The translations under genes were made by a program, and so were the position numbers. Below the pieces are notes generated by a model. The model was not told where the DNA came from. It ran no database searches and was given only the letters and a program-made list of their open reading frames with translations. Shown here piece by piece: positions 1-64,000 of a stretch of 64,000 bases of DNA. The stretch is taken from the NCBI GenBank assembly GCA_021286645.1, contig JAJTBZ010000075.1, positions 1-64,000 of the forward strand, written 5' to 3'. Within the stretch, counting starts at the first letter, position 1. Every line of letters begins with the position of its first letter. The DNA comes from Ignavibacteria bacterium. GTDB lineage: Bacteria > Bacteroidota > Ignavibacteria > Ignavibacteriales > Ignavibacteriaceae.

Positions 1-977
1 TTCCGCAAAGATCCGGAGGCTCCGCTAATATCAGAAATATTATTGCTTCCCTCAAGGATAATATGCCCGTAAGGCATTGTTACTTTATTTACTACCGTCG
101 ATAGTGCAGTTGACGATGGTGTTATAGAATTCGTAGTGAAATTATATTTGAAGCCTGATGAAAGTTGATCAAAGCCCATGTTCGTTAAAGAAAATTGCTT
201 ACCTGCCTCAGTGCTATATCGGGTATCACTAGTCCAGCGATATAGCCCGACTACAGAAGCACCCATTACTTCGCCAATGCCATCGCTGTTAATTGCAAAT
301 GCGGTGTTCACATCAACAGCGATGCCCATAACCTGTTTTTGAGCTTGTTCCTTATAACGTGCCAGAAAAACCGGTAATCGACCTATTCGGCCTCTCTCGT
401 TAGTATGGCTTTCAGCCAGAGCTCCCTGAACGAATGGTAGAAAGTCATCTACTAATGTTATAGATGCTCCTGCATTGGCTAGTAGGACTCCATTATCTGT
501 ATTACCAGATATATACGACACACTGCTCAGTATCATTTCACCTGCACTGGTGCCGCCAATAACCCCGCCTCTCTGGAAAACTTCTTTGATTGCTTTCTGG
601 GCAAGTGTACCCTTCCATTTACTCACATATTGGGCCTGATCTCCGCCACGTAAGAATATACCATCGTGTTGCAGTATTAAACGATAGACGGACGAATCAT
701 TTGCCTGAGCCGTTGTACTGATGAAATAATTTGATACACTACATGGACTCAGGGAAGGAAAATACCCGGAGAACCATGTAGTTGTATCAGCATAGTGTAG
801 TACGAGAATTTTTCTGTTTGGAGCATGCTCTACCAGCCACTTGTACGGTACATCGGACCAGTCGCTATAGTTTTCACTTCCGCCACCCACCAATAGTACA
901 CTCCCTTGAGCTATTAATGTGCTGCTCGCGAATACCCCGATAAGAATGGTAAGCTGCATCCAATTAGGAATTTTCAT
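1..977 (-). CDS. exported S51-family peptidase, cyanophycinase-like (partial, runs off the window)
   Basis: The reading frame is open for about 325 codons from the ATG at 977 to the window edge, so the C-terminus is missing. Residues 1-24 look like a type I signal peptide ending in LIAQG. The S51 landmarks are visible: FLRGGDQ near 108-114, the nucleophile elbow GGTSAGE at 141-147 (Ser144), and ESHTNERGRIGRL at 189-201, the counterpart of the cyanophycinase DQHFxxRxRxxRL segment. DQHF has become ESHT, so specificity may differ from classical CphB. The start overlaps the stop of the upstream porV-like gene as ATGA, which indicates translational coupling. The family also includes dipeptidase E; the exported location and the second S51 gene at 8911-9768 favour a cyanophycinase-type role. 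Confidence 0.85.
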   Translation of the reverse strand, partial: MKIPNWMQLTILIGVFASSTLIAQGSVLLVGGGSENYSDWSDVPYKWLVEHAPNRKILVLHYADTTTWFSGYFPSLSPCSVSNYFISTTAQANDSSVYRLILQHDGIFLRGGDQAQYVSKWKGTLAQKAIKEVFQRGGVIGGTSAGEMILSSVSYISGNTDNGVLLANAGASITLVDDFLPFVQGALAESHTNERGRIGRLPVFLARYKEQAQKQVMGIAVDVNTAFAINSDGIGEVMGASVVGLYRWTSDTRYSTEAGKQFSLTNMGFDQLSSGFKYNFTTNSITPSSTALSTVVNKVTMPYGHIILEGSNNISDISGASGSLR

Positions 978-1987
978 GACTCAATCCTAATTCCCAAAGT
1001 AATTACGTGTCCCAATCTGCCAAAAGCCACATACGAAAAATCGAGATGCGACATCATCCCATAAAGATTTGTTTGCAGGCCTAATCCGGTACTTAATCCC
1101 TGTTCATCAAAACCGGTTTTATAACCAACTCGTAGAGAAAGAGTTTCATTCCATTTATAATCACCACCGAATAACAATTGCGTGTTATTATCATTCGGAT
1201 CATTAACAGCAGCAGAGAGTGTTAGTTTGTTCTCTTTTGTGTTGATAGGATCAATGGCTATTCCAACATTGAATAATTGTGGCAGAGTATACTCCGGGGA
1301 AACCCTTTCATTCCGGGGATCGTACGGATAACTAATACCAGACTGTTGAATTACCGATGGCTTCTGGTCGATTGCATCTCCCGAGTAGGTAATGTTCCCG
1401 CCGAAATTCACCAATCTCATTCCTATTCTCAGGTTATGAAAATCTGTGCGATATACTGAGCCAAGATCGAATGCCCAGGTAGAACCATTAGTAGTCCAAA
1501 TGTAATCGTATATATATTTGACTGTTCCACCAAAACTAAACCGATCAATTACATTCATACCGTATGAAATACCCGCGCAATAGCTTCCTGCATTAAAGTA
1601 TTGACCTGTACCATCGGGTTGTGTTTCGGTCGTAATCTCCATCTGATCCATGGTTAACGCGGTAAAACTAATTCCCAAAGCACCATAGCCGATATTCTGT
1701 GCTACGCCTACAAAGGAAAGCCTCGTATCAGCTAACCAGCTTACATGCGAAGCCACCACATCTGTACCATTTATATAGGCCAATGCAGAGGGATTCCAAT
1801 ACATACCCGTGACTCCTTCAACAGAAGCGACATTGGAATTACCCAGAGCAGCGCCTACAGGCTCGACAGGAATTTTTAGGAATGTAGCTCCAGCCGATCC
1901 AACATTACTAAACGATTGAGCATACAAATTCATCGTGTAGCTGCAAACGAATAAAAGTACTAACGATTTTATTATCATATTTTTCAT
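974..1987 (-). CDS. PorV/PorQ-family outer-membrane beta-barrel protein
   Basis: This 337-aa protein has a signal peptide (residues 1-23, ending NLYAQ) followed by the motif SVGSAGATFLKIPVEPVGAALGN-like opening typical of the PorV/PorQ (UPF0164) family: SNVGSAGATFLKIPVEPVG, then GVTGMYWNPSALA. The rest is alternating beta-barrel sequence with a C-terminal strand ending LGIRIES. In known T9SS systems PorV shuttles cargo to the attachment complex, but many such paralogues sit beside one secreted substrate. Here it follows a T9SS-sorted protein by 18 bp and overlaps the S51 gene downstream, so it probably serves this operon's own surface proteins. That dedicated role is inference. Confidence 0.8.
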   Translation of the reverse strand: MKNMIIKSLVLLFVCSYTMNLYAQSFSNVGSAGATFLKIPVEPVGAALGNSNVASVEGVTGMYWNPSALAYINGTDVVASHVSWLADTRLSFVGVAQNIGYGALGISFTALTMDQMEITTETQPDGTGQYFNAGSYCAGISYGMNVIDRFSFGGTVKYIYDYIWTTNGSTWAFDLGSVYRTDFHNLRIGMRLVNFGGNITYSGDAIDQKPSVIQQSGISYPYDPRNERVSPEYTLPQLFNVGIAIDPINTKENKLTLSAAVNDPNDNNTQLLFGGDYKWNETLSLRVGYKTGFDEQGLSTGLGLQTNLYGMMSHLDFSYVAFGRLGHVITLGIRIES

Positions 1988-2005
1988 GATTAAATCCTTT
2001 CTCCC

Positions 2006-3934
2006 TTATCTCACTACCGCGAACTTGCTTACTTTGTCACCAAATTCAGACTTAACGTGGTATATATAAATACCCGTTGCAATAAGCTGATTTGATGAAG
2101 AACGTAAATTCCAGAACTCAGCACCTGTGCCATTCGTGTGTTCAATTGTTTTAACAAGAGTGCCATCAAGCGTATAAATTCTAATCGTACATTGATTGGG
2201 CAAATTAGTAAATGCCAAATCTCGAATCGGTTCACCAAAATCTACATCCCCCAACCGCTTGCGTTCCCACGTGGATGAAATGATATAGGGGTTTGGTACA
2301 ACTTTTACATCGCTGAGCGTTTTGCGCGGAGATGCAACGGGGCGAGCTTCTACAACATTTTCAAACTTCGACTGATTTGCCGGTAATAGCGCTTTACCCG
2401 ATTCTATACTGTCAACATCCAGTACGGTAACCGCGTAGGAATAATAGAAATAATTGTTTATGCCAATACTGTCCTGATATGAATATAAATCATTAACCAG
2501 GGTACCGTGAGTTGTATCTCTCTTAATTATTGCAACAGGATCTCCCCAAACAGCTCTGTAAGGATCTGTTGTCTTATATACCCTGTATTCGAGTATACCG
2601 GATTTACCTGTTTGCGGATTTATATATGACAGATCGTTCGCATTACTCCAACTCAGTTTTATTTTTTTATCAAACGCGGTATAATTTATTGTTGGTTTAG
2701 GCGGGGGCGTTAACCGCAAACCATTATTGTAAATTTCCTGTATTCTTCCGGCAACCTTATATAAACTGGCTTGATCCCTCTGAGCCAACTCAGCGAATAT
2801 AAACGTCATTTTCTGGCCCGGCTCCATATGGTACGGACCACTCGCAGCCAATCCATCAACACCATCGCCATCGGGCATAGCCCCGGTTAACGTATCCTGC
2901 AAACGCCAATCATCTATGTGCCGGTTGGGGCCATGAAACAAGGTTGGGCGATTAGGATTATTACGAAGTATTTCAGCGCTTGACATCCAGTTATAAAATA
3001 TTGTATCATCTGTAGGATTATCTCCCCAGGCTGATGTATAAACACCGCTATAATGCCAATCGGTAATTCCGGGGCGACGGCCATTTGCGCTAACCACTTT
3101 ACCGTTGTTATCGATCATCGGGGTTTCAAGAAACATTAAACCTAATAAGAATGGACTTGATCCGGGTTCCCATCCGGTTTCACCGGTAGGCCCTACTACA
3201 TATGTAAGCTGCCGGGTAGAATCCCAAACATAGTAATCGTTAGAAAAATTGGCTACAATTCCACCCGCATCAAAATCATAATAAATACCAAAGTACAGGC
3301 TATCTTTTGCTGCGGTAGTATCATTCAACAATTCCAGCTTCCAGATAATATAATCCTGATCCTTAGAAGTACTCCAGGCATAGCTGGTTTGTGTAACAAC
3401 AATATTGAGCTTATTGGGGCGGGCATTGGTTAAATCTCTATACCGGCAATAGGTATCCTGTTGCGATACAATACTGTCTTTGCCATCCTTTGTACGAACA
3501 GGCCAATAAGGCTGGTTATTGCCGTCCAATGGCCACGTTGTTTTATCAGTACTAATCGCGATCTTTCCCGTTGCTAAATTATGATCGCCAGGTATCGGAT
3601 CCCATTCCTTCGTCCCGCTCGCTCGCGCATTAGCTACGTTATATGGAATTCCCACAGCGAACGACATTTTATACATTTGATCATGGCTCGTATTAATCGG
3701 CCATCTGCCCTTTGGGTACACTCCCTGATAAGCATGGAATTGCCCCATATTTGTTACCACCTGACCCAATTGATTTATCGTAATTACATTCATAGCCCGA
3801 TCAATTGTTGCCGTAACCGAGCTTATCTGTTTCTGATTTGCATCGTCACGGGCATCCTTACGGCGCTGTTGCGCGAACTGCTGAACGGTGCATAGCATAG
3901 CGATAATTAAAATTATTTTTACCGTGCTTTTCAT
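2006..3934 (-). CDS. large surface protein with C-terminal T9SS/FlgD-like sorting domain
   Basis: An upstream ATG at 3976 exists, but the ATG at 3934 is preferred: AGGAG lies 9 nt before it and it opens directly into a signal peptide (MKSTVKIILIIAMLCTVQQ). The mature protein of about 620 aa has no recognised catalytic domain. Its middle is rich in Trp, Tyr and Asp, a fibronectin-like stretch runs from about residue 420 (numbered from 3934), and the last 85 residues (from KVVPNPYIISSTWERK to SKFAVVR) match the FlgD-like/type A sorting domain used by the type IX secretion system. It sits between a TonB receptor and a PorV-like barrel. It could be the surface ligand-binding partner of the receptor in place of a SusD, which is inference; no SusD motifs were seen. 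Confidence 0.7.
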   Translation of the reverse strand: MKSTVKIILIIAMLCTVQQFAQQRRKDARDDANQKQISSVTATIDRAMNVITINQLGQVVTNMGQFHAYQGVYPKGRWPINTSHDQMYKMSFAVGIPYNVANARASGTKEWDPIPGDHNLATGKIAISTDKTTWPLDGNNQPYWPVRTKDGKDSIVSQQDTYCRYRDLTNARPNKLNIVVTQTSYAWSTSKDQDYIIWKLELLNDTTAAKDSLYFGIYYDFDAGGIVANFSNDYYVWDSTRQLTYVVGPTGETGWEPGSSPFLLGLMFLETPMIDNNGKVVSANGRRPGITDWHYSGVYTSAWGDNPTDDTIFYNWMSSAEILRNNPNRPTLFHGPNRHIDDWRLQDTLTGAMPDGDGVDGLAASGPYHMEPGQKMTFIFAELAQRDQASLYKVAGRIQEIYNNGLRLTPPPKPTINYTAFDKKIKLSWSNANDLSYINPQTGKSGILEYRVYKTTDPYRAVWGDPVAIIKRDTTHGTLVNDLYSYQDSIGINNYFYYSYAVTVLDVDSIESGKALLPANQSKFENVVEARPVASPRKTLSDVKVVPNPYIISSTWERKRLGDVDFGEPIRDLAFTNLPNQCTIRIYTLDGTLVKTIEHTNGTGAEFWNLRSSSNQLIATGIYIYHVKSEFGDKVSKFAVVR

Positions 3935-3975
3935 TCTCTCATTCTCCTTTATACAGGTATTACAAACTATTTTCA

Positions 3976-6516
3976 TTATAGATTAAAATCGACGCCGAAG
4001 TATATTGTACGCGGCGAAGCATAGTTTGTAGGGTCTTGTTGAAAATCTGGTGTATTTTTTGGCGATTTATCAGTACTTCTGTCCGGTAATCCTGTATCAG
4101 AATAAACTGAAATTACATTTTTCCTGTCGAAAAGATTTCTCACATCGAAATAAACTCCAATTGTAGCCAACGAAGTTTTAAATTCTTTTCGCGCGTACAA
4201 ATCGAATGTAAGAGTGTACGGTAAGCGGGAATTATTTGCTTCGGGGACAAATAATGCTCTGGCAGGGTTAAATGTGTACGGAAGCCCGCTGCCATATTGG
4301 CCAACTAAACTAAATGTGGTATTCTGAAATACACTTGGCAGTAACTCGAAGGGCCCTTCGGCATCGGCAAAATCAAATGTAAGCTGCATATTGGCAGTAT
4401 GACGCTGGTCGAAATCCAATGGCAGGAAACGCAATGATTGAATTCCTCCATCATGATTAAATACATTAGAATACCTCTCCTGCTGTGAAGACGAGCTGCC
4501 CTTAGCAATTGAATACGTATAATTACCAACCCAGGAAATATTATGGAAACGGGTTTTAACTGACATTTCAAAACCTTTTACACTGGCAAAATCCTCATTG
4601 ATATAGTATGCATAAGCATGTGGCTCATATACCCAGCCAATTCCTATAAGATTCTCAATCTTTTTACTGAAGAATGTCACCTGCCCGGTAACTGACTTGT
4701 CTATGAACATCATAACACCCAGTTCGTAGCTTGAGGTTTTTTCCGGCTCCAGGGTTGGCGAGCCAAATAACGTATTACCACGATTTGCAAAATTTCTTTC
4801 AAGATTATTATATAGAGTCTGGTATTCGGGTCGTTGGAAAAACTGCCCATACGAGAAATGGAATACAAGGTTTTCTCGAACCGGATATGAAATACCTAAC
4901 CGGGGACTTAACGAGGTTCGTACTTTTGTATCTTCCGTTGCTGTTTTGTCGATAGGATCAAGATAGAATGCTGTTTTGGCGGCGAAATAGTCAAATCGCA
5001 GCCCAAGGTTTAGAATGATTGTCTGGAACTCAATTTTATCCTGTATGTAAGCCGAACCATCAGTCGGGGATTTTACATATTGATTAATTCTCTGGTCGTT
5101 CGCATTACCCGGGTTGGAATTATAATAATAATCAAGATCATTGAGACGAATTTCCGCTCCTGATTTTACTAAATTGAAATTATCATACTGCCAGGTAACA
5201 TCACCTTTTATCGTGAAAGTTTTTGTTGTCTGTTCCTCATAAGAAACCGGCGCATCTCCGGTGCGGAGGAAGTAGCTATTTGAAAATGTCGAGCCATACG
5301 GGAAAGGATATTGTTCTTTCGAAAGCCCGTTCACCGAATGAAGATAATGATATTTATAGTACGATACCCGCAGATCATAAATAAAATTATCCGAGATTAC
5401 GTTGCGGAAATTTACACCGATGAGATTGTTTTCAGAAGTGTTCAGATATGTGCTGTCAGGTACAAACCGCATGCCATGTGAATAGTTTCGCCATTTACGT
5501 TTGGAGTAATTATCCAGTAAAGTAAGTTTAGCCGAGCCCATCGGGATCCACGAAAGTTTACCCACCAGTGATAATTGATCGTTAAAGCCAAAGGGTTTAT
5601 CTTTCGAAAAATCAATTGATTCAAGCACACCATTATTGGAACGGGTTAATCCGGAATAGTAATAATTATCTGCATCCGTTTTTTTGCCGGAGACCATGAA
5701 GCCAAAAGGACTTTTCTCCCAGAGCGGACCACTGAATGTTCCTTCAAATACGCGTTCATTTAAATCAGTACTGTATGATTCCATCCCCATACTTGTGCGC
5801 TTGTAGGTCACATTAGCGCGAAATTTTTCTGCATTTTCTTTCGTGACAATATTTACAACTCCGGAAAGAGCATTGCCATACTCGGCGTTAAACGTACCGG
5901 ATAATAATTCCATTTCCTGAATTGCCTGATTATTAACCTGTGCAGTAACATTGTTAAACAAGGGATCTTCTACACGATAGCCATCAATATAATAGCCAAC
6001 TTCACCGGCCCTGCCGCCCCTTATATGCAACGCACCCGTATTAACAACACCAGTTTGTAGTTGCAATACATCAGAGACTGAGCTCACGGGTAATGATGCA
6101 AGATCTTCCGCATAGGTCTTTTGAATTGTTGAACTTTGATCTCGCTGTACAATGATGCGCTCACCCAATACTACAATTTCTTCCCCCTGCACGGCATCCT
6201 GCCCCAACAGGACATTCAATGTTTTAGTCTGGTCTACATTAATAAAAACTTTGTGTGTTTCATTTACATACCCCAAATATTTTACAAGGACCTCATGCCA
6301 ACCCGGAGAGATATTTAATACATTATAATAGCCGTCTTTATCAGTTATTGCTCCGGCAGCTGGTTTAGCTGTTTGAATAATTACGGTTGCACCAATGAGT
6401 GGTTCACCTGTTTTCTTATCAGTTACTCTCCCTGCCAGTTTTCCCGTGGTTCCCGCGAAGGTATTAGCAATGGTGAATAGTACCAGAAAACATACATTCA
6501 TTACCTGAATTTTCAT
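3976..6516 (-). CDS. TonB-dependent outer-membrane receptor
   Basis: This 846-aa protein has a signal peptide (1-22), a carboxypeptidase-regulatory-like domain (about 25-110: GRVTDKKTGEPLIGATV, DKDGYYNVLNISPG), a plug domain (about 130-235, including LHIRGGRAGEVGYYIDGYRVED and AEYGNALSGVVNIVT), and a 22-strand-type barrel ending in YFGVDFNL. It imports a bulky ligand across the outer membrane using TonB/ExbBD energy; no TonB system is encoded here. The gene lies 105 bp after the RpiR regulator gene and 41 bp before the T9SS-sorted protein. The ligand cannot be read from sequence; the peptidases and transporter in the operon point to a peptide or oligomer. Confidence 0.9.
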   Translation of the reverse strand: MKIQVMNVCFLVLFTIANTFAGTTGKLAGRVTDKKTGEPLIGATVIIQTAKPAAGAITDKDGYYNVLNISPGWHEVLVKYLGYVNETHKVFINVDQTKTLNVLLGQDAVQGEEIVVLGERIIVQRDQSSTIQKTYAEDLASLPVSSVSDVLQLQTGVVNTGALHIRGGRAGEVGYYIDGYRVEDPLFNNVTAQVNNQAIQEMELLSGTFNAEYGNALSGVVNIVTKENAEKFRANVTYKRTSMGMESYSTDLNERVFEGTFSGPLWEKSPFGFMVSGKKTDADNYYYSGLTRSNNGVLESIDFSKDKPFGFNDQLSLVGKLSWIPMGSAKLTLLDNYSKRKWRNYSHGMRFVPDSTYLNTSENNLIGVNFRNVISDNFIYDLRVSYYKYHYLHSVNGLSKEQYPFPYGSTFSNSYFLRTGDAPVSYEEQTTKTFTIKGDVTWQYDNFNLVKSGAEIRLNDLDYYYNSNPGNANDQRINQYVKSPTDGSAYIQDKIEFQTIILNLGLRFDYFAAKTAFYLDPIDKTATEDTKVRTSLSPRLGISYPVRENLVFHFSYGQFFQRPEYQTLYNNLERNFANRGNTLFGSPTLEPEKTSSYELGVMMFIDKSVTGQVTFFSKKIENLIGIGWVYEPHAYAYYINEDFASVKGFEMSVKTRFHNISWVGNYTYSIAKGSSSSQQERYSNVFNHDGGIQSLRFLPLDFDQRHTANMQLTFDFADAEGPFELLPSVFQNTTFSLVGQYGSGLPYTFNPARALFVPEANNSRLPYTLTFDLYARKEFKTSLATIGVYFDVRNLFDRKNVISVYSDTGLPDRSTDKSPKNTPDFQQDPTNYASPRTIYFGVDFNL

Positions 6517-6561
6517 GCTGCTTCTCTCCTTGTTATGATTTCACATAACACTATCTTTAAG

Positions 6562-6594
6562 CTCTTTCCCCGTTATAAAAGTGTGGGGAATGAG
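6562..6594 (-). promoter_or_regulatory. intercistronic stem-loop between rpiR-like and TonB-receptor genes
   Basis: On the minus strand CTCATTCCCC and GGGGAAAGAG pair over 10 positions with one mismatch, around a 13-nt loop. No U-run follows, so this looks more like an mRNA-processing or stabilising stem than a terminator. It sits in the longest gap of the operon (105 bp), just before the receptor gene, a place where receptor transcript could be made more abundant than regulator transcript. Confidence 0.4.
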
Positions 6595-6621
6595 AACATG
6601 AGTTTATTTGTTTACTATTGA

Positions 6622-7479
6622 TTATTCGAGCGTATTTCTTTGAAGCTTAGTAACATTCTTTAACTGAGTCAACCATTTGGTAGATTTTACTTCGTTTTTC
6701 AACGCGCATTCGGTAACAATTGCATTAATTAACACGGATATTGCAGCGAAAGAATTTGTGAATAACATATTTTCACTTTTTATTATCATTGTGGCATCGC
6801 TGTGTAATGCAATAGGTGATGATTTTTTGTTGGTAAATGAAACGACTTTTATTTTTCTCTCTTTAGCAAACTTTACAGTTTCAATTGTATCTTTTGAATA
6901 GGGGGGTAATGATAATGCTATTAGCAAATCATTCGGATTCATGAATAAAACTTGCTCCATGAATGTGGACTGGTTATTATTAAAGGTCTGAGAACTTATT
7001 CCTATCTGGTTCACCTGGTAGGAAATTATATTTGCAAGTAAGTAAGAAATACCCAAACCGACGGTAAAAACTCTATCCGATTTGGATATTAGCTCGACAA
7101 CTTTTTCAAAACTCTCTTTTTCATTCAGCCGAACTGTTTCATTAATATTCGTAATATCCTGATTTGCTACTGAAGTAAGCATATTATCATTCAATTGAGC
7201 AGGATTTATGAGTGGAAATAACGATTCATCTTTAAACCGTTTCTGAAGAGACTGACCAATTTGATCGCGCAGTTCACTAAAACCCGAAAATCCGATTTTT
7301 TGGGCGAATCGCACTACTGCAGCGTCATTTGTCGAAGTAGCTTTCGCCATTTGCTGGGCAGTCATAAAAGGTATTGATTCGAAATTTTCCAGATAGTAAT
7401 CGGCTATTTTTTTATGTAATGCAGGCAATGAGTCGTATTGCTGCTGTATTCTGGCTTTTAACTTCTTGTAATTTGTCAT
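6622..7479 (-). CDS. MurR/RpiR-family transcriptional regulator (HTH + SIS)
   Basis: An N-terminal HTH_6 domain (about residues 1-75, with the recognition segment STNDAAVVRFAQKIGFSGF) is followed by a sugar-isomerase (SIS) ligand-binding domain (about 110-250). The ATG at 7479 has GGAG 6 nt upstream and is preferred to the in-frame TTG at 7491. RpiR regulators bind palindromes and usually sense phosphorylated sugars or amino sugars through the SIS fold. The gene sits inside the peptidase/transporter operon, so it is the obvious candidate to bind the palindrome at 10883-10906. Whether it represses or activates cannot be read from the sequence. Confidence 0.88.
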   Translation of the reverse strand: MTNYKKLKARIQQQYDSLPALHKKIADYYLENFESIPFMTAQQMAKATSTNDAAVVRFAQKIGFSGFSELRDQIGQSLQKRFKDESLFPLINPAQLNDNMLTSVANQDITNINETVRLNEKESFEKVVELISKSDRVFTVGLGISYLLANIISYQVNQIGISSQTFNNNQSTFMEQVLFMNPNDLLIALSLPPYSKDTIETVKFAKERKIKVVSFTNKKSSPIALHSDATMIIKSENMLFTNSFAAISVLINAIVTECALKNEVKSTKWLTQLKNVTKLQRNTLE

Positions 7480-7517
7480 TATTTGCTCCAATTCCCTGAT
7501 TTAATTCATGAATAATT

Positions 7518-8909
7518 TTACTGGTAATTAAAGAAATATGGCGGAATAAGCAGCAGTAATGCAAGTATTAAGAAAAATATTTGCAAAGGCAGCATCCATT
7601 TAAACCATTTATCCCAGGAAATACCAGCAAGCCCCAGCACTCCCATAGTTACTCCCGAAGTAGGCAGTATCGGATTTATCCAGCCTTCTCCGAACTGAAA
7701 AGCTAAAACTGCAGTCTGCCTCGAAACCCCAATGACATCTGCCAAAGGAGCCATAACCGGCATTGTTAGCATTGCCTGACCTGAAGCAGAATGCACAAAG
7801 AAATTTATCGTAGCCTGCATTAAAAACATTGCTTGCGAAGCTAACACAGGATGCAAATTCTGTATTACTCCCGATAAACTATAGAGGAACGTATCGATTA
7901 TTTTACCATCTGAAGCAATTACTAAAATCCCCCGGGCACAACCTATAATTAATGCCACTCCCACCATGTCTTTCGCGCCGTCCTTAAAAGCATCGGTAAT
8001 TTCCTGTGTACTCAGCTTGCCTAAGTATCCTGCTACAATTCCCAAAGCCAGAAACAAAGCACCCAATTCAGTGATATACCACTTAAATTCCAATATCCCG
8101 ACAATGAGAACTATCATCGCGATGAAGAATGACAACAATACAAATTTATGTTGTTTGGAGAGTCGCTCACCGGATCGTGTATCCAGTTGCATTTGTTCTT
8201 TACGCTTCTGGTCGAAAGCATACATTAAACTTTTAGTTGGGTTTTTCTTTATTTTCTTAGCATACGCTATAAGAAATACAATAACAGCCAGTGTGCTCAG
8301 CACCCATATAAAAATTCTATATCCCAATCCGCTATAGAGGGGTAATTCGGCAATACTCTGGGCAATTCCTACGGTAAAAGGATTTAGTGTTGAACCCGCG
8401 AATCCTGCCGCAGCACCTAAAAATGGAATGGCTGTCCCTAATATGGAATCATAGCCCAAAGAATAACAGAGAGGAATGAAAATGAGGATAAACGGAATGG
8501 TTTCTTCAGAACTGCCAAATATACTGCCCGCAATGGAAAAGATCGTTACCGTAACCGGTATAAAATACTTCTGCAAATATGGTTTTTCCGTAAAAATATA
8601 CGCTACCCTCTGTACTGCTGCCATTATTGCCCCCGTTTTTTGCAGGGCACTAAAAGCGCCACCAATTATAAAGAGGAACCCTATTATCATAGCAGCCTGA
8701 GTAAATCCTCGTAATGGCGACATAAGCAGGGCACCTATACCTTGCGGCTGCGATGCGATATAATGGAAGGAGTTTGGAACGACCAGGGTACGCCCATTTT
8801 TAACTTCTCTTTGGTATTCGCCACCGGGTACTACCCAAGTCAGGATGGCAACCACAGAAACAACTACAAATACCATTACTAAGGTGTTAAAATTCAACTT
8901 GATTTTCAT
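7518..8909 (-). CDS. YfcC-family inner-membrane transporter
   Basis: This 463-aa protein has about 12 hydrophobic segments and the typical YfcC opening: an N-terminal helix followed by WVVPGGEYQREV, and later FIIGGAFSALQKTGAI and SASGQAMLTMPVMAPLAD. The family (DcuC/C4-dicarboxylate-carrier-like superfamily) is often annotated as basic amino-acid or arginine/ornithine antiporter, but few members have tested substrates. The start is 1 bp from the stop of the upstream exported S51 peptidase gene and an M20 peptidase gene lies one gene further up. The likely cargo is therefore a small peptide or amino acid released by the peptidases, such as beta-Asp-Arg, which is inference. Confidence 0.85.
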   Translation of the reverse strand: MKIKLNFNTLVMVFVVVSVVAILTWVVPGGEYQREVKNGRTLVVPNSFHYIASQPQGIGALLMSPLRGFTQAAMIIGFLFIIGGAFSALQKTGAIMAAVQRVAYIFTEKPYLQKYFIPVTVTIFSIAGSIFGSSEETIPFILIFIPLCYSLGYDSILGTAIPFLGAAAGFAGSTLNPFTVGIAQSIAELPLYSGLGYRIFIWVLSTLAVIVFLIAYAKKIKKNPTKSLMYAFDQKRKEQMQLDTRSGERLSKQHKFVLLSFFIAMIVLIVGILEFKWYITELGALFLALGIVAGYLGKLSTQEITDAFKDGAKDMVGVALIIGCARGILVIASDGKIIDTFLYSLSGVIQNLHPVLASQAMFLMQATINFFVHSASGQAMLTMPVMAPLADVIGVSRQTAVLAFQFGEGWINPILPTSGVTMGVLGLAGISWDKWFKWMLPLQIFFLILALLLLIPPYFFNYQ

Positions 8910-8910
8910 G

Positions 8911-9768
8911 CTATTTATTCTCTATCGGCTTCCTGATTTTTAGTTGGTAGGTATCCCCCTCACATAAGATATGAGTTATAATATTCTGCGCGCTATATAT
9001 CGAATTCGTGTTTATTTTCGTGTTCGTGACATGTGCTGCATCTATAACCAATACCGAACTATTGCCAATAACTTCAATTTCGTCAGTTGGTTTAACCCAT
9101 ATAGCAGTTGATTCGTCAATTCCTATTCCCAACTTCTCCGGATTATCCAATATTACACTAAATAACCTGTTAGCGCGTCTTCTTTTTATAAAATGCTGGT
9201 CGATGATACATTGATCAAGAAAACCAAATCCTTCGGCAACACAAATATTGCCTTTTTTTATGCTTGAATATGCATTGGTGCTATCTTTATCAATCAATTC
9301 CTCGCCGGTAATCATTGTCTTGCTCATTATCGCAGCCCCTGCACTCGTTCCGCCAATAACACCACCGGAGTTATATATAGCCTTTACCCGTTCTAAAAAC
9401 CGGGTTCCTGATAAGGCACGGGTTAGTTTCGTCTGATCGCCACCGGTAAAGAACACTCCTGTTACACCGTTGAGTTTCGCCATTAGCGAGTCTGAATCAA
9501 TTTCTCCACGATTTGCAATCACTACTACTATGTTATTACAACCAGCCGCTCTCAATTTTACTGCAAAAGCTTCCGCTCCCTTTTCCGGTTCCGCGCTTGC
9601 CAGCGGAATTATTGCAATTTTATTTGCCGCCCCGCCTGCAAGCGAAATAAATTTCGCTGTAATACTTGCGGGAATAGCGCCACCGCCAATTATTATCAGG
9701 TGCCCTTTGCTGGCGGCCGTACAGTTAAAAACTGCTAAAAGAGCAAGAAGGAGGCTTATCCGTTTCAT
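8911..9768 (-). CDS. exported cyanophycinase-like S51 peptidase
   Basis: This 285-aa protein has a signal peptide (1-20, MKRISLLLALLAVFNCTAAS; the Cys is not in a good lipobox). The S51 signatures are FFTGGDQ at 106-112, GGTSAGAA at 139-146 with Ser142 as nucleophile, and DQHFIKRRRANRL at 190-202, close to the cyanophycinase DQHFxxRxRxxRL substrate-site segment. Cyanophycinases hydrolyse the beta-Asp-Arg polymer cyanophycin to dipeptides. The ATG overlaps the M20 stop codon by 4 bp (ATGA). Length and motifs fit cyanophycinase better than cytoplasmic dipeptidase E, which is shorter and unexported. It is a diverged paralogue of the S51 protein at 1-977. Confidence 0.88.
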   Translation of the reverse strand: MKRISLLLALLAVFNCTAASKGHLIIIGGGAIPASITAKFISLAGGAANKIAIIPLASAEPEKGAEAFAVKLRAAGCNNIVVVIANRGEIDSDSLMAKLNGVTGVFFTGGDQTKLTRALSGTRFLERVKAIYNSGGVIGGTSAGAAIMSKTMITGEELIDKDSTNAYSSIKKGNICVAEGFGFLDQCIIDQHFIKRRRANRLFSVILDNPEKLGIGIDESTAIWVKPTDEIEVIGNSSVLVIDAAHVTNTKINTNSIYSAQNIITHILCEGDTYQLKIRKPIENK

Positions 9769-10856
9769 AGGGTAATTAACTCCATTATAATATTGCTGGT
9801 CTTGTGCAGATCCTCATAGAGAATATATTCATCATTGGAATGCGGGTTGGCAGCGCCAATTCCCAAATTTACACTTGGAATGCCACGGGCATTTAAGGAA
9901 TTGGCGTCACTACCACCCCAAGATTCATTGGGGACGGGTGACAATCCCGATTTTAGAATAGCTTCAAATACTCTCTTATACACCGGCATGTCAGGTGTAA
10001 GTGTATAAGGTTTAAAACCCCAATCGAAAGTAATTGAAACATTACCGTGTAATTCTTCTGCAGCAGTATAAAAATACTTTTGAATTTCATCGGCCTTGGC
10101 CTGTATTTTTTCCGGATTCAAAGACCTGATTTCGCCTTTAAGTTCGGTTAATTCCGGTACAACGTTTACCGCAGTACCACCACTAATAACTCCAATATTT
10201 GCGGTTGTTTCTTCGTCAATTCGGCCTAAACTGAGTTTGCTAATGGCATTGCCCGCAATTTTAATTGCATCGATTCCTTTTTCAGGTGCTAATCCTGAAT
10301 GGGCTGATTTACCGTTTACCAGAATATGAAAATCCAGAGAGCCAACAGATTCCCGAATAAAATTGCCCGGACGTAAATGAGAGTCGAATATAAATCCCAT
10401 TTTTATATTTGGATGCAACTCAAGATTTAATCCGCCTGCCAGGGTTGTTTCTTCCTGTGTAGTAAAGCAAATAGTAAAATCCTTCAGTGGTGATTTTTCG
10501 AATATTGCTTTTTCGACCGCATAAAGTATGCAGGCAATCCCGGCACGGTTATCAACACCAAGTACGGTTGTACCATCAGAAGTAATGCGATCAGCAAGTA
10601 GTTTCGGTCTAACTTTTTCAGTGGGCCGGGCTGTATCCATGTGTGACAGGATCATGAAATCACCGCCATTACCAATTGGACAAAGAACATTACCACAGTT
10701 ACTTTTAGTCCGATCAGCCGAAGCATCCTCATAGGGATGAAGATTGAGGTTTTCGAGAAAGTTTTTTATATAATCAGCTACCGGGCGCTCCGAGCCAGAA
10801 AGCGCATTTATCTTAATTACTTCACAAAAAATGTCGAGCAGTCGGGAGTTTTGCAC
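9765..10856 (-). CDS. M20-family metallopeptidase (peptidase T-like), cytoplasmic
   Basis: Zinc-peptidase landmarks are SHMDT (HxD), GVDNRAG (bridging Asp), TQEET (catalytic Glu and ligand Glu), DSHLRPG, SWGGSD and the late NPHSNDE His ligand, with the inserted dimerisation domain between them. The frame stays open upstream to a TTG at 10931, but that extension contains the promoter and operator. The GTG at 10856 (363 aa) gives a normal family N-terminus and is my chosen start; its ribosome-binding site is weak. There is no signal peptide, so it acts in the cytoplasm on imported peptides. It is the first gene of the operon. It could be an isoaspartyl/beta-aspartyl dipeptidase, an aminotripeptidase or an amidohydrolase; the context favours the first. 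Confidence 0.85.
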   Translation of the reverse strand: MQNSRLLDIFCEVIKINALSGSERPVADYIKNFLENLNLHPYEDASADRTKSNCGNVLCPIGNGGDFMILSHMDTARPTEKVRPKLLADRITSDGTTVLGVDNRAGIACILYAVEKAIFEKSPLKDFTICFTTQEETTLAGGLNLELHPNIKMGFIFDSHLRPGNFIRESVGSLDFHILVNGKSAHSGLAPEKGIDAIKIAGNAISKLSLGRIDEETTANIGVISGGTAVNVVPELTELKGEIRSLNPEKIQAKADEIQKYFYTAAEELHGNVSITFDWGFKPYTLTPDMPVYKRVFEAILKSGLSPVPNESWGGSDANSLNARGIPSVNLGIGAANPHSNDEYILYEDLHKTSNIIMELITL

Positions 10857-10882
10857 TGTAATATCCGTTACTTTAAATAATT

Positions 10883-10906
10883 TTGTTGTAGCATCCACTA
10901 CAACAA
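10883..10906. promoter_or_regulatory. perfect 9+9 bp palindrome, probable operator of the peptidase operon
   Basis: TTGTTGTAG and CTACAACAA flank a 6-bp spacer (CATCCA on the plus strand). It overlaps the -10 hexamer and the expected transcription start of the leftward promoter, so bound protein would block initiation. The only DNA-binding protein encoded in this operon is the RpiR-type regulator at 6622-7479. RpiR-family sites known from HexR are TGTA/TACA palindromes, and this site contains TGTAG...CTACA. The assignment is inference. Confidence 0.6.
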
Positions 10907-10931
10907 TACACAAAAACCCCGAACATGTCAA
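10903..10931 (-). promoter_or_regulatory. sigma70-like promoter of the peptidase/TonB-receptor operon
   Basis: On the minus strand TTGACA (10931-10926) and TATTGT (10908-10903) are separated by exactly 17 nt. Transcription would start near 10896, about 40 nt before the GTG chosen for the M20 gene. The -35 matches consensus fully. This is a sequence match only and no start site has been mapped. Confidence 0.6.
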
Positions 10932-11224
10932 GCTTTTTTTTCAGTTATCCGTCTTTTCTTATAAAAATATATGCCCTTGTAATTTACTTTCACTTGGAAT
11001 TGTGCAGTAAGTACAATGCGCCATTTTGATTATATAGCATATATTATTTGTCAATCGTGATAATTTTACTACTTTATCAGGTAGATTTTCTGCATTCCTT
11101 ATAGATTTTATTCTATACCTTTTGGCTGTATCATTCCCGACTTCAAGAGTCATCGGATCCCGATTCTTTAATACATATTGCTAACCGTGAAATTTCCATA
11201 AACACAACATACTGAAGGAAGTTC

Positions 11225-12058
11225 GTGAAAAAAGTATTCGTCCTTATATCCATATTGGTTATTAGTTATTTTCTCCCCGGCTGTAAAAGTGAAAACGCTA
11301 CGCAGCCTGAACAGGTTATTCAAGACACAACGCATTTCATTACAGATACCAGCATTCACATTGATTCAATTAAAGAAGGCAGCTTAACAATTTACAAACT
11401 GAACAAATTTCAAACAGTTATTGTTAAGATACCTGAAATCAGTTCGTATATATATTTAAAAAAACCGACAAGAACGCTTTCCGGTGTTGGAATCGATAGC
11501 AATTTCGCTCTTGTTGTCAACTCTTCATATTTTGATTACATGCCTGCCGATACGGTTACACATCAATCCGATTATTATTATCATGCCGGATATTTTAAAA
11601 TGCACGATTCTGTTTACCAGATCATGAAAGATGAGCGACAAGCGTCAAATCTCTTCGCGTACAACTCACGAACTAAAACGGTAAATTACTTTACACTCAA
11701 TGAACTCGGTTTAACTTCCGGTTACGACCTGGTAGTGCAGGCGGGCCCAATGCTGATTAAAAACAATCAGGTTGATTCCAGCCATATCAGCGCATCAGTA
11801 AACGGGTTACTTCCCTGGCCCCGTACTCTGTTTGCCTCAGTAAACGGCAAAGATTTATATATCATAGTTAACCTTAATTTTACACCGGCATCCCTGTTTG
11901 AAATGGCAAAATTATTGCGGGAATGCGGGCTTTTTAAGCCTACCCTGAACGTAATGAATTTCGATGGAGGGGTTTCAACTGCGCTCTATATTCGCAATCA
12001 TCCGGAACTTTGCACCAGAAGCGAAACAACTTTACCCTTCATGATTGGTGTAAAATAA
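11225..12058 (+). CDS. lipoprotein with phosphodiester glycosidase (NAGPA-like) domain
   Basis: The start is a GTG with AAGGA upstream. Residues 1-20 form a lipoprotein signal with Cys at the lipobox (FLPGC). The remaining part of the 277-aa protein carries the NAGPA/DUF2233 pattern: VVNSSYFDY, AGPMLIKNNQ, WPRTLFASVNGKDLYIIV and the terminal FDGGVSTALYI (FDGGGSTA in most members). NAGPA itself uncovers mannose-6-phosphate; bacterial members act on sugar-1-phosphodiester links in envelope polymers. It is followed at 27 bp by a second lipoprotein gene, so the two are probably cotranscribed. The natural substrate is unknown. Confidence 0.82.
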   Translation: MKKVFVLISILVISYFLPGCKSENATQPEQVIQDTTHFITDTSIHIDSIKEGSLTIYKLNKFQTVIVKIPEISSYIYLKKPTRTLSGVGIDSNFALVVNSSYFDYMPADTVTHQSDYYYHAGYFKMHDSVYQIMKDERQASNLFAYNSRTKTVNYFTLNELGLTSGYDLVVQAGPMLIKNNQVDSSHISASVNGLLPWPRTLFASVNGKDLYIIVNLNFTPASLFEMAKLLRECGLFKPTLNVMNFDGGVSTALYIRNHPELCTRSETTLPFMIGVK

Positions 12059-12085
12059 TTGTAAAATGATATTTAAAGGAATTCA

Positions 12086-13924
12086 ATGAAACGGTATTTA
12101 ATATATTTTTGTCTATTTATATGTTCGCTTCTCCTAATTTCCTGCAAATCTAATGATACATCATTGGATATCGACACTCCGGCAGGTGAACAACTACAAT
12201 GGGGCAGGCAGAACCAACTGCCGTTTTTCGCTTCTAATTTACTGGGTTCTGCGTTTAGCAATTCGACATGTGGTTTCTTTGTGGGTAAAGACGGGGCAAT
12301 TCTTTCGACAACAAATGCAGGTGAAAGTTGGCAACAACAAAAAAGCAATACTACAGAAGTATTAAACTGCGTTAGCTCTCCAACAAAGCTTTTCGCTATA
12401 ATTGCCGGCAATAATGGCATCATTTTACGAACTGTCGATGGAGGAGCAAACTGGGGACGAATATCATCTGGTACAAACGCTATTCTCTATACCGTTGCAT
12501 TCGCCAACACAGATACGGGAATAATTGCCGGGGCAGATGGTTTGTTGATTCGAACAATCGATGGTGGCATCACCTGGCAACAGGTTAATTCTAATACTAC
12601 AAATTCACTGCGTGCAATCATTTTCCTTGATTCAAAAACCGCAGTTGCTGTCGGGCGTAATGGAGTAATTATCCGTTCTACCGATGCCGGGCAATCCTGG
12701 ACAATAATTCCAAGCAATTCCACCTCGTATTTTCTGGCATTATCATTCGCTGATCCTTTGCATGGAATGCTTTCAGGAGCCTCCGGAGTAATTTATGGTA
12801 CAACGGATGGGGGACTAACCTGGACAGCCCGTATTAGTGGAAGCAGCAGCAATTTATTCGCGATATCATACCCTTCGTTAACATCCTGCACAGCTGCAGG
12901 CGCTAACGGGGTAGCACTGCATTCGACAAATTCCGGCACTTCATGGGATTCAAAAACTATTATTGTAAATAAAGGAATTAGCACAATTGGTTTCGTTTCG
13001 CCTTCAATTGGTATTGCGGCGGGTGATGGCGGGTTACTTTTAAAAACAACAGACGCCGGCCAAACCTGGTACAGTGTGCAGCCAAATAGCACGAGTGGTT
13101 GGTTATATAGCGTTGCCTTTTCTACTGAGCAGAAGGGTATCGCCATCGGCGAATATTCTACCATAGTTCGAACTACGAATGGTGGAATAAGTTGGTTTCT
13201 TCTGCCATATATTATGCCTTTAAATCATTTACGGGGCATCTCTTTCTGGGATGAAAATACGGCAGTTACCGTTGGTGAAGCAGGCGAAATACAGTTCACA
13301 TCAAATTTTGGCACCAATTGGAGTAAACAGAAAAGCAGTTGTGTCGAATATATTTATGGAGTTCGATGCATTGGAAGCTCATCTGCCGTGGCAGTAGGAT
13401 TCGGCGGAAAAATTATTAAAACATCCAATAGTGGTACCACGTGGACAGATGCCAGTTCGGGCACAGTGAACCATCTATTCGCCGTGGATTTTGCAAATTC
13501 GCAAAAGGGTTCTGTTGTTGGCCTTTATGGAACAATTCTTCGTACTACCGATGGTGGCAATACTTGGGCTAACCAATCGGGCATTACACCATATAATTTA
13601 TTTGCCGTATATACCCCCGATGAATCAACGATAATTGCTGTTGGGGGATTTGGTACGATTATAAAGAGTATTGATGGCGGTAAAACATGGCATGCTCAAC
13701 TAAGCTATACAAGTAATGATTTACGTGCCATTACAGGTATTTCCACTACCGATTTAACTGTTACAGGAGAAAACGGAACCTTACTGCATTCAACCGACGG
13801 CGGAGCTAATTGGGAAAGACAATCTTTTTCAACCACTAACTGGTTGTACGGAATATGTAAAAAAGGGGCTTCTTCCATCTGTGTTGTCGGACAAAACGGA
13901 ACTATCCTTTCAGCCAGCAAGTAA
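12086..13924 (+). CDS. lipoprotein with 13 YCF48/BNR-like propeller repeats
   Basis: A lipoprotein signal (lipobox near LLLISC) precedes a body made almost entirely of repeats of about 42 aa with the core T(T/I/S)(D/N)(G/A)GxxW. I count 13, for example TTNAGESW, TVDGGANW, TIDGGITW, TTDGGNTW and STDGGANW. Each is preceded by a hydrophobic strand and G(x)DGxI(L/I)(R/S)T. This is the YCF48/sialidase-like (BNR) propeller architecture; 13 repeats suggest two fused propellers. YCF48 itself helps photosystem II assembly, but heterotroph homologues are surface proteins of unknown role. A bidirectional-looking terminator follows. Confidence 0.8.
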   Translation: MKRYLIYFCLFICSLLLISCKSNDTSLDIDTPAGEQLQWGRQNQLPFFASNLLGSAFSNSTCGFFVGKDGAILSTTNAGESWQQQKSNTTEVLNCVSSPTKLFAIIAGNNGIILRTVDGGANWGRISSGTNAILYTVAFANTDTGIIAGADGLLIRTIDGGITWQQVNSNTTNSLRAIIFLDSKTAVAVGRNGVIIRSTDAGQSWTIIPSNSTSYFLALSFADPLHGMLSGASGVIYGTTDGGLTWTARISGSSSNLFAISYPSLTSCTAAGANGVALHSTNSGTSWDSKTIIVNKGISTIGFVSPSIGIAAGDGGLLLKTTDAGQTWYSVQPNSTSGWLYSVAFSTEQKGIAIGEYSTIVRTTNGGISWFLLPYIMPLNHLRGISFWDENTAVTVGEAGEIQFTSNFGTNWSKQKSSCVEYIYGVRCIGSSSAVAVGFGGKIIKTSNSGTTWTDASSGTVNHLFAVDFANSQKGSVVGLYGTILRTTDGGNTWANQSGITPYNLFAVYTPDESTIIAVGGFGTIIKSIDGGKTWHAQLSYTSNDLRAITGISTTDLTVTGENGTLLHSTDGGANWERQSFSTTNWLYGICKKGASSICVVGQNGTILSASK

Positions 13925-13930
13925 TTTTAT

Positions 13931-13960
13931 GCCGGTTATACTATATAATGTGTAACCGGC
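13931..13960. terminator. rho-independent terminator between convergent genes
   Basis: GCCGGTTATA and TGTAACCGGC form a 10-bp stem (one G-U pair) with a 10-nt loop, followed on the plus strand by TTCATTTTATTTTC. It lies 7 bp after the YCF48-like gene and 22 bp before the end of the convergent radical SAM gene, so it could serve both. Confidence 0.75.
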
Positions 13961-13982
13961 TTCATTTTATTTTCAGTCATTA

Positions 13983-14882
13983 TCAGAAAAGTTTTCTGAC
14001 AACCGCATAAGTTTCCCAATCCCCCTGCATTAAACTATGTGCAGCTACCGGAATGGTGCACCCGCAGCTACTACAATCAATACCCTCGCCAAAAACACAT
14101 GGTTGTTTCAAATGCATTGCGGGAGTATATGATTGTACCAGTCCCTTTCTGAGAATACATGTTTCCACATGACTCTTGCTTAAGACTGTTTCGATCATTT
14201 TTCCGGATATTAATATATAGTCCGGATCAATCCTCTTTAACTCGCGTAAAGTATTTACTGCCTGCTCCAACTCATCACGCTGTAATTTGTCGGTGTCGTC
14301 TTTTCGGGCGGTATAAAATGAAAACGATATACCTTTTACACGGGCAGATTTAGCTGCTAAATAAAGTCCATGGATATTTGAAAAATTTTGCCGGGTAATG
14401 GTTGCAAGGATTACTGTTTTCGAACGGCCGGATATATTTTTCATCGTACGCGCGAATGTACCCTTGCCCCTGATCTCATCATGTTCGGCTTCCGCGCCAT
14501 CAATGCTAACATAAAACGAATTTTTTAGCTCTGGTGGCAGCGGCATTGTGCCATTGGTAACAATATTTACATTTCGATAACCAAATATCCTGTTTGCAGC
14601 ATCAATGACTTTCGGGCGTAATAAGGGCTCACCGCCTGTAAGGTACACGTTGGAAACATTTTCATTTTTATGACGTATAAAGACCTGTTCCCACTCCTCA
14701 TCAGAAAGAGCATCAACCATTGTTTTGTTATTGTTTTTATAGAAATAGCAGTGAATACAATCTAAATTACATTTATATGTAATATCATAGTTAACAGATA
14801 TTGGGGTCCGATGTACTTTATAGTTGTACAACATCCTTAACAATGAAACGAGATAACCGAATGGCCTAAGTAGTGCCCGCAA
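13983..14882 (-). CDS. radical SAM protein
   Basis: This 299-aa protein has the radical SAM cluster motif CNLDCIHC at about residues 38-45 and the SAM-binding TGGEPLLRP near 100-108. A Cys-rich C-terminus follows (ETCILRKG, QPCVFGEGIDCSSCGC) that probably binds an auxiliary Fe-S cluster, as in SPASM or HpnH-like proteins. The N-terminal 35 residues are basic. It is transcribed alone, convergent with the YCF48-like gene. No peptide precursor or modified-cofactor pathway is next to it, so its substrate is unassigned. Confidence 0.82.
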   Translation of the reverse strand: MRALLRPFGYLVSLLRMLYNYKVHRTPISVNYDITYKCNLDCIHCYFYKNNNKTMVDALSDEEWEQVFIRHKNENVSNVYLTGGEPLLRPKVIDAANRIFGYRNVNIVTNGTMPLPPELKNSFYVSIDGAEAEHDEIRGKGTFARTMKNISGRSKTVILATITRQNFSNIHGLYLAAKSARVKGISFSFYTARKDDTDKLQRDELEQAVNTLRELKRIDPDYILISGKMIETVLSKSHVETCILRKGLVQSYTPAMHLKQPCVFGEGIDCSSCGCTIPVAAHSLMQGDWETYAVVRKLF

Positions 14883-15062
14883 ATTTAACTTCCTGTCATT
14901 AATCGAAAAATTTTCCTAATATACAAAAATTCGAAATAAGCTTATGAAAAGCCGTTTGCATTTTTTTGCCGGCACCATAATACACTGAAGTAAAATGATA
15001 GTTCCTCAGATGGCTGCATTGTTGTACATTTATTTATTAATTATTCAATTTCCGGGTAGTCA

Positions 15063-15767
15063 ATGTCAAAAAAATATTTTCTTGTTCTTACAATTATATT
15101 GTTATGCATGCAGGGAATTTCGGCACAATCCGGGAAAGGCCGACTTGTTGATATAGACGGGAATGAATATACGGTAACCAGAATTGGAAACTTTGACTGG
15201 ATGTGTGAGAACCTGCGGTGCAAACATTTGAATACAGGTACCCCGTTAATAAATATAACCGATAACGCTCAATGGATAAATACACATACGGCAGCGTTTA
15301 CCTGGTATAATAATAATCCCAAATACCAGGATTCCACGGGGTTATTATATAACTGGTATGCGGTAAATACAGAAAAGCTCTGCCCATTAGGTTGGCATAT
15401 CCCTTCCGATGATGAATGGAAGAACCTTGAAGGCATTGTAGATTCACTCTACTCTGTGGGGAATGAAGTCTGGAATGAATCCGGTTTACGGGGATCGAAT
15501 GTAGCTGTAGTTCTTAAAGCTACGGATGGTTGGCGAGACAAATATCCGGCAACTGATAGCTATGGTTTTTCGGCACTCCCGGGTGGTGAATATTTAACAG
15601 CTTTTCACGGATATGGAACGAGCGGGTTCTGGTGGACCAGTACTGAATCAGACTCAACAAATGCCTGGTACCGGAATATGGTTTACTCATTCGATAATAT
15701 TGATCGAAATACTCATCCCAAAACTATGGGATTTTCGGTTCGTTGTGTAAGGGCAAAAACACCGTAA
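15063..15767 (+). CDS. secreted FISUMP-domain protein
   Basis: A signal peptide (1-21, ending GISAQ) is followed by a full Fibrobacter-succinogenes-major-paralogous (FISUMP) domain. Its marks are VDIDGNEYTVTRIGNFDWMC, ENLRCKHLNTG, WYNNNPKYQDSTGLLYNWYAV, GWHIPSDDEWKNLE, LPGGEY and FWWTSTESDSTNAWYRNM, ending in GFSVRCVR. FISUMP proteins are exported and usually lipid- or surface-associated; their function is not established. The gene stands alone with 170-180 bp on each side. Confidence 0.82.
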   Translation: MSKKYFLVLTIILLCMQGISAQSGKGRLVDIDGNEYTVTRIGNFDWMCENLRCKHLNTGTPLINITDNAQWINTHTAAFTWYNNNPKYQDSTGLLYNWYAVNTEKLCPLGWHIPSDDEWKNLEGIVDSLYSVGNEVWNESGLRGSNVAVVLKATDGWRDKYPATDSYGFSALPGGEYLTAFHGYGTSGFWWTSTESDSTNAWYRNMVYSFDNIDRNTHPKTMGFSVRCVRAKTP

Positions 15768-15940
15768 CACTTTTTCTAAAACATAGAATGGATTATATTA
15801 CAAACAGGCTTTAACGCTGATTACATTAATGACTTCCATTACAATAAATTTAATCTGTTCGCCGGTTATAGAAGTTATAAGCAATCATATTATCAATGTA
15901 AAATTAACTGAATCAAATTTTTACGATTAGCATAGATACC

Positions 15941-16957
15941 ATGACGTATAGTAAATATACCAGACATATCATTCTCACACTTACCGGAATAATGTTTCTG
16001 ATAAGCGGTTTTGCAAAATTATTCCCCATTTCTTCTTTCGAGTTTCAATTGGTATTGAAAGGTTTTGCAAGCTGGTTAACTGCGCCCTGGCTTAGCAGGT
16101 TTTTAATTGGAACTGAACTGTTTTTGGGCTTCAGTTTACTCACTCAGCAAAAATATTATGTTTGGTTTACCCGGGCTGCAATAATGCTGCTCACTATTTT
16201 CAGCATATACCTTGTTCTGGATATCATATATAACGGCGGTGATAAAAACTGCGGATGCTTTGGAGAAGTAATACGTATGTCCTCCCCTGCAGCTCTGTTA
16301 AAAAACATACTAAGTATTATCATTTTAGTCCCGCTGGTTACGCGTCGAAATTCATCTGGTCGGGTTTGTATGGTTTTACCTGCTGTGGGTTCTGCTTTCA
16401 TTACCCTCTTATTGATTTTGGTCATAGTTCCGGTTAAGAAATATAATTCTCCGGTTAAAAGTATTAGCCCGCAGGCTATAGCGATAGAAATACCAAATAC
16501 AAAAGTTAAAACTGTAACAGATAGATTTATACATCCGGATACTTTACATAATCGGACCCGACAGGAGCCGCAACCGGCACACTCCGTCTTCTCCCGTTTT
16601 ACATCTTTCTCAACCGGTAATATAAATCTCGATGAAGGTAAAAAAGTAGTTGCTCTTCTTAGTTTGGACTGCGAGCATTGTCTGAAAGCGGCTCAAATAC
16701 TACATGAAAGCCAAAAAGCCGATAAAGCATTTCCGATATTTGCATTGTTTCTGGGTGAACAAAGTCAGGTAGCTGATTTTATGAAGCAAAGCGGCTTATC
16801 TTGCCCTTATATGATTCTTGACGCTCAGGATTTTTTCCCTCTCTTAACGAAAAGCCCTCCACGGGTATGTGTTCTTTGGAATGGAAATGTTATTCGGAAT
16901 ATCGAATCTGAGGAATTTGAGCCTATACAGTTACCTAAAAAGTGGCCGATAAATTAA
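15941..16957 (+). CDS. MauE/DoxX-type membrane protein fused to a thioredoxin-like CEHC domain
   Basis: The first 165 residues contain four to five membrane helices in the MauE/DoxX pattern (MFLISGFAKLFP, LIGTELFLGF), with CGCFGE as a periplasmic Cys pair. After a linker rich in Pro and Thr (about 170-225), residues 235-338 form a thioredoxin-like domain with LLSLDCEHCLKAAQIL as the CxxC site and a later SGLSCPY. It probably moves electrons between membrane and periplasmic disulfides, as MauE does for amine dehydrogenase maturation. The gene ends 8 bp from the convergent flippase gene. No client protein is recognisable next to it. Confidence 0.75.
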   Translation: MTYSKYTRHIILTLTGIMFLISGFAKLFPISSFEFQLVLKGFASWLTAPWLSRFLIGTELFLGFSLLTQQKYYVWFTRAAIMLLTIFSIYLVLDIIYNGGDKNCGCFGEVIRMSSPAALLKNILSIIILVPLVTRRNSSGRVCMVLPAVGSAFITLLLILVIVPVKKYNSPVKSISPQAIAIEIPNTKVKTVTDRFIHPDTLHNRTRQEPQPAHSVFSRFTSFSTGNINLDEGKKVVALLSLDCEHCLKAAQILHESQKADKAFPIFALFLGEQSQVADFMKQSGLSCPYMILDAQDFFPLLTKSPPRVCVLWNGNVIRNIESEEFEPIQLPKKWPIN

Positions 16958-16965
16958 TATCGCAA

Positions 16966-18303
16966 TTATTCGTTCAGGGAATTATGCCAGAATCCTGACA
17001 TATACCACCGTATTAGCAGTACATAAATAATTGTTGAAATAAGCATAGCAATTGCAGAACCGATAATACCCCAAACCGGTGTACAAATATAGAGGAATAG
17101 CGTTAACAATGCTGCTTTAGAGAGATAGAATAGCATTAACGCGCGTTGCTTATTAACCACAGGCAACAATGAATAATAAGGAGCAGCAAATGATTCTACT
17201 AATTTCGCTAAAAGAATAATATATAATGGATAAACCCCGGCAATAAACTGAGTGCCCAGAAATTTCAGTAAAAAAGGAATTATAAGGCTCGCACCGATAA
17301 TTACAGCAAGATTACAATAAAATATTATTCGTACAGAAATAGCGAATGTGCTTTTTAAGGCCGCTGTTCCCCGTTGTCTACTCTCTTCAGCCATCCTTGG
17401 CAGGATAATAGCATTTACACTCGTATCTATAAAAGAAAGCACGCCAATTATTTTAATAACTAATGCAAAAACTCCCGTGTTTTCATTTGTTAAATATATA
17501 CCGGTTAGCAATACAGCCAACCACTCAAAACTATTCTCTATTAGTTGCACCGACATCAACGGCAGTGAATGAGAAACTAATTTGCGAATCGGGAATTCAA
17601 TTACTGCTGATGACCGGTGTTTACGAAAAACCAATGAGTAGGGAAATCCAACAATAAAGGCAAAATAAAAACCGAATACGAGTGAATACGGAATGGCAAG
17701 GTCGTGAAATTTCCAGGACTGCATTACCCATAATATCGGGACCGCGAACATATTCGCCAATGCATAATTCCGAATAGAGAATTGTACTACTTTGTGTTGC
17801 CTGCGATAATAGTTAGCACATATACGTAACCCGGCCAGGGGAATAAGAGCCCATAATAATACCTGGTAGTATTCACGCAAATACGTGTTTTTTGCAAAAA
17901 AACTTACAAATAATGGTGGCAGAATAAAATAGAAACAACCAGCAAGTACAATTGCAGCAAAAATAACCAGAGTGAGGCTATAAAAAAATACGCGTTCGGA
18001 TTCATCATTATCTGCCGAATTACCGGCATTTCCGCGAAATGAAACTATCGCGATATCCAATCCCAATACTGCCAAAATTGAAGTAAAATTAAATATAACC
18101 AACGCTATGGAAAAGTCACCAAGGAATGCTGCCCCAAATTTCTTTGCAATAATCAGGGTAAATACAAATCCTAATCCCATCCCAAACACTTTTAAAACTA
18201 AGGTTAGGAAGGATGATTTTATTATTCCGAATTGATTAAGATCAAAGTTATTCTTAATATAACTAACAGAATTTTTATAAAACTTACTGACTAAATTGCT
18301 CAA
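16966..18303 (-). CDS. Wzx-like polysaccharide flippase (O-antigen translocase family)
   Basis: About 445 aa with 12-14 predicted membrane helices in MATE/MviN-like arrangement (SSFLTLVLKVFGMGLGFV, AKKFGAAFLGDFSIAL). The frame stays open upstream to an ATG at 18606, but that stretch is antisense to the polymerase gene and lacks flippase similarity. The best start is the TTG at 18303 with no clear Shine-Dalgarno. That places the start 1 bp from the divergent polymerase start at 18305. It exports lipid-linked repeat units across the inner membrane. It is a second flippase, unlike the one at 44048-45406. Confidence 0.78.
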   Translation of the reverse strand: MSNLVSKFYKNSVSYIKNNFDLNQFGIIKSSFLTLVLKVFGMGLGFVFTLIIAKKFGAAFLGDFSIALVIFNFTSILAVLGLDIAIVSFRGNAGNSADNDESERVFFYSLTLVIFAAIVLAGCFYFILPPLFVSFFAKNTYLREYYQVLLWALIPLAGLRICANYYRRQHKVVQFSIRNYALANMFAVPILWVMQSWKFHDLAIPYSLVFGFYFAFIVGFPYSLVFRKHRSSAVIEFPIRKLVSHSLPLMSVQLIENSFEWLAVLLTGIYLTNENTGVFALVIKIIGVLSFIDTSVNAIILPRMAEESRQRGTAALKSTFAISVRIIFYCNLAVIIGASLIIPFLLKFLGTQFIAGVYPLYIILLAKLVESFAAPYYSLLPVVNKQRALMLFYLSKAALLTLFLYICTPVWGIIGSAIAMLISTIIYVLLIRWYMSGFWHNSLNE

Positions 18304-18304
18304 A

Positions 18305-19540
18305 ATGCTTATTACTGCTTTTCTAAATCTTTTGAATAAATTTGTGGTACAAGTTAAAAAAAATACAGCATATATACTGTTCCTCGGCTGTTTTTTCGTT
18401 GACCTTGTAATCTCTTCTATGTCTGGCCCCGGCCGTGGGACTTTCGCCTTAAAAGCTGCGGGAAGCCTTATTACCTTCATAAGCGTTACATTCTTTTTAC
18501 AAACCGAGCAGAAAAAACCTTTACATTTTCCTAAAATTCTTTTTACACTTTTATGCCTCTGGTTGTGTCTCGCTGCGCTTTCACTAACATACTCTCTCAA
18601 CCCCATCTATGGAGGTTATAAACTTGGCAACCTCCTCGTTTCAACTTTCCCTTTTATTGTGTTCAGCGGAATATTCTTTGCTACTCTTTCACAGGAGAAA
18701 ATAAAAATTCTGGCCTCATTAATCGGAGCCATTTTATTCTCTTTGTGTTTACTTGTCATTGCATTCAAGCCTTTCCAATACCAATCCCTTTATTCTTTTA
18801 GTTTATTAAACTGGAGCCACGTGGTACTCGGAAGAATTTTAGGAGTAGGATATATCTTTGGTGTCACGATGGTATTTAAGGCAAAGAATCACAGGGACCG
18901 TTTGATTTATTCACTGCTATTACTGCTTCTTATCGTCGCTAATTATATTACCGGTCTTCGGGCGGGGCTATTAGGCATTAGTATTATATCTCTGAGTTAT
19001 ATTCCATGGCTTTTTGTTAAAACACGCGATAAATCCGCTCTGTTGCACGTATTTAGCGCTATAATTATAGGGATTGGCGCGATTGTATTACAACCGGAAT
19101 CAAAAGCTACTCCCCATTTCGAGCGTATTGCTGCTATTACCGGGAATAATGCTACCGAGGATATATCAATAGGAGTAAGAAAAAAAATCTATGAGCTTAG
19201 CCTGAGGATGTTTAGCGAAAAACCGTTTCTTGGCAGTGGTCTGGGCGGCTATTGCAGGCATTATGAATCAGAAGTTACTGTAACCACCCGGTACTCTCAT
19301 AATATTTTTTTAGAATTCGGTGTAGAGCTTGGCTTACCTGGTCTGTTTATTCTTGGCTGTATGTTATGGTTTATCTTTAGCCGGGCCAAATACTCGGCAG
19401 TACAGATGGCGACCTTTTCTTTTGCCCTTTGGTTAGCATTGTTTTCAAAAGACATGGCCTCCAATACTCTTCTTTGGGCCGGTTTGGGGTTGTTGTTCTT
19501 ACACGGTAAGAATGCACTCAGTTCAATGCAATCCGAGTGA
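18305..19540 (+). CDS. O-antigen ligase/polymerase (Wzy_C family)
   Basis: About 411 aa and 10-12 hydrophobic segments. The Wzy_C hallmark is clear near residues 300-350: EKPFLGSGLGGY, then TTRYSHNIFLEFGVELGLPGLFI. It joins repeat units or ligates glycan to an acceptor on the periplasmic side. The ATG at 18305 is preferred over an in-frame TTG at 18296; neither has a convincing ribosome-binding site. It is the only rightward gene in the polysaccharide locus and overlaps the Wzi-like gene tail to tail by 18 bp. Confidence 0.8.
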   Translation: MLITAFLNLLNKFVVQVKKNTAYILFLGCFFVDLVISSMSGPGRGTFALKAAGSLITFISVTFFLQTEQKKPLHFPKILFTLLCLWLCLAALSLTYSLNPIYGGYKLGNLLVSTFPFIVFSGIFFATLSQEKIKILASLIGAILFSLCLLVIAFKPFQYQSLYSFSLLNWSHVVLGRILGVGYIFGVTMVFKAKNHRDRLIYSLLLLLLIVANYITGLRAGLLGISIISLSYIPWLFVKTRDKSALLHVFSAIIIGIGAIVLQPESKATPHFERIAAITGNNATEDISIGVRKKIYELSLRMFSEKPFLGSGLGGYCRHYESEVTVTTRYSHNIFLEFGVELGLPGLFILGCMLWFIFSRAKYSAVQMATFSFALWLALFSKDMASNTLLWAGLGLLFLHGKNALSSMQSE

Positions 19541-21148
19541 GAAATAGACGAACAACTGGTGTTGAACACCATTTATCCAATCTTCGCCCATAAGATGCAT
19601 CGGATCATGTGTATTGGTAAACTCGTACTTTGCAGCCACCATCAACTCATGCATAAGATCATATGTAACATCAAAACGTATTCTCGTCTGGGTTGAATAT
19701 CCACCTTGCAAAAATTTAACATCGATGAATGGACTGTAGTAGAGTTGTGAGATATCGAAGAGCAATCCCTTCCGAATAAACTCTGTGGAAAATTTATACC
19801 GTAATTGCGGAGACATTGCATAATCAAACTGCACGCCAAATAAATCAGCATTTTGGCCCAGCCAATGCCCTAACTGATAATTAAGCGATTTATACGTAGT
19901 TGTAACATCTTTGTGCTCATAGAGCCAAGGGTTAACCCGCGTATACTCTATTGTTGCATCGAGATACGGAATTCCGGCATCGATTTTTTTTAGTCCGAAG
20001 GTATAAGCGAACCAGGAGGTTTCCCAGTCGCCTTTCAGCATTTTACGGATTTCGAGTACATCAGCAAAAATTGATCCGTATAGCTGCATCTTATATGGCA
20101 GCTTAATCCGTATATCGGAAAACATTTGTCCGTTGCCATCTTCTTCTTCCATCCTGCCGGTATTATGATCCATCACCTTATAATACATGAATGGAATAAA
20201 CATTTCCGGACGCAACGGCCCACTGTATATAAATGAATTACCAATTGAATATTCCAACCAACTCAGTGGTCGGGTCTTTATTATATTCGCCGCGATATAC
20301 TTGGGGACATAACGTTTTCTCAGCGTTGGATTGGCCATCCCCACATTCGTGTAGTAAAACTGACTGGAATCATAGACTTGAGAACTCAACCACCCGTGCA
20401 TGTATTCAAAACTCAACCACTCTTTGGGTGTTAATACCAGGTGGATTCTGGGATAAGACGGTGCTTTCTGAGAGAATATAACCTGTCCAAAATTGCCACT
20501 ACCCCAGGTAAACTCATCCTTTGCCAAACCAAAACTACCCCAAGCCCAGTTCACGTACATTGATCCGGTTACTTCGCTGAATTCAATACCATTGGGGGCG
20601 GTCTTGAAATTTGCCCCTGGTTTATCTGAAAAATATTTATTGGTGTCGATATACGTACCAAATTCACCACGATCAACATATTGAAATTGCCCGGAGAACC
20701 AATTGCTTAAAGTGACATATGTTCTGGCACCTACCCACTGCTCTTTCATGTTCTCGCCCTTATAATGACGTATGCCATATCCACCTATGGGTGAGAAAAC
20801 AAAATGCATCAGAGTATCTGAATATTCATATAATCGCCAGGAAGGCTTTGATGTGTCTCGCGTTTCAACTGAGAATTCGCTTAGATACCAATTAAGAAAT
20901 AATTGGTCCTGTTCTGAAATTTCATTTTTCTTTTCTTGGATTCGTAACAGCAGCGTAGAAATGGTTGTGCGCGAAAAGGGTAGTGTTGCCGAATTGAAAT
21001 AGATTACTTCCTTTGCCCTCATTCGTTCCAGAAATGAGTACACCGGGTTCTGAATTGGTTCGTACACTATTTGGGCCTGAACAAGAACTGAAAGAAAAAT
21101 AGTTACGGCAACCAGTATCCAGAATCTGTTTTTATGCACTTCGTGCAC
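19523..21148 (-). CDS. Wzi-like outer-membrane capsule-associated beta-barrel
   Basis: This 541-aa protein begins with a signal peptide (through LVQAQ) and a short helical stretch (PVYSFLERMRAKEVIYFNSATLPFSR), then long amphipathic strands rich in Tyr, Trp and Phe, ending in LFVYFSLGLH. This matches the capsule assembly Wzi family pattern of an N-terminal helical part plus a barrel. Wzi anchors capsule at the cell surface. It starts 16 bp inside the end of the priming sugar transferase gene, which suggests coupling. Length and domain order agree with the family; identity with true Wzi is probably low. Confidence 0.65.
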   Translation of the reverse strand: MHEVHKNRFWILVAVTIFLSVLVQAQIVYEPIQNPVYSFLERMRAKEVIYFNSATLPFSRTTISTLLLRIQEKKNEISEQDQLFLNWYLSEFSVETRDTSKPSWRLYEYSDTLMHFVFSPIGGYGIRHYKGENMKEQWVGARTYVTLSNWFSGQFQYVDRGEFGTYIDTNKYFSDKPGANFKTAPNGIEFSEVTGSMYVNWAWGSFGLAKDEFTWGSGNFGQVIFSQKAPSYPRIHLVLTPKEWLSFEYMHGWLSSQVYDSSQFYYTNVGMANPTLRKRYVPKYIAANIIKTRPLSWLEYSIGNSFIYSGPLRPEMFIPFMYYKVMDHNTGRMEEEDGNGQMFSDIRIKLPYKMQLYGSIFADVLEIRKMLKGDWETSWFAYTFGLKKIDAGIPYLDATIEYTRVNPWLYEHKDVTTTYKSLNYQLGHWLGQNADLFGVQFDYAMSPQLRYKFSTEFIRKGLLFDISQLYYSPFIDVKFLQGGYSTQTRIRFDVTYDLMHELMVAAKYEFTNTHDPMHLMGEDWINGVQHQLFVYFSLGLH

Positions 21149-22199
21149 CTTTCAACACAATGTTTATAAAAGCTTTTATGAAATATTTAATATCGGTTAA
21201 AAATGGATGCTTGTCAAATTCATCCAAATATGCCTCTTCCGATTTGATAATCTCATCGAAAGTTTTCGGAAGATGAACGTAGAACGGAGGCACAAGTCCC
21301 GGCGTATATTTTACTCTGCGCTGCCTGAACTCAGCCGGATATAGACTAAGATAATGTTCACTTAAAGGCCTGACCCCGACAATTTTCAATTCTCCGCGAA
21401 GCATATTTATTATCATCGGCAATTCATCAAGCCACATTTTCCGCATAATTCTGCCCCACTTCGTTACCCGGAAATCGTTTTTAATTTTGCCACCTTCCTG
21501 CAATTTATTTTGCTCGAAGATATACTTTTGTAAATACTCCGAATAGGGGTGCATAGTTCTAAATTTGTAGACACGTACTATTTTACCGCCTTTTCCAATT
21601 CGGCGCATTGTAAATAACGGGCCATACGAAGGATTTAGATTTTCATCAGGTCTGCCGGTTTTTTTAACTACGAAATAAATATAATCGTTAATATTCCTGT
21701 ATTCAACAATTTGGAAACCACAGGATATAAGACGGCCTAAGATTTCAGCCAGTGGCAATGCCCTGCTGGTACCTTTGGTAACATAGAAATAGAGTCGCTT
21801 GAGATATCGTAGTCGGGGGAAAACCCGATTTATAATAAAATCGAGGAAATAAAATGGGTAGGATACTGGTTTGGGGAATTTATTGATTTTTCTTTTATAG
21901 CGTTGTTCTATCGACTCGAACCGGCCGATAAAATAACCATCCATTTCAAGCTTGTCGTTAATTGCCTGAAAAAATTTATTGATATACCGGATATCATTAA
22001 CCAGCTTCAGATTCACCAATGCAGAAAATCTGGTGCCATTCAATATACTGATGTTAAAAAGTGATCCTGTTTCCGTAAAATATGTTCTGCCGGATTCAAC
22101 ATCAACATACTGAAAAATAAAATCTATTACTTCATCACGAATTAAATACTTTAAATGCTCGCGTAACGGCAATTCTCTCAACCATATCTTGTTATACAT
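21132..22199 (-). CDS. priming undecaprenyl-phosphate sugar transferase with methyltransferase-like N-terminal region
   Basis: The C-terminal half is a bacterial sugar transferase: VYKFRTMHPYSEYLQ, GRIMRKMWLDELPMIINML, RGELKIVGVRPLSEHY and YTPGLVPPFYVH. These enzymes put the first sugar-1-phosphate on undecaprenyl phosphate. The N-terminal 180 residues are not the usual membrane-spanning extension. LVNDIRYINKFFQAINDKL, GYFIGRFESIEQRYKR and LGRLISCGFQIVEYRN recall a class I methyltransferase fold that has lost its SAM-binding glycine motif. A hydrophobic patch (YPFYFLDFIINRVFPRL) may be the membrane-entry helix. An AGGTG sequence precedes the ATG. Confidence 0.82.
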   Translation of the reverse strand: MYNKIWLRELPLREHLKYLIRDEVIDFIFQYVDVESGRTYFTETGSLFNISILNGTRFSALVNLKLVNDIRYINKFFQAINDKLEMDGYFIGRFESIEQRYKRKINKFPKPVSYPFYFLDFIINRVFPRLRYLKRLYFYVTKGTSRALPLAEILGRLISCGFQIVEYRNINDYIYFVVKKTGRPDENLNPSYGPLFTMRRIGKGGKIVRVYKFRTMHPYSEYLQKYIFEQNKLQEGGKIKNDFRVTKWGRIMRKMWLDELPMIINMLRGELKIVGVRPLSEHYLSLYPAEFRQRRVKYTPGLVPPFYVHLPKTFDEIIKSEEAYLDEFDKHPFLTDIKYFIKAFINIVLKGARSA

Positions 22200-22371
22200 T
22201 CACCTGACCCCGCTCTCTCCGACGGAGACCTTGCTCTGCTCAAACAAGGTATGCAATAATACGGTTTTTTAATCAGAATTGTGTGATATCACTCAAGATT
22301 TTTACAATTTTTCTTCAATTTCTTCCAATTCACAAGAAATAACGGAACATTCCGATAAATTGCTTTAAAAT
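22200..22371 (-). promoter_or_regulatory. internal control region before the priming transferase gene
   Basis: This 172-bp gap breaks the otherwise tight gene spacing. It holds an 18-bp imperfect palindrome (22281-22298 area, with GTGATATCAC perfect at its core), and then two leader stems in the minus-strand transcript: ACCTTG/CAAGGT at 22228-22250 and TCTCCG/CGGAGA at 22216-22228. A weak promoter reading TTGAGT-N17-ATTAAA can be drawn across the palindrome. The whole assignment is tentative. Confidence 0.3.
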
Positions 22372-23184
22372 TTATTTGTTTCGGGCAACAATAATTTTTT
22401 TAACCTGGTTTTTAATGTTTTGCATTACCAGCTCTTTTGCCCACTTAACCGGGTGATTAGACCAGCGTTCAGGGTGAATTGTTAACATAATTCGTTCCGG
22501 CATCCCGGTAATTTCTTTCAGAAAACCATGAGTATGTTTAAAATTGTAGGAATATTTTGATTGCACCTTATCACGAACACTCATTTTATCACCATTCCAA
22601 CGGCGACCGGTATCGGTAAAATATGCGAACTGGTTAAAATCGGTATCGTAATATGGCTCGCCTATCAAACCAAGCTCCTTATAACTATATTTCCGCCAGA
22701 GGAGTTTATTATCATAGGCCGAAAGCGGGCTGCCGTGCATGCAAATGGTCTGTACAGGAGCTACTGATCGGACTGTGGCCAGGTTTTTCTGAAAAAATGT
22801 AAAACCGGCATCAATTAACTCTGCTTCACTAATTTTTGATACATCTTTCCCTTCGCGTTTCATAGCCTTTAGAGCAAGATCAATATCTTCATAGTGATAC
22901 CCGATCTCATGCCCGAGTTCAGCGATTTTTCGTATTACCGGCACATGAAAACTTTCAGGGACAATACGGAAGTAATATGAGCCTCTAATACCCAAACTAT
23001 GTTCAAGTTGCGCCATCATGAGCGAATTTCCGGGACGGCGATCTACATCGTGACGCACAATTATCATTGGCAAATTAACATCCTTTGCCTGTAGAAATTC
23101 TTCAAAGGTGTAAAATTTCCTGCCCGTTTCTATAAAACGTCGCAAAAGTTTACTGTAAATCGTTAAGGTAAAATCTGCTGTCAT
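22372..23184 (-). CDS. polysaccharide deacetylase-like (NodB-fold) protein
   Basis: In this 270-aa protein, IIVRHDVDRRPGNS supplies the Asp-Asp pair of the NodB metal site and LGHEIGYHYEDID supplies the His-containing second motif; ICMHGSPLSAYDN and LTIHPERW supply later ligands. There is no signal peptide. This family member is common in polysaccharide gene clusters and is thought to trim acetyl groups from cytoplasmic or lipid-linked glycan precursors. It precedes the priming transferase gene by 172 bp and follows a DUF354 gene by 14 bp. Confidence 0.75.
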   Translation of the reverse strand: MTADFTLTIYSKLLRRFIETGRKFYTFEEFLQAKDVNLPMIIVRHDVDRRPGNSLMMAQLEHSLGIRGSYYFRIVPESFHVPVIRKIAELGHEIGYHYEDIDLALKAMKREGKDVSKISEAELIDAGFTFFQKNLATVRSVAPVQTICMHGSPLSAYDNKLLWRKYSYKELGLIGEPYYDTDFNQFAYFTDTGRRWNGDKMSVRDKVQSKYSYNFKHTHGFLKEITGMPERIMLTIHPERWSNHPVKWAKELVMQNIKNQVKKIIVARNK

Positions 23185-23198
23185 AGTATTACATAATT

Positions 23199-24200
23199 CT
23201 ATTTACAAATAGTCCGCAATCGCGAAAAAACTTCATCCTGAACTTCTTTGCTATTACTTTTTACGCAACTTTTCAATGAGTTAAGTTTCATTACGTAGTC
23301 GCTAATTTCATCTACCGAGCGAGAAAAAAGAACTCTTTTTTCGCTGAACATTTTTTTATCTACCGAAAGGAAATCATCACCGGCAAAAAATGAAACTGCC
23401 GGTTTTCCCATACATGCTGCTTCTCGGGCAAATGTTCCTGCACCGGTTAAAACTGCCATAGAGTAATAACAAACATCAAGACCGGAAAGTGCATGTTTAG
23501 GAATAAATACTTTATCAGACTCTTTACAGTATGCTCTATCTACCGCGTAGCGTGGTAAATACAAAACATTAAATCCTTTAGAAGTAAGCCGTTCAATCAG
23601 TTCCGGTATAATCGAGGTGCGATTCTTTGGAACATACGATGCATGAATATTTTCCGGCCGAACTGTTACGAATTCAGAAAATGGAATCTGATCTAAGAAT
23701 CTTGGATCAGGTTGATAATCGGCAACATAGATATCCTCCTTAAATCCGTTATAGGGAATTATCTTTTCCTTCTGCACACCCACGGAGGTAAGCAAAGAAG
23801 GATCGACACAAGAAGGAGTAAATACATTCGATACAAATGGCGCGTATAACCAATTTGGCGATATATCATTATCCTCAAAAACGATTGATTTCTTTCCCTT
23901 TACCCAACTAATATGTGGGGCTTCATACGAGGATGATATACTAATATCGAATCCATTCATTCTCACGAAAAGCTGTATATCTCTGCTCGCCAGTTTCCAA
24001 AGCTTCATCAAGTGCGATTTTCCGCCATGGCTGCCGATGAGTTTGAATGGAATATTTTTCAGCTCGAGCAATGCGGTTGTTTCAACAAACTCGCGTGCCG
24101 TAGCTTTTATTTTATAACCCTGACTATTAAAAAACTTAACCAGTGGTTCGAACAAGTTCACGTGTGGCGGATTGCAGAAATCAAACCAAACTGTTTTCAT
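23199..24200 (-). CDS. DUF354 family protein (glycosyltransferase-B-like), copy 1
   Basis: This 333-aa protein opens with MKTVWFDFCNPPHVNLFEPL, the DUF354 signature, and contains YNGFKEDIYVADYQPDP, VTVRPENIHASYVP and the late VLTGAGTFAREAACMGKPAVSFF, which resembles the nucleotide-sugar-binding half of a GT-B fold. No biochemical function is established for DUF354. It is a clear paralogue of the protein at 25051-26064, and the two genes flank the phosphatidylserine-decarboxylase-like gene, so all three may act in one step. Confidence 0.8.
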   Translation of the reverse strand: MKTVWFDFCNPPHVNLFEPLVKFFNSQGYKIKATAREFVETTALLELKNIPFKLIGSHGGKSHLMKLWKLASRDIQLFVRMNGFDISISSSYEAPHISWVKGKKSIVFEDNDISPNWLYAPFVSNVFTPSCVDPSLLTSVGVQKEKIIPYNGFKEDIYVADYQPDPRFLDQIPFSEFVTVRPENIHASYVPKNRTSIIPELIERLTSKGFNVLYLPRYAVDRAYCKESDKVFIPKHALSGLDVCYYSMAVLTGAGTFAREAACMGKPAVSFFAGDDFLSVDKKMFSEKRVLFSRSVDEISDYVMKLNSLKSCVKSNSKEVQDEVFSRLRTICK

Positions 24201-24214
24201 CCGTGCCTGTCCGC

Positions 24215-25024
24215 CTATTCAGATATTAATTTTGCAATAGGTGTAATACCGGCAAATACCTGGTCACCCTCGCGAACTAAAATATCACAGTTACGGGGAA
24301 TGATGAGATCTGCCTGAGAGCCGACCCTGATTTTACCAATCACACCGCCCTGTTTTACTTCTGCGCCTTCAGCAACAGACATGATACAGTTCTTCACAAA
24401 CCTGGCTGCTATCTGAACGACACCAACTTTAATATTGTTTTTCTCAATTACAATTGTATTTCGTTCGTTATTTAAAGTTGAATGCGAATCCTTCAATCCC
24501 AAATACAATCCGGCGGTTCGTTGGGCAAGTACTACTTTTCCAGCCATTGGAGCACGGTTAATATGCACATCAAACAAAGTCATCGTTATTCCGACAAGAT
24601 AACATGGTTCCTGCAATAAATCAGTTTTCGTTAATTCATTCAGACGCGACATACGCCCTTTTTTAATCGATACAGGAACCTGATTCTGCTCCAGTTCTTT
24701 TATATAGATTATCTGCCCATCGGCAGGAGCATAAAACAGGCTATCATCCTGTGGCGTAACTCGGTTAGGATTGCGGTAAAAACGAATTACCGTTAATAAA
24801 ATAAAGTGCATAACAATACTTGCAGGAATTATAAACACGAAGAAAAGGGGATCCAATTCCGGCAGTAACGAATGTATTGCTATTGTTTGCAAGAAGCCGG
24901 TAATCGTCAATAAAAAATTATCCCGATAAAGGAAGCGTTTATGAAATGCACCCTTGACGATAAACAACACGAATATCATGGTGCTTATAAAGAATGAACC
25001 TAATAGAAAAAGAAGCGTTAACAT
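24215..25024 (-). CDS. phosphatidylserine decarboxylase-like pyruvoyl protein
   Basis: This 269-aa protein has N-terminal membrane helices (about 1-25 and 40-85), then the PSD core: YAPADGQIIYI, FDVHINRAPMAGKV and KIRVGSQADLIIP. The Gly-Ser in the last motif is the self-cleavage site that makes the pyruvoyl cofactor. The enzyme normally turns phosphatidylserine into phosphatidylethanolamine. Here it lies between two DUF354 genes inside a polysaccharide locus, with no phosphatidylserine synthase beside it. It could be the cell's housekeeping enzyme or could supply an aminoalkyl phosphate to a glycan; the sequence cannot decide. Confidence 0.82.
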   Translation of the reverse strand: MLTLLFLLGSFFISTMIFVLFIVKGAFHKRFLYRDNFLLTITGFLQTIAIHSLLPELDPLFFVFIIPASIVMHFILLTVIRFYRNPNRVTPQDDSLFYAPADGQIIYIKELEQNQVPVSIKKGRMSRLNELTKTDLLQEPCYLVGITMTLFDVHINRAPMAGKVVLAQRTAGLYLGLKDSHSTLNNERNTIVIEKNNIKVGVVQIAARFVKNCIMSVAEGAEVKQGGVIGKIRVGSQADLIIPRNCDILVREGDQVFAGITPIAKLISE

Positions 25025-25050
25025 TATAACCTCACTATAACTGCGTTTTA

Positions 25051-26064
25051 TTAAAAACCTTTTAATACCTCTTGAAGTTTCTCCTTCACTTCAGAGGCAA
25101 CATTTTTTGACCTTTGCAAATTATTATCACGTCTTTTGGCTGACATGATATAATTCATTATATCTTCCGGATTTCTCGAAAAGAACATCCAGCCATCACG
25201 AATCATTTTTTGGTCCACCGCCAGCAGTCGTGTCCCGGAAAAAAATGACACCGAAGGAACACCGAGACATGCCGCTTCACGGGCAATGGTTCCCGCACCG
25301 GTTAAAACAAAATCGGCATGATAACATAAATCCAACCCGTTTAACGGACCATCGGGAATATAAATATTCTTTATACCTTCTGCATATTGCCTGTCTGCCG
25401 CGTACCGGGGAAGGAAAATAATATTAAAACCTTTGGCTTCCAATAATTCCATTAAACGCGGTGTTATCGATGTAATTCCTGAAGACGGCACGTAATTGGC
25501 CATCAGGTTTTCAGGACGCACAACCACGTAATTATCAAAAGGAATCGAGTCCATAAAGTTGGTATCAGGAGTATAATGGCTAAGGTAGATGTCTTCCTTA
25601 TAGCCGTTATACAGATATATCCTATCCCGGCGAAGACCCTGATGAATCAACGGATCCATCGGAAAAGCATTGGGGAAAAAACTAAATTCCGTAAAAAAGC
25701 TATATGTCCAATGTTTTGACAAATCATTATCGCCAAAAGTAATTGCCGGTTTATTTTTTATATAACTATTCCACACGGCTGATTCACTACCACATGAAAT
25801 TGAAACATCGAAATCACTTACTTCATGCAGTAAATCACTAAACCGTAATAGTACACCCAATATCTTTTTCATACGGCTTTTCCCTTTATAATCTCCATAT
25901 ACTGTAAAGGGATCCTGAGAAAGCTTTTTGAAAAGCATAATTGTTTCAGAGAAATCCCGCAAAGTAAACTTTGCGTTAACTTCCTCTTTATCAAAAAGCT
26001 TCAGTACAGCCAACAGAAAATGCACCTGCGGTGTATTTGTAATATCAAACCAAATTGTTTTCAT
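25051..26064 (-). CDS. DUF354 family protein (glycosyltransferase-B-like), copy 2
   Basis: This 337-aa paralogue of the protein at 23199-24200 shares the opening MKTIWFDITNTPQVHFLLAV and the blocks YNGYKEDIYLSHYTPDTNF, VVRPENLMANYVP, IFLPRYAADRQ and VLTGAGTIAREAACLGVPSVSFF. The start overlaps the stop of the ATP-grasp gene by 4 bp (ATGA). It is probably a glycosyltransferase or a sugar epimerase-fold enzyme, with no experimentally settled role. Divergence between the copies suggests distinct substrates rather than a recent duplication. Confidence 0.8.
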   Translation of the reverse strand: MKTIWFDITNTPQVHFLLAVLKLFDKEEVNAKFTLRDFSETIMLFKKLSQDPFTVYGDYKGKSRMKKILGVLLRFSDLLHEVSDFDVSISCGSESAVWNSYIKNKPAITFGDNDLSKHWTYSFFTEFSFFPNAFPMDPLIHQGLRRDRIYLYNGYKEDIYLSHYTPDTNFMDSIPFDNYVVVRPENLMANYVPSSGITSITPRLMELLEAKGFNIIFLPRYAADRQYAEGIKNIYIPDGPLNGLDLCYHADFVLTGAGTIAREAACLGVPSVSFFSGTRLLAVDQKMIRDGWMFFSRNPEDIMNYIMSAKRRDNNLQRSKNVASEVKEKLQEVLKGF

Positions 26065-27218
26065 CGATTCCTGAGAAATTTAAACATATTTTGTATGTAT
26101 GCCACAAAAGGTTTATTATCTTCAGGGTAAAGCAAAGCATCGATAATTTCGCCTTCGTTTTGCTTTACCAGTTCTTCTAAAGAGAACTCCCCTGTTAATA
26201 CACCAATCGTGCTATAGATATAATCGGTAATCCGGTTGCGCCACTTTACGCCAATTCTATACTCAGCCGGATAGTTTTGTTGTAGATTATTTACGTAATT
26301 ATAAATCATTACCGGATAATTAATCCCGCATGCAATTGCAAGGCCGACCCAAAGCCAGGTTCGGGGGTTGATTTCAATGAGTTTATACTCGCCATCCCGG
26401 GGATCTTTAAGATATTCAATCTCGCAAACACCGGTATATCCGATTTTTCTCAGCAGAGCCGCCGATGGCGCCAGCAATTCCGGGCAGGAAATACTTTCGC
26501 TCATCGTTGCAGTCCCAAATCGAATGGGATGCTCACGTACCTTCGATCCAATCCAATAAGAATGAATTTCTCCATTAACACTGAACGAGGTAAATGAAAT
26601 TGTTTTAATTGATTTATCAAAGGGAATAAGCTCCTGTAAAATCAAGTCAGAAGGGGCTATCTTCGCTTCGATTTTGGCCAATAATACATCTAATTGTTCA
26701 CGGTTCGCAACAAGAAATGCTTTTTGGCCAAGTTTCTTATAGAAAGATAATCCATATTTTCCTTTTACCAAAAGCGGAAAATATAATTTTTCAGAATCCA
26801 ACTCATAAGTCGACGGGAAATAGCTCCGGGGGGCCGGCACACCATTCTCAATTGCCATTTCTATCAAATTACCTTTATTTGAGATGGTTTCCAGTTGTTG
26901 CATATCGGGTGCAACAGTTTTATAATATTCCCGAATACGTGCAGCATTTCTGGATATAGTAAATACTGCATGGTCATTCGATGGTATCAATACCCACCCT
27001 TGAAGATTTTCTTTACGGGCTAAATCAACTAAAAAATCGGCAAATTCATCCGTTTGAAAATCAGGACATTTAAAAAATCCTTTACAATATTGAGAATGCC
27101 GGGCCACACAATCGACTTTATCAACTACTATTACCGGGATACCTTCCTTCGACAAGGCACGCAAATTTGCCAATCCCTGAACATGCCCTTCAATTATTAC
27201 CGCACCTGGAATACTCAT
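26061..27218 (-). CDS. ATP-grasp ligase (carboxylate-amine ligase type), copy 1
   Basis: This 385-aa protein has a pre-ATP-grasp domain (GAVIIEGHVQGLANLRAL, GWVLIPSNDHAVFTISRN). The ATP-grasp core includes YFPLLVKGKYGLSFYKKLG for ATP binding, LILQELIPFD, and GVCEIEYLKDPRDGEYKLIEINPR with the Mg-binding Glu and Asn. Such proteins join a carboxylate to an amine; within glycan loci they often attach amino acids to sugars. The gene overlaps its neighbours by 4 bp on both sides, so it is tightly coupled with the DUF354 copy 2 gene and the alpha/alpha-barrel gene. Confidence 0.8.
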   Translation of the reverse strand: MSIPGAVIIEGHVQGLANLRALSKEGIPVIVVDKVDCVARHSQYCKGFFKCPDFQTDEFADFLVDLARKENLQGWVLIPSNDHAVFTISRNAARIREYYKTVAPDMQQLETISNKGNLIEMAIENGVPAPRSYFPSTYELDSEKLYFPLLVKGKYGLSFYKKLGQKAFLVANREQLDVLLAKIEAKIAPSDLILQELIPFDKSIKTISFTSFSVNGEIHSYWIGSKVREHPIRFGTATMSESISCPELLAPSAALLRKIGYTGVCEIEYLKDPRDGEYKLIEINPRTWLWVGLAIACGINYPVMIYNYVNNLQQNYPAEYRIGVKWRNRITDYIYSTIGVLTGEFSLEELVKQNEGEIIDALLYPEDNKPFVAYIQNMFKFLRNR

Positions 27219-28390
27219 TCTTTACTTCCTGCTAACATATATGTGCTAAAAGCCAGTAACATCCAAGCCTGGCCCCAACGCATATATGAATTTTTGTTCA
27301 TAATATTTTTATTTTTTCTATAATAATAATTCCCCTTTGGTCCCTGCATATTATCAATGGTCCATTCAAGAACCCGCCCCGCGAAAGGCAGATACTCAGT
27401 ATTATATGAGTGTAGTTCAGAGAATGTTATTACACCTTGCGATTGATTATGTATGTCTATAGGGTAAACTTTGGGCACCCTATAATAACAATACCCCTCA
27501 GGCGAAAATTGTTCCCGTTTATAATATTCCAGACCGTGTTTAATATTTTTATCGATGTCCGGATTTTTATTTATTGCAAACTCTCTCAGGTGATAGAGTG
27601 AGTTCAACACGAAACCCTGATGGAAATCAATTTGCTTCCGTTCTACTCCGGTCGCCGGTTTTTGACTGTAATACCACACTCCTTCGGTTTTTTGCCGGGA
27701 AAGAACAAACGATACTGCATCCCCGATAAGCTCGGTATAATTTAATGTAGAATCCACTTTCGTACCTAATGCAAGTACCTCGGCAGCCAGTAATGATGCA
27801 TTGTAACAACAATCTGAAGACAGGTGTGTATATGAAAAACACAGCCCGGTTTCATCTCTAAAGTGATGAATATCAGTCATAATATATTTGCAGGCATCCG
27901 TAATCAGCTTAGCCGCAGCATCAGTTTGAAAGGCTTTGTAATATGCATAAACTCCCTGGATAACAAATGACGTAACCACGGAGGATGGAGTGTATTTAGG
28001 TATATAACTGCCGGGGCTGGCCCAATCGAAATTATACCCCCAGCAGGCACCAGCGTAGCCAGGAGTTTTAATCTTCAGGATTTCGCCGAACAATTCATCA
28101 CAGATAGATTTGTACCTGCTATCCCCGGAAACCGTGTAAAGATTCGTATACGCGTGCAATAATAGGCCTAATCCCTTGGGGTTTAACCCTTTCTTAATTC
28201 CCAAAATCGGCCGAATATTTATCGGGTTCCTTTTGTGGAATTGAATAGCAATAGCCGCCATGTATGGGGTTTTACCACTTAATGGCAACCAACTGCTATT
28301 AAGAATATCGTAAGGATCATATCCGGCAAATTTCTGCCCGTAGATATACGACTCAAGTAAATGAAGCGATTTCTCTATCTTGGAATTCAT
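27215..28390 (-). CDS. alpha/alpha-toroid glycan-associated protein (VpsJ-like, hypothetical)
   Basis: This 391-aa soluble protein has repeated helix pairs with Trp/Tyr-rich turns: GYDPYDILNSSWLPL, ACWGYNFDWAS, HLSSDCCYNASLL, DFHQGFVLNSLYHL and RWGQAWMLLAFS. The pattern fits (alpha/alpha)6 six-hairpin folds such as the VpsJ/heparinase-N-like proteins found in exopolysaccharide loci. No catalytic pair can be named with confidence. It is coupled by 4-bp overlaps with the bi-domain oxidoreductase gene upstream and the ATP-grasp gene downstream. Confidence 0.6.
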   Translation of the reverse strand: MNSKIEKSLHLLESYIYGQKFAGYDPYDILNSSWLPLSGKTPYMAAIAIQFHKRNPINIRPILGIKKGLNPKGLGLLLHAYTNLYTVSGDSRYKSICDELFGEILKIKTPGYAGACWGYNFDWASPGSYIPKYTPSSVVTSFVIQGVYAYYKAFQTDAAAKLITDACKYIMTDIHHFRDETGLCFSYTHLSSDCCYNASLLAAEVLALGTKVDSTLNYTELIGDAVSFVLSRQKTEGVWYYSQKPATGVERKQIDFHQGFVLNSLYHLREFAINKNPDIDKNIKHGLEYYKREQFSPEGYCYYRVPKVYPIDIHNQSQGVITFSELHSYNTEYLPFAGRVLEWTIDNMQGPKGNYYYRKNKNIMNKNSYMRWGQAWMLLAFSTYMLAGSKE

Positions 28391-30510
28391 GCTAACCGAA
28401 TAACCTGTTTTGTTGCCAGAGATTCGAGCACTTTAAATGTTGCAAGAGTGGAATTAAAAATATCATCTGCAGAAATTGGAGCAGCTTTTCTATTCTGCAT
28501 CGCATCGAGAAACGCTTTTACTTCATTTTTGTGCCCTTTATCCCGCGATGGCATTTTAATTGTTTCTGCCTTGCTGCCGTAAATATCCATCTTTTTATAA
28601 TCATCGATTATATATACCGTACCGGCATAAAATACTTCCAGATATTCTTTGGGAAGCGCTTTGCTGCCATTTGCCAAATAATTAACACTGGCAATACTGC
28701 CATTGGCGAAAGTAAGATTTATCGTCAAAATATCGTTAAAATCATCGGCGTTGCTTACCGAAGTAGCATAAACAGAAGTTATTTTCGCACCTGCGACATA
28801 TGCAGCGAGATCGATAAAATGACAAACCTCACCTAAAATACGACCGCCTCCAATTGATGGATCCTGTGTCCAGTGCCCTTTCGGGATAAACCCGGAATTC
28901 ACCCGATAGATTATTGATTTCGGAACATCATCTTTGGTCCGCTGTTTAATTTTCTGTACCAGCGGCGCGAAACGCCGATTATAACCAATCATTAATTGAC
29001 CGGCAGATTTTGCTTCAAGGGCCTGTATTTCATGCAGTTCTTCTTCTTTCAGGCATAATGGTTTTTCAACAAACACATTCTTTCCGGCACGCAAGCATTT
29101 CATTACATTTTCTGCATGCAGGTTATGCCTCGTCATAACGAATACTGTTCCGATTCTGTCGTCATTAATAACGCCATCAGGATTAGTAAGGGCATTTTCA
29201 AATCCAAATTTACGGGCTACACTTGCTGCAGTATTCCCATGATTAGTAGCCACACCGATGAGTCCGGCACTTTTGGGAATATTCGGGAGGATTTCATTCT
29301 GAGCAAAAGATCCGGCTCCGACAAAGCCTATTCCACCCTTTACAACTTCAGATTTATTAGCCTCAATTCGAACTTTATCTTTTAGATCGGGCTTATCATA
29401 TTGAAGCAGCACGCCAATGAATGGTTCATTCTTGCCTAAAATCATATCGTATGCGGCTTTGGCATCATTAATCTTATATGTATGTGTAATCAGCTTTTCC
29501 ATATCGATCTTTTTCTTTTCCAACAAATCGATAAAAGCCTGCATATTTCTATTTTCTGTCCAACGGACATACCCGATAGGATAATCAATACCATTTTCTT
29601 CGTAATCCGTATCGTACCGCCCCGGGCCATACGAACAGGACATGCGTAATTCTAATTCTTTTTTATAGTAAAACTCTCTGCTAAACCCAGTTGGAACTGC
29701 GCCAACAATAATAACCTTGCCCTTTTGTCTGCATAATTTTCCGGCTAATTCAACCGGATCGGTGGATGAAGTTCCCGCAGTAATTATTACCGCATCGCAA
29801 CCAAAACCACCAGTTGCATCCCGAATAATTTGCTCAGCACCATCAGCATTCCTGTTTAAAGCCACTTTCGCGCCGAGTTCATTTGCCAAAGCGACCTGAC
29901 GGTCGTCGATATCAACACCAATTGCATCAACGCCTGCGGCGTTCAACAGTTGAATAGTAATTTGCCCGATAAGCCCCAGACCAATAACAACGCAGCTTTC
30001 ACCCAGACGTAAATCCGCCTGGCGAATACCCTGCATGGCAATAGCAGCCACAGTAGTAAAAGAAGCATACCGCATATCAACCGATTTATCTACTTTTGCG
30101 CACAAATTCACCGGAATGGCAACAACTTCAGCATGTACAGCCCCGCTACCCCCGCAAGCTACAAAATCGCCTACTTGTATATCACGTACTGAGCTGCCAA
30201 CTGCTAGAACTTCGCCCGCGCAGCTATACCCAAGCGGCGAAAGGGCATCCAGCTTATTCATCACTAATTCATAGGTCTTTTTCAGACCTTCATTTTTCGC
30301 GGCTTCTATTACCAGTTTAACTTCCTTCTGGCGCGCTTTAGCCTTCGCAATGTATCCCATTCGGGCATCTTTAACGTTTTTACCCTCAGTGCCTGCACTA
30401 ATAACACTATAATAGTTTCGAACCAATACACTATTCTCATCTATCATGGGTGCCGGAACATCGATTATTTCCATTGTTCCGTCTTTTAATTGCTGGGTGA
30501 GTTGTAACAT
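28387..30510 (-). CDS. bi-domain oxidoreductase: zinc-type alcohol dehydrogenase fused to Gfo/Idh/MocA dehydrogenase
   Basis: The 707-aa protein has two parts. Residues 1-360 follow the MDR alcohol dehydrogenase plan (SAGTEGKNV, GYSCAGEVLAVGSSV, CVVIGLGLIGQITIQLLNAAG). Residues 385-707 follow the Gfo/Idh/MocA plan (GIGFVGAGSFAQNEILP, AGKNVFVEKPLCL, IGYNRRFAPL). Both halves have a nucleotide-binding GxGxxG-type loop. This fusion is a known bacterial family common in polysaccharide clusters and is thought to oxidise and reduce a sugar at neighbouring carbons. It leads the block of coupled genes running to 26061. Confidence 0.88.
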   Translation of the reverse strand: MLQLTQQLKDGTMEIIDVPAPMIDENSVLVRNYYSVISAGTEGKNVKDARMGYIAKAKARQKEVKLVIEAAKNEGLKKTYELVMNKLDALSPLGYSCAGEVLAVGSSVRDIQVGDFVACGGSGAVHAEVVAIPVNLCAKVDKSVDMRYASFTTVAAIAMQGIRQADLRLGESCVVIGLGLIGQITIQLLNAAGVDAIGVDIDDRQVALANELGAKVALNRNADGAEQIIRDATGGFGCDAVIITAGTSSTDPVELAGKLCRQKGKVIIVGAVPTGFSREFYYKKELELRMSCSYGPGRYDTDYEENGIDYPIGYVRWTENRNMQAFIDLLEKKKIDMEKLITHTYKINDAKAAYDMILGKNEPFIGVLLQYDKPDLKDKVRIEANKSEVVKGGIGFVGAGSFAQNEILPNIPKSAGLIGVATNHGNTAASVARKFGFENALTNPDGVINDDRIGTVFVMTRHNLHAENVMKCLRAGKNVFVEKPLCLKEEELHEIQALEAKSAGQLMIGYNRRFAPLVQKIKQRTKDDVPKSIIYRVNSGFIPKGHWTQDPSIGGGRILGEVCHFIDLAAYVAGAKITSVYATSVSNADDFNDILTINLTFANGSIASVNYLANGSKALPKEYLEVFYAGTVYIIDDYKKMDIYGSKAETIKMPSRDKGHKNEVKAFLDAMQNRKAAPISADDIFNSTLATFKVLESLATKQVIRLA

Positions 30511-30540
30511 ACTAAATACCTTTCGGGTGGATATTTCTTA

Positions 30541-31557
30541 TTAATTCTTATTTTCAATTTCTTTATAAATTTCGCGGAACGTACATATTATTTGCTTTTC
30601 ATGCAGCAGATATTTAATGTACTTCTCCAATGTTTCATGGTCAAATAAATTTTTCGAATGACCGATTAAGACAATCGGCTTAATGGTGTTGGGAGTCTTA
30701 TTATCAAGTTTTATAAGTCTGCCGGTCATCTCCTGCATTTCTTCAAGATCCATCTTACAAAAATCAAGTTTTGTAGGGTAGAAGAGCCGCATTTTATCCA
30801 GGTAACCCTGAATCTTACCTTGTTTGATTTTCTCATCGCCTTCTTTTTTGGCTTCATTCATTTTTTTGAAGGTGGTGATACGTTTTGCCTTCAATAATTT
30901 CCAAATAGCTTTCTTTTCGGTATAGATTGGCATTTCAATCATTATACCATTATGTTCAGGCCTCAGTAAATCTTCGGTAAACTTCCACATAAAAGGCGCC
31001 GCAGGAGCCTTACGGTAATCAAGTTCAATTTCTCTCTGCCTGCCGCCTTTGAATACGGAAGAATCTATCCTGATTCCGAATTCGTGTAAAACAGGAATAA
31101 CATGCGAGCACGGCTGCATTGCCCAAGTACCTGCCCTGAATGATAATGGCAGAAAATCCGGCTCACGGGTAACCTTACGCAGATAATCAACCGAATCCCT
31201 AAGGTATTCCCGCACTGTTTCCGTGGGCAATTTTCCAATATTAAACTCACTTCGGTTTAATTGCCAACGATCATTTAGATATTGTGCTTTGCACCATTGT
31301 GTGTGTATATGTGGAGCCAGTTCAAAGCCATCCCGATGCATCTGAAAGAGTTGCTCTTCTACTGCATGAATTCCGCTATCGGTATTAAACTGACTTACCT
31401 TGGACATCTCAGCAGTTTCAACAAAATTAACATACCGTACATTATGGCGGTAAAAAATATCATTCATCTTTTCAGCAGGCGCAAAAACGAGTTCCTCCAT
31501 GGAACCCGTGCCATTACCTAATATTTCATAATCAAGGGTAAATATAAATCTAAGCAT
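30541..31557 (-). CDS. polysaccharide deacetylase-like protein
   Basis: This 338-aa protein opens with RFIFTLDYEILGNG (NodB motif 1 Asp), then FELAPHIHTQWCKAQY (His-x-His metal site), SFRAGTWAMQPC and PIVLIGHSKNLFD near the end. There is no signal peptide or membrane segment. It is a cytoplasmic-type member of the NodB family found in exopolysaccharide loci. Its start lies 8 bp inside the end of the GT4 gene at 31550-32575. The substrate is unknown. Confidence 0.72.
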   Translation of the reverse strand: MLRFIFTLDYEILGNGTGSMEELVFAPAEKMNDIFYRHNVRYVNFVETAEMSKVSQFNTDSGIHAVEEQLFQMHRDGFELAPHIHTQWCKAQYLNDRWQLNRSEFNIGKLPTETVREYLRDSVDYLRKVTREPDFLPLSFRAGTWAMQPCSHVIPVLHEFGIRIDSSVFKGGRQREIELDYRKAPAAPFMWKFTEDLLRPEHNGIMIEMPIYTEKKAIWKLLKAKRITTFKKMNEAKKEGDEKIKQGKIQGYLDKMRLFYPTKLDFCKMDLEEMQEMTGRLIKLDNKTPNTIKPIVLIGHSKNLFDHETLEKYIKYLLHEKQIICTFREIYKEIENKN

Positions 31558-32575
31558 TGCCTAAAACCATTTGGTAAATATGCTGAATTTTGCCCGCGAT
31601 GGTTGTATCTTTCAACCAATTAATTTTTTCTCTCCCGTTCGATTTAGGACAGCCGTGATCAATTAGATATTGCAATTTATCCCTAATGATTTGAGGATCA
31701 AAGTCGCAAACAAAACAGTTATCAATTCCACTAACTACTTCAGGGACATCTCCAACTTTTGTCGAAACTATCGCGCAATTTGTAGCCAGGCTTTCTTTTA
31801 TAACATTCGGGGATCCTTCATGGAATGAGGTCAACAGAAGAATATCGCAAGCGTTGTAATAGTAGTTCAAAGTAGCCTGGGGATGCCCGACTACACTAAC
31901 CAATTCCACGTTATCGTTATGTAGTTGCCGTACAGATTCTACGGCAAGCGCATAATTTTTCTCTGTTGTTTTCGGATCGGCTGCAAATATAATAATAATC
32001 TTATCTATTGGCAGACCCAGTTTTTCCCGGGCTTCCGATTTGGGAACCGGGTGAAATACCGTAAAATCTACACCATTGGGAATAATTTGTTTTTTTGTCG
32101 ATTCCCACAGCCGTTCAAACAGGTTCTTGGATTTTACTATGGAATACTTATACACAATTTGCGATAAAATCCGATGAATTACCGCGAGTATTTTCCCTTG
32201 TAACTTTGGTTTACCATGCCGGTCAACGCCACCCAATAAATCGCTTCCCATATACGAAACAACTATGGCAGCAGAAGGTGCTGCCAGAAATGTAATAATA
32301 CCGCTCAATCCATTGTGAGCATGGAGTATATCATAATGTTTATGCTCTTTTAACCATGCCCGTAACGTTTTAACATTACCTAAATACCCTTTTAAGCCTT
32401 TACCCCTGATAAGAAAATAGTCGAGTTCCACGCCTATTTTTTTCAGAGCTTCGCCCGGGCCCAATACCTGAGTAGTAACACCGTTTACACCACAGTTGGT
32501 GATATTACCCGAAGATATAAAAAGAACTCTTAGATGTTCGTTCATCGTATTACTGGTATCTTTTATTACGGACAT
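31550..32575 (-). CDS. GT4-family glycosyltransferase
   Basis: This 341-aa GT-B enzyme has NCGVNGVTTQVLGPGEAL at the N-terminal acceptor side, HAHNGLSGI, IPNGVDFTVFHPVP, IIIFAADPKTTEKNY for the donor-binding start, and the family EX7E region at LTSFHEGSPNVIKESLATNCAIV. It transfers a sugar to the lipid-linked repeat unit. It follows the RimK-like ATP-grasp gene by 3 bp. Confidence 0.88.
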   Translation of the reverse strand: MSVIKDTSNTMNEHLRVLFISSGNITNCGVNGVTTQVLGPGEALKKIGVELDYFLIRGKGLKGYLGNVKTLRAWLKEHKHYDILHAHNGLSGIITFLAAPSAAIVVSYMGSDLLGGVDRHGKPKLQGKILAVIHRILSQIVYKYSIVKSKNLFERLWESTKKQIIPNGVDFTVFHPVPKSEAREKLGLPIDKIIIIFAADPKTTEKNYALAVESVRQLHNDNVELVSVVGHPQATLNYYYNACDILLLTSFHEGSPNVIKESLATNCAIVSTKVGDVPEVVSGIDNCFVCDFDPQIIRDKLQYLIDHGCPKSNGREKINWLKDTTIAGKIQHIYQMVLGNA

Positions 32576-32578
32576 ACG

Positions 32579-33619
32579 TTAAGAAGCAAATTTTGTTAAT
32601 GCCGCCTGTAGGCGCAAGTCGTATGATTCGTTCGTGTTAAATTCGCCTTCTTCAAATTTCCACGTATCATTTTCATACACGTACCGTCCAATTTTCCCAT
32701 CTACTTCAAGGATGAATTTTTGCACATGACCAAAAACGGTTTGAAGTTCATTAACAACATAACCACCTTTGCCATCCTCAAATAAGTCAATAGACATACA
32801 GTCGAAATTATTGGAATCGCATAATTCTTTCACAAAGTTCAGAAGTTTTTCAGGGGGAGTTACATAATTAATGCCCTTGGAACCGCTGGCTTTATCTCCA
32901 AATTTTATTTTTTGATGAGCAAAATATGAATTGCCAATTTTGGCCGCGCGCCATTCATAATCATGCGGAATAAATTCCTGCAATATTACGTAGCCCTGTT
33001 GGGTATCGCGAAAAACCGCTTTGTAATATTTCAATTTTTTAAAGAAATATGCCGGATCACTCATAGCTTTTGTCAGCCACTTTTTCGGCGAGCCTGTTAC
33101 TCGATTTGGGCCCAGTCTGCGTCGAATGCCTTTTCCGTTAAAAGCTTTTTTTATGTATGCCAATGCTGACTCGGCACTTCTGATAATCTCCACGCCGGAG
33201 CCCGATGAACCAATACTCGTTTTTGCAACAACCGGCATTGTAGTTTTTGCTATATGCTCAGCAGCTTCTTCCTCATAATAAAATACATCGGTACGCGGAT
33301 GAGGAATTTTGCGGGCTTTCAAGAAATAGCTTAACGTTTTTTTATTTTCATGAATTACCAGTTCCTCATACGAAGGGTAAACGGGTAAACCCATAATTTT
33401 ATTCAAAATGTATATACGCTCATCGTAGAGCGATTTAAACCGTTCCACTTCACCGGGGGGTTTTAATAAATAAAAGGTATAACTCTCTTTTGTGGCTTCC
33501 TGCAGCCATGTATTTTTTGTTAACTCTACGACATCGTATGCCACGTTGTATTTTTCGCATGCTTTTACCCATGGTACGTGCGAATCACTTTCCTCATTTT
33601 TCAGTATACAAACTTTCAT
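32579..33619 (-). CDS. RimK-like ATP-grasp ligase, copy 2
   Basis: This 346-aa protein has an N-terminal KVCILKNEESDSHVPWVKAC, the ATP-grasp lobe MPVVAKTSIGSSGSGVEIIRS, YVILQEFIPHDYEWRAAKIG, and FDCMSIDLFEDGKGGYVVNELQ, where the Mg-binding acidic residues and Asn lie. It resembles glutathione-synthase/RimK-type ligases that activate a carboxylate with ATP. It lies between an asparagine-synthase-like gene and a GT4 gene with gaps of 6 and 3 bp, so amino-acid or amide decoration of the glycan is a reasonable inference. Confidence 0.82.
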   Translation of the reverse strand: MKVCILKNEESDSHVPWVKACEKYNVAYDVVELTKNTWLQEATKESYTFYLLKPPGEVERFKSLYDERIYILNKIMGLPVYPSYEELVIHENKKTLSYFLKARKIPHPRTDVFYYEEEAAEHIAKTTMPVVAKTSIGSSGSGVEIIRSAESALAYIKKAFNGKGIRRRLGPNRVTGSPKKWLTKAMSDPAYFFKKLKYYKAVFRDTQQGYVILQEFIPHDYEWRAAKIGNSYFAHQKIKFGDKASGSKGINYVTPPEKLLNFVKELCDSNNFDCMSIDLFEDGKGGYVVNELQTVFGHVQKFILEVDGKIGRYVYENDTWKFEEGEFNTNESYDLRLQAALTKFAS

Positions 33620-33625
33620 AAGACC

Positions 33626-35362
33626 TCACTTACATAATTCTTCATATGTTAACATCATCTGAATGACATTGGAATATTTAAGCCAATAACTTTCCTTCGG
33701 GATATGATTTGCTGATGTAAGATTTTCCATCATGCTATCAAGCTCAAATGTATTTTTTAAGAAATTATAATCATACGCCCGTTTGATATTCGATGTAATA
33801 TAATCTGTCATCCACTGCCCAAGTGGAAAATTTGGCGGGAATTTTGTTTTTACTACTCTTGTACGTATCCCCTTCATTAAAGCAGCGTAATATGGAGATA
33901 TGTTAACTTCCCGTGGATAGAACCTTCCCGTATATTCATAATTACTCAACGGCGCGTATAACTCATTCAATAGAGCAGCCCCGAAGCGTGGATTTTGAAT
34001 GCGCCGAATCATTTTATTTCCGATTGCATTTTTCGCCATAAACGAATGCTGTGAGCTAAATAAAGCTTCCAGATAATCTATATCAAGAAATGGCGTAATA
34101 ATTCTGTTAAAATGATACCCATACAAATTAATATCCTGCGCATCGTGTAAACGAGAAGTAATCATGGAAAGCACATAATACTGATCTGCATTTACATCGC
34201 CGCTAAAGTATTCTGATTTATTACAGAATTCTAATACAGCCTGTGTATTTACACCGGAAAGCTTAACCATCTTCATCTGCATATACGGTGCAAGCAATTG
34301 TTCCGCCGATTTGCCTGATTCCCACATCTGTTGAATGAAATCCGAGGTAATGTAATCATCTCTGGATACTCCTTTTATATATTCGCCACCCAAGGTACCC
34401 ATATACATTACATCACCAAAAACTGACTCCTGCGCTATCGCCTTAATTCTATGCGCCCGATGAATAGAAGCCAGCGAATTACCCTGTGTAATTATCTGTT
34501 GTGCCAGATATCCAAACTCTTCAGGTGAGAATTGAATGTCATGCACGGTATATGGTAAGTTCAACCCTTTGGCAATCTTACCGGCAAATACTCCATCATC
34601 GGATAATGGATTACCATATGTGTATAAATGTGGAGTTATACCAATACCCAACAAAGAGGCAAGTACATTTCGGGTATCCATTCCACCGGTTAATGAAAGA
34701 CTTATCCGGTTACCAAAATGTTCAACAAGCTGTTTTACCGCACCGGAAAAAACTTTTGCCATTTCAGGTACGGTAATTTCCCTGTGATCATGTTTTACAA
34801 ATGATTTATGATCAAAGTACAGTGTATCCGTAAGCTTTCCATCCCGATAACCACACATAGCAGCCGGAGCGCTGTACGTGATTTCCTTAAACATGGTAAG
34901 CCCATCGATGAAATGATAGAATACTGCATAAATCGCAATATTATCCTGAGAAATAGTAACAGGCGCCGCGTTAACAGCGGCTTGTACAGTATTGGAATAA
35001 AAGAACTCTGAGCCGGCTTTTCTACTAAAAAATTTTATAATTCCACTATGATCAGAAAATGCCCAAAACTCGTTTTTACTAAATATCAGAATTGAAAAGT
35101 TTCCTTTTACATTCTGAATAAACTGTTCCCTTTCAGCGGCAAACCCTGCGGCAACCAATTCTTCATCCGCTAAATTGCCTATACTGCTTACAGCATGTGC
35201 TCTCGGCAATACATAACCATTAAGAATTATGTAATATTCTTCATTATCTATTTGAGTCTTAAAACCTTCGTCTGAAAGACCAACCTTAAATCCATTAAAT
35301 TGAAATAAGAGTTTTGAATTTCTAATTGCAAAACCGTTACTTGCAACACTCCATTGAATCAT
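33626..35362 (-). CDS. asparagine-synthase-like protein without the glutaminase cysteine
   Basis: This 578-aa protein has an N-terminal Ntn-fold region (about 1-200) and a PP-loop synthase domain marked by SLSLTGGMDTRNVLASLL (SGGxDS in AsnB). The N-terminus reads MIQWSV, so the essential Cys2 of class II glutamine amidotransferases is missing and glutamine hydrolysis is not expected. The synthase half keeps the ATP-pyrophosphatase loop with Ser to Thr changes. Homologues occur in O-antigen and capsule loci; WbpS amidates uronic acids in Pseudomonas O-antigen. Since this cluster also encodes Wbp-type uronic-acid synthesis, a uronamide-forming role is possible. It could equally be an adenylating ligase. 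Confidence 0.8.
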   Translation of the reverse strand: MIQWSVASNGFAIRNSKLLFQFNGFKVGLSDEGFKTQIDNEEYYIILNGYVLPRAHAVSSIGNLADEELVAAGFAAEREQFIQNVKGNFSILIFSKNEFWAFSDHSGIIKFFSRKAGSEFFYSNTVQAAVNAAPVTISQDNIAIYAVFYHFIDGLTMFKEITYSAPAAMCGYRDGKLTDTLYFDHKSFVKHDHREITVPEMAKVFSGAVKQLVEHFGNRISLSLTGGMDTRNVLASLLGIGITPHLYTYGNPLSDDGVFAGKIAKGLNLPYTVHDIQFSPEEFGYLAQQIITQGNSLASIHRAHRIKAIAQESVFGDVMYMGTLGGEYIKGVSRDDYITSDFIQQMWESGKSAEQLLAPYMQMKMVKLSGVNTQAVLEFCNKSEYFSGDVNADQYYVLSMITSRLHDAQDINLYGYHFNRIITPFLDIDYLEALFSSQHSFMAKNAIGNKMIRRIQNPRFGAALLNELYAPLSNYEYTGRFYPREVNISPYYAALMKGIRTRVVKTKFPPNFPLGQWMTDYITSNIKRAYDYNFLKNTFELDSMMENLTSANHIPKESYWLKYSNVIQMMLTYEELCK

Positions 35363-35388
35363 TTTTCTATAACCTTCGTTATTCCTGA

Positions 35389-36561
35389 CTATTTAGCGGT
35401 ATTAAGTACAACTTCTAAAAATGTTTTTGAATTCTTATTCTCATCAAAATACTCCCGGCACTTTGCATACCCATTTAGCCCCATTTGAATTGCCCTGCTC
35501 TGATCCGCAAGAATATACTCCATTCCCCGCAATAAATCTTCTGCATTCTCCGGTTCTGCAAGATACGCATCTTTCAGATGCTCAAGATACAGCGGTATAT
35601 CACTAACACTGGTTGCCAAAACTGGATTACCTGTCGCCAGATATTCACCAAGTTTATACGGAAAGCCCGCGTTCGCGTACTGAGAATTTACCCGGGTCAT
35701 GCACAGTACATCAGCAGTACGTAATGTTGTATAGAACTCATCATCGGGCAGCATCCCCACATATTTTATTGCCGGGCAGTCCTGTATCATCCCGGTAAAA
35801 TACTGTATCCGGTTTTTTTTTGCTTTTCCGGTAAGCAGCAATCGCACATTTGTATTCTTATTGGCTAACATTTTAAACGCCTGAATCAGGTACTCCAAAC
35901 CTTCTTTTTCACCGAATGTACCAGAGTAAACAAAAGTTACAGGCGCGGCAAATTCTTTTTTAGGTACTATTTCAGAAACATGTGCAGAAACAGGAATCAA
36001 TGTTAGTTTTTTAATACCGGTCTGCTGATATTTCTCTTTCAATCTGTTTGAAATTACTACTATTGCATCGGCAATACTCAACATTACCGAAGAGTTAAGA
36101 ATCTTGGAAATCTTCAGATATATGGCACCGATAAAATCTTTACCTTCAGAAAGAAACTCATCATAATCCTCAACTACATCAAAAACTACTTTGTAGCCGA
36201 GTAGTTTCGCGAATAAAAATACAGGTAGAGTTAATGGCGCTACGCCAAAACCTACAAGTACATTTTGATCGTTGTTCTTTCTACTTTTAATAATTTTAAA
36301 TGCTTGCAGCCAGGTTTTAAGGATTTCAAAAACGAGTGAGGGGTGTTTACGTGGGTTCCTACACAAAATTTTGTACGGAACCAAATTAATGGTTCCTATT
36401 TCATTCTTCAAAGCACTCGAATCATCAGACACCTGGAACGTATTCAATACGAAAACATTTGCCCCGGCTGAAAGACAATATTCCAAAAATTGTTGTTTTC
36501 TTTTTGTTGCAGCCATGCCATGAGGATAGATGAAACTGCCAAAAAAAACAATATTTATCAC
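35389..36561 (-). CDS. GT4-family glycosyltransferase
   Basis: This 390-aa GT-B protein has MINIVFFGSFIYPHGMAATKR at the N-terminus, VSNRLKEKYQQTG, FVYSGTFGEKEGLEYLIQAF at the start of the donor domain, CMTRVNSQYANAGFPYKLGEYLATGNPVLAT in the EX7E region, and YFDENKNSKTFLEVV at the end. It lies 27 bp before the asparagine-synthase-like gene and begins 1 bp from the end of the acyltransferase gene. Confidence 0.87.
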   Translation of the reverse strand: MINIVFFGSFIYPHGMAATKRKQQFLEYCLSAGANVFVLNTFQVSDDSSALKNEIGTINLVPYKILCRNPRKHPSLVFEILKTWLQAFKIIKSRKNNDQNVLVGFGVAPLTLPVFLFAKLLGYKVVFDVVEDYDEFLSEGKDFIGAIYLKISKILNSSVMLSIADAIVVISNRLKEKYQQTGIKKLTLIPVSAHVSEIVPKKEFAAPVTFVYSGTFGEKEGLEYLIQAFKMLANKNTNVRLLLTGKAKKNRIQYFTGMIQDCPAIKYVGMLPDDEFYTTLRTADVLCMTRVNSQYANAGFPYKLGEYLATGNPVLATSVSDIPLYLEHLKDAYLAEPENAEDLLRGMEYILADQSRAIQMGLNGYAKCREYFDENKNSKTFLEVVLNTAK

Positions 36562-37173
36562 TTATACTCCTAATTGCTTAATAACAACTGCAGGATTACC
36601 TCCTGCAACCACATTTGGAGGAATACTTTTAACTACCACACTATTGGCGCCAATAACAGAATTTTTTCCAATTGTTACTCCTTTCAATACCATAACGTTG
36701 GCACCTAACCATACGTTATCTTCAATAGCAACTGGTTTTGATGGTGGATCTCCAGTGCGTCGCTTATCAGGGTCAACACAATGCCAATCAAAATCAGTAA
36801 TGAAAGTATTCCCACCACACAAAACATTGTTCCCAAGTGTAATGCTTTCCTTAGCCCCTATTACCGTTCCGGAGAAACCACATTGATTACCAATAATTAT
36901 TTTTGCTCCTGAATAGTGTGTCGCCACCGTACATGACCTGTCAATACCAACCATATTTGCCCACGAAGCTGAGCGAAAACCACAACGATCGCCTATTTGA
37001 ATTACTGAATCCGGTTTCCGATAGAATATCATTTTACCATAAAATGTACAATGCCTCCCCAACCGAACACCTCGTACTCTGGTAACCAAATAATAATATG
37101 GAGTCCGTGTGTACCTGCTCAGATACATTCGGAAAAGATGTGCATATTTAAAAAACTTGCCGCTAAAGTCCAT
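36562..37173 (-). CDS. left-handed beta-helix acyltransferase (WcaF/LbH family)
   Basis: Hexapeptide repeats (IGNQCGFSGTVIGAKESITLGNNVLCGG, VWLGANVMVLKGVTIGKNSVIGANSVV) define a trimeric LbH acetyl- or acyltransferase with the catalytic-type His in ITDFDWHCVDP. An upstream ATG at 37233 is possible, but the ATG at 37173 has AGGA just before it and gives the usual length (203 aa). It overlaps the end of the membrane polymerase-like gene by 11 bp. It probably O- or N-acetylates a repeat-unit sugar. Confidence 0.82.
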   Translation of the reverse strand: MDFSGKFFKYAHLFRMYLSRYTRTPYYYLVTRVRGVRLGRHCTFYGKMIFYRKPDSVIQIGDRCGFRSASWANMVGIDRSCTVATHYSGAKIIIGNQCGFSGTVIGAKESITLGNNVLCGGNTFITDFDWHCVDPDKRRTGDPPSKPVAIEDNVWLGANVMVLKGVTIGKNSVIGANSVVVKSIPPNVVAGGNPAVVIKQLGV

Positions 37174-38404
37174 TCCTCGGGTCCTCGTCATCTGGTGTGG
37201 TAAATTGGGCCTGTACATTCTGGAAATAACCAAGAAGACCCAAAATCATAACGGAATAGAATAGAGGTGATCTGGAAACGGGATTGGAAAACAGTTCGAG
37301 GAAAAAGACCGCCAGTGGAATCACCAGCGTAATCAATGTCCTTCCAGGCAATAGCACCTGAAAGAATCGGTATGGCAGCGTCATCAATAGCACAAGGCCA
37401 ATGATGCCCCAAACAACAATAAAATCTGCCAGACCATTCGGACCACCAATATATGCTCCGTATACTGTTAAACGCCCCGCGAGATTAATTCCGTGCCCCA
37501 GCGGGTATTTAAGGAAATCACCCATGTATATAGCAAATCCCATAAATCGACCCGAATCTTTGTACCCTCCCATCCCTGAAGTTAAAGTCTCCTCAGAATA
37601 TTCATATTGGTACTTAATTTTTTCTGCCATGAATGGCAGGTCATAGATATAATATGAAAGGAAGGCAATTCCAATTAGCGCAATGGGAAGTACCAGAGGG
37701 CTTACTTCACTTCGTCTGTTAAGATAATAAAACAACAAAAGCAAAAGTAGACAAATGAAAAATGTAGTACTGAAAGTTAAAATACCTAAAACGATAAACA
37801 CTATAAGCCGTTTGTTATACGTAAATTTAGTCCTTACCATATTAAACATAATGGCAAGTGATACTACCCACCCATAGGCTCCAGGCTCCCACATAAACCC
37901 GGCAAAGCGAGGGTACTCAAGATTTGTATGCACGGTAAATACATAAAAGTTCCAAATTCCAACACTCGCGCGCAAATCAGTTGATTGATTAAAACCCCAT
38001 AATACTGATGAATACATTGAAGGGTAGATAACCTGAATGATAAATAAAGGAATACCTATTAAAGATAGTTTATAGACAACATCCTCATAGAGCTCAAAGA
38101 ACCTGCCCTTTAAGATTTTAATCATAAAGAATGGGTAGATTATCCGCATTGTCTGCCCAACCAGCGTTGAATACTCTAACTGAGATCCGAGTACAATAAT
38201 GGAAACCATGTTAATTAACAGAAAAACTGCTATTAATGCCGAGAATTCAAAATTGATTCGTTCGCCAGATCTAAAAAATAAATACATGAATACCAAAAAC
38301 GTAACAATAATTGTTGCGTCCCATGTAACCAAGTCACTAGCCTGACTTGCGATAAGAAGCATCCAAAACACTAAAAACTTTTGTAACCGATCACTATATA
38401 CCAT
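37163..38404 (-). CDS. polysaccharide polymerase-like membrane protein (Wzy-type)
   Basis: This 413-aa protein has about 11 hydrophobic segments, with one long periplasmic loop (about residues 235-300) before a final group of helices, a Wzy-like arrangement. FAGFMWEPGAYGWVVSLAI resembles the EPS-polymerase motif in O-antigen polymerases, and GHGINLAGRLTVYGAYIGGPNG resembles the second conserved loop. It is distinct from the Wzy_C protein at 18305-19540. Sequence families of Wzy are very divergent, so the assignment rests on topology and context. Confidence 0.62.
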   Translation of the reverse strand: MVYSDRLQKFLVFWMLLIASQASDLVTWDATIIVTFLVFMYLFFRSGERINFEFSALIAVFLLINMVSIIVLGSQLEYSTLVGQTMRIIYPFFMIKILKGRFFELYEDVVYKLSLIGIPLFIIQVIYPSMYSSVLWGFNQSTDLRASVGIWNFYVFTVHTNLEYPRFAGFMWEPGAYGWVVSLAIMFNMVRTKFTYNKRLIVFIVLGILTFSTTFFICLLLLLLFYYLNRRSEVSPLVLPIALIGIAFLSYYIYDLPFMAEKIKYQYEYSEETLTSGMGGYKDSGRFMGFAIYMGDFLKYPLGHGINLAGRLTVYGAYIGGPNGLADFIVVWGIIGLVLLMTLPYRFFQVLLPGRTLITLVIPLAVFFLELFSNPVSRSPLFYSVMILGLLGYFQNVQAQFTTPDDEDPRNGL

Positions 38405-38429
38405 TCATCCACTCTTTAAAATTTCTAAT

Positions 38430-39650
38430 CTATCTTGCTGATTTTTTAGGTAGTTTCATTACCTGATAGGATTTGTAAATCTGCAATAATAAGATTCCGG
38501 ATAAGAAGAATTTTATTAACATATAAATACTACCGCCCTTGAATAACAGTACGAATAAGGAAATAAATACGAGCGCTAATAGCGTATAATTCAATTTTCC
38601 AAGTATAATTTCTCGTTTATCCATGAACATATGAAACATAAATGCAATAAAGAAACCAAATAGCATCACACACACAACCAATATAATCGGGTAATACACA
38701 TAATGTAATTTATCAGATGATTTTGACCGCTCAACAGGATAGTAACCGTTGTCTTTTGCATTTAACAAAATTGGTACCGGAAGGATATATGATGGTACCC
38801 GGTTCGATTCAAGAAAGACATGATCATATTTATTCCTGTCTATATCACCGAAACTGCATATTTCACAGTTTTTATACCGCTCGATATCTTCAACTAATGT
38901 TGCAAACCTTTCAAACGAGAACGATACACTCTTCATATATCTATCCCACTGCGGCTGATAATAGAAAGATTTATTTTCTACGAAGTCATATCCATGCAGC
39001 AATACTACAACAACTTTACCCTCATTTAATACCGCCGGGATTGTTTGCAATACACGATTTATATCATCCAGAGTGGTACTATATGGCAAATATCGTATGC
39101 CGTTATTCACAGCAGGGGCGCCATAAAGAGCTCCGGATATAATCTTAAAACCCGCCTTTTCAAGTGCCCATAGGGTATTTTCATCGTAGGTATTCCATGG
39201 GGGAACGAAAATATTTACTTCTTTATGAAATACTCGCTCCAGTTCAGACTTTCCACGCCGTAATTCCTGATATTGTTTTTCCATAGGACGCGAGATATAC
39301 TCGCTGGGTGCCAGTTCGGTATTATTATTTCTATGTGTCGCACCATGCATTGCCATTTCAACAACCCCCATGTCAATGCCGCTTTGTAAAATCTCTCGCT
39401 GCTTTGATGTAAGCGCTAATGTATCTTCATTCCCTTGCTTAAAAGGCACAACAGCCAGTGTCATTCGAATATTTTTCTGTTTTAATACAGCAAAGAGCCC
39501 TTGATAAAATTCAGCGTTATCAATACCAAAATCATCAATTCTAAATATTATATGCACCTTGCTTTGTGCTAAAAGCCCCGTACCGGGTAAAAGCAACGGT
39601 ATGGTAAGAATCAAAATAAGAGCAATACGTAAAATGTTGTTAGTTCGCAT
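38430..39650 (-). CDS. DUF2334 polysaccharide-deacetylase-like protein with signal and C-terminal membrane helices
   Basis: This 406-aa protein has a signal sequence or anchor at 1-30 (ending GLLAQ), a NodB-like domain with FRIDDFGIDNAEFYQ (metal Asp pair), EMAMHGATHRNNN (His-x3-His) and PPWNTYDENTLWALEKAGF, and three hydrophobic helices near 310-395. The catalytic domain would face the periplasm, unlike the two cytoplasmic deacetylase-like proteins in this locus. It may modify lipid-linked or exported glycan. It follows the PglD-like gene by 20 bp. Confidence 0.75.
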   Translation of the reverse strand: MRTNNILRIALILILTIPLLLPGTGLLAQSKVHIIFRIDDFGIDNAEFYQGLFAVLKQKNIRMTLAVVPFKQGNEDTLALTSKQREILQSGIDMGVVEMAMHGATHRNNNTELAPSEYISRPMEKQYQELRRGKSELERVFHKEVNIFVPPWNTYDENTLWALEKAGFKIISGALYGAPAVNNGIRYLPYSTTLDDINRVLQTIPAVLNEGKVVVVLLHGYDFVENKSFYYQPQWDRYMKSVSFSFERFATLVEDIERYKNCEICSFGDIDRNKYDHVFLESNRVPSYILPVPILLNAKDNGYYPVERSKSSDKLHYVYYPIILVVCVMLFGFFIAFMFHMFMDKREIILGKLNYTLLALVFISLFVLLFKGGSIYMLIKFFLSGILLLQIYKSYQVMKLPKKSAR

Positions 39651-39670
39651 GGAATAACGTCCTTTAATTC

Positions 39671-40315
39671 TTACAATTTATCTTTTGTTTTAAAATTTGC
39701 TGATGCCGGATTGCCGGCTATAGTTACACCTTCAGCAACGTTCTTTACAGCAACGCTCCTTACCCAAATAGTTGTACTTTTGCCTACTGTACGTCCCAGT
39801 AGAACTGTCGCTGAAGAACCTATATAGCAGGAACTGCCTACTGTTACTTTACCCAATAAGACGGCATTAGGGGCAATGGTGCTATAGGCACCTACATGGG
39901 AATCATGCATCACATTCGCGAATGTATTCAGGCGAACAAAGTCGCCAATATTTGCATTTGCTGAAATATTCACTCCATGCTGCACCATTATTCCGGTACC
40001 TAAATGCGCGGTTCGTGAAATTGCAGCAGACTGCGCTATAAGGTTACAAAACCTGTAGCCTATACTTTGGTAGAGCCTGGCCAATTTTTGCCTGATATGA
40101 GGATAATCGGGCGTAAGAAATACCGGGATCTCTTTATAAACAGAAAAGAATCTTTCTGCATCTGAATCAGCCCCCAATATAGGATACCCTGAAAATTCAC
40201 CGGTGAGTGAATGATTAAAAATTCCCTCAATCCGGTAATTGTTGTTCTCGCACAACTCTATTATTTCCTGAAAGGCACCTACTATTATTACTTTTTTCAC
40301 CGGTAATCTATCCAT
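39671..40315 (-). CDS. PglD/NeuD-like sugar N- or O-acetyltransferase
   Basis: This 214-aa protein has a short Rossmann-like N-terminal part (KKVIIVGAFQEIIELCENNN, GYPILGADSDAE) and then a hexapeptide beta-helix (LGTGIMVQHGVNISANANIGDFVRLNTFANVMHDSHVGAYSTIAPNAVLLGKVTVG-type repeats, ending AGNPA). In PglD the N-terminal part binds the UDP-sugar and the helix binds acetyl-CoA. It follows a DegT aminotransferase by 6 bp, so it probably acetylates the 4-amino group that enzyme installs. Confidence 0.85.
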   Translation of the reverse strand: MDRLPVKKVIIVGAFQEIIELCENNNYRIEGIFNHSLTGEFSGYPILGADSDAERFFSVYKEIPVFLTPDYPHIRQKLARLYQSIGYRFCNLIAQSAAISRTAHLGTGIMVQHGVNISANANIGDFVRLNTFANVMHDSHVGAYSTIAPNAVLLGKVTVGSSCYIGSSATVLLGRTVGKSTTIWVRSVAVKNVAEGVTIAGNPASANFKTKDKL

Positions 40316-40321
40316 TAAGTA

Positions 40322-41461
40322 TTATTTGCAATCAGCTAATATACTCTTTAAAGTACTGGCAATATAGGCAATATTTTCCCGCGTAAGCGATGAGTACATC
40401 GGTAAGGTTATTAATCTCTCAGCAACATATTCGGTTACCGGAAGCGGCACTTTGTTATCTGCATAAATTGAGAATTTATGAGCCGGCGGGTAATGAATAC
40501 TTGTCTGAATACCTTGCGCGTGAAGTTGATCCCGGACTTCATCTCTTACAGCTTTACACTCGGGAGTTAAAACGATTGGGAAAATATAATTTGATGAAAA
40601 TTCTGTTCTATCTGCGAACGGAACAATAACTTCCGGAATCGCGGCCAATTCTTCAAGATACCAGGAGCGCACGGTTACTCTTTTTTCCAGGTCACCCTGT
40701 AATTTTTTCAGCTGAACTAAACCAATCGCTGAACGAATGTCTTCCATACGGTAGTTGTAACCCAATTCCACTACATCGTACGCGGTTGAATGACCTTTAG
40801 CACGCTCATAAGACATTGAAGTCATGCCATGTGAACGTAATAATTTGGCCCTGTCAAACAGAGCTTCATCATTCATTACAATCATTCCGCCTTCACCCGT
40901 ACTAATGTTTTTATTTGAGAAAAAGCTAAAACAGCCCACCGAACCAATTGTTCCAAGTTTCTTGCCTTTATACTCAGACAATGGCCCGTGGCAAGCATCT
41001 TCAATCACCTTCAGATTATGTTTATTTGCAATTTCCATAATTGCATCCATATCGCACGCATGCCCGCCAAAATGCATCACGGCAATTGCTTTTGTCTTGT
41101 GAGTTATTTTCTTTTCAATATCTTTAGGGTCGATGGTTAAATCGCCGTAACCTTTAACATCGGCGAATACCGGAGTAGCGCGGACGTATTTAACGGCGTT
41201 TACCGTGGCAACAAATGTTAACGAAGGACATATTACTTCATCACCTTCTTCAACGCCACATAGTATCATTCCAAGATGTAAGGCAACCGTACAATTAGCC
41301 AATGCTACTGCATGCTTTGCGCCTAACATTTCGGCGAAAACTTTTTCAAATTCATTTGTCTTGGGGCCTGTAGAAATCCAGCCGCTGCGAATTGTTTCTA
41401 CGGCAGCTTCAACTTCCTGCTCATCAAAGTTTAAATCAAATAACGGTATTTTGTAATCCAT
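40322..41461 (-). CDS. DegT/DnrJ/EryC1-type PLP sugar aminotransferase
   Basis: This 379-aa protein is a full-length member of the family. The PLP-lysine is in CFSFFSNKNISTGEGG. VIEDACHGPLSEYKG and YNYRMEDIRSAIGLVQL are other standard blocks. It follows the 4,6-dehydratase gene by 9 bp and precedes a PglD-like acetyltransferase by 6 bp, the usual order for making a 4-acetamido-4,6-dideoxy sugar nucleotide. LegC-like and PglE-like enzymes both fit. Confidence 0.9.
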   Translation of the reverse strand: MDYKIPLFDLNFDEQEVEAAVETIRSGWISTGPKTNEFEKVFAEMLGAKHAVALANCTVALHLGMILCGVEEGDEVICPSLTFVATVNAVKYVRATPVFADVKGYGDLTIDPKDIEKKITHKTKAIAVMHFGGHACDMDAIMEIANKHNLKVIEDACHGPLSEYKGKKLGTIGSVGCFSFFSNKNISTGEGGMIVMNDEALFDRAKLLRSHGMTSMSYERAKGHSTAYDVVELGYNYRMEDIRSAIGLVQLKKLQGDLEKRVTVRSWYLEELAAIPEVIVPFADRTEFSSNYIFPIVLTPECKAVRDEVRDQLHAQGIQTSIHYPPAHKFSIYADNKVPLPVTEYVAERLITLPMYSSLTRENIAYIASTLKSILADCK

Positions 41462-41470
41462 AGTCGTAAA

Positions 41471-42445
41471 TTAAATGTTATAAATATCTGATTTGTAATA
41501 CTGCATATTATCACGCAGCCAGTTTATGGTAGCCTCTAATCCCGAGCGTAAATCATAGTCCGGGGCCCATGCGGTATGTTTTTTCACTTTCTCATTATTA
41601 CACACCAGTCGCTCTACTTCACTCTTGCCCGGCCTTACACGCTCTTCGCCTGTATTAATAGTCAGCTCGACTTGCATTATTTCACTTATCAAATCCACCA
41701 ATCCTTTAACGCTTATTTCATTGTGCATACCGACATTGGTAATTTCGCCAAACAATGAATTTGATTGTGAAATTTCATAAAAGCCTTTGCAGGTATCTTT
41801 AACAAAAGTTAAATCGCGCGTAGGGGCCAGATTTCCTAATGTCAGTTCGCGTTTTCCATCAAGAATTTGCGAAATAATTGTAGGAATAATTGCGCGAGCT
41901 GATTGACGGGGCCCATAAGTATTAAAGGGACGAACTACCTTGACGGGCAAGCCAAAGGAGCGGAAATAGCTGATGGACAGCTGATCCGCTGCAATTTTTG
42001 TTGCAGAATAAGGAGATTGACCAACCATTGGATGCAATTCGTCAATTGGTACATATTGTGCGGTACCATAAGTTTCACTTGTTGAAGTAACCAACACTTG
42101 TTCCAATTGCAGTTCTCTTGCTGCCTGTAAAATATTATATGTACCGGTAATGTTTGTTTCTATGTATGCTTTTGGTGATACATACGAATAGGGTATACCA
42201 ATAAGCGCCGCAAGATGAAAAACTCCGTCACAATCTTTCAAAGCGCTATACACGGCATCATAATCTCTGATATCTCCTGTATAAACCTGAATATTGTTCT
42301 TAACCGAAGAATTTTCTAACCATCCCCAATTATTTTTCGAATTATAACGAACAAATGCTTTCACTTCAAAACCCTTGTTTACCAGGAATTCTGTAAGATG
42401 TGAGCCAATGAAACCGGCTGAGCCGGTTACTAAAACTTTTTTCAT
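41471..42445 (-). CDS. NAD-dependent sugar-nucleotide 4,6-dehydratase (SDR, LegB-like)
   Basis: This 324-aa extended SDR has VTGSAGFIGSHLTEF (NAD loop), STSETYGTAQYV, the catalytic YSATK and RPFNTYGPRQSARAII. Neighbours (nucleotidyltransferase 3 bp upstream, aminotransferase 9 bp downstream) match the early steps of legionaminic, bacillosamine or viosamine type sugar synthesis. Sialic-acid-type NeuB/NeuC/NeuA genes are not in the window, so a simple 4-amino sugar is favoured over a nonulosonic acid. Confidence 0.85.
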   Translation of the reverse strand: MKKVLVTGSAGFIGSHLTEFLVNKGFEVKAFVRYNSKNNWGWLENSSVKNNIQVYTGDIRDYDAVYSALKDCDGVFHLAALIGIPYSYVSPKAYIETNITGTYNILQAARELQLEQVLVTSTSETYGTAQYVPIDELHPMVGQSPYSATKIAADQLSISYFRSFGLPVKVVRPFNTYGPRQSARAIIPTIISQILDGKRELTLGNLAPTRDLTFVKDTCKGFYEISQSNSLFGEITNVGMHNEISVKGLVDLISEIMQVELTINTGEERVRPGKSEVERLVCNNEKVKKHTAWAPDYDLRSGLEATINWLRDNMQYYKSDIYNI

Positions 42446-42448
42446 AAA

Positions 42449-43147
42449 CTATTTACCATCAAAATGTTGTTTATATGCTTCCTGTGCCTTCTCAAAGTCA
42501 TTTAAGCGGCCGATATCTAACCAGTATTCCTTTAAATCATATTTGGTAACCGAATCGCCTGCTGCTAACATATTTTTTATCAGGCTATCCATTCCGAAAT
42601 ACTCATCTTCGGGAAAATATTTGAATATTTCCGGCTTCATTACGTATATACCCGCTAAAATATACATCATAATATCCGGCTTCTCTTGAATCCCCGTTAC
42701 CAAGTCGCCATCAAAAAAGATATTACCAAATGCAAAAGGTGTAATTTCTTTTTTGATAGAAATTGTCATCAGCGATTTCTGTTCAAGTGCGAAATCATAG
42801 AGCTTCTTAAAATCAATCAGGGATAAGATATCGCCATTCATTACTACGAAAGGCTCAGTTAAAACCTCCTTTAGCAACATAAGCGGTCCGGCCGTACCGA
42901 GTGGTTTTTCTTCCCTGCTAATTGTGAGCTTTACATCATAGCGCGAACCATCACCGAAGAATGATGATATGTAGTCTGATTTATAATTCGTTGCTAAAAA
43001 GATTTCATTAAAACCGAAACGTTTTAACCTGTCGATTTGTATTTCCAGAACCGATTTTTCACCAATCGGTAATAGCGGTTTTGGAATTACTTCCGTAAAT
43101 GGTTTCAGGCGTGTACCTAAGCCACCAGCTAAAATAACAGCCTTCAT
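42449..43147 (-). CDS. sugar-phosphate nucleotidyltransferase
   Basis: This 232-aa single-domain protein has VILAGGLGTRLKPFTEVIPKPLLPIG (NTP-binding), FVVMNGDIL (metal-binding Asp), and LDIGRLNDFEKAQ near the end. It loads a hexose-1-phosphate onto a nucleotide and begins the four-gene NDP-sugar cassette. The nucleotide (GDP, UDP, CDP or dTDP) cannot be read from the sequence; the PtmE/glucose-1-phosphate family is closest in style. It lacks the CBS domains of PtmE. Confidence 0.85.
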   Translation of the reverse strand: MKAVILAGGLGTRLKPFTEVIPKPLLPIGEKSVLEIQIDRLKRFGFNEIFLATNYKSDYISSFFGDGSRYDVKLTISREEKPLGTAGPLMLLKEVLTEPFVVMNGDILSLIDFKKLYDFALEQKSLMTISIKKEITPFAFGNIFFDGDLVTGIQEKPDIMMYILAGIYVMKPEIFKYFPEDEYFGMDSLIKNMLAAGDSVTKYDLKEYWLDIGRLNDFEKAQEAYKQHFDGK

Positions 43148-43150
43148 GTA

Positions 43151-44055
43151 TTATTGCTTTCTTATAACTAATAATAAAATTTTCAATAACTTTTTTATAT
43201 TTTCCTTTACCCGCGATGGGCGCAGGAATAGCGCTTTTCCATACCTGTCAAGCGCTTTTTCAGTATTACCGAGAGACGCTTCGATTACAGATAAAGCAAG
43301 ATAATGCGTATACGCGCTCTTCGGCTATTTCTCAAAATACTTTTGGTATTTTTTCAATATGTACTCATGGAACTCCTGCATCACATATAGCTGTTCGCCT
43401 GTATAGTGGTTTACTTCCTGCATACGAACATATGGATGCTGAACATATACTACCATAAGGTTCTCTGGTACGAAAGAGACCGTGTAATACCGACAGATGC
43501 TGCATCCAAATTCCCAATCAGCAACATATCGGATATTCCGCTTCAGGCAGCCAGATTTCTCATAGGCTTCCCGCCGTACCATTCATGTTCCAAAAGCGCC
43601 CAGTGATTGTTTCTCTAATTGTTGTTCTAACAAATCGCCGAATTTTTCGGTTGATAGTAATTAACCACTTCCAACGTTTTCGAGTGCTTATAAATTGCCC
43701 ATGTATAAACTAAACCAACATCAGGCCCCGATTGTTCAAATACAGCTACCTGTTTTGCTATTTTCTCCGGTAAGAACTCATCATCATCATCCAGATAGCA
43801 GATATATTCACCCAGTGAATTCTGCAATCCTATTTCCAACGATTCGGTTCTACCCGGGTCAACCGGCAGACGAACCAGTTTTATCCGGTCGTCATGATAT
43901 GATTTAAGAAGTAACTCGGTATCGTTGCCTACACTGCAATCGACAATTACAATCTCAATATTCGCGTACGTTTGGTTTAACGCGCTGTTTATTGCCCGGG
44001 GCAATAAGTCAGAACGGTCTTTTGTTCCAATTACAATACTAACAAGGCTACTCAT
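43151..44055 (-). pseudogene. broken GT2 glycosyltransferase gene with a TPR-like tail
   Basis: The first 142 codons (44055-43627) encode a normal GT2 start: VSIVIGTKDRSDLLPRAINSAL, CSVGNDTELL and GEYICYLDDDDEF. Near 43637-43644 the frame shifts, and the continuation in the next frame reads FGDLLEQQLEKQSLGAFGT. It is then cut by TGA at 43585-43583. It resumes as MVRREAYEKSGCLKRNIRY, contains YVADWEFGCSICRYYTVSF, and is stopped again by TAG at 43327-43325. After that it continues in frame to 43151 as a tail with a TPR-like block (SLGNTEKALDRYGKALFLRP). One frameshift and two stops in a 905-nt gene argue for real decay. The upstream flippase overlaps its start by 8 bp. Confidence 0.85.
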
Positions 44056-45406
44056 TCCAAATACCCTGGGCTTTATCGTTTAATAATTTTCGTACCTGAA
44101 CAAATTGCAGTGCAATTAAAGGGGCCTTAAGCGTAATACTTGATAGTGTAAGACCGGCGACGCCCAGGTTAAATACATGTTTTACCAGTAATACAAATGG
44201 AATAAATAAAATTGTTTGGATGCTTACATAATAAAGCACAACCTTCAGTTTGCCAATTCCATTTAAAATAGCTGTATAGGGGCTGAATATGATATAGATT
44301 ATTGTATCTAATGCAATAGCAAATGACAACAGAAAACCTATCTGCACTTCATCACCTACCCACATTTTATACATAAATGGTGAGACAACAAGCATTAATA
44401 TAACAGCACTGATTAATGCTGCACTTATCTTGTTGTATTTTTTTAATGCATTTTTAATCCACCCGTATTCGTGCCTATAATATGCATCAGTTGTGGCAGA
44501 CCAAAACGGTGTAAGCAGTATTCCGTAAAACATGGTAATAGTACTGAAATATTTATATACAATGTTATATTTCGTTACTTCTACCGGGTTAAACAGATGT
44601 GTTATTAAAAAATTCAATGAAGAAAATGTAATCAGTCCCGAAATCTGTATTACAAAAAATTTCAGTCCCAGGTCCAGAATGTTTTTGGCATAACTCATTT
44701 TAACGAACGAGAAGCTTGGCGCAATATGCCTGTATCTGCCCGCAAAGAAATACAAATTTGCAATGATAAATACCAATACGGGTGTACCGCTAAATATAAT
44801 TCCTAACCAAAAGAAATTACCATGAGAAACCCGCGTTAATATCCAAACAAAAATAAAAGAAAAGGCTACTCCCATAAATTGCAGCATCGAAGCAGCTGCT
44901 GATCGCTGAACCGCGAACAGAACGTTTTGAACCGGTTGAAGTATGAAGCGAAAACAAAATGTAATAAATACAACTAAAACCAGCAGATTCAATTCGTTGG
45001 ATTGTATCTTCGACGCGTTCAGCATTGAGTTCCAGTTAAGGAACGGGTTAACAATTACGAACAGAACCGCGAGACTGGCAAAGATCATTATCATGCAGGC
45101 GTAGGTTGTACTTACATACGTTCGCGCTGTAGCCGTATCTTCGGCAGTGATAGCTTCGGAAAGTTTGTTTCGCAGACCGTTGCCGAACCCAACATCAAAA
45201 AAGCTGATCCAGCCGACAACAGAGCTCAGTGTTAACCAAATTCCATAGTTCTCCGGATTTATATAATGGATCGTTACCGGCACAATTATAAGATTTAATA
45301 AAATTCCCGCGATCTTAATCAAGAAAGAATAAATAATATTCCATTTGATTATTCGCGTACGCTCATGACCAGAATTAATTTTATTGAGAATAGCCTTAAA
45401 TACCAA
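44048..45406 (-). CDS. Wzx-like oligosaccharide flippase
   Basis: This 452-aa protein has about 12 membrane helices, the MATE/Wzx opening IIKWNIIYSFLIKIAGILLNLIIV-like (IIYSFLIKIAGILLNLIIV), ENYGIWLTLSSVVGWISFFD and GFGNGLRNKLSEAI, features of the polysaccharide transport family. The gene is followed by the broken GT2 gene with an 8-bp overlap. It is a separate lineage from the flippase at 16966-18303. Confidence 0.85.
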   Translation of the reverse strand: MVFKAILNKINSGHERTRIIKWNIIYSFLIKIAGILLNLIIVPVTIHYINPENYGIWLTLSSVVGWISFFDVGFGNGLRNKLSEAITAEDTATARTYVSTTYACMIMIFASLAVLFVIVNPFLNWNSMLNASKIQSNELNLLVLVVFITFCFRFILQPVQNVLFAVQRSAAASMLQFMGVAFSFIFVWILTRVSHGNFFWLGIIFSGTPVLVFIIANLYFFAGRYRHIAPSFSFVKMSYAKNILDLGLKFFVIQISGLITFSSLNFLITHLFNPVEVTKYNIVYKYFSTITMFYGILLTPFWSATTDAYYRHEYGWIKNALKKYNKISAALISAVILMLVVSPFMYKMWVGDEVQIGFLLSFAIALDTIIYIIFSPYTAILNGIGKLKVVLYYVSIQTILFIPFVLLVKHVFNLGVAGLTLSSITLKAPLIALQFVQVRKLLNDKAQGIWNE

Positions 45407-45421
45407 CTTTTGTACTGCCCT

Positions 45422-46354
45422 TTACTTAACTAAGTGATCAATAGTGAGTTTAAGGCCGTCAAGGAATTGAACCAGCGGGCGGTAACCAAGAATATTCTTT
45501 GCTTTTTCTATACTTGCTAGAGATTCTTTTACATCGCCGGAACGCGGTGCTTCATATATCGGCTTTACATCTGTTCCAAGGAATTTATTAATGTATGCAA
45601 TTAATTCGTTAATTGTAATTTTCTGTTGCGTTGCACAGTTTGCAATTAGGAAATTGAGGTTGGGATGCGTGGCAGCTAATATATTCGCTTCCACAACGTT
45701 ACGGATGTAGGTAAAATCGCGGCTTTGTTCGCCATCGCCAAAAACTACCGGGCTCTTACCATCGTGAATAAACTTAATAAAGCGAGGTATTACGGCTGCA
45801 TATTGAGAGAATGGATTTTGACGCGGGCCGAACACATTAAAATATCGCAAGATTATTGTTTCAAGGCCATAGATTCGGTTAAATACCCTGCAATAGTGTT
45901 CCCCTGCTAATTTTGAAGCAGCATAAGGACTCATAGGATAAGGAATCATTTCTTCGTGCTTGGGAAGTTCGAGTGTATCACCATACACTGAAGAAGAAGA
46001 AGCGAATACAAATCGTTTCACTCCTTTATCCTTTGCGGCATTCAACAAATTGAGAGTACCCGAAACATTCACGTCATTCGAAGTGATAGGATCTCCTATA
46101 GAACGCGGAACTGACGGCAGGGCTGCCTGATGAAGAATTACATCAACATCCTGTACGGTTTTTTCAACAATATGATAGCTCCTGATATCGCCTTCAATGA
46201 ATTCAATCTCTTTTTCAAATTCTCTGATATTCTCAACACGGCCAGTTGATAAATTGTCGATTACCCGAACCTTATAGTCTCTGCGTAACAGTTCTTCAAC
46301 AATGTTCGATCCAATGAATCCGGCTCCGCCGGTTACTAATACTCTCATGTACAT
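45422..46354 (-). CDS. NAD-dependent sugar-nucleotide epimerase (SDR; GalE/WbpP-like)
   Basis: This 310-aa protein has VTGGAGFIGSNIVEELL, LSTGRVENI, HQAALPSVPRSIGDP, SSSSVYGDTLELPKHEEM, catalytic YAASK and ILRYFNVFGPRQNPFSQYAAVIP. It probably acts as a UDP-GlcNAc or UDP-GlcA 4-epimerase. Starts at 46354 or 46348 (MYMRV) cannot be separated. It is the first gene after the terminator at 46413-46445, so it heads a new transcription unit containing the flippase and NDP-sugar cassette. Confidence 0.87.
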   Translation of the reverse strand: MYMRVLVTGGAGFIGSNIVEELLRRDYKVRVIDNLSTGRVENIREFEKEIEFIEGDIRSYHIVEKTVQDVDVILHQAALPSVPRSIGDPITSNDVNVSGTLNLLNAAKDKGVKRFVFASSSSVYGDTLELPKHEEMIPYPMSPYAASKLAGEHYCRVFNRIYGLETIILRYFNVFGPRQNPFSQYAAVIPRFIKFIHDGKSPVVFGDGEQSRDFTYIRNVVEANILAATHPNLNFLIANCATQQKITINELIAYINKFLGTDVKPIYEAPRSGDVKESLASIEKAKNILGYRPLVQFLDGLKLTIDHLVK

Positions 46355-46412
46355 TCTTCTCTGTATTATTTAAAGTAAAATTTATATAATTATGCTGTCT
46401 GCAAAATAAAAC

Positions 46413-46445
46413 TGAGATTCCCCAACAAAAAGTCAGGGAATCTCA
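46413..46445 (-). terminator. rho-independent terminator ending the wbp operon
   Basis: On the minus strand TGAGATTCCC and GGGAATCTCA form a perfect 10-bp stem with a 13-nt loop, followed by GTTTTATTTTGC. It lies 24 bp after the stop of the acetyltransferase gene and 59 bp before the epimerase gene, so it separates the four Wbp-type genes from the rest of the locus. Confidence 0.8.
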
Positions 46446-46468
46446 TACAAATTGTGCATAGTATCAAA

Positions 46469-47056
46469 CTATTCTACTTCAACTACCTGATTATTTTCGA
46501 ATTTGTACTTCTTATTGCTCTTTGCACAGAACGCATATCCATTTTCGTCAAATTGTAAGCGTTTGCCGGCTTCACTTACCCAACCAATAATACGGGCGGG
46601 GTTACCAACAACCAATGCAAAATCAGGAATGTTTTTCGTTACTACTGCACCTGCACCAACAAAAGCGAAACGACCTACAGTATGGCCGCATACAATTGTT
46701 GAGTTAGCGCCTAACGAAGCACCTTCTTTAATGAGAGTTTTAATATAAAATTCTTTACCTACCTGCGGGTATTTGCAACGTGGGTCGAGGATGTTGGTGA
46801 ATACCATCGAGGGGCCGCAAAATACATAATCTTCCAAAGTAACGCCTTCATATACAGAAACGTTATTCTGAATTTTTACAAAATTACCAATTTCAACATC
46901 ATTTGCTATGTTTACATTCTGGCCCATAACGCATTTTTTACCAATGCGCGCACCAGACTGGACATGAGAAAAATGCCAAATTTTTGTTCCATCGCCAATT
47001 TCAACATTATCGTCAACCACTGCCAGCGGATGAGCGTAATAGTTTTTCTCACTCAT
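46469..47056 (-). CDS. wbpD: UDP-2-acetamido-3-amino-2,3-dideoxy-glucuronate N-acetyltransferase (WbpD-like)
   Basis: About 195 aa of hexapeptide beta-helix. YAHPLAVVDDNVEIGDGTKIWHF is the WbpD/WlbB family start and GAVVTKNIPDFALVVGNPARIIGWVS the usual end. It acetylates the 3-amino group to give UDP-GlcNAc3NAcA. The start is the ATG at 47056, with AAGG 7 nt upstream; a TTG at 47071 is also in frame but weaker. If the wbpB extension described at 47068 is real, the two genes are almost touching. Confidence 0.88.
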   Translation of the reverse strand: MSEKNYYAHPLAVVDDNVEIGDGTKIWHFSHVQSGARIGKKCVMGQNVNIANDVEIGNFVKIQNNVSVYEGVTLEDYVFCGPSMVFTNILDPRCKYPQVGKEFYIKTLIKEGASLGANSTIVCGHTVGRFAFVGAGAVVTKNIPDFALVVGNPARIIGWVSEAGKRLQFDENGYAFCAKSNKKYKFENNQVVEVE

Positions 47057-47197
47057 AATATAACCTTTCAAAATTGTTTCTTTTGATGAATGATTTTTCC
47101 GTGTTTACGGAATTCATTTTCACATTTATTGCGTAAAGCCGGGAAAGAAATTTCTTCCCCGATCTTTACAAAATTTGAACCTACATAAACCTGGTTA

Positions 47198-48172
47198 CTA
47201 ACGTTGAGTTTTTTTGCCGGCTTCTTCGAGTATCTTTAATACTTCTAAAGCATGCAGGCCGTCAGTTAACGGTTTTGTATTATTCAGAATACTGTTATAG
47301 AAATGCATTTGTTCTTCTGTTAAAGGCTGCTTCGCTTCGGTTTGAACCACTTCAAATTCACCGTCGAATTTCTGCAACTCACCGTTAACATTGGTAAAAC
47401 CCTTTGGATAGAATTTTAATTTCCCTTCCTTAAGAGTATCTTCAAACGAATACATTCCTTTATCACCAATAACTACCAGCCTTTGTTCCTTAAACGGGTG
47501 CAGCCAGCTAACAAAGATATGAGCATGCACATTGTCCGGGTAGTTTAAATATGTGATAGTAGAATCTTCAATATTCCTCTGTAGAAAGCGTGCGCCAAAA
47601 GCTTCTATACTTTCGGGATTACTTTCTGTAAGATATTGAATGATAGAGATATCATGCGGAGCAAAACTCCACAAAATATTCTCTTCACTACGTACAGTAC
47701 CCAGATTAAGTCTATTGCAATAAATATACTGCAACTTACCTAACCGGCCTGAATTCAAGTCTTCTTTTATTTTGATAATCGCGGGATGATATAATAATAC
47801 ATGCCCAACCATCAACTTCAAATTGTTCTGTACAGCTACTGTATGCAGTTCTGCTGCTTCCTCAGAAACTAAAGTAATGGGTTTTTCCACCAAAACATTC
47901 TTTCCTGCTTTCAGGCATCGCAACGCAACTTCGTAATGTGTTTCCGCGGGTGTTGCAATAATTACCGCGTTAATTGTTGCATCGGATAATACGTCGTCTA
48001 AGTTCGTGGTAAATGAAATATCGCCAACAGCTTTCACTTTTTCTTCAGCACTCGGGAACGCGTCGCACGCATATTTAAGCCGAGGCCCAAGTAGTGAATA
48101 AGCCGTCTTTACATGGTTCATTCCCCATCTTCCGCAGCCTACTACTGCGGCATGGATATTTTCAAATGCCAT
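47198..48172 (-). CDS. wbpB: UDP-N-acetylglucosaminuronate 3-dehydrogenase (WbpB-like)
   Basis: This 324-aa Gfo/Idh/MocA protein has AAVVGCGRWGMNHVKTAYSL (NAD loop), AGKNVLVEKPITL and WSFAPHDISII (catalytic HD). The start is the ATG at 48172 behind GGAAAGG. It oxidises C3 of UDP-GlcNAcA for the aminotransferase. The stop at 47198 follows a run of seven A residues (47209-47215). In the +1 frame beyond that run, 46 further codons are open (NVSNQVYVGSNFVKIGEE...HQKKQF) and end at 47068, just before wbpD. A one-base indel or frameshifting may have moved the original stop. Confidence 0.88.
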   Translation of the reverse strand: MAFENIHAAVVGCGRWGMNHVKTAYSLLGPRLKYACDAFPSAEEKVKAVGDISFTTNLDDVLSDATINAVIIATPAETHYEVALRCLKAGKNVLVEKPITLVSEEAAELHTVAVQNNLKLMVGHVLLYHPAIIKIKEDLNSGRLGKLQYIYCNRLNLGTVRSEENILWSFAPHDISIIQYLTESNPESIEAFGARFLQRNIEDSTITYLNYPDNVHAHIFVSWLHPFKEQRLVVIGDKGMYSFEDTLKEGKLKFYPKGFTNVNGELQKFDGEFEVVQTEAKQPLTEEQMHFYNSILNNTKPLTDGLHALEVLKILEEAGKKTQR

Positions 48173-48232
48173 TTTCAATTACCTTTCCTGTTAATATTCG
48201 AAATTATTTCGCGCTTACTCTGTTTCAGATAA

Positions 48233-49411
48233 CTACGCTTTTTTAACAAATTCAGCAATACATTCTACCACATACTGAATCTGTTCTGTTGTTAATTCCG
48301 GATAAATAGGTAATGCCAGGGTTGATTCGGCTGCCAGGTTTGAATGCGGGAAGTTTTCATCCTTTTCATTCAAATATGTAAAGCATTCCTGGCGGTGGAA
48401 CGGTACCGGGTAATAAATTTCAACACCGATTTCTTTTTCAATCAAATAAGCTTTCAGTGCGTCGCGGTTCTCTACGCGAATAATGTACTGATTGTAGATA
48501 TGGTAATTAACCAATTCATTGCTTCCATCAGCTTTGTAAACAGGTTTAGGCAACAATACCTTATTGTTTGCATCAAAAACCTGAATGCCTTCTGCTTCAG
48601 CTAACCCTGCTTTTACAAACAATTCAGTATATAACTTCGCATTTTCCCGACGTTTAGCTGACCATTTTTCCAGATGTGGCAACTTTACATTTAACACGGC
48701 TGACTGGATTTCATCGATACGGAAGTTACCACCAATAACTTTATGATAGTATTTCGGTTTACCGCCATGAACGCGCATGATACGCAATCTTTCAGCCAAT
48801 GTATCGTCGTTTGTAACAACCAAACCACCATCGCCAAAACAACCAAGGTTCTTTGACGGGAAGAATGAGAAACAGCCGATAGAACCGATTGTGCCTACTC
48901 TTCTGCCATCTTTGTATTGAACGCCGATAGCCTGGGCACCATCTTCTACTACTGCCAAATTATGTTTTTTAGCCACTGCCATAATGCCATCCATATCAGC
49001 ACTCTGTCCATAGAGATGCACGGGAACAATAGCTTTGGTTTTTGCAGTAACATGTTTTTCTACATCTGCTGCATCAATGTTAAATGTTACAGGATCAATA
49101 TCTACAAAAACGGGTGTTGCATTCAAACGTGCTACTACACCAGCAGTTGCAAAAAATGAATAGGTAGGAACAATAACTTCATCACCCGGTTTAATATCAA
49201 GAGCCATTAATGCAATTAATAATGCATCGGTCCCTGATGATACGCCGAGCGCGTATTTACAGCCGAGATACTCAGCCATATTTTTTTCTAATTTTGTTAC
49301 TTCCGGACCAAGAATAAAGTACTGTGATTCTGCTACTCTGATGAGGGCTTCATCCAATTCATTTTTAATTGATCGATATTGTGCTTTTAAATCTAAAAGA
49401 GCTACTTTCAT
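48233..49411 (-). CDS. wbpE: UDP-2-acetamido-2-deoxy-3-keto-glucuronate aminotransferase (WbpE-like)
   Basis: This 392-aa DegT-family enzyme has the PLP-lysine in CFSFFPSKNLGCFGDGG, plus LGVSSGTDALLIALMAL, VEDGAQAIGVQYKDG and FRIDEIQSAVLNVKL. The ATG at 49411 has GGAG 6-7 nt upstream and is preferred over a TTG at 49423. It uses glutamate to aminate C3 of the 3-keto intermediate. It lies between wbpA-like and wbpB-like genes with short gaps. Confidence 0.9.
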   Translation of the reverse strand: MKVALLDLKAQYRSIKNELDEALIRVAESQYFILGPEVTKLEKNMAEYLGCKYALGVSSGTDALLIALMALDIKPGDEVIVPTYSFFATAGVVARLNATPVFVDIDPVTFNIDAADVEKHVTAKTKAIVPVHLYGQSADMDGIMAVAKKHNLAVVEDGAQAIGVQYKDGRRVGTIGSIGCFSFFPSKNLGCFGDGGLVVTNDDTLAERLRIMRVHGGKPKYYHKVIGGNFRIDEIQSAVLNVKLPHLEKWSAKRRENAKLYTELFVKAGLAEAEGIQVFDANNKVLLPKPVYKADGSNELVNYHIYNQYIIRVENRDALKAYLIEKEIGVEIYYPVPFHRQECFTYLNEKDENFPHSNLAAESTLALPIYPELTTEQIQYVVECIAEFVKKA

Positions 49412-49436
49412 TATAAACTCCAACTTTCACTTTTTA

Positions 49437-50807
49437 TTACGCGGTAATTACTTTTTTACTGTTCTTTTTAACGTATTTCAGCGCGTTACGTGTATCAACA
49501 ACCAGATTAGAATGCTTTAAAATAAAGCTGTAATCATAATCTGAGTGATCTGTTGAAACAACAACCGCATCATACTTCTTGAGATTTTTCTCAGTAAGTG
49601 GAACAGATTTCATTTCAAATTTGTATTTCCTGGTTGGCGGTAAATTCGGAATGTACGGATCATTATAATCTACTTTCGCGCCGCGTTCCTGGAATATCTC
49701 TATAAGTTTTAACGAGGGTGATTCACGCATGTCATCGATGTTCTTCTTATAAGCTGCACCCAATATCAGGATCTTTGCACCTTTCATTGCTTTACTTGCA
49801 GCAGAGTTTAAGAACTCCATCGTGCGCTGAACTACATAGTATGGCTGATATGTATTAATCTCACCCGCTAATTCAATGAACTTTGTATTGATTTCATATT
49901 CACGTGCTTTCCAGGTAAGATAGAAAGGATCGATGGGGATACAGTGCCCACCTAAACCAGGACCCGGATAAAATGCATTGTAGCCAAAGGGTTTTGTTTT
50001 CGCTGCTTCAATAACTTCCCATACATCAATATCCATTCTGTCAAATACCATCTTTAATTCATTAACTAAAGCAATATTGATTGAGCGGTAAATATTTTCG
50101 AGAAGTTTTGTTGCTTCTGCAGCACGGGTTGATGACACAGTAACGGTTTTAACAATTACCTGATCATATAAAACTTTAGCAAGCTCCAAACATTTAGGCG
50201 TAACACCGCCAACAACTTTGGGAATTGTAGCTGTTGAGAAATCCGGGTTGTTCGGATCTTCGCGTTCTGGTGAGAATGCTAAATAAAAATCTTCACCAAC
50301 AACAAATTTCTTTGGCTGGGTTTTAGTATCTTTCTTAGCTGCAGCCTGTGTTAACGGGCATTCTTCAAACATCGGTAACAAGATTTCATCTGTTGTACCC
50401 GGATAGGTTGAAGATTCGAGAACCACTAATTGATCTTTCCGTAAATATTTTGCTATCGCTTCACCCGATTTTTCGATATAGCTAACATCTGGTTCGCGAT
50501 GATGATCTAATGGCGTGGGAACGCATATCAGAATTGCGTCTACTTCTGGTAAACGTGAAAAATCAGCAGTTGCATCGAAAAGCTTTTCATCTACAGCAGC
50601 ACGAATCCTATCGGCACTGATGTGCTTTATATAGCTTTTTCCCTGCAACAAAATTTCCGCTTTCTTGGGATCAATATCGAACCCAATAACATGCATACCT
50701 TTATTGGTAAATTCCAAGGCCAAGGGGAGCCCGACATATCCTAAACCTATCACCCCTACTTTAACGTTCCTTGTTTTGATTCTTTCAAGCAATCCGGAAT
50801 ATGACAA
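49437..50807 (-). CDS. wbpA: UDP-N-acetyl-D-glucosamine 6-dehydrogenase (WbpA-like)
   Basis: About 456 aa with VGVIGLGYVGLPLALEF (NAD loop), the catalytic Cys in GPGLGGHCIPIDPFYLTWKA, and LGAAYKKNIDDMRESPSLKLIE. It oxidises UDP-GlcNAc to UDP-GlcNAcA. The frame continues upstream to an ATG at 50846, but the TTG at 50807 has AGGAG at 50816-50820 and gives the normal N-terminus. It is the first gene of the leftward wbp operon, behind a leader of about 200 nt or more. Confidence 0.9.
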   Translation of the reverse strand: MSYSGLLERIKTRNVKVGVIGLGYVGLPLALEFTNKGMHVIGFDIDPKKAEILLQGKSYIKHISADRIRAAVDEKLFDATADFSRLPEVDAILICVPTPLDHHREPDVSYIEKSGEAIAKYLRKDQLVVLESSTYPGTTDEILLPMFEECPLTQAAAKKDTKTQPKKFVVGEDFYLAFSPEREDPNNPDFSTATIPKVVGGVTPKCLELAKVLYDQVIVKTVTVSSTRAAEATKLLENIYRSINIALVNELKMVFDRMDIDVWEVIEAAKTKPFGYNAFYPGPGLGGHCIPIDPFYLTWKAREYEINTKFIELAGEINTYQPYYVVQRTMEFLNSAASKAMKGAKILILGAAYKKNIDDMRESPSLKLIEIFQERGAKVDYNDPYIPNLPPTRKYKFEMKSVPLTEKNLKKYDAVVVSTDHSDYDYSFILKHSNLVVDTRNALKYVKKNSKKVITA

Positions 50808-50900
50808 ATGAGTATCTCCTAAAAATGTTGTAAAAATGAGGTTCAATTAATTAAAGTTGTAAAATTTTTCCTGAAATATTAAGGATAAGAGAAATTTTAA

Positions 50901-50917
50901 ACATACCTCCGGTATGT
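50901..50917 (-). promoter_or_regulatory. leader stem-loop upstream of the wbp operon
   Basis: ACATACC and GGTATGT form a perfect 7-bp stem around a 3-nt loop, about 90 nt before the wbpA TTG start. On the minus strand it is followed by TTTAAAATTT. This could be a weak attenuator, a mRNA-stabilising stem or a small operator. Confidence 0.35.
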
Positions 50918-51333
50918 GACTCACAGTAGTGGGCCAACTAATCAGAAAATACGCACGGGAAAAGCTTCGAACCTCAAAAAAAAATATATATCGACTCAAT
51001 TTAATAAATCAATAATTGATAACCAAACCTCTGCCGTGACGTAAATCATTAGAATGTAAACAGTAACAGCAATTTACCCCAAATAACATTATGCTAACTT
51101 ACCGGTTTGGTTAATTATCTTCTTCTCATTTTCTTCTGCCTGCCCCCTCTTTCGTCCCGGACGATTCCTTATCCCTCAGGTTTTACTGAGCTGCCCCTCT
51201 GCCAAAATTTTTACCGAAAAATTACATTTAATTTCCAATTTAAAACTTCTTACTATATATATATCCATCAAATAACCTCATACAATCGGCAACCCGGCTG
51301 CCTCAACTGAAAAAAAATTAACATAAAATATAC

Positions 51334-51362
51334 TTGCTTTTAAAAATGCTATTAAGTATTTT
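51334..51362 (+). promoter_or_regulatory. promoter of the rex-hydrogenase operon
   Basis: TTGCTT (51334-51339) and TATTTT (51357-51362) are 17 nt apart. The predicted start is about 51369, inside the 38-bp palindrome. The sequence is AT-rich, so alternatives cannot be excluded. Confidence 0.5.
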
Positions 51363-51394
51363 TATATCGATAAATATTTATCGATATAAAAATA
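51357..51394. promoter_or_regulatory. perfect 38-bp palindrome, probable Rex operator
   Basis: Two 19-bp arms, each the exact reverse complement of the other (left arm starts TATTTTTATATCGATAAAT), meet with no spacer. The central 18 bp read TCGATAAAT/ATTTATCGA, which matches the published Rex form TTGTTAANNNNTTAACAA at 5 of the 7 positions in each half-site. The palindrome starts at the -10 hexamer and stops 6 bp before the rex ATG. Transcription would start inside the left arm, so a DNA operator fits better than an RNA hairpin. Rex autoregulation is known in other bacteria. Confidence 0.65.
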
Positions 51395-51400
51395 GCGATT

Positions 51401-52039
51401 ATGAACACAGTACAAATAAAGCCAACACCCGAACCGACTCTTCGTCGGCTGCCCCTCTATCATCAGGTTCTTATCCAATTGAAAGAAAGAGGCGTAAAGG
51501 AAGTTTCCAGCACAACGATCGCGAATGAGTTAAAACTCGACTCCGTTCAGGTACGCAAAGATATTGAACACGTTCAGATCGTAGGGAAGCCCCGAATTGG
51601 CTTTAATATCGATGAATTGATACTTGCCATTGAAAAATACCTAAACTGGGATAATTTAACCGAAGCTTTTTTAGTTGGATCCGGCCATTTGGGTTTTGCT
51701 TTGGCCGGATATAAAAATTTTGCCAAATACGGCCTTAATATAATTGCGGCCTTCGATAATGATCCTGAAAAGATCGGCACTACAGTTCATGGTATTCCGG
51801 TCCTGGATCCCCTTAAAATACCCGATTTAGCCCGTCGTATGCATATTCATATCGGCGTGCTTGCAGTACCGGCCGAGGCAGCACAGGAGAATGCTGATTT
51901 ATTAATTGAAGGCGGAATTAAAGGAATTTGGAATTTTGCCCCAACACAAATAAAGGCGCCGTTTGGAATTGTAGTTGAAAACGCGCAGTTAACTGCCAGT
52001 TTATCATTCTTAAAACGCAAATTAACAGAACAACATTAA
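51401..52039 (+). CDS. rex: Rex redox-sensing transcriptional repressor
   Basis: This 212-aa protein has a winged helix (about 12-75: LRRLPLYHQVLIQLKERGVKEVSS, IANELKLDSVQVRKDIEHV), a Rossmann NADH domain (VGSGHLGFALAGY, IIAAFDNDPEKIGT, VPAEAAQENADLLIEGGIKGIWNFAP), and a C-terminal swapped helix. Rex leaves its operator when NADH/NAD+ rises, opening fermentative and hydrogenase genes. It is the first gene before hydCBA, 31 bp upstream, and probably regulates itself and this operon. No Shine-Dalgarno is visible. Confidence 0.93.
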   Translation: MNTVQIKPTPEPTLRRLPLYHQVLIQLKERGVKEVSSTTIANELKLDSVQVRKDIEHVQIVGKPRIGFNIDELILAIEKYLNWDNLTEAFLVGSGHLGFALAGYKNFAKYGLNIIAAFDNDPEKIGTTVHGIPVLDPLKIPDLARRMHIHIGVLAVPAEAAQENADLLIEGGIKGIWNFAPTQIKAPFGIVVENAQLTASLSFLKRKLTEQH

Positions 52040-52070
52040 TATAAAATATTACGTAACAAGGCTTACTTAA

Positions 52071-52592
52071 ATGAATAATAATGAAGAACAAGTTGCAACT
52101 GAAGCTCGTCAATTCGAGAAAGTATGTAAAATTATTGAAAGTTATGGAAAATCAGAAAGTAAACTGATTCCAATTCTCCAGGCAGTACAGGAAGAATACC
52201 GCTATTTGCCGGAAGAATTATTAACATTTATTGCGGTCACTCTTGATATACCTCCGGCTCGAGTATTCGGTGTGGCCACATTTTACGCCCACTTTGCCTT
52301 AAAACCAAAAGGTAAATATGTTATTAAAGTTTGTGATGGCACAGCCTGCCATGTTAAAAACTCCGTGCCCATTATCGAAGCAATAATGAAGAAATATGGC
52401 CTTACAGAACAGAAAAACACTACCGGAGACATGCTTTTTACTCTGGAAACTGTTTCCTGTCTTGGCGCCTGCGGCATTGCACCCGTGGTAGTTGTTAATG
52501 AAGATGTTTACTCGGTAATGAATCCGGAAAAAACTTTGAGCGTACTTAAGAATATTGAAGAAACGGAAGGCTTAAATGAAAGACGCAATTAA
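52071..52592 (+). CDS. hydC: HydC, NuoE-like [2Fe-2S] subunit of trimeric [FeFe] hydrogenase
   Basis: This 173-aa thioredoxin-like protein has the NuoE ligands CDGTACHV (Cys at about 89 and 94) and SCLGACGIAP (Cys at about 130 and 134). The N-terminal helical bundle (LIPILQAVQEEYRYLPEELL, VATFYAHFALKPKGK) is standard. It passes electrons between HydB and the rest of the HydABC complex in the cytoplasm. Its end overlaps the hydB start by 17 bp. Confidence 0.93.
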   Translation: MNNNEEQVATEARQFEKVCKIIESYGKSESKLIPILQAVQEEYRYLPEELLTFIAVTLDIPPARVFGVATFYAHFALKPKGKYVIKVCDGTACHVKNSVPIIEAIMKKYGLTEQKNTTGDMLFTLETVSCLGACGIAPVVVVNEDVYSVMNPEKTLSVLKNIEETEGLNERRN

Positions 52593-54474
52593 TCTTGCTC
52601 TCGAAACTGGTAAGTTCGAGGCTCGAGTACAAAAAATACAAAAAAGAATCATTATCTGCGCGGGCACTGGTTGTGTCGCTAACGGCGCATTGAAAATTTA
52701 TCGCAGGTTTCAGGAAATCTTCACAGAAAGAAACCTGCCATTTGTTGTTGAATTAAAAGAAGAACCGAAAGAAAAAAGCTTTTATATAAGCGAAAGCGGG
52801 TGCCAGGGATTTTGTCAAATGGGTCCGCTCGTTACGATTGAACCCGATGGAATTTTATATGTGCAGGTTAAAACTGAAGATGTTCTTGAAATCATCGATA
52901 ACACTCTTGTGCAAGATCAAAAAATCGAACGCCTGCTGTTCAAAAATCCTAATAACGGCAAAGCTTGTGTCGGGCAGTCAGAAATCGAATTCTACAAAAG
53001 ACAATCTCGTACCGTATTGAAAAATTGCGGGAAAATTAACCCGACTGATATCAGGGAATATATTTACAATGGTGGTTATTCCGCAGCTGAAAAAGCATAT
53101 TTAAGCATGACACCTGACGCGATTTGCGATGAGATTACATACTCAGGGTTACGCGGCCGCGGTGGCGGAGGTTTCCTTACCGGTAGAAAGTGGTCTTTAA
53201 CACTAAAACAAAATTCTGCAAAAAAATATATTATTTGTAATGGCGATGAAGGCGATCCGGGCGCATTCATGGATAGAAGCATCATGGAAGGTAACCCGCA
53301 CGCGGTAATTGAAGGTATGATGATTGCCGCTAAAGCTATTGGTGCCGATGAAGGTTATGTCTATGTGCGCCTTGAATACCCGCTGGCAGTTCGCAGAATG
53401 AAGGAAGCCGTTAAACAAGCAATGGAATACGGTATCCTTGGGGATAACCTTTTTAAAACCCAAAATAAATTTACAATTACCATCATGGAAGGTGCGGGGG
53501 CATTTGTCTGCGGCGAAGAAACAGCTCTCATCTCTTCAATAGAAGGAAAGCGTGGTATGCCGGCTCCCAAACCTCCCTTCCCCGCTGAATCAGGTCTATG
53601 GGAAAAGCCCACGGTTATTAACAACGTTGAAACGTTAGCAACGGTTCCTCTTATTATTGATAAGGGTGCCAACGAGTTCAGGAAATGTGGTACTCCAAAC
53701 TCACCGGGAACAAAAACCTTTGCTCTAACGGGACACGTTGTTAATACCGGGTTAATTGAGGTTCCTTTCGGAACAACACTCCGTGAGATCGTTTATAATA
53801 TCGGCGGTGGAGTGGTTGATTCAAAAGGAGAAATTGATCCTTCCGGCTTCAAAGCAGTTCAAATTGGCGGTCCTTCGGGCGGCTGCTTGACTCAGGAACA
53901 ACTGGACTTACCTTTGGATTTTGATTCATTGCGCAGCATTGGCGCTATGGTTGGCTCTGGCGGTCTTGTAGTTATGAATCACGATACCTGCATGGTTAAG
54001 TTCGCGCAATTCTTCATGAAATTCACTCAAAATGAATCGTGCGGTAAATGCGTCTTATGCCGTGAGGGTACGAAACAAATGCTTGCTTTAATGGATGATA
54101 TTGTTGAAGGACGCGCGGATGAACATACACTTGAATTACTGGAGCAGCTTGCCCCGGCAGTACAAAAAGGTTCACTCTGTGGTTTGGGCAAAACAGCACC
54201 AAATCCTGTACTTTCAACCCTCGCGCAATTCAGAGCAGAATATGATGCGCATGTATTCCAGAAACGCTGCCCTGCAAAAGAATGCAAGGCATTACTTACA
54301 CCGGAAATTATTGAGGAAAAATGTAAAGGCTGCGGCGTTTGTATAAAAAAATGCCCTGCTAATGCTATTACCGGTGAAAAGAAACAAGCACATGTTATTA
54401 ATGAAAATCTTTGTATTAAATGTATGGCTTGCGTTGAAGCTTGTAAGTTAAATGCAATTGCCGTTGGAGCGTAA
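52576..54474 (+). CDS. hydB: HydB, NuoF-like flavoprotein subunit of [FeFe] hydrogenase
   Basis: This 632-aa protein has an N-terminal thioredoxin-like [2Fe-2S] domain (about 22-115; CAGTGC and GCQGFC), a NuoF core with GRGGGGF at 194-200 (NADH) and CNGDEGDPGA at 221-230 (FMN), ESCGKCVLCREG ([4Fe-4S]), and a C-terminal ferredoxin with two CxxCxxCxxxC sets. This is the HydB layout of bifurcating hydrogenases such as Thermotoga. It binds NAD(H) and FMN, the site of electron bifurcation with ferredoxin. Confidence 0.93.
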   Translation: MKDAINLALETGKFEARVQKIQKRIIICAGTGCVANGALKIYRRFQEIFTERNLPFVVELKEEPKEKSFYISESGCQGFCQMGPLVTIEPDGILYVQVKTEDVLEIIDNTLVQDQKIERLLFKNPNNGKACVGQSEIEFYKRQSRTVLKNCGKINPTDIREYIYNGGYSAAEKAYLSMTPDAICDEITYSGLRGRGGGGFLTGRKWSLTLKQNSAKKYIICNGDEGDPGAFMDRSIMEGNPHAVIEGMMIAAKAIGADEGYVYVRLEYPLAVRRMKEAVKQAMEYGILGDNLFKTQNKFTITIMEGAGAFVCGEETALISSIEGKRGMPAPKPPFPAESGLWEKPTVINNVETLATVPLIIDKGANEFRKCGTPNSPGTKTFALTGHVVNTGLIEVPFGTTLREIVYNIGGGVVDSKGEIDPSGFKAVQIGGPSGGCLTQEQLDLPLDFDSLRSIGAMVGSGGLVVMNHDTCMVKFAQFFMKFTQNESCGKCVLCREGTKQMLALMDDIVEGRADEHTLELLEQLAPAVQKGSLCGLGKTAPNPVLSTLAQFRAEYDAHVFQKRCPAKECKALLTPEIIEEKCKGCGVCIKKCPANAITGEKKQAHVINENLCIKCMACVEACKLNAIAVGA

Positions 54475-54476
54475 CA

Positions 54477-56486
54477 ATGACAACTAAAAATATAGTAAAT
54501 ATTAATGGTATTGAAGTTCCGTTTAACGGAGAACGGAATCTTCTTGAAGTAATTCGAAAAGCAAATATTGAGATTCCTACTTTCTGCTATCATTCAGAAT
54601 TAAGTGTGTATGGCGCTTGCCGTTTATGTCTAATCGAGGTAGAAGGACGTGGCCTCGTTTCAAGCTGTTCATTAAAGCCTGAAGCGGGAATGAAAATTAA
54701 AACACATACAAAAGAAATTCGCGATATCAGAAAAATTTCGATGGAGCTGATTCTCGCGAACCACGATCAGAATTGTACATCTTGTGTTAAGAGTTCAGCC
54801 TGTAAATTGCAGGAAGTTGCCCAGAAAATTGGTGTTACTTCCGTACGCTTTAAAAAAGCCGTTAAGGACGCCCCTCTCGATCTTTCATCAACCGCATTGG
54901 TACGTGATCCGAATAAATGCATCCTTTGTGGTGATTGCGTTCGCGCGTGCAGTGAAATTCAGGGTATCGGCGCAATCGACTTTGCCTATCGTGGTGCAAA
55001 CGTAACTGTTACACCCGCTTTTAACAAAGATCTCGCTCATGTTGAGTGTGTCGATTGCGGCCAATGTATGCGAGTTTGTCCAACGGGGTCCATTACGATA
55101 AAATCTGAAATAGAAAAAGTATGGAAAGCTCTGGACAACCCACAAAAATATGTGGTGGCTCAAATCGCTCCTGCAGTTCGTGTAGCTATTGGTGAAATGT
55201 TCGCCATGAAATCCGGTGAACTTGCTACAGGTCAGGTGGTAGCGGCCTTAAAGATGCTCGGTTTCAAGAAGGTATTTGATACTTCCTTCTCTGCTGACTT
55301 AACAGTTATCGAAGAAGCAAACGAGTTTTTACATCGTGCTGAATCAGGTGAAAACCTGCCCCTGTTTACTTCCTGCTGCCCTGCATGGGTTACCTATGCA
55401 GAACAGTATTATCCTGAATTCTTAAGTAATCTTTCCAGCTGTAAATCACCGCAACAAATGCTGGGTGCTATTATAAAAGAATCATTGCCGGAAATGGCAA
55501 AAACAAAACGCGAAAACGTTGTAGTCGTTTCAATAATGCCTTGTACAGCAAAAAAATCCGAAGCAGTAAAAGATGAAAAATCCGTTCGGGATGTTGATTT
55601 TGTATTAACCACGCAGGATTTAGTGCGCATGATTGCGCAGGCGGGAATCAGCTTCGATAATCTCTTACCGGATTCATTTGATATGCCATTCGGGTTTAAG
55701 AGTGGTGCAGGAATTTTATTTGGTAATTCCGGCGGAGTAACCGAAGCAGTTTTGCGCTATCTCAGCAATGAAGCAGATTTCGAACAGTCGCGCGATGGCG
55801 GTTTCGCCGAAGTTCGCGGCACTGAAGGGCGAAAAGAAATTACCTATGTTCTTAACGGGAAAACTTATAATTTAGCCGTCGTTCAGGGGTTAAAAAACGC
55901 GAAAGAATTATTAAAAGACGTAAAGTCTGGCAAAAAACAATACGATTTTGTTGAAGTAATGTCCTGCCCGGGTGGTTGTATCGGTGGCGCGGGGCAGCCG
56001 GTGTGCTTCGATGAATCTACCCGCTCACAAAGAGCCCGTGGAATCTATGAAGCAGATCGCATGATGCAAATTCATAAGTCGCAGGATAACCCAAGCATTA
56101 AGAATCTTTACGATTCACTCTTAGGAACTCCGGGCAGTGAAAAGGCACATGAATTACTGCATACACATTACCACAACAAGAAACGTATCCGCCAGGATGA
56201 AATTAGCCTGATATTCGCGCACAATGCAAATACAATTGATGTTAAAGTATGTGTGGGAACAAGCTGTTACATTCGCGGCGCGCAGGATCTGTTACATAAA
56301 CTGGTTCGACACATCGAGTCTAAAGGCTTACAGGATATAGTTTCAGTAAAAGCTACATTCTGTTTTGAGCGTTGTGACCAGGGACCAACAGTAACGATTG
56401 GCAAAGAAATACTTCATCATTGTACGTTTGCCAAAGCAACTGAAGTATTGGATAAGCAAGTAAAAGAATTAGCAATGAAAAACTAA
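54477..56486 (+). CDS. hydA: HydA, catalytic subunit of trimeric (group A, bifurcating-type) [FeFe] hydrogenase
   Basis: This 669-aa protein has, in order, a [2Fe-2S] domain (Cys37, 48, 51, 64), a His-ligated [4Fe-4S] (H96, C100, C103, C109), two [4Fe-4S] sets (148-158, 191-201), and the H-cluster motifs L1 TSCCPAW (298-304), L2 MPCTAKKSE (354-362) and L3 EVMSCPGGCIGGAGQP (from 503). A C-terminal thioredoxin-like [2Fe-2S] domain is at about 588-660 (CVGTSC, CFERC). All catalytic cysteines are present, including the proton-relay Cys in TSCC. It makes or oxidises H2. HydEFG maturases are not in the window. Confidence 0.95.
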   Translation: MTTKNIVNINGIEVPFNGERNLLEVIRKANIEIPTFCYHSELSVYGACRLCLIEVEGRGLVSSCSLKPEAGMKIKTHTKEIRDIRKISMELILANHDQNCTSCVKSSACKLQEVAQKIGVTSVRFKKAVKDAPLDLSSTALVRDPNKCILCGDCVRACSEIQGIGAIDFAYRGANVTVTPAFNKDLAHVECVDCGQCMRVCPTGSITIKSEIEKVWKALDNPQKYVVAQIAPAVRVAIGEMFAMKSGELATGQVVAALKMLGFKKVFDTSFSADLTVIEEANEFLHRAESGENLPLFTSCCPAWVTYAEQYYPEFLSNLSSCKSPQQMLGAIIKESLPEMAKTKRENVVVVSIMPCTAKKSEAVKDEKSVRDVDFVLTTQDLVRMIAQAGISFDNLLPDSFDMPFGFKSGAGILFGNSGGVTEAVLRYLSNEADFEQSRDGGFAEVRGTEGRKEITYVLNGKTYNLAVVQGLKNAKELLKDVKSGKKQYDFVEVMSCPGGCIGGAGQPVCFDESTRSQRARGIYEADRMMQIHKSQDNPSIKNLYDSLLGTPGSEKAHELLHTHYHNKKRIRQDEISLIFAHNANTIDVKVCVGTSCYIRGAQDLLHKLVRHIESKGLQDIVSVKATFCFERCDQGPTVTIGKEILHHCTFAKATEVLDKQVKELAMKN

Positions 56487-56498
56487 AACTGTAATAGT

Positions 56499-58271
56499 AT
56501 GAATTCGCAGATTAACGAAAGCCGGATCATTTTTACAAATAAAGCACGGTGTACTGATTGTTACCGATGCGTTCGCTCATGCCCTATTAAGGCAATTGGT
56601 ATAAAAGACGGGCAGGCATATATTGCTCAAAACCGTTGCGTGCTCTGTGGTAACTGTATTAAAGAGTGTCCACAAAATGCGCGGTCGTACCGAAAAGATA
56701 TCGATCTGGTAAAAAGTTTTCTCAATAAAGGTGAAATGGTTGCTATTAGTATTGCTCCTTCATTCGCGGCTATTTTTACTTCCTGGGAAATCGAGCGGCT
56801 GCCCTCAGCACTTCGTAAACTTGGCTTTGGCTATGTAAGCGAAACCGCTATAGGGGCATACTATTCAGCTCAAAAAACTATGGCATTAGCTGCACGGGCA
56901 GGGGATAGTCCAAAACTCTGCTCTGCATGCCCGGCTTTTGTTAATCTCATTGAACGGTATTACCCGGCTCTAACCGAATATCTTATTCACGCTGTTTCAC
57001 CTATGATTGTGCATTCTAAGATGATCCGTGAGAAATTTGGTGCAGATGCAAAAATAGTATTTGCCGGCCCGTGTATTGCGAAAAAAGGAGAGGCAGAACG
57101 CCCCGAATTTGCCGGCTTAATTGATGCAGTAATTACTTTTGACGAACTAAAGGAATTACTATCGGATTCCGATATAGACCTTGGCAAGCTTGAAGCGAGT
57201 GATTTTAATGACAAACCAGCGGGTTACTCTGCACTCTACCCGTTAAGTGGCGGATTATTAAAAACTGGCGGCAAGCCTGATGCTAACTTAGATCCTCAAT
57301 ACCTTTCAGTAACCGGTTATGAACAGATTGCTGAAATTATCAAAGATATACAGGAAAACCGTTCGAACTTGTTCGTGGAGCCTCTTTACTGCACCATGGG
57401 CTGCATTAACGGAGCCGGTATTTCCTCAGAAAAGAACTTATTTGAGCGTAGGAATTCGTTGTTATCATATATCCAGTCACGCCCGGCAGATACTATACCG
57501 GAAGAAACTACCCTGTCACTTTCGACGGGTTTTACCAATCAGGCAATTACCCCAGTAAATTCTATAACCGAAGAACAAATTAAACAGATCCTCAGGAAAA
57601 CAAATAAATTCACTCCCGAGGATGAATTGAATTGTGGCACGTGTGGATATTCCACCTGTCGCGATAAGGCAATAGCAGTTCTGAATGGCATGGCTGAATC
57701 AGAAATGTGCCTCCCCTATATGCGGCGCGCAGCAGAGCAGCGCATGGATAAAGTAATTCAAACCAGCCCTAACGGTATTGTTATTTTAGATGAGCATCTC
57801 CAGATTCTGCACATGAACCTTTCATTTAAACGAATGTTCCGTTGTTCAGAATCTATATATGGTAAACCAATTTCTTATCTTATCGATCCCGATGATTTTG
57901 AGCAGTTGGCAGCGGGAAATGCTGATCTTATAGAGAGCGATATAAATTTTGCCAAATATGATATTACCTGCCACCAAAAGCTTTATGTCATAAAAGAAGA
58001 GAAGCAGTATATTGGTATTTATGTAGATATTACCACATCGCTTGCAGATAAGAAACAACTTACATCATTACGGTCCGAAACTCTTCGTAAAGCTGAAGAG
58101 CTTTTAGAACATCAGCTGACAATGGCTCAACAGTTAGCCAAATTTCTGGGGGATAGTACGGCCAGAGGCGAGGAACTTGTTGAAAACTTAATGAAACTAA
58201 CTGAAGATACTGAGAAAAAACGGAATCAGGATAAGAATCAATGGCTGAAAAATATCTACACATCGAAGTAG
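56499..58271 (+). CDS. HydS-like sensory [FeFe] hydrogenase homologue with PAS domain
   Basis: This 590-aa protein has two [4Fe-4S] sets near 18-58, then a divergent H-cluster domain: L1 LCSACPAFV (140-148), L2 GPCIAKKGEA (190-199), L3 EPLYCTMGCINGAG (304-317). The position of the HydA proton-relay Cys is Ala143. A CGTCGYSTC Fe-S motif follows at 379-387, then a PAS domain (about 425-530) and a coiled-coil tail (540-585) without a kinase domain. This is the HydS (group C) plan, a presumed H2 or redox sensor. It overlaps the SpoIIE phosphatase gene by 31 bp, which suggests the signal passes to that protein. Confidence 0.85.
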   Translation: MNSQINESRIIFTNKARCTDCYRCVRSCPIKAIGIKDGQAYIAQNRCVLCGNCIKECPQNARSYRKDIDLVKSFLNKGEMVAISIAPSFAAIFTSWEIERLPSALRKLGFGYVSETAIGAYYSAQKTMALAARAGDSPKLCSACPAFVNLIERYYPALTEYLIHAVSPMIVHSKMIREKFGADAKIVFAGPCIAKKGEAERPEFAGLIDAVITFDELKELLSDSDIDLGKLEASDFNDKPAGYSALYPLSGGLLKTGGKPDANLDPQYLSVTGYEQIAEIIKDIQENRSNLFVEPLYCTMGCINGAGISSEKNLFERRNSLLSYIQSRPADTIPEETTLSLSTGFTNQAITPVNSITEEQIKQILRKTNKFTPEDELNCGTCGYSTCRDKAIAVLNGMAESEMCLPYMRRAAEQRMDKVIQTSPNGIVILDEHLQILHMNLSFKRMFRCSESIYGKPISYLIDPDDFEQLAAGNADLIESDINFAKYDITCHQKLYVIKEEKQYIGIYVDITTSLADKKQLTSLRSETLRKAEELLEHQLTMAQQLAKFLGDSTARGEELVENLMKLTEDTEKKRNQDKNQWLKNIYTSK

Positions 58272-59395
58272 ATCAATATCAGGCTTCAAAGCGCGATTTA
58301 CGCGTTTGTGGCGATGTCGTCGAGTTCAAGCGCTCTTCTGATGCAGTGACGATTTTTCTATGCGATGGTATGGGCTCCGGTATAAAGGCAAACCTTTCGG
58401 CCCAGATGTGTACTTCACGATTTTTTACGCTCCTGGAACGGGGTTTTTCATTTCGCGAAGCATTTAATCATATTCTGCAAACTATGGAAGAAGCTAAGCA
58501 TAAAGAATTACCCTATGCCGTATTTTCTGCAATCCGGGTACTTAACGATGGCATTGCTTCTGTTCTAACCTATGAAATGCCTCCCCCCCTGCTTTGTTCA
58601 CGTTTCACCTGCGATATAATGAAACAACATATTACAACACTCGAAACTGCTATCGTTGGCGAATCGAACGCTTACCTGCGGCCCGGTGATGGAATTTTAA
58701 TTATGAGCGATGGTGTAGTGTACGCGGGAACTGGTGCAAAATTACGCGCCGGCTGGAAATCCGAAGGTGTAAACCAATACGCTGCACAACTTCTTTCCCG
58801 GGGCACAAAAGCGAAAGAATTACCCAAAAGTATTGTTAAAGAAGCTAAAATGCTTTGGGACAACATTGCACGCGATGATATTACGGTTGTATCTGCATCC
58901 TGCCGCAAAGGCAGAATCCTTAATTTACTTACCGGGCCTCCTTCAGATAATTCAAAAGATGAAGAAATTGTATCTGCCTTTATGCAGAAAGAGGGTCTGA
59001 AAATTGTTTGTGGTGCTACTACATCGAAAATTGTAGCCCGCTATTTAGGAAAGTCTGTGTACTTAAATGACGAAACTGACTCGGATATTACACCGCCCGA
59101 TTATTCAATAGATGGAATAGATCTCGCTACCGAAGGTGCTATTACACTAAATCAGGTGTATAATATTTATGGCGAGAAGCGCGAAAATCTTAAGAAAGCG
59201 AATCCGGCAACTGAGCTCTATTTACTTCTTGAAGTTGTTGACAGAGTAAATTTCTTTATCGGTAACGCCATTAATCCCGCAGTTAACGACATTTCATTTA
59301 CCCAACAGGGCATTCTAAGGCGCGATAAAATTATCCCCCTGCTCGCTGACAAACTCCGGGAAGCCGGTAAGTTTGTAGAAATGTATCAGTTTTAA
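58241..59395 (+). CDS. SpoIIE/PP2C-family protein phosphatase, hydrogenase-linked
   Basis: The 384-aa protein has a PP2C core in residues 1-225: CGDVVEF, FLCDGMGSGIKANLSAQMC (metal Asp and Gly), ILIMSDGV, and ARDDITVVSASCRKG (last metal Asp). About 155 further residues follow (KIVCGATTSKIVARYLGK, DGIDLATEGAITLNQVYNI), a domain I cannot name. There is no N-terminal sensor, so input probably comes from the HydS-like PAS protein encoded by the overlapping gene. Its target, probably an anti-sigma antagonist, is not in the window. Confidence 0.82.
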   Translation: MAEKYLHIEVDQYQASKRDLRVCGDVVEFKRSSDAVTIFLCDGMGSGIKANLSAQMCTSRFFTLLERGFSFREAFNHILQTMEEAKHKELPYAVFSAIRVLNDGIASVLTYEMPPPLLCSRFTCDIMKQHITTLETAIVGESNAYLRPGDGILIMSDGVVYAGTGAKLRAGWKSEGVNQYAAQLLSRGTKAKELPKSIVKEAKMLWDNIARDDITVVSASCRKGRILNLLTGPPSDNSKDEEIVSAFMQKEGLKIVCGATTSKIVARYLGKSVYLNDETDSDITPPDYSIDGIDLATEGAITLNQVYNIYGEKRENLKKANPATELYLLLEVVDRVNFFIGNAINPAVNDISFTQQGILRRDKIIPLLADKLREAGKFVEMYQF

Positions 59396-59403
59396 GCTCG
59401 TTT

Positions 59404-59430
59404 AATCCGGCAGGAACACTCTGCCGGATT
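59404..59430 (+). terminator. strong rho-independent terminator of the rex-hyd operon
   Basis: AATCCGGCAG and CTGCCGGATT form a perfect 10-bp stem with a 7-nt loop, followed by ATATTTCTCC. It starts 8 bp after the SpoIIE-type gene. Confidence 0.85.
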
Positions 59431-59527
59431 ATATTTCTCCCCTTACAGAAAGATACCCGCTATTGCTCTTGCTTTTATACATTTTTTTTCTATTATTGTA
59501 TTATATAGTTTAATAAAAGTGAAGAGC

Positions 59528-60169
59528 ATGAAAGCGTTTATTTGTATTGTATTCCTTGCCGCCAGTTCGTTGTTATGCCAGCAAATCGGACAGCTCGCGC
59601 CACCGAAGGCCGGTGTGATATTCCCGTCAAATAGCGCGGGTGTAGACATTGTAATGAGCGAAGGCGGGTTCGGTATAGGCGGTTTCTACCGCTACGCCTT
59701 TCAGAATAATTTCACGGTTTCAATGGATTTGTCTTTTTCTGAGGCTAAAGATCCGAATGAAGAAAAGCTGTATAACCCTTATACAGGTGATTTCGATGCA
59801 ATTAATAAAAAAAACCGCATCTTTATGCTTCCCCTGCTCTTTGGTGTACAATATCGGTTATTCAGCGATGATCTTACCGACAATTTCCGACCCTATGTAT
59901 GTGCCTCCACAGGACCAACAATGGTAATCACCACACCATACTCGGACGAATTTTTCACTTCTTTTAAGAAAGCAGCGCCTATCTACGCGTTAGGTAGTTA
60001 TATTGGGTTTGGAGCTAATGTAGGCCTGAGCAAAACCAGCCTCGCCGGTATTAGCGTCAGGTATTACATCGTCCACATGTTTAATGGCGGCGTTGAAGGC
60101 CTCTATAATCGATTCCAAAATGATATTGGAGGAGTCTTTATTACCCTGAATATCGGCACTATGTTTTAA
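59528..60169 (+). CDS. small outer-membrane beta-barrel protein
   Basis: About 213 aa with a signal peptide (MKAFICIVFLAASSLLC, then QQIGQ) followed by beta-barrel sequence with strand patterns such as GFGIGGFYRYAFQNNFTVSMDL and GFGANVGLSKTSLAGISVRYY, ending in GVFITLNIGTMF. An in-frame GTG at 59519 would add three residues; the ATG at 59528 is more likely. The family is the generic outer-membrane barrel type, so no function is given. It overlaps the AbrB-like gene tail to tail by 4 bp. Confidence 0.7.
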   Translation: MKAFICIVFLAASSLLCQQIGQLAPPKAGVIFPSNSAGVDIVMSEGGFGIGGFYRYAFQNNFTVSMDLSFSEAKDPNEEKLYNPYTGDFDAINKKNRIFMLPLLFGVQYRLFSDDLTDNFRPYVCASTGPTMVITTPYSDEFFTSFKKAAPIYALGSYIGFGANVGLSKTSLAGISVRYYIVHMFNGGVEGLYNRFQNDIGGVFITLNIGTMF

Positions 60170-60384
60170 TATTCGTCGTATATGCCTTCTGAAGGCGGAA
60201 TATAATACGAGAACTCCTGCTGGTTAATATCGTTTACCGCAGTACGGTATTTTTGATCTTCTGCTTCCGGCACCAATACCAGGCTGCGTAAGTCCTGCTC
60301 TTTAGGTAATATTTTCATCAGTTTCGGCGGAATTGTTATTACGCCTTCTTTACTTATACGAATGAGGCATTCATAAGCTTTCAT
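60166..60384 (-). CDS. 72-aa AbrB/SpoVT-like small protein
   Basis: The stretch RISKEGVITIPPKLMKIL looks like the swapped-hairpin start of AbrB/MazE-type DNA-binding proteins, and the rest is acidic. AGGAT lies 5 nt before the ATG. It precedes the convergent outer-membrane gene and follows recN by 8 bp. No toxin gene is adjacent, so an antitoxin role is not supported. It may be a small regulator cotranscribed with recN. Confidence 0.55.
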   Translation of the reverse strand: MKAYECLIRISKEGVITIPPKLMKILPKEQDLRSLVLVPEAEDQKYRTAVNDINQQEFSYYIPPSEGIYDEY

Positions 60385-60392
60385 AAACTATC

Positions 60393-62114
60393 CTAACCTA
60401 TTAATTTTCTGGCATTCGCCTGTAATAATTCTCGAGCGCTCATTAAACTTGCTCCGGTAATTACTTCCCCGCTCAATAGTTTAGCTACTTCACGGACTTG
60501 CTCTTCAAACTCAATTTTTCTAATTGAACTCACTGTACGGTCTTCAATTACTGATTTTTCAACCACGTAATGCGAATCGGCTAAACCGGCAATTTGCGGA
60601 AGATGCGTAATGGAAATTATTTGATGATGTGTTGCAAGCGCGTGCAAAGTTTGACCAACTTTTTGCGCTATCCTGCCACTTACACCTGTATCGATTTCAT
60701 CAAATATCAATAATGGCAAGCGTTCAGTTTTTGCCAAAACTGATTTCAATGCCAACATTACTCGCGAAATTTCGCCGCCCGATGCGGTTCGGGAAAGCGG
60801 TTTCAAATCTTCACCTTGATTTGTGCTGATAAAAAACTCAATCTCATCAATACCATTTTCTTCTATTGCGTACGATTTGCCATCGAGCATAAGTACTCCC
60901 GTATTACCTGCTGCCATACGCGGAGAAATTGCAACGTGAAATTTAGCATTCACAATCCCCAGTTCTTTAAGAACATCTTCAATCTCCGAAGTAATGTTTT
61001 TTACGATCTTCTGCCGCACCAGTGATAGCTGTTTTGCTGTTTTGCCGTATGAATTAATAGCCTCGCTCAGTTCTCTTTGCAGCTTTTGAACCATCTCCTC
61101 AGAACTGTCATTGACCATACACTGCTGTAGAAGTTCTTCTTTTGCTTCAAGCACGCTTTCTATTGTACCGCCAAATTTCCGTTTAATCATTTGTAGTGAG
61201 GCGAGTCTGTTCCGTAAAAACTCAAGCCTGCCCGGATCAATTTCCACCCGCTCCTGCGAAGATCGAAGGGATGAAGCTACATCCTTCAATAGAGTTTGCA
61301 CAGTCTGCAGTTCTTCGGAAAGCGGTTCAAATGAGCTATCTATTCGTACCAACGCGCTAATTTCATGCAGAGCGTGTTTTACCATTTCATAGGCATTAAC
61401 TTCTCCTTCGTAAAGCGCGTCAGAGGCCGAATGAGCCAGTTCGATTATTTTTTCGGCATTTTCAAGCAGGTTCAATTCCTGCTCTATTAACTGATCCTCA
61501 TTCATCTGTGGATCAATCTTTTCAATTTCTCTTAATTGAAATTCAATAAAATCTTTCTTCTGGCTAAGCTCATCCCGCTTTTTCAGGAATTCTTCTAATT
61601 CATTTTTTAAACGCCTCAGTAAAAGATATTTCTCCCTGCACTCTTCCCGAACGTTTTCATTGCCGCAAAATTCATCAAGAAAATCAATATGAGTTTCTTT
61701 CCGTAATAATGTTTGGTGTTCGTGTTGCCCATGTAAATCTACAAGGTTGTTACCAAACTCTTTTAATTGGGTTAAAGAAACCGGGGTATCATTAATAAAA
61801 CATCGGCTGTTTCCCTTTTGTGTAATTTCCCGACGGGCAATTAACTCATCTGCATATTCAATTTCGTTCAAATTGCATAAACGCTCAATACGTTTATTAC
61901 GGCTTACATCAAATACCCCTTCGATAATTGTTTTAGCACTGCCCTTCCTGACCACATCGCTTGAACTACGCTCACCAAGGATAAGTCCCATCGCATCAAT
62001 AATAATAGACTTTCCCGCTCCTGTTTCACCGGTTATAATATTTAGCCCGGCCGTAAATTCAACACGCACAGATTCAATAACTACATAATCCTGAATATAT
62101 AACGAGCGAAGCAC
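60393..62114 (-). CDS. recN: DNA repair protein RecN
   Basis: This 573-aa SMC-like ATPase has Walker A in LNIITGETGAGKSIIIDAMGL, long coiled coils (about 150-350), the ABC signature LSRTASGGEISRVMLALKSVL, and Walker B PLLIFDEIDTGVSGRIAQKVG. The end (HHQIISITHLPQIAGLADSHYVV) is typical. RecN acts at double-strand breaks in recombination repair. The gene starts 3 bp after the NUDIX gene stop, so they probably share a transcript. The length is normal for the family. Confidence 0.95.
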   Translation of the reverse strand: MLRSLYIQDYVVIESVRVEFTAGLNIITGETGAGKSIIIDAMGLILGERSSSDVVRKGSAKTIIEGVFDVSRNKRIERLCNLNEIEYADELIARREITQKGNSRCFINDTPVSLTQLKEFGNNLVDLHGQHEHQTLLRKETHIDFLDEFCGNENVREECREKYLLLRRLKNELEEFLKKRDELSQKKDFIEFQLREIEKIDPQMNEDQLIEQELNLLENAEKIIELAHSASDALYEGEVNAYEMVKHALHEISALVRIDSSFEPLSEELQTVQTLLKDVASSLRSSQERVEIDPGRLEFLRNRLASLQMIKRKFGGTIESVLEAKEELLQQCMVNDSSEEMVQKLQRELSEAINSYGKTAKQLSLVRQKIVKNITSEIEDVLKELGIVNAKFHVAISPRMAAGNTGVLMLDGKSYAIEENGIDEIEFFISTNQGEDLKPLSRTASGGEISRVMLALKSVLAKTERLPLLIFDEIDTGVSGRIAQKVGQTLHALATHHQIISITHLPQIAGLADSHYVVEKSVIEDRTVSSIRKIEFEEQVREVAKLLSGEVITGASLMSARELLQANARKLIG

Positions 62115-62117
62115 TGC

Positions 62118-62654
62118 TTACTTCCTCCCCTCATAGGCCTGGTACATTACGTAAGCCGAAAGTGATTTACTATCCATTAACTTTCCGGATCTGATATATT
62201 CATTAATCTCTTCCGCACTTAATTCAATAACTTCCATGCCCTGCTCTCCCTCTTCGCGAGCATGTTCTCCTGGTTTAAGACCCAATGCCGCGTAAATAAA
62301 CAATCTCTCGGTGCAGAAGCCCGGTGTAGTGAAAATTGAGCCAAGGGGAACAATAGAGTCCGCAGTATATCCGGTTTCTTCCTGTAATTCTCTGCCCGCG
62401 CATAGAAAGGGGTCTTCGTCCTTTTCCAGTTTCCCTGCCGGAAACTCCAGCAGCCATTCTGATAAAGGATAGCGATATTGGCGAATAAGTACAAACTTTC
62501 CCTCCGGCGTTACCGGTACAATAACCGCACCACCGTTATGCAGTGCAACTTCGCGCCAGGCTTCGTTACCACTTTCATATGCAATTTTATCGACCCGAAT
62601 ATCAAATACCCGGCCCTTATAGATTGTTTCACTGCTTAATAATGAAAATTTCAT
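62118..62654 (-). CDS. NUDIX hydrolase (ADP-ribose pyrophosphatase-like)
   Basis: This 178-aa protein has the complete Nudix box GKLEKDEDPFLCAGRELQEETG (about 73-94), with a preceding PVTPEGKFVLIRQYRYPLSEWLLEFPAG typical of ADP-ribose pyrophosphatases. It hydrolyses ADP-sugar-type compounds; NudF-like activity is likely. It is 3 bp from recN and starts 40 bp after the DUF1232 gene. Confidence 0.88.
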   Translation of the reverse strand: MKFSLLSSETIYKGRVFDIRVDKIAYESGNEAWREVALHNGGAVIVPVTPEGKFVLIRQYRYPLSEWLLEFPAGKLEKDEDPFLCAGRELQEETGYTADSIVPLGSIFTTPGFCTERLFIYAALGLKPGEHAREEGEQGMEVIELSAEEINEYIRSGKLMDSKSLSAYVMYQAYEGRK

Positions 62655-62694
62655 GACCTACGCGCCTAATGATAGAATAAGTTATTGAATACCA

Positions 62695-63051
62695 TTAATA
62701 ATTATTATAATATGGTTTTAGTTCACTACCCATATATTTTAATACCGCGGCAATTACCGCCATATCATCAAGATAACCTATCAGCGGGGTAATATCGGGA
62801 ATCATATCAATAGGCGAAATGAAATATATTAATGCAGCCACTACAATAGTTTTTCTATACCATTGAACCTCGGGATCTTTAAAATAACGGTAAAGCGCCT
62901 GTATGTCTTTCAAGAAGGAAATTTTCTTGCCATGCTTTTCAACTTTTTCCCATAAGTTAGCATCTACATAGCGTGCCTTTTCCTCGTATGATTCACGCGA
63001 TTCATCTTCATCAAAATGGATTTCACGCCATTGCAAATCATCATTCTGCAT
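62695..63051 (-). CDS. DUF1232 (YkvA-like) protein
   Basis: This 118-aa protein has the DUF1232 core at the C-terminus: VVAALIYFISPIDMIPDITPLIGYLDDMAVI, with the family SPIDxIPD motif, and a charged N-terminus (DEDESRESYEEKARYVD). One or two hydrophobic helices are predicted. The family is widespread with no established role. Confidence 0.85.
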   Translation of the reverse strand: MQNDDLQWREIHFDEDESRESYEEKARYVDANLWEKVEKHGKKISFLKDIQALYRYFKDPEVQWYRKTIVVAALIYFISPIDMIPDITPLIGYLDDMAVIAAVLKYMGSELKPYYNNY

Positions 63052-63221
63052 ACCTGCACCTCGATTATTTTTTTGAATTATTATAATTCAATTTACTAAA
63101 ATTCGCCTTCTTATTGAAGATTTCTTCGGTGAGTTTTTAATTTACCCGCCTTCTATGTGCATATTTTCACCAAATTTTTCATGGAAAAATTGTAAATTTG
63201 CCCGAATTAATTGGAGCTTTT

Positions 63222-63887
63222 TTGAAAAGATTATTATTTATAGTATTTGGTGTTTGCAGCTTAGTTCAATCGTTTGCCGGAGAGCCTTTAAAGAGTACAC
63301 CGGCAGCAAATTCTTTCTTCCCGGCAAATGAAAAAGTTGCCCTTATTTACCAGACTTCGTTCGGTGATTCGAAGACAACATTTTGTAAGAAAGGGAATTA
63401 CACCCAAAGCCTTAGCGAAGCAGATAAATTTGTTTACCGCCAGCTCCTTTCGGTGCAGGACAATGGCGTTTATGTAAAGGAAACCCATCAATTATTAAGA
63501 ATATTATGGGGAATTAAGAAAACTGGCGACTATACTTATAGCAGGCCCTTACTCCGCTTTCCCCTGCCGCTCGTACCAGGTAAAACCTGGACTACCGAAT
63601 GTATGGAATACAACGACGGCGATTCTTCTTTGGTTAAAGTCACCGGTAAGATGTCTAACTATGAAACTGTAGTTACTCCTGCAGGTAAATTCCAGGCAAT
63701 TAAAGTAGAATCTACTATTAGCAAACCGGGTGAAGGCTCGAATATTGTTACCGAATGGTACGCCGATGGTGTTGGAATGGTTAAATCTGTTATTCTGATA
63801 AAGGGCGGCGGACTGATTGGCATGCTGCGCGATTTTCTGGGTTATGGTACAATTGAGTTTGAATTAAAGGAAATTAAGAAACTCTAA
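63222..63887 (+). CDS. secreted protein of unknown function
   Basis: About 221 aa. The start is taken as the TTG at 63222, with GGAG 5 nt upstream and an immediate signal peptide (LKRLLFIVFGVCSLVQSFAG); a TTG at 63198 lacks that support. The mature part has two Trp/Tyr-rich stretches, TKTTFCKKGNY, and a closing segment PAGKFQAIKVES, TEWYADGVGMVKSVI that resembles DUF3108-type periplasmic proteins. No function is known. It ends before a terminator. Confidence 0.6.
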   Translation: MKRLLFIVFGVCSLVQSFAGEPLKSTPAANSFFPANEKVALIYQTSFGDSKTTFCKKGNYTQSLSEADKFVYRQLLSVQDNGVYVKETHQLLRILWGIKKTGDYTYSRPLLRFPLPLVPGKTWTTECMEYNDGDSSLVKVTGKMSNYETVVTPAGKFQAIKVESTISKPGEGSNIVTEWYADGVGMVKSVILIKGGGLIGMLRDFLGYGTIEFELKEIKKL

Positions 63888-63909
63888 GTTGTATCTTAGC
63901 GATACAATA

Positions 63910-63945
63910 AAAAGGAGGCTGCCTTCACAAAGACAGCCTCCTTTT
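63910..63945 (+). terminator. rho-independent terminator
   Basis: AAAAGGAGGCTG and CAGCCTCCTTTT form a 12-bp perfect stem with a 12-nt loop and the T-run CTTTTTT. It lies 23 bp after the secreted protein gene. Confidence 0.85.
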
Positions 63946-63960
63946 TTGGCTTTAAAACAG

Positions 63961-63987
63961 TCGCGGCTTCTAAAACAGAAGCCGCGA
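63961..63987. terminator. second GC-rich stem-loop, possible bidirectional terminator
   Basis: TCGCGGCTTC and GAAGCCGCGA form a perfect 10-bp stem with a 7-nt loop. The flanks are only moderately T-rich, so it may end a leftward gene beyond the window or protect transcripts. Confidence 0.5.
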
Positions 63988-64000
63988 TTAAACTGTATGT

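Follow-up and report, generated by a model that had tools for sequence, protein, structure and literature searches.

We identify an operon of eight genes that probably serves to scavenge cyanophycin or another branched poly-aspartyl polymer closely related to it (estimated probability ∼0.6). It lies at the start of a 64,000-nucleotide stretch of an Ignavibacteria genome (hereafter the window). T9SS-exported S51 peptidase S51b would trim the polymer at the cell surface, and a TonB-dependent receptor, a T9SS-sorted partner and a PorV-type protein would bring the fragments across the outer membrane. In the periplasm, a second S51 peptidase (S51a) would finish the cleavage to β-Asp-Arg dipeptides. 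These dipeptides would be imported into the cytoplasm by a YfcC-type carrier and split into Asp and Arg by an M20 peptidase. An RpiR-type regulator would repress the operon at a palindrome lying over the promoter.

Eight co-directional genes had been proposed in a first-pass annotation of this DNA, and we recover all eight open reading frames on the minus strand, with profile scores upholding every one of the family assignments. Along this strand, the operon starts with a PepT-like M20 metallopeptidase (positions 9765–10856), followed by the cyanophycinase-family serine peptidase S51a (8911–9768), a YfcC/DcuC-family inner-membrane carrier (7518–8909, PF03606 351 bits) and an RpiR-family regulator with HTH_6 and SIS domains (6622–7491). 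Next come a TonB-dependent receptor with carboxypeptidase-regulatory domain, plug and barrel (3976–6516), a surface protein with a T9SS type A tail (2006–3976), a PorV/PorQ-family outer-membrane protein (974–1987; NF033709 180.7 bits, cut-off 90) and the exported, incomplete S51b (3–977, PF03575 36.6 bits). The overlaps described earlier are present and measure 4 bp at M20/S51a and at PorV/S51b, and 1 bp between TonB receptor and T9SS-tail protein. The M20 gene had been started at a TTG codon at position 10931, which belongs to a probable −35 box (TTGACA); the more likely start is GTG at 10856, as judged by alignment with 25 relatives. S51b is cut because position 1 of the window is also the first base of its contig (C80). 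The missing C-terminal half runs up to the end of another contig of this genome, C16 (query residues 57–371 are found on C80, 395–724 on C16), and is followed there by a T9SS-sorted protein and then by an M14 carboxypeptidase. From the split protein we infer that the two contig ends join and that the operon continues across the break.

The order M20–S51–YfcC–RpiR–TonB receptor–T9SS protein–PorV–S51 recurs in many genomes from several phyla; the arrangement is thus not due to chance and represents a conserved unit. S51a has a match in 42 of the 197 sampled genomes of the class. M20 and S51a are both present in the loci examined in 26 class genomes, and all eight genes in 15 sampled ones, both counts including this genome. 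In many relatives, a gene for a small T9SS-tailed protein additionally separates YfcC from RpiR, and S51b is followed by an M14 gene. Scanning from the M20 side, we took one genome per species and kept the 80 nearest M20 relatives, 73 of which are followed by 1.5 kb or more of sequence. Of these 73 loci, 69 have an S51 gene no more than 6 kb from M20, and in 62 the distance is at most 300 bp; the count describes this M20 group and not all M20 enzymes, as the 80 are best matches only. The S51 and M20 genes, whose association had been suggested from the window, are thus regularly rather than never found together. YfcC is in the locus in 64 of the 73 cases, loci with CphA-like genes among them. 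The records of the M20 carriers are labeled Ignavibacteria, Kapaibacterium, Neomarinimicrobiota, Elusimicrobia, Caldithrix, Acidobacteria and Bacteroidales.

S51a scores 191 bits on the cyanophycinase model TIGR02069, above the equivalog cut-off of 126.6, and fits this model far better than PepE (24 bits). As had been noted for its DQHF/Arg segment, S51a keeps the residues of a cyanophycinase: it is identical to Synechocystis CphB (3en0) at all checked columns, which comprise GGDQ, the nucleophile Ser, DQHF, three Arg and the DE of GIDE. The signal-peptide-like N terminus, which sets S51a apart from CphB/CphE, and the lack of a T9SS tail suggest that the protein is exported and probably periplasmic. 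By sequence, the nearest solved relative of S51a is pseudo-CphB (7uqv, so deposited), which keeps the same checked residues and scores higher on the cyanophycinase model (313 bits). Pseudo-CphB is reportedly inactive, so that membership in the family is no proof of S51a activity. In a tree calculated from a quick run with long branches and used for coarse grouping only, the operon S51a proteins form a group of their own, apart from CphA1-linked S51 proteins. Many of the latter lack the Gln of DQH that S51a retains.

The cut S51b scores 79 bits on TIGR02069, below the cut-off of 126.6. It shares with CphB/CphE the fold family, the nucleophile Ser, the His and the three Arg, whereas ESH replaces DQH and the Glu of GIDE is absent. 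A structure model of S51b resembles cyanophycinase folds and is weak past residue 437. In relatives (L041–L067) the protein has ∼690 amino acids and, unlike CphB/CphE, combines an active-looking first half with a second, degenerate S51 domain and carries a T9SS tail. This C-terminal half aligns with 258 columns of the S51 profile (probability 98.1) and contains no active-site motif, and we thus describe S51b as a tandem S51 protein with a degenerate second half; because of the weak model, the second domain is defined by profile comparison.

The M20 protein scores 243 bits on TIGR01883, below the cut-off of 274, and contains the invariant M20 columns expected for metal binding and catalysis (His-97, Asp-99, Asp-127, Glu-160, Glu-161, Asp-183 and His-364). 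As it has no signal peptide, it is predicted to be cytoplasmic, and we consider it a candidate isoaspartyl dipeptidase. Neither IaaA nor IadA was found in the locus: an IaaA type is encoded only in an unlinked position elsewhere in the genome (C70), and a profile search for IadA returned nothing over the cut-off. The M20 enzyme would take the same step, β-Asp-Arg to Asp and Arg, as CphZ, and likewise in organisms with a cyanophycinase. CphZ is a cyanophycin dipeptide hydrolase that, where PMC10206079 cites Sharon et al. (2023), is described as being of the M14/AstE-AspA type. The M20 protein is not a CphZ, since the M20 family is unrelated to M14. An AstE/AspA-type M14 protein is also absent from the operon, whose exported M14 (L258) matches Peptidase_M14, the zinc carboxypeptidase, only. 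The simple cyanophycin model leaves this secreted carboxypeptidase at the operon end unexplained.

A connection to cyanophycin comes from loci, Kapaibacterium and Ignavibacteria records among them, in which the same M20 type adjoins two cyanophycin-synthetase-like proteins (L106 5552–9950, which is the same place as L072; L108 5809–9891; L109 5594–9926; L160 1–3217). Cyanophycinase and YfcC are also present in L072/L106, L108 and L109, and not in L160, which is cut. The occurrence of these M20 and YfcC types beside synthetase-like genes and a cyanophycinase ties them to β-aspartyl dipeptide metabolism. The CphA-like proteins of L072 score 395 and 335–349 bits, compared with cut-offs of 850 and 877, and both lack the P-loop of the Arg-adding domain, which is also absent in L109. 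CphA2, described from cyanobacteria, has a single active site and repolymerizes β-Asp-Arg (PMC10206079). By analogy, the CphA-like pair may handle dipeptides, and it may correspond to a split CphA2-like enzyme outside cyanobacteria. CphA itself was detected neither in the genome of the window nor in the 12 other family members listed (E ≤ 1e-60), our genome yielding weak partial matches only. The missing synthetase is as expected for a scavenger. In this genome, a cyanophycinase-family S51 protein is clustered with a carrier and a putative M20 dipeptidase.

The operon could instead act on other isoaspartyl or acidic peptides, such as fragments of aged proteins or a pseudo-cyanophycin with another composition, with S51a being a pseudo-CphB relative of different specificity. 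We regard this as unlikely, though several findings speak for it: the best solved match of S51a is the high-scoring pseudo-CphB, the S51a proteins form their own group, an M14 carboxypeptidase accompanies the operon, and the records of several carriers are named after groundwater or other sources without evident cyanobacteria. The location of the M20/YfcC pair next to CphA-like genes argues against it, as does the conservation in S51a of all checked CphB residues including the Gln of DQH, though pseudo-CphB keeps them as well. The pseudo-CphB score and the separation of S51a from the CphA1-linked group also count against cyanophycin or a close relative as the substrate, which we nevertheless favor. 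The same holds for the IaaA-type genes in canonical clusters, the unlinked IaaA-type gene in this genome, the unexplained M14 protein and the ligand habit of RpiR regulators, which usually sense sugar phosphates.

The outer-membrane part of the operon resembles SusC/SusD loci in combining a TonB receptor with a surface partner, exported hydrolases and a regulator. It differs from them in its components: the receptor scores 76 bits on the SusC/RagA model (cut-off 368), which rules out a SusC, there is no SusD-type gene among the eight genes, and a T9SS-sorted partner and a PorV-type protein are found instead. The partner matches TIGR04183 at the cut-off and contains no other known domain. Its low-confidence structure model is β-rich with FN3-like matches, and it is possible that the protein captures substrate for the receptor. 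The T9SS sortase PorU is encoded in the genome (893 bits), consistent with the Por tail of the partner and with the tail of S51b in relatives.

Four further TonB-receptor/PorV modules are present in the same genome (C28, C75, C47 and C98; L259–L262), three of them with a T9SS protein between the two genes. The C75 module adjoins a 4-α-glucanotransferase and T9SS proteins; the T9SS protein examined shows a weak match to CBM20 (starch-binding). The trio of receptor, T9SS protein and PorV-type protein is therefore, as a type of module, not specific for cyanophycin, and we interpret it as a general means of uptake, with the neighboring genes determining the substrate. The additional copies would also fit a trio that is merely a neighboring outer-membrane unit, functionally unlinked to the peptidases. 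This is improbable, since ∼20 class genomes have the trio in the same position, flanked by RpiR and S51b, and since it is also placed after RpiR in records of Neomarinimicrobiota and in Caldithrix, where no PorV gene was seen in the DNA examined. In two relatives (L044 and L054), a large receptor and a lipoprotein-like protein after RpiR occupy the place of the trio, the receptor of L044 being a true SusC (531 bits). In another locus (L050), an IaaA-type β-aspartyl peptidase lies near S51a and M20 was not found. It looks as if parts of the operon were interchangeable.

The surface genes (window positions 3–6516) are 59–64% identical to positions 2040–9789 of L048, which belongs to a genome of another family in the same class, while RpiR, M20 and S51a share only 35–48% identity with this genome, hinting at an exchange of the surface module. 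One relative (L066) has an extra gene between PorV and S51b (14868–16085), whose match to C45-type autoproteolytic hydrolases stays below the cut-off.

Upstream of M20, a likely σ70-type promoter is located on the minus strand (10903–10931, TTGACA-17-TATTGT), the best of five promoter-like sites in the stretch (2.6 expected), with 10 of 12 positions matching. Its −10 box is overlapped by a perfect 24-bp palindrome, TTGTTGTAGTGGATGCTACAACAA (10906–10883, minus strand). Among the 41 loci with RpiR, 20 have a TGTAAT-N4-ATTACA-like site upstream of M20, as do six of the 35 loci without it, compared with 3.1% of random stretches, and the palindromes in relatives are mostly found near −48 and −18. 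The palindrome in the window has the same place and TGTA..TACA core as these sites, but falls below the threshold of that scan. The natural reading is that it represents a predicted RpiR operator, with RpiR as the putative repressor of the operon. MurR belongs to the RpiR family, but recycling of peptidoglycan or cross-bridge peptides, in which a MurR-like RpiR, a DapE/PepT-like M20, a weakly MpaA-like M14 (27 bits in one relative) and the S51 proteins would process muropeptides, is very improbable, given that the operon has no amidase, transglycosylase or MurNAc enzyme and that S51a prefers the cyanophycinase over the PepE model.

Our results partly support the reading of the first-pass annotation: the locus is a conserved unit, S51 is linked to M20, and the M20 and YfcC types also occur beside synthetase-like genes. 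The claim that a surface system dedicated to cyanophycin would be new does not stand: a ‘cyanophycin utilization locus’ has been described in strain L21-Spi-D4 (Salinivirga cyanobacteriivorans; Ben Hania et al. 2017, as cited in PMC10206079), and a dedicated scavenging locus is thus not new as an idea. A plain S51 protein occurs together with a Por-tailed one in Salinivirga and in strain Omega (PMC6243061). The Salinivirga locus resembles our proposed scavenging operon in its clustered cyanophycinases, one plain and one with a Por domain, its transporter and its isoaspartyl dipeptidase. The dipeptidase reported for that locus is IadA, whereas the candidate here is an M20 enzyme. The transport complex in Salinivirga is reportedly of the polysaccharide-utilization type; the receptor in the window is not a SusC, and its partners are a T9SS protein and a PorV protein.

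What is new here is the outer-membrane module without SusC/SusD, the M20 protein as a candidate for a dipeptidase that reportedly has not been found in Bacteroidota, and the predicted RpiR operator. Our literature search found no paper tying Ignavibacteria to cyanophycin degradation. In Ignavibacteria, the TonB receptor/T9SS/PorV module may take the role that SusC/SusD has elsewhere. The operon also suggests that scavenging of cyanophycin-like polymers is not confined to cyanobacterial mats. More tentatively, we propose that the M20 protein defines a new class of isoaspartyl (β-Asp-Arg) dipeptidases from the undiscovered set of Bacteroidota, which, together with a SusC/SusD-independent TonB receptor/T9SS/PorV module and a two-domain surface S51 protein, would enable cyanophycin scavenging in multiple phyla.

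According to PMC10206079, Firmicutes and Bacteroidota have isoaspartyl dipeptidases that remain undiscovered, and the operon offers a specific and widely conserved M20 candidate. We reject the general claim that M20 supplies the dipeptidase missing from canonical Bacteroidota CphA1 clusters, because most of the CphA1 loci examined have an asparaginase_2/IaaA-type gene beside S51, and not this M20. The M20 protein is thus a candidate for scavengers and for CphA-like loci rather than for all Bacteroidota. In many Bacteroidota CphA1 clusters (L220, L222–L224, L226–L231 and similar), the gene adjoining S51 is a short, divergent asparaginase_2-type gene (∼280 amino acids), assigned to Asparaginase_2 by Pfam, which may account for the dipeptidases reported missing in this phylum.
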